DNA from: Clostridium sp. CAG:253
GTDB lineage: Bacteria; Bacillota; Clostridia; Lachnospirales; Lachnospiraceae
NCBI GenBank assembly: GCA_000436755.1
Contig: FR887297.1
Span: 1,148-8,440 of the forward strand
Reading direction: 5' to 3'
DNA: 7,293 bases
Each line of letters begins with the position of its first letter. The first letter of the stretch is position 1. Positions 1 to 7,293 of this stretch are shown here, one piece after another. Made by a program: the position numbers and the translations under genes. The notes beneath the pieces are model-generated. The model worked only from the letters and a program-made list of their open reading frames with translations, was not told where the DNA came from and ran no database searches.

Positions 1-761
1 TACTTACTGTCAGTATATCCGATTACAACAGATGGGTCATGGACTGATACATGACTTTTCTTATTGCTTTCACTGAAATATTCATTATATTTTGTTGTGA
101 CATCTGAAGCTGATATTTCCTGTGGTGTTGTCGGTGTATCATCATCTCTGTCTGTTTTGTCTACAAGTTTAATATTTGAAAGGTCTACCTGCTCTCCTGT
201 AAGATGCATGCTTACTGAATCGTTTAATTCACCAAATGTAACTGTATCTTTCATCTTATATACTTTTGATGAATTTGTGTTGTCTGTTATCGTATATGAT
301 ATTGTAACTATTTTATCTCTTCTTGACACATCAACTACTACACTTGCATCTTTCATGGATTCTTTAAACTCTTCCCATGTAAAATCTGTATCACCCCAGG
401 TATGTTCTGAACCATCACTTAAATGAGTTCCATAAAACCAGCCATAATTATCTGCTCTGTCTGTTATTCCTCCATTGCTGTCAAAAACTTCTATTATAAA
501 GTTATTCCAATTATCACTTCCCTTTGTTTTGTTTGTGAATGTGTACTGAACATCAAAATTTCCACTTATTGTCTCATCTCCGGTATTAGCCGAAAAACCT
601 GCGTCAATACTTAATTCACTGACAGTATTTGAACCAAATGTACTGCTCTCTGCTGCTTTAGCTGTTGCAGTAAAATCAAGCGACAAATTTGGTGCTGATG
701 TAACTGCAAGAACTGCCGACATTGCTATCGCTGCAATTTTCTTAAACTTAAATTTTGCCAT
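1..761 (-). CDS. Secreted carbohydrate-binding-like protein with start of a GH43-type catalytic domain (partial)
   Basis: An open frame of 253 codons starts at the ATG at 761 and is still open at the window edge, so the C-terminal part is missing. A ribosome site (AAGGAGAG) lies about 7 bases upstream. Residues 1 to about 38 form a signal peptide: basic start (MAKFKFKK), hydrophobic core, cleavage near AKA-AE. Residues about 40-200 are clearly homologous to the N-terminal domain of the gene at 918-2018; shared blocks are YTFTNKT, RADNYGW, MKDAS and HLTGE-VDLS-IK. A short acidic/Thr-Pro linker follows (DRDDDTPTTPQ). The last visible residues include SHVSVHDPSVVIGY, which resembles the start of the GH43 five-blade propeller fold, where HDP(S/C) carries the catalytic-base Asp. 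Inference: an exported arabinan/xylan-type glycoside hydrolase carrying a binding module. The GH43 assignment rests on one motif; the binding function of the N-terminal domain is inferred from its architecture. Confidence 0.8.
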   Translation of the reverse strand, partial: MAKFKFKKIAAIAMSAVLAVTSAPNLSLDFTATAKAAESSTFGSNTVSELSIDAGFSANTGDETISGNFDVQYTFTNKTKGSDNWNNFIIEVFDSNGGITDRADNYGWFYGTHLSDGSEHTWGDTDFTWEEFKESMKDASVVVDVSRRDKIVTISYTITDNTNSSKVYKMKDTVTFGELNDSVSMHLTGEQVDLSNIKLVDKTDRDDDTPTTPQEISASDVTTKYNEYFSESNKKSHVSVHDPSVVIGYTDSK

Positions 762-830
762 ACTTCTCTCCTTCTTTTCCCTTTCCTTGCTTTTTTGTTT
801 AGGCATTTTAAATGCCAGTTTTATACAAAA
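762..830 (-). promoter_or_regulatory. Leader of the GH43-like gene with a 15-bp inverted repeat and weak -10
   Basis: Between the terminator of the preceding gene and the ATG at 761 there is a perfect inverted repeat, GGCATTT-T-AAATGCC, at 802-816. A possible -10 (TATAAA, 825 to 820) sits just upstream of it, so the repeat would overlap or closely follow the start of transcription, as expected of a repressor operator. No good -35 was found at 16-18 bases. It has no U-tract on either side, so it is unlikely to be a terminator. Its role as a sugar-responsive operator is only a guess. Confidence 0.3.
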
Positions 831-867
831 AGAGGGCGTTGACTACTTTTTGTCAACTCCCCCCTTT
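826..867 (-). terminator. Rho-independent terminator of the 918-2018 gene
   Basis: Perfect six-pair stem GTTGAC/GTCAAC (838-843 with 852-857), loop of eight, then one mismatch and a further GGG/CCC (834-836 with 859-861). Reading leftward the hairpin is followed by TCTTTTTG, a U-tract. It lies about 50 bases past the stop codon at 918 and makes the left-hand gene a separate transcription unit or at least attenuates readthrough. Confidence 0.8.
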
Positions 868-917
868 AGTTTACACAAATAAGTTTATTTTCTTATTCAA
901 TATGCAGTTTTAAATAA

Positions 918-2018
918 TTATTTTACTGTTACCTTCAAAGATTTTGTAGCTGCTTTATATTTAGAAGTTTTCTTTGCTGAAAGTTTGATTGTTACTTTTC
1001 CTTTCTTAAGACCCTTAACTGTAAGCTTGTTATTCTTTAATGTAACTTTTGCAATCTTTGCATCTTTCTTAGAAAGTTTAGCTGCTGTAACCTTTGCTTT
1101 TGAATTTACTGAAACAGTAAGTTTAACGCTCTTCTTAGCTTTTACTGAAACTGCTGAAACAGATTTCTTTCCGTTCTTAACAACGATTGCAGCCTTTTTA
1201 GCACTTGGTTTCTTTGTAGGTGCCGGTGTTTCTGTAGGCTCTGTTGTCGGTGCTGCTGTAGGCTCTGTTGTTGGTTCCTGTGTTGGTGCTACTGTAGGCT
1301 CTTCTGATGGTGCCTCTGTTGGAGCTGTTGTTGGTTCTTCTGTAACTGCAGGTGCTGTAGAAATTGCTGGTGAAGTAGCAGGCTCTGCCGGTACCTCAGT
1401 AGGTGCTACTGTAGGCTCTGCTTCTGCTTTTAACTCTGCTTTTATATCAGATAAATCTACCTTTTCGCCTGTAAGATGAACATATACTGTTTCAGGCAAG
1501 TTTGCCATTGCACATGTGCATACAAAATTGTATTTTTTACTGCTATCTGCATTTCCTGTAATATCATTTGCAACAGTCACAGTATTTCCTTCTCTTTTTA
1601 CTGTAACTTTTACAGATGCATCTTTCATTACCTCTCTAAAATCATCCCATGATTCAGCACCGTCACCCCATGACATTACTGAACCATCTGTGTTCCAATC
1701 ATTTGCTAACCAGCCATAATTATCTGCTCTTGTTGATATAAAGCCACCAACACCATTATGAACTTCAACACCATAGTTGAACCAATTTGTACTTGCATCC
1801 TGTGTTTTATTGGTAAAAGTATAAACCAGTTCAAAATCGCCTGTCATAGCTTCATCACCACTGTTAGCTGTTCCATATCCACCTGTAATACTAACATTCT
1901 TTACTGTTGCATCTCCTACTGCCGCCTCTGCTACAACTACATTGTTGTAAACTGCTGGTGCAGATGTCATTCCTACTACTGCTGCCATTGCCAAAGCTAA
2001 AAATTTCTTATTTCTCAT
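918..2018 (-). CDS. Secreted non-catalytic carbohydrate-binding-like protein with Pro/Thr linker and Ig-like tail
   Basis: 366 aa; ATG at 2018 preceded by a strong GGGAGGAG ribosome site. Residues 1-33 are a signal peptide (MRNKK, hydrophobic core, cleavage near AEA-A). Residues about 36-195 form a beta-rich domain homologous to the N-terminal domain of the protein at 1-761 (shared YTFTNKT, STRADNYGW, MKDASV, HLTGEKVDLS). Aromatic residues (W79, W103, W108, W117, W124) could line a sugar-binding face. Residues about 198-272 are a low-complexity linker of EPT/APT repeats. Residues about 275-366 are a Lys-rich Ig-like domain ending in a GKVTIKLSAKKTSKYKAAT-type stretch, typical of Lachnospiraceae extracellular proteins. 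There is no LPXTG motif and no recognisable catalytic domain. Inference: an exported polysaccharide-binding or scaffold protein that stays at the cell surface through its basic tail and works with the neighbouring hydrolase. Exact binding-module family not identified. Confidence 0.85.
   Translation of the reverse strand: MRNKKFLALAMAAVVGMTSAPAVYNNVVVAEAAVGDATVKNVSITGGYGTANSGDEAMTGDFELVYTFTNKTQDASTNWFNYGVEVHNGVGGFISTRADNYGWLANDWNTDGSVMSWGDGAESWDDFREVMKDASVKVTVKREGNTVTVANDITGNADSSKKYNFVCTCAMANLPETVYVHLTGEKVDLSDIKAELKAEAEPTVAPTEVPAEPATSPAISTAPAVTEEPTTAPTEAPSEEPTVAPTQEPTTEPTAAPTTEPTETPAPTKKPSAKKAAIVVKNGKKSVSAVSVKAKKSVKLTVSVNSKAKVTAAKLSKKDAKIAKVTLKNNKLTVKGLKKGKVTIKLSAKKTSKYKAATKSLKVTVK
1203..1427 (-). 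repeat. Degenerate Pro/Thr/Glu-rich linker repeat inside the secreted protein
   Basis: Encodes residues about 198-272, with many variants of EPTxAPT and TEAPSEEPT. At DNA level the words GTAGGCTCTGTTGTTGGT and GGTGCTACTGTAGGCTC recur with changes. Such a flexible, probably glycosylated spacer is common between binding domains; the repeat units can expand or contract by slippage. Confidence 0.75.
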
Positions 2019-2153
2019 TTGACTTCTCCTCCCGAAAATCTCATTTAATCTTTCTTTTCAAATATCTTAACTGAATCCAAATATTCAGCAATTTCACCTA
2101 ATAGCTTTCATTTATAAACAGTTAAAATATTTTACATTTTTAAATATGCTTTA
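2019..2153 (-). promoter_or_regulatory. About 130-nt 5' leader of the secreted protein gene
   Basis: Lies between the predicted start of transcription (near 2147) and the ATG at 2018. It holds a small hairpin, CTGAAT/ATTCAG with a six-base loop (2071-2088), and the GGGAGGAG ribosome site about 2025-2033. No known riboswitch fold recognised; otherwise A/T-rich. Confidence 0.35.
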
Positions 2154-2183
2154 ATAATAGCACATTTTAGCTATTTACGTCAA
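2154..2183 (-). promoter_or_regulatory. Sigma-A type promoter for the 918-2018 gene
   Basis: On the minus strand: -35 TTGACG (2183 to 2178), an 18-base spacer, -10 TATTAT (2159 to 2154), preceded by the extended-10 element TGC (2162 to 2160). This is the best promoter in the left half of the window and the only one found for this gene. Confidence 0.7.
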
Positions 2184-2381
2184 TATACTTTTATTAAAGC
2201 TATATTTTTTGTTGATTTTATACAATTTTTTATTTTTTAGATTTTTACATATTTTTCTAAACTATTTTAATACAATATTGTATTCCCTCAATAATTACAG
2301 CATTTTTACCATAATTATTCCATCACTTACCAATCTTGCAAAAGTATGTTTATTTTTATGATTTTTGGTAATTTTTCACAA
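2184..2381. other. Gene-free A/T-rich stretch with a perfect 16-bp palindrome
   Basis: No coding frame with a plausible ribosome site on either strand. The one distinct object is the perfect palindrome AATACAATATTGTATT at 2269-2284, about 90 bases upstream of the -35 of the secreted protein promoter, a candidate regulator site. The word CAATCTTGCAAAAA at 2331-2344 also occurs at 4441-4454 in the end of spmA. Confidence 0.4.
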
Positions 2382-2404
2382 AAATGTGCTAGCACATTTT
2401 TATT
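2380..2404 (-). terminator. Perfect 20-bp palindrome, probable old spmA terminator
   Basis: AAAATGTGCT/AGCACATTTT (2382-2401) is a perfect palindrome flanked by A and T runs, so a leftward transcript would form a short hairpin followed by TTTTTG. It lies immediately left of a short duplicate of the spmA 3' end (stop triplet at 2403-2405). The simplest reading is that this was the terminator of spmA before about 2 kb of DNA was inserted. It could instead be a protein-binding operator. Confidence 0.45.
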
Positions 2405-2450
2405 ATAAACGTTTTTTCCTGCATGCAATTTTATGCAAAAAAACGACCAC
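2405..2450. repeat. Left copy of 25-bp direct repeat: duplicated spmA 3' end
   Basis: Positions 2405-2429 are identical over 25 bases to 4420-4444, which is the last part of the spmA coding region. Similarity continues with small gaps to about 2450. Read on the minus strand this copy still encodes VVFLHKIACRKKRL and a stop, against VVFCKIACRKKRL and a stop in spmA. No more of spmA is present here. Confidence 0.8.
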
Positions 2451-2468
2451 TTTTTATTTTGACCGAAC

Positions 2469-2552
2469 GTCATGGAAGTGGCTATTATACGACAAATGGT
2501 CGGCTCCCAGCCTCCAACGCCATTTGCTGTATAATAATCCATCTTCCATGAC
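2469..2552 (+). other. Structured palindromic motif, compact copy (unknown RNA or mobile repeat)
   Basis: An imperfect inverted repeat folds on itself over 84 bases: outer arms 2469-2490 and 2529-2552 (CATGGAAG with CTTCCATG at the ends, TATTATAC with GTATAATA inside), a 3x3 internal loop GAC/GCT, then AAATGG/CCATTT, enclosing a small hairpin GGCT-CCC-AGCC. The core words CGAC, ATGG, CGGCTC, GCCTC and AACGCCATT-GCTG recur in the same order on the minus strand at 3814-3960, although the outer stems have different sequences. No known family recognised. The strand of a functional RNA is not established; plus is given because the core words read this way here. Confidence 0.6.
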
Positions 2553-2571
2553 TGTATATATAAAAGCAAAA

Positions 2572-2646
2572 AGAAAAGCACCCTTTATCAACCATAATGG
2601 TGTATAATGTAAGTGTTCAAACCACATTAAAAAGGAGTGCTTTTCT
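2572..2646 (+). promoter_or_regulatory. Transposase leader: promoter inside a hairpin that hides the ribosome site
   Basis: AGAAAAGCAC-C-CTTT (2572-2586) pairs with AAAG-GA-GTGCTTTTCT (2631-2646). The right arm contains the transposase ribosome site AAGGAG (2632-2637). A -10 like TATAAT lies at 2603-2608, between the arms, with only a poor -35. A transcript started from this -10 lacks the left arm and can be translated; a transcript entering from outside carries both arms and would be folded shut. This arrangement is known from other insertion sequences as protection from external transcription. Confidence 0.5.
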
Positions 2647-3800
2647 CTGAAAATAATAACACAAATTTCCATGTTTGACGATACCCAAAATGAAAATCTT
2701 GGAGATTTAGAAAGATTACAAAAAGTTTTTGACAATCTTCCTGATGAAAAATTAATACGAAGATTAAAAGAAAAACGAGGAAAAGGCAGAAATGAATGGT
2801 CTGTAGAAGCTATGTAGAATTCTTTTATAGCAAGCTTTATATTTGACCATGACTCTATTGCAAGTCTTTTAAGAGAATTAAACAGAAACAGCCAGCTCCG
2901 CATAATCTGCGGATTTCAACCACACATATACTCTGTACTGACAGATAAAAAAGATGAGTATGGAAAAAGGATAAGTGAAAGTCGATATAAACTGGCTCCA
3001 ACAGCAAGTGCATATACAAACTTTTTGAATAATTTAAAGGAATGTGAGCAGGAATCAAGAGAAATGTTTGATACACTTGTAAAATATATGTATGAAAACC
3101 TTAACGATTTCGGTGAGATTATGGCAGCGGATGGAAAAGCCATACAAAGTTATGCAGGAAAAATTTCAAAGAAAAACAGCGGCAACAAAGGAGAGAGGGA
3201 TGCTGACTGGTGCAGAAAAGAATACACAATAACAAAACCTAACGGTGAAAAAGTGGTAAAAACAAAGAAATGGTTTGGATTTCGTCTGCATCTTTTATCA
3301 GATGCAACATATGAACTGCCGGTTGATTATGAAGTGACAAAAGCATCGAACAGTGAACTTAAAGAAACAGAAAAACTGTTAGATAACATAAAAGAAAAAA
3401 ATCCTAAAAAGTTGGAAAAGTGTATTACATAACAGACGGTGGTGAGAAAATATAATTAGTATATAAGGGGTATGATAAAAGCAGGGACAGTCATAGATAT
3501 GTTTTTCATCCGAAATATCATAATAAAAGAATATTCAGAATACCATTGAAAACGGATACACGTATATTTACAAAAGTAGCAGGAAATTCAAAGAAATGGA
3601 GAAGATTATATAAAAAAAGAACAAGTATTGAAAGAGTAAACGGACGGATAGACCGTGCTTTTCAATTTGAAAAGCATACGATAAGAGGATTAAAAAAAAT
3701 GAAAATGTTTCTTACAGTTACCTTTATAATACAGCTTGCATTAGCTAAGGCAAAAATAGAATCAGGAATAACAAATGGACTGGCAATGTATACTGCATAA
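2647..3800 (+). pseudogene. Transposase with DDE domain, multiply broken
   Basis: Translation shows a family often annotated as IS4/IS1182-like transposase: N-terminal ISMFDD...LPDEKL...RNEWSVEAM, and C-terminal TDTRIFTKVAG...RLYKKRTSIERVNGRIDRAF...TIRGLKKMK. The catalytic acids are visible: first Asp in ADGKA (3130-3132), second Asp in ITDGG (3435-3437), Glu in SIERVNGR (3630-3632). It is dead by several lesions: the expected start is CTG at 2647 (9 bases after AAGGAG); an amber codon TAG at 2815 stands where the family usually has Trp (AMW); a frameshift near 3420 gives a TAA at 3430; in the second frame another TAA at 3453 follows TDGG; and about 50 residues normally found between TDGG and the GYDKSRD block are missing. 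The two remaining open parts, up to 3432 and from 3456 to 3800, cannot make an active enzyme. Confidence 0.88.
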
Positions 3801-3813
3801 AAATATGTAAACA

Positions 3814-3960
3814 GCAGAGATTAATATAAACTTTTCAGCGAATGGCGTTAGAATGTCAGTCAGTACTTAGTGTGCGTTTTTTTGCACACTTATGTACTGC
3901 TACTGATATTCTCCGAGGCGAGAGCCGTCCATGAGTCGGAAAGTTTATATCAATCTCTGC
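3814..3960 (-). other. Structured palindromic motif, extended copy (unknown RNA or mobile repeat)
   Basis: Outer arms 3814-3836 and 3939-3960 pair over about 22 bases with one mismatch and one bulge (GCAGAGATT with AATCTCTGC at the tips). Read on the minus strand the core is CGAC-TC-ATGG, CGGC-TCTC-GCC-TC, then an extra hairpin arm, then AACGCCATTCGCTG: the same words in the same order as at 2469-2552. The extra arm (3850-3912) is itself a three-step stem: AGAAT-TCAGT with ACTGA-ATTCT, CAGTAC/GTACTG, GTGTGC/GCACAC around an A/T-run loop. It lies just after the transposase stop and before the toxin locus. No coding capacity seen. Confidence 0.6.
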
Positions 3961-3989
3961 GTTAAAGTGCCACAGCGAAAATAATTCTC

Positions 3990-4018
3990 AAAAAGGGCAC
4001 TTGATTTCTCAAGTACCC
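3990..4018 (-). terminator. Leftward terminator, possibly the distal end of the toxin transcript
   Basis: Stem GGGCACTTGA (3995-4004) with TCAAGTACCC (4009-4018), loop of four. On the minus strand all ten pairs form, one as G-U, and the stem is followed by TTTTTG. On the plus strand the same position is a C-A mismatch and there is no U-tract, which supports leftward use. It also contains the -35 of the rightward antisense RNA promoter. Confidence 0.6.
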
Positions 4019-4029
4019 CATTGTATAAT
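4001..4029 (+). promoter_or_regulatory. Promoter of the antisense RNA
   Basis: -35 TTGATT (4001-4006), 17-base spacer, perfect -10 TATAAT (4024-4029) with TTG just before it. Predicted start near 4036. No rightward gene follows, only a short stretch ending in a terminator, so the product should be a small RNA. Confidence 0.65.
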
Positions 4030-4035
4030 CTAATT

Positions 4036-4133
4036 AGAAAGGTAATCGGATGTAATATCCGATTTTGCCCTCAGTAAGATACAAACATAAAAATAGCATC
4101 TAACTTTGGTCGGTTGGGATGCTATTTCTTTTT
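4036..4133 (+). ncRNA. Putative antisense RNA antitoxin (about 100 nt) of a type I toxin-antitoxin pair
   Basis: It has its own promoter (4001-4029), a 5' hairpin ATCGGAT/ATCCGAT (4045-4063) with a five-base loop, and ends at the terminator at 4089-4133. It converges on the small peptide gene at 4122-4208 and is complementary to the last codons and 3' untranslated part of that mRNA, about 45-50 bases if the toxin transcript stops at the shared terminator, all of the RNA if it runs to 3990. This is the arrangement of txpA/RatA-type systems. The shared stem loop contains U-U-G-G/U-U-U-G words that fit the YUNR U-turn motif that speeds pairing of sense and antisense loops. Start and end are predicted, not measured. 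Confidence 0.55.
4089..4133. terminator. Bidirectional terminator shared by toxin mRNA and antisense RNA
   Basis: Stem AAATAGCATC (4091-4100) with GATGCTATTT (4118-4127), 17-base loop. Rightward it is followed by CTTTTTATT, leftward by TTATG after TTT, so both convergent transcripts can end here. The toxin stop codon (4122-4124) lies within the stem. Confidence 0.7.
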
Positions 4134-4208
4134 ATTATTATGATTGTCTATGTAAGACAGTGCCGCAAAAATCACCAACACAAGAGTAAGAACTTCAAGC
4201 GTATTCAT
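4122..4208 (-). CDS. Small holin-like type I toxin peptide (28 aa)
   Basis: ATG at 4208, stop at 4122, preceded by AAAGGAGG. The peptide starts MNTLEVLTLVLVIFAALSY, one hydrophobic segment (about residues 4-19) with an acidic residue near the start, followed by a polar tail rich in Asn and ending in KKK. This is the pattern of the putative holin-like toxin group (Hol_Tox-type; TxpA/BsrG-like): a short acidic/polar start, one membrane helix and a charged Lys tail, expected to insert in the cell membrane and depolarise it when over-produced. It has its own promoter (4279-4308), a leader that can hide its ribosome site, and a convergent antisense RNA over the 3' end. The codon run is intact although the neighbouring transposase is decayed. 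Family membership is by pattern, not by a search; toxicity is inferred. Confidence 0.75.
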   Translation of the reverse strand: MNTLEVLTLVLVIFAALSYIDNHNNKKK

Positions 4209-4245
4209 AGGGCATCACCCTCCTTTGTAGACTAGAGGGCATCAC
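4209..4245 (-). promoter_or_regulatory. Toxin leader with repeat that can pair with the ribosome site
   Basis: AGGGCATCAC occurs twice (4209-4218 and 4236-4245). In the mRNA the upstream copy presents GCCCTC, which can pair with GAGGG of the ribosome site (AAAGGAGGG) across a loop of about 12 bases. The ribosome site could therefore be shut in the folded mRNA, as known for several type I toxins. The effect is predicted only. Confidence 0.45.
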
Positions 4246-4278
4246 ATAAACGGAAAATCACATCCATCATTCTTCTAA

Positions 4279-4308
4279 ATTATACAATGTCAGTATAACA
4301 TAACACAA
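4279..4308 (-). promoter_or_regulatory. Toxin promoter
   Basis: Minus strand: -35 TTGTGT (4308 to 4303), 18-base spacer, perfect -10 TATAAT (4284 to 4279). Predicted start near 4272, giving a leader of about 64 bases. The -35 is weaker than that of the antisense RNA, in keeping with an antitoxin made in excess. Confidence 0.6.
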
Positions 4309-4320
4309 CCAGAGATACAA

Positions 4321-4356
4321 ATAAAAATAAGCTACGTAGCAACGACTGACAGCTTA
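4321..4356 (-). terminator. Possible present-day terminator of spmA
   Basis: TAAGCT (4328-4333) and AGCTTA (4351-4356) form the base of a stem followed leftward by TTTTTATTTG; inside lies the perfect palindrome GCTACGTAGC (4331-4340), an alternative fold. It is about 60 bases past the spmA stop and just upstream of the toxin promoter. The stem is short, so some readthrough from spmA into the toxin locus is possible. Confidence 0.4.
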
Positions 4357-4417
4357 CTGGCAACTTTATGAATTTAAGAAATAAAACGCTAAGCTGTTAT
4401 TATTTTTAAGTTTACTT
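4357..4417. other. Short A/T-rich gap after spmA
   Basis: No gene or clear signal; A/T-rich with a few words related to AGCTTA. It is part of the DNA lying between the two 25-bp repeats. Confidence 0.3.
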
Positions 4418-5035
4418 TCATAAACGTTTTTTCCTGCATGCAATCTTGCAAAAAACAACTGCTACCAGTGTACTCACCCCCGTTGCTATAAGTCCCGGAA
4501 CGACTATCCCCACCGGATTTACACTGCCATACTGACTTCTATACGCTATTATGTTTACCGGTATCAACTGAAGCGATGATATATTTATTACAAGGAATGT
4601 GCACATTTCATTACTTGCTCTTAATTTCACTTTTGATATATCAACATTTTTTTCCACAAGGCGTGCACGTTCTATCTTTGCCATCTCCTTTATTGCTTTC
4701 AGTCCCATAGGTGTCGCTGCCCAGCCAAGACCAAGTATATTTGCAACCATATTTGCCGTTATATATTCATTTACCACATGCTTCTCATCAATTTCAGGAA
4801 ATAAAAAACGTACCATCGGAGACAATAATTTTGTCATTTTATCCATAAGTCCGGACTGCCTTGCGACCTCCATTATTCCGCACCACATAGCCATAACGCC
4901 AAGCATTGTTATCGCAAGTGAAACGGCTTCCCCCGAACTGTCAATAATAGAATCTGACAAAGCTTTCGCCTGACCACATGCCACACCATACGATAATCCC
5001 CCAAGTATCATAAATGCCCATATATAATTAAGCAT
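4418..5035 (-). CDS. spmA: Spore maturation protein A, nucleoside-recognition (Gate) membrane protein
   Basis: 205 aa from the ATG at 5035, which has GGAGGTG 4-5 bases upstream. An in-frame TTG at 5050 would add five residues but would place the ribosome site inside the gene, so it is less likely. The protein begins MLNYIWAFMILGGLSYG, a first membrane segment, and shows the family blocks WCGIMEVARQSGLMD (51-65), NMVANILGLGWAATPMGLKA (95-114) and TFLVINISSLQLIP (146-159), with a final membrane segment and basic end RKKRL. SpmA with SpmB is needed for core dehydration of endospores in Bacillus and Clostridium; the molecular activity is unsettled. Length is normal. Unlike the usual spmA-spmB order, no spmB follows: the DNA beyond the stop is the islet with toxin and IS. 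The last 25 bases of the gene region are duplicated at 2405-2429. Confidence 0.9.
   Translation of the reverse strand: MLNYIWAFMILGGLSYGVACGQAKALSDSIIDSSGEAVSLAITMLGVMAMWCGIMEVARQSGLMDKMTKLLSPMVRFLFPEIDEKHVVNEYITANMVANILGLGWAATPMGLKAIKEMAKIERARLVEKNVDISKVKLRASNEMCTFLVINISSLQLIPVNIIAYRSQYGSVNPVGIVVPGLIATGVSTLVAVVFCKIACRKKRL
4420..4444. repeat. Right copy of 25-bp direct repeat, at the spmA 3' end
   Basis: Identical to 2405-2429 and overlapping the final codons of spmA (from the stop codon through KIACRKKRL). With the left copy it brackets about 2 kb containing the IS, the structured motifs and the toxin locus. Looks like an attachment site pair at a gene end, though no integrase is present in the window. 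Confidence 0.75.
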
Positions 5036-5102
5036 CTGCACCTCCGCCAAAAATTACACGTTAAATAATATTCATCACTCACCCAAATATACCATGTATT
5101 AC

Positions 5103-5130
5103 TTTATATGCACCGGCTCTTTTTTTGCAA
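5103..5130 (-). promoter_or_regulatory. Candidate spmA promoter
   Basis: Minus strand: TTGCAA (5130 to 5125), 16-base spacer, TATAAA (5108 to 5103). The overlapping word TGCATA also fits a sigma-G type -35, but no convincing sigma-G -10 follows at the right distance. Sporulation control is expected from the family and not proven by the sequence. Confidence 0.35.
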
Positions 5131-5146
5131 AAGCAAATCTAAACGC

Positions 5147-5183
5147 AAAAAATCAGCATACCCCAAACTCATGCTGATTTTTT
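5147..5183. terminator. Strong terminator between the ATPase gene and spmA
   Basis: Perfect 13-pair stem AAAAAATCAGCAT (5147-5159) with ATGCTGATTTTTT (5171-5183), 11-base loop, A-run on one side and T-run on the other. It lies about 40 bases past the stop of the gene ending at 5222, so its main job is leftward termination. Confidence 0.9.
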
Positions 5184-5221
5184 GTTGTTTTTCATATTTT
5201 GGTATTTTGAAACGATTATTT

Positions 5222-6934
5222 TTACCCTATCAATACTTTTTTCCCTTCAAATGCAAATCCATAATGTTTTATCCTGTCTTTCTCTATCCCCAATTGTATG
5301 ATTTCATCATCATATCTCTTTTCTTCTATCTGCCTGTGAGCCGCTTTCACCGTATCTTTAAGCTGTTTTTCATCCTCACTGTCATATACCTTAAATTCAA
5401 TAACAATTGCCGGTAATTTTTTATTTTTTATATCCTTTGGCACCATCATTATATCATATCTTCCAAATCCACTTTCCCTATTTGATTTTATGATATAATT
5501 TTCTCTTTCTCCTACCATAATTCCTAATACAAAACCATGGTAAAAACGCTCAGGTTCAATATATTCCGATGGTTTATTTCCAACATCAAAATAACTAAAC
5601 GTCGCAAGTGCTATTTTATTCATAAAATAATTCATAGCTTTTATATCACCTTTTATCAAGGCAATAACAAATTCATCTGATGTGTTACGTATTGTTTTAA
5701 ACCATCCACTTATCAATTTTTGAAACATTATTCTTACTTCCAAATTTGTAAGACTAAGTTCATATTTTCCACTGATTTCACAGTTATCTGCATTTTCAAC
5801 TTTTAAATATCCACTTGCAAGAAACAAACTCCATATTGCATTTTCATCATAATCAAGCTGATTAAATACTATCTGCTCATCAATGTCAACTGTTATGCTT
5901 TCTCCATTTAAAAGCTTTTCCATTGACTTTTTAACTTCCGGCGAAGCACTTTGTATCAATTTCCCTGCAAGCTCATTTGAACTCGTATCGACCCAGTATG
6001 TTTTCAATTTTCTTTCATCAATAAAGTTTGTTATAGACCAAGGATTATATATATCTTTACTTTTGCCAAATGAAAATCCATCATACCATTGTTTTACATC
6101 TTCCTTTCTATCCGAAATTCCAACTTCATCCAATGCCTTAAAAACTTCATCCTCTGTAAATCCAAAACACGTTTCGTACATATTGCTTGTTGTCGATACT
6201 ATCCTCAAATTGTTCAAATCCGAAAACATGCTTTCTTTAGATATTCTGGTAATACCTGTCATTATTGCTCTGTCCAGATACGGGTTAGTCTTAAATGTTG
6301 CATTAAAGAAAACACGCATAAAACCTACCATTTCATCCCAATATCCTCCCAAATATGCTTCCTGAAGAGGTGTATCGTATTCGTCTAAAAAAATGAGTAC
6401 TTTTTTTCCATAATATCTTTCTAATAAAAATGACAAATTTTTTATCGCTCTGCAAATTACATCTTCAGAAATTTCTTTATTTATATTTGTATTGTTTGAA
6501 TACGCATCTAACGCCTTAAACACACCCTTTTCGGCATCTGTTATTTCATCTGTTTCAATTAAATATGAATGTGTTCTATATACATCACTTATAACAGATA
6601 TAATGCTATTTTTTGCATTTTTAAAATTATCGTCTTTTACATCAGCAAAACTTAAATTTATAACCGGATAAGTTCCCTGCAATTTTCTGTACTTCTCATC
6701 TGTCCATATTTCAAACTTTTCAAACAAATCTGCCCGATTCATATATTTATTTGAAAAAAAACAATTCAGCATACTCATATTTAATGTTTTTCCAAATCTT
6801 CTTGGTCTGGTAATAAGTGTAACATCGTCCTGAGACTCCCACCATTGTTTTATAAAATACGTTTTATCGACGTAAAAGCAATCGGACATTATCAACGACT
6901 CATAATTTTGTTTTCCAATTCCCACGGTATGCAT
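5222..6934 (-). CDS. AAA-ATPase-like protein with C-terminal PD-(D/E)XK nuclease-like domain
   Basis: 570 aa from the ATG at 6934, which has AGAGAGGA six bases upstream; an in-frame ATG at 6967 lacks a ribosome site. The start VGIGKQNYESLI...FYVDKTYFIKQW and the loop RPRRFGKT (43-50, Walker A-like) mark the AAA-ATPase-like family found in many copies in gut Clostridia and Bacteroidetes. Walker B is LIFLDEYDTPL (180-190). Further family blocks are TGITRISKESMFSDLNNL (227-244), WYDGFSFG (283-290) and YNPWSITNF (296-304). The C-terminal part has the nuclease-like signature FYHGFVLGIM (465-473), SGFGRYDIMMVP (488-499, Asp 494) and VIEFKV (511-516, Glu 513 and Lys 515). All expected catalytic residues are present, so the gene looks intact. 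The biological role of the family is unknown; roles in mobile DNA or defence have been suggested because of the domains. It stands alone, with a terminator after it. Confidence 0.9.
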   Translation of the reverse strand: MHTVGIGKQNYESLIMSDCFYVDKTYFIKQWWESQDDVTLITRPRRFGKTLNMSMLNCFFSNKYMNRADLFEKFEIWTDEKYRKLQGTYPVINLSFADVKDDNFKNAKNSIISVISDVYRTHSYLIETDEITDAEKGVFKALDAYSNNTNINKEISEDVICRAIKNLSFLLERYYGKKVLIFLDEYDTPLQEAYLGGYWDEMVGFMRVFFNATFKTNPYLDRAIMTGITRISKESMFSDLNNLRIVSTTSNMYETCFGFTEDEVFKALDEVGISDRKEDVKQWYDGFSFGKSKDIYNPWSITNFIDERKLKTYWVDTSSNELAGKLIQSASPEVKKSMEKLLNGESITVDIDEQIVFNQLDYDENAIWSLFLASGYLKVENADNCEISGKYELSLTNLEVRIMFQKLISGWFKTIRNTSDEFVIALIKGDIKAMNYFMNKIALATFSYFDVGNKPSEYIEPERFYHGFVLGIMVGERENYIIKSNRESGFGRYDIMMVPKDIKNKKLPAIVIEFKVYDSEDEKQLKDTVKAAHRQIEEKRYDDEIIQLGIEKDRIKHYGFAFEGKKVLIG

Positions 6935-7095
6935 AAATATCCTCTCTCCCTCAAAAATGACAGGCATACTGTATCAATATAACATTAACTTCCACACCAA
7001 AATATTAACAATACATTGATACATTACTCAGCCCATATTAAACCCATATTTTTATAAACATTTTAACATACCTGCATATGAATTACCATAAACAA
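6935..7095. promoter_or_regulatory. Intergenic region upstream of the ATPase gene with an inverted 9-bp repeat
   Basis: TGTATCAAT at 6970-6978 and its exact inverse ATTGATACA at 7015-7023 lie 36 bases apart, flanking the region where the promoter of the ATPase gene should be. ATACATT also occurs twice in tandem (7011-7024 area), and ATATGGG twice on the minus strand at about 7034-7051. I could not settle on one promoter; no clear terminator for the iron-sulfur gene was seen. Confidence 0.3.
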
Positions 7096-7293
7096 TTATT
7101 TTTTCTTCATCCTATGAGGGCAGACCATAAAACAGCGTCCGCAGCTTATACACTCCCCTTCCCTCATACCTGCTTCGTCATATTTAAGATGAACCGGGCA
7201 CTTGTTTGTACATGCCTTACATCCATTAAAACACTTTTCTTCTTTTTTCTTTACACTGAACAAAAAGTTTTTAGGCAGAAGTGAAAATACTGC
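7096..7293 (-). CDS. 4Fe-4S dicluster protein, C-terminal end (partial)
   Basis: 65 residues of an open frame enter from the right edge and stop at TAA 7096. Two cysteine clusters are plain: CFNGCKACTNKCP (C-x3-C-x2-C-x3-CP) and CISCGRCFMVCP (C-x2-C-x2-C-x3-CP), separated by about 18 residues, followed by a short basic end RMKKK. Each should bind one [4Fe-4S] cluster. The segment before them (AVFSLLPKNFLFSVKKKEE) looks like a chain continuing from a larger protein rather than a start, so this may be the tail of a membrane polyferredoxin (NapH-like) or of a ferredoxin-domain oxidoreductase. The rest lies outside the window, so the electron partner cannot be told. Confidence 0.85.
   Translation of the reverse strand, partial: AVFSLLPKNFLFSVKKKEEKCFNGCKACTNKCPVHLKYDEAGMREGECISCGRCFMVCPHRMKKK

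Follow-up and report, generated by a model that had tools for sequence, protein, structure and literature searches.

Two folded motifs at the ends of a decayed insertion sequence and a family of palindromic interspersed repeats in Lachnospiraceae

We analyzed a window of 7,293 nt from Clostridium sp. CAG:253 (the whole stretch of DNA studied here), in which two facing motifs, E1 and E2, lie on either side of a broken transposase gene. Our combined findings suggest that both motifs probably belong to a repeat family of Lachnospiraceae, palindromic and interspersed, built as a long hairpin with a conserved folded core. The repeat, which in one subfamily has IS1182-type ends and target duplications, is likely moved by such transposases and likely serves as an mRNA 3'-end hairpin. 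The observations given below establish the family, its pairing pattern and its copy number, the MITE ends and duplications of one subfamily, the existence of insertion sequence (IS) sites lacking E1 or E2, and a preference for one orientation after stop codons.

E1 spans positions 2467-2554 of the window (plus strand) and E2 positions 3812-3962 (minus strand). Each begins with ACG, ends with CTG and consists of an outer stem (P1 and P1') around a core; the original prediction had placed the motifs correctly, and these are their full bounds. The words that it had reported in the same order at both positions (CGAC, ATGG, CGGCTC, GCCTC, AACGCCATT and GCTG) are indeed common to the two cores. Its description of a conserved core within different stems holds as well, but the copies also differ by a 64-nt inner arm of E2 (P4-P5-P6, positions 3851-3914, minus strand) that has no counterpart in E1. 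The core of E2 (positions 3838-3942, minus strand) comprises P2, P3 and this arm, with helices supported by covariation and a score of 74 bits against covariance model R1 (E2 being among the model's own input sequences), whereas the core of E1 (positions 2490-2529, plus strand) contains P2 and P3 only. In Butyribacter intestini TF01-11, another member of the Lachnospiraceae, E2 is found at the same site of a remnant of the same IS (locus L111), again without the 64-nt arm. The 40-nt core of E1 and that of the L111 copy are identical at 33 positions in a comparison free of gaps, compared with at most 23 in 2000 shuffles, so the word match is real. The outer stems of E1 and E2 have no sequence similarity to each other, yet both are well paired, as had been proposed: the folding energies are -40.2 kcal/mol for E1 (z -7.6) and -62.7 kcal/mol for E2 on its own strand (z -10.4), and none of 200 shuffles was as good in either case. 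Reading the sequences of E2 and L111 side by side, we found one stem pair changed on both sides from T-A to C-G and another changed from G.T to G-C.

The further copies predicted for Lachnospiraceae are present in dozens of genomes. A loose-pattern scan of genome contigs returned at least 119 stretches, with one true relative (L111) among the matches listed. Using a covariance model built from 18 copies (threshold E <= 0.001, at most 27 candidates scored per genome), we detected the family in 62 genomes of a draw of 150 Lachnospiraceae. In a second search of 38 of these 62, in which as many as 106 candidates were scored, every genome matched, with 1-101 matches each, the highest copy numbers being 101 (genome G017) and 89 (G075). 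A draw across the whole class gave matches in 11 of 391 genomes at E <= 1e-6 and under stricter filters, four of which (G001, G023, G028 and G061) belong to the family draw. The B. intestini genome (G001) has 23 blastn matches to E2 and 18 sites with the inner-arm pattern, versus none with the reversed pattern; its copies have the same loops and differing stems. A pattern for arm-less copies was found in 2 of the 150 genomes, once as the known L111 copy and once in G108 in a sequence that does not fold that way, and arm-less copies are therefore rare or more divergent. Close neighbors (within 1.5 kb) formed 18 pairs at the loci examined, which are not a random sample: 13 pairs face each other, four point in the same direction and one points outward. 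E1 and E2 do face each other, as the original prediction stated, but in a recurrent layout rather than one special to the transposase. Genome G111 carries tandem arrays (L202 and L208) with spacings of 187 and ~278 nt and with still other terminal repeats.

No Rfam gathering score was reached in the window or over the copies at eight copy-bearing loci, which rules out a known Rfam family and agrees with the earlier view that none fits. The known-family matches found near copies, TwoAYGGAY (L215) and Clostridiales-1 (L217, below threshold), lie beside the copies and not on them. A phage- or plasmid-borne element was rejected, since at the sensitivity used no copy was found in viral contigs, phages or plasmids: two exact core patterns, which catch just 39 of 120 distinct cores, had no match in viral contigs; a looser E1-type pattern found 10 viral stretches, all without a model match at E <= 1 and without the stems; and single copies had no blastn match in phages or plasmids. 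We found no description of the repeat family in the literature searched, outside of which lie preprints, most subscription journals and the supplementary tables of PMC8040213 with their thousands of candidate RNAs.

The structure of the core is conserved across these copies. Model R1 gave 79 matches in 68 sources; three poor matches were dropped and the remainder thinned to 58 cores less than 85% identical, which were aligned by MAFFT without regard to structure (alignment A4). In the 26-pair structure (helices P2, P3, P4, P5 and P6), both partners have changed in 25 pairs; the compensated changes that had been predicted are seen in every helix. Pairing is found in 90.2% of cells, compared with 68.8% in shuffles, and the covariation score is 0.579, compared with 0.195 +/- 0.010 when shuffled and at most 0.135 in slid versions. 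Changes within the core pairs are two-sided in 350 cells and one-sided in 26; misregistration of outer P4 in subfamily A reduces the count in that part. Three unpaired elements are conserved: the loop of P3, a bulge of two bases (AG in CGUAGC/GACG) and the AUA/A loop separating P5 from P6, which is shortened in some copies. The core therefore combines covarying helices with conserved unpaired bases, as is expected of a structured non-coding RNA. In some copies (L316), the P6 arm is larger and contains additional hairpins. At positions 258-600 of L316, a MITE copy has a long insert in place of the P6 arm, apparently with several further hairpins nested in the hairpin.

The outer stems behave differently from the core. 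Starting from 135 copies, we removed five with short flanks, 12 with weak stem alignment and the redundant remainder; the 95 non-redundant stems have a median of 23 Watson-Crick pairs in P1, a value that leans to good stems because weak-stem copies were removed. P1 is unrelated between most copies. In genome G009, cores are up to 97% identical while the middles of P1 are wholly different and its ends alike. Seven copies with 21 pairs in register have a mean P1 identity of 0.82 in the outer six pairs, 0.37 in the middle ten and 1.00 in the inner five, with a mean core identity of 0.84 in an alignment in which one row is misregistered. However, where G203 and G358 (~86-94% identical) have copies at orthologous sites, three in all, P1 is nearly the same, with few changes and with pairing kept, so rapid divergence at a fixed site does not account for the private stem. 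The alternatives are transfer of the core from one hairpin to another, through insertion or gene conversion, and alteration of the stem during the formation of a new copy. P1 is partly common to the copies of G132 and is also shared within subfamily A of G001. Two sources for the stem were rejected: nearby DNA, since no source was found within 1 kb and longer matches were mostly to neighboring copies, and a palindrome belonging to the target, since the IS copy without E2 also lacks the stem of E2.

Evidence for mobility comes from subfamily A. Terminal repeats of the GGYRWTTGCGAAAC type were found in three of four genomes searched. They also bound a 1757-bp IS in G001 (L314), whose two reading frames both have weak matches to the IS1182 model, with DUF772 matched by one of them. 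The loci examined contain 22 distinct units with such repeats at their ends, of which 21 are 206-215 bp long and the other is the IS of L314. Exact direct repeats of 9-14 bp occur at the borders of 11 of the 22 units, the IS included, compared with 0 of 2000 random pairings. Subfamily A thus has terminal repeats in common with an autonomous element as well as target-site duplications, and is therefore a MITE (~210 bp) of the L314 transposon type. The IS of L314 itself has no core. Other copies have different terminal repeats, or the ACG and CTG borders alone, and neither of the two MITE features was found at E1 or E2.

E1 and E2 lie at the ends of a decayed IS1182-type IS (positions 2569-3987, plus strand, with its left end continuing to ~2440), which was recognized by homology to L265, L266, L267, L111 and L268 and by its transposase pieces. 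The transposase gene between the two motifs (~2645-3800) is interrupted by stop codons and changes of frame. Fragments of it match DDE_Tnp_1 and DDE_Tnp_1_6, and their best NCBIfam model is IS1182 (NF033551), at 26.8 and 34.4 bits, which is far below the cut-off of 270 for the whole protein, as would be the case for fragments. Empty sites in relatives, another expectation of the original prediction, were found: E1 is missing at the left end of the related copies L266 and L267, and E2 is missing from L268, with a clean junction, but present in L111. In L266, a different family member (67.5 bits with model R1) with other stems sits at the place of E2. Read by eye in this IS comparison, the E1 and E2 junctions revealed no target duplication, and TGCGAAAC was not found in the window, E1 and E2 being without the subfamily A ends. 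The transposase piece had no relative among the viral contigs searched, and the IS with E1 and E2 matched no plasmid and, in phages, had a single match, to the neighboring module only. An IS1182-type transposase would act in trans on the hairpins, and E1 and E2 may have arrived by the same route as subfamily A.

We then considered where copies lie relative to genes, using 116 distinct copies of the 135 that have at least 450 nt on both sides and simple open reading frame calls of at least 100 codons. For 67 of the 116, the left neighbor is a gene on the same strand, with a median distance of 54 nt from stop codon to core. In 53 copies the core is preceded by a same-strand stop codon no more than 75 nt away, and in the other 63 it is not; the mirror arrangement has 14 of 58 at such a short distance (53 vs 14, p 1.8e-6). 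In the close copies, little sequence separates the stop codon from the outer stem. Pfam families were matched by 19 of 20 upstream proteins, in one case with a score below the cut-off, and many of the domains run to the end of the protein; the set includes DnaB, DNA polymerase I, RF-1 and UvrB. The upstream genes are intact hosts and not captured cassettes. Terminator-like sites are not enriched after copies (4 of 46 vs 20 of 138, with a detector that finds few in controls too), and we therefore rejected the element as a terminator. This position, together with analogy to known repeats, suggests that the hairpin likely acts at mRNA 3' ends. Copies would be transcribed together with the preceding gene, and the transcribed hairpin, like those of REP and ERIC, could control the ends or the decay of mRNAs.

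Whether pairing is kept in RNA or in DNA can be approached through wobble pairs, since selection on the RNA strand should favor G.U over A.C. Raw counts in the core were 46 G.U and 25 A.C, but without the misregistered P4 columns (38-41) and the pair of columns 51-98, which has 11 U.G and no C.A, they were 12 and 13. In P1, a strict alignment gave 35 G.U vs 68 A.C (p 0.0015) and a looser one 114 vs 94. Wobble is therefore not tolerated above A.C in the core outside these columns (12 vs 13) or in strictly aligned P1 (35 vs 68), and the pairing may be kept at the DNA level. This is the main result against an RNA reading. Together with the excess of two-sided changes, the wobble counts fit selection on RNA no better than DNA-level pairing, through hairpin recognition or template-switch correction. 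The original prediction had proposed either a structured RNA not yet described or a mobile palindromic repeat; the mobile repeat is the better supported half, while for the RNA half wobble pairs are not favored over A.C, yet copies lie in sense position after stops.

It is possible, though on the unlikely side, that the hairpin is kept for its DNA form, with a structure-specific protein or transposase reading the extruded hairpin (as a cruciform or single strand) and the site after the stop codon merely tolerated or targeted. Such a role would fit covariation confined to Watson-Crick pairs (350 two-sided vs 26 one-sided), the lack of a G.U excess over A.C, the private stems around near-identical cores and the target duplications. 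However, the U.G pairs at 51-98 are as expected for RNA of this strand, and the strand bias toward upstream genes needs an extra cause. Tentatively, and with considerable doubt, we also considered a mobile core recognized by its fold. A core of ~100 nt, read by shape, would pass between long genomic hairpins, so that stems are private and cores near-identical; several unrelated transposons would have acquired it, and it would have been placed downstream of stop codons as a common 3'-end module of many housekeeping genes.

We regard it as improbable that the repeat is a structured non-coding RNA with its own regulatory or trans function, spread by transposition and with stems covarying for RNA folding. 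The conserved loops and bulges, the covarying helices throughout the core and the sense position after genes would suit it, but there is no Rfam match, G.U is not favored, and ~100 copies with MITE ends are typical of repeats. Similarly improbable, in our judgment, is covariation without selection, in which template switching during replication perfects the palindromes of a functionless selfish repeat. This would explain why one-sided changes are few and why two-sided changes separate orthologous copies as well as E2 and L111, but unpaired bases that are invariant across 58 diverse cores call for selection on something, and the strand bias after stop codons also argues against it. Integron attC sites likewise keep their fold more than their sequence, have conserved unpaired bases and sit after a stop codon. 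A cassette recombination site of this kind, recognized by its fold behind the stop codon of each gene, would share these features and the fixed orientation of the repeat, but is highly improbable, since intact housekeeping genes rather than cassettes lie upstream, no cassette arrays were seen, tandem arrays occur in one genome only (G111) among the loci examined, and attC boxes are not consistently present.

The favored reading, a mobile palindromic repeat that likely acts as an mRNA 3'-end hairpin, places the family near several known systems. Like the repeats of REP/RAYT systems, copies are multicopy palindromes outside genes after stop codons. In those systems a RAYT-type Y1 transposase is linked to the repeats; the linked transposases identified here are of the DDE/IS1182 type. 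REP hairpins are described as protecting mRNA 3' ends, ending transcription or, at most 15 nt from a stop codon, stalling ribosomes and leading to trans-translation (PMC5082802), and REPs are insertion targets of IS elements (PMC1525189). REP/BIME (PU) elements are, similarly, short multicopy palindromes after stop codons, but the present repeat is much longer (150-215 nt), has a branched core conserved by structure rather than by sequence and private outer stems, and in one subfamily has IS1182-type ends. Stem-loop repeat families including ERIC, NEMIS, YPAL and bcr1 resemble it in being intergenic, MITE-sized and folding, but in the accessible part of the source they are single-species families defined by sequence models (PMC2267715), whereas here the stems turn over and the fold stays across many species. 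No Lachnospiraceae appear among the Firmicutes rows examined in the same paper (PMC2267715). Subfamily A resembles IS1182-family MITEs in having the terminal repeats and 9-14 bp duplications of the L314 IS; unlike them, it is not a shortened IS, as the IS has no core, and E1 and E2 do not have these ends. The kind of repeat is known (REP, ERIC, NEMIS, YPAL, bcr1; PMC2267715), and as far as our searches show, this family is set apart by its fold conservation, private stems, IS1182-type ends and sense position after stops.

A repeat that is abundant in a large bacterial family and apparently unnamed lies beside core genes such as dnaB, polA, prfA and uvrB. If its hairpins act on mRNA 3' ends, one mobile family would have rewired many transcript ends at once. 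Private stems around near-identical cores also constitute a natural experiment on how palindromes are maintained, whether by RNA selection, DNA selection or template-switch correction, and the ratio of G.U to A.C can separate these modes.

Several other features were observed in the window. A separate repeated module at positions 3988-4330, matched in 12 of the 150 family genomes and with G001 copies at 85% identity, contains a minus-strand reading frame, small and hydrophobic (MNTLEVLTLVLVIFAALSYIDNHNNKKK), that is type I toxin-like in appearance, and has a weak ctRNA_pT181 match at 4079-4141 (29.9 bits vs a gathering score of 56). A 40-nt direct repeat (positions 2405-2444 and 4420-4459, 85% identity), which is the 3' end of a spmA-like gene, brackets the IS and the toxin-like module and may be a long target duplication. 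Positions 5222-6967 hold an AAA-ATPase_like/PDDEXK_9 gene of a multicopy family that is absent by blastn from the orthologous spmA region of G001 (L264), where the flanking genes alone match. Finally, positions 3-806 and 918-2018 hold two similar, adjoining minus-strand genes that are secreted-protein-like, the second with a PT-rich repeat.
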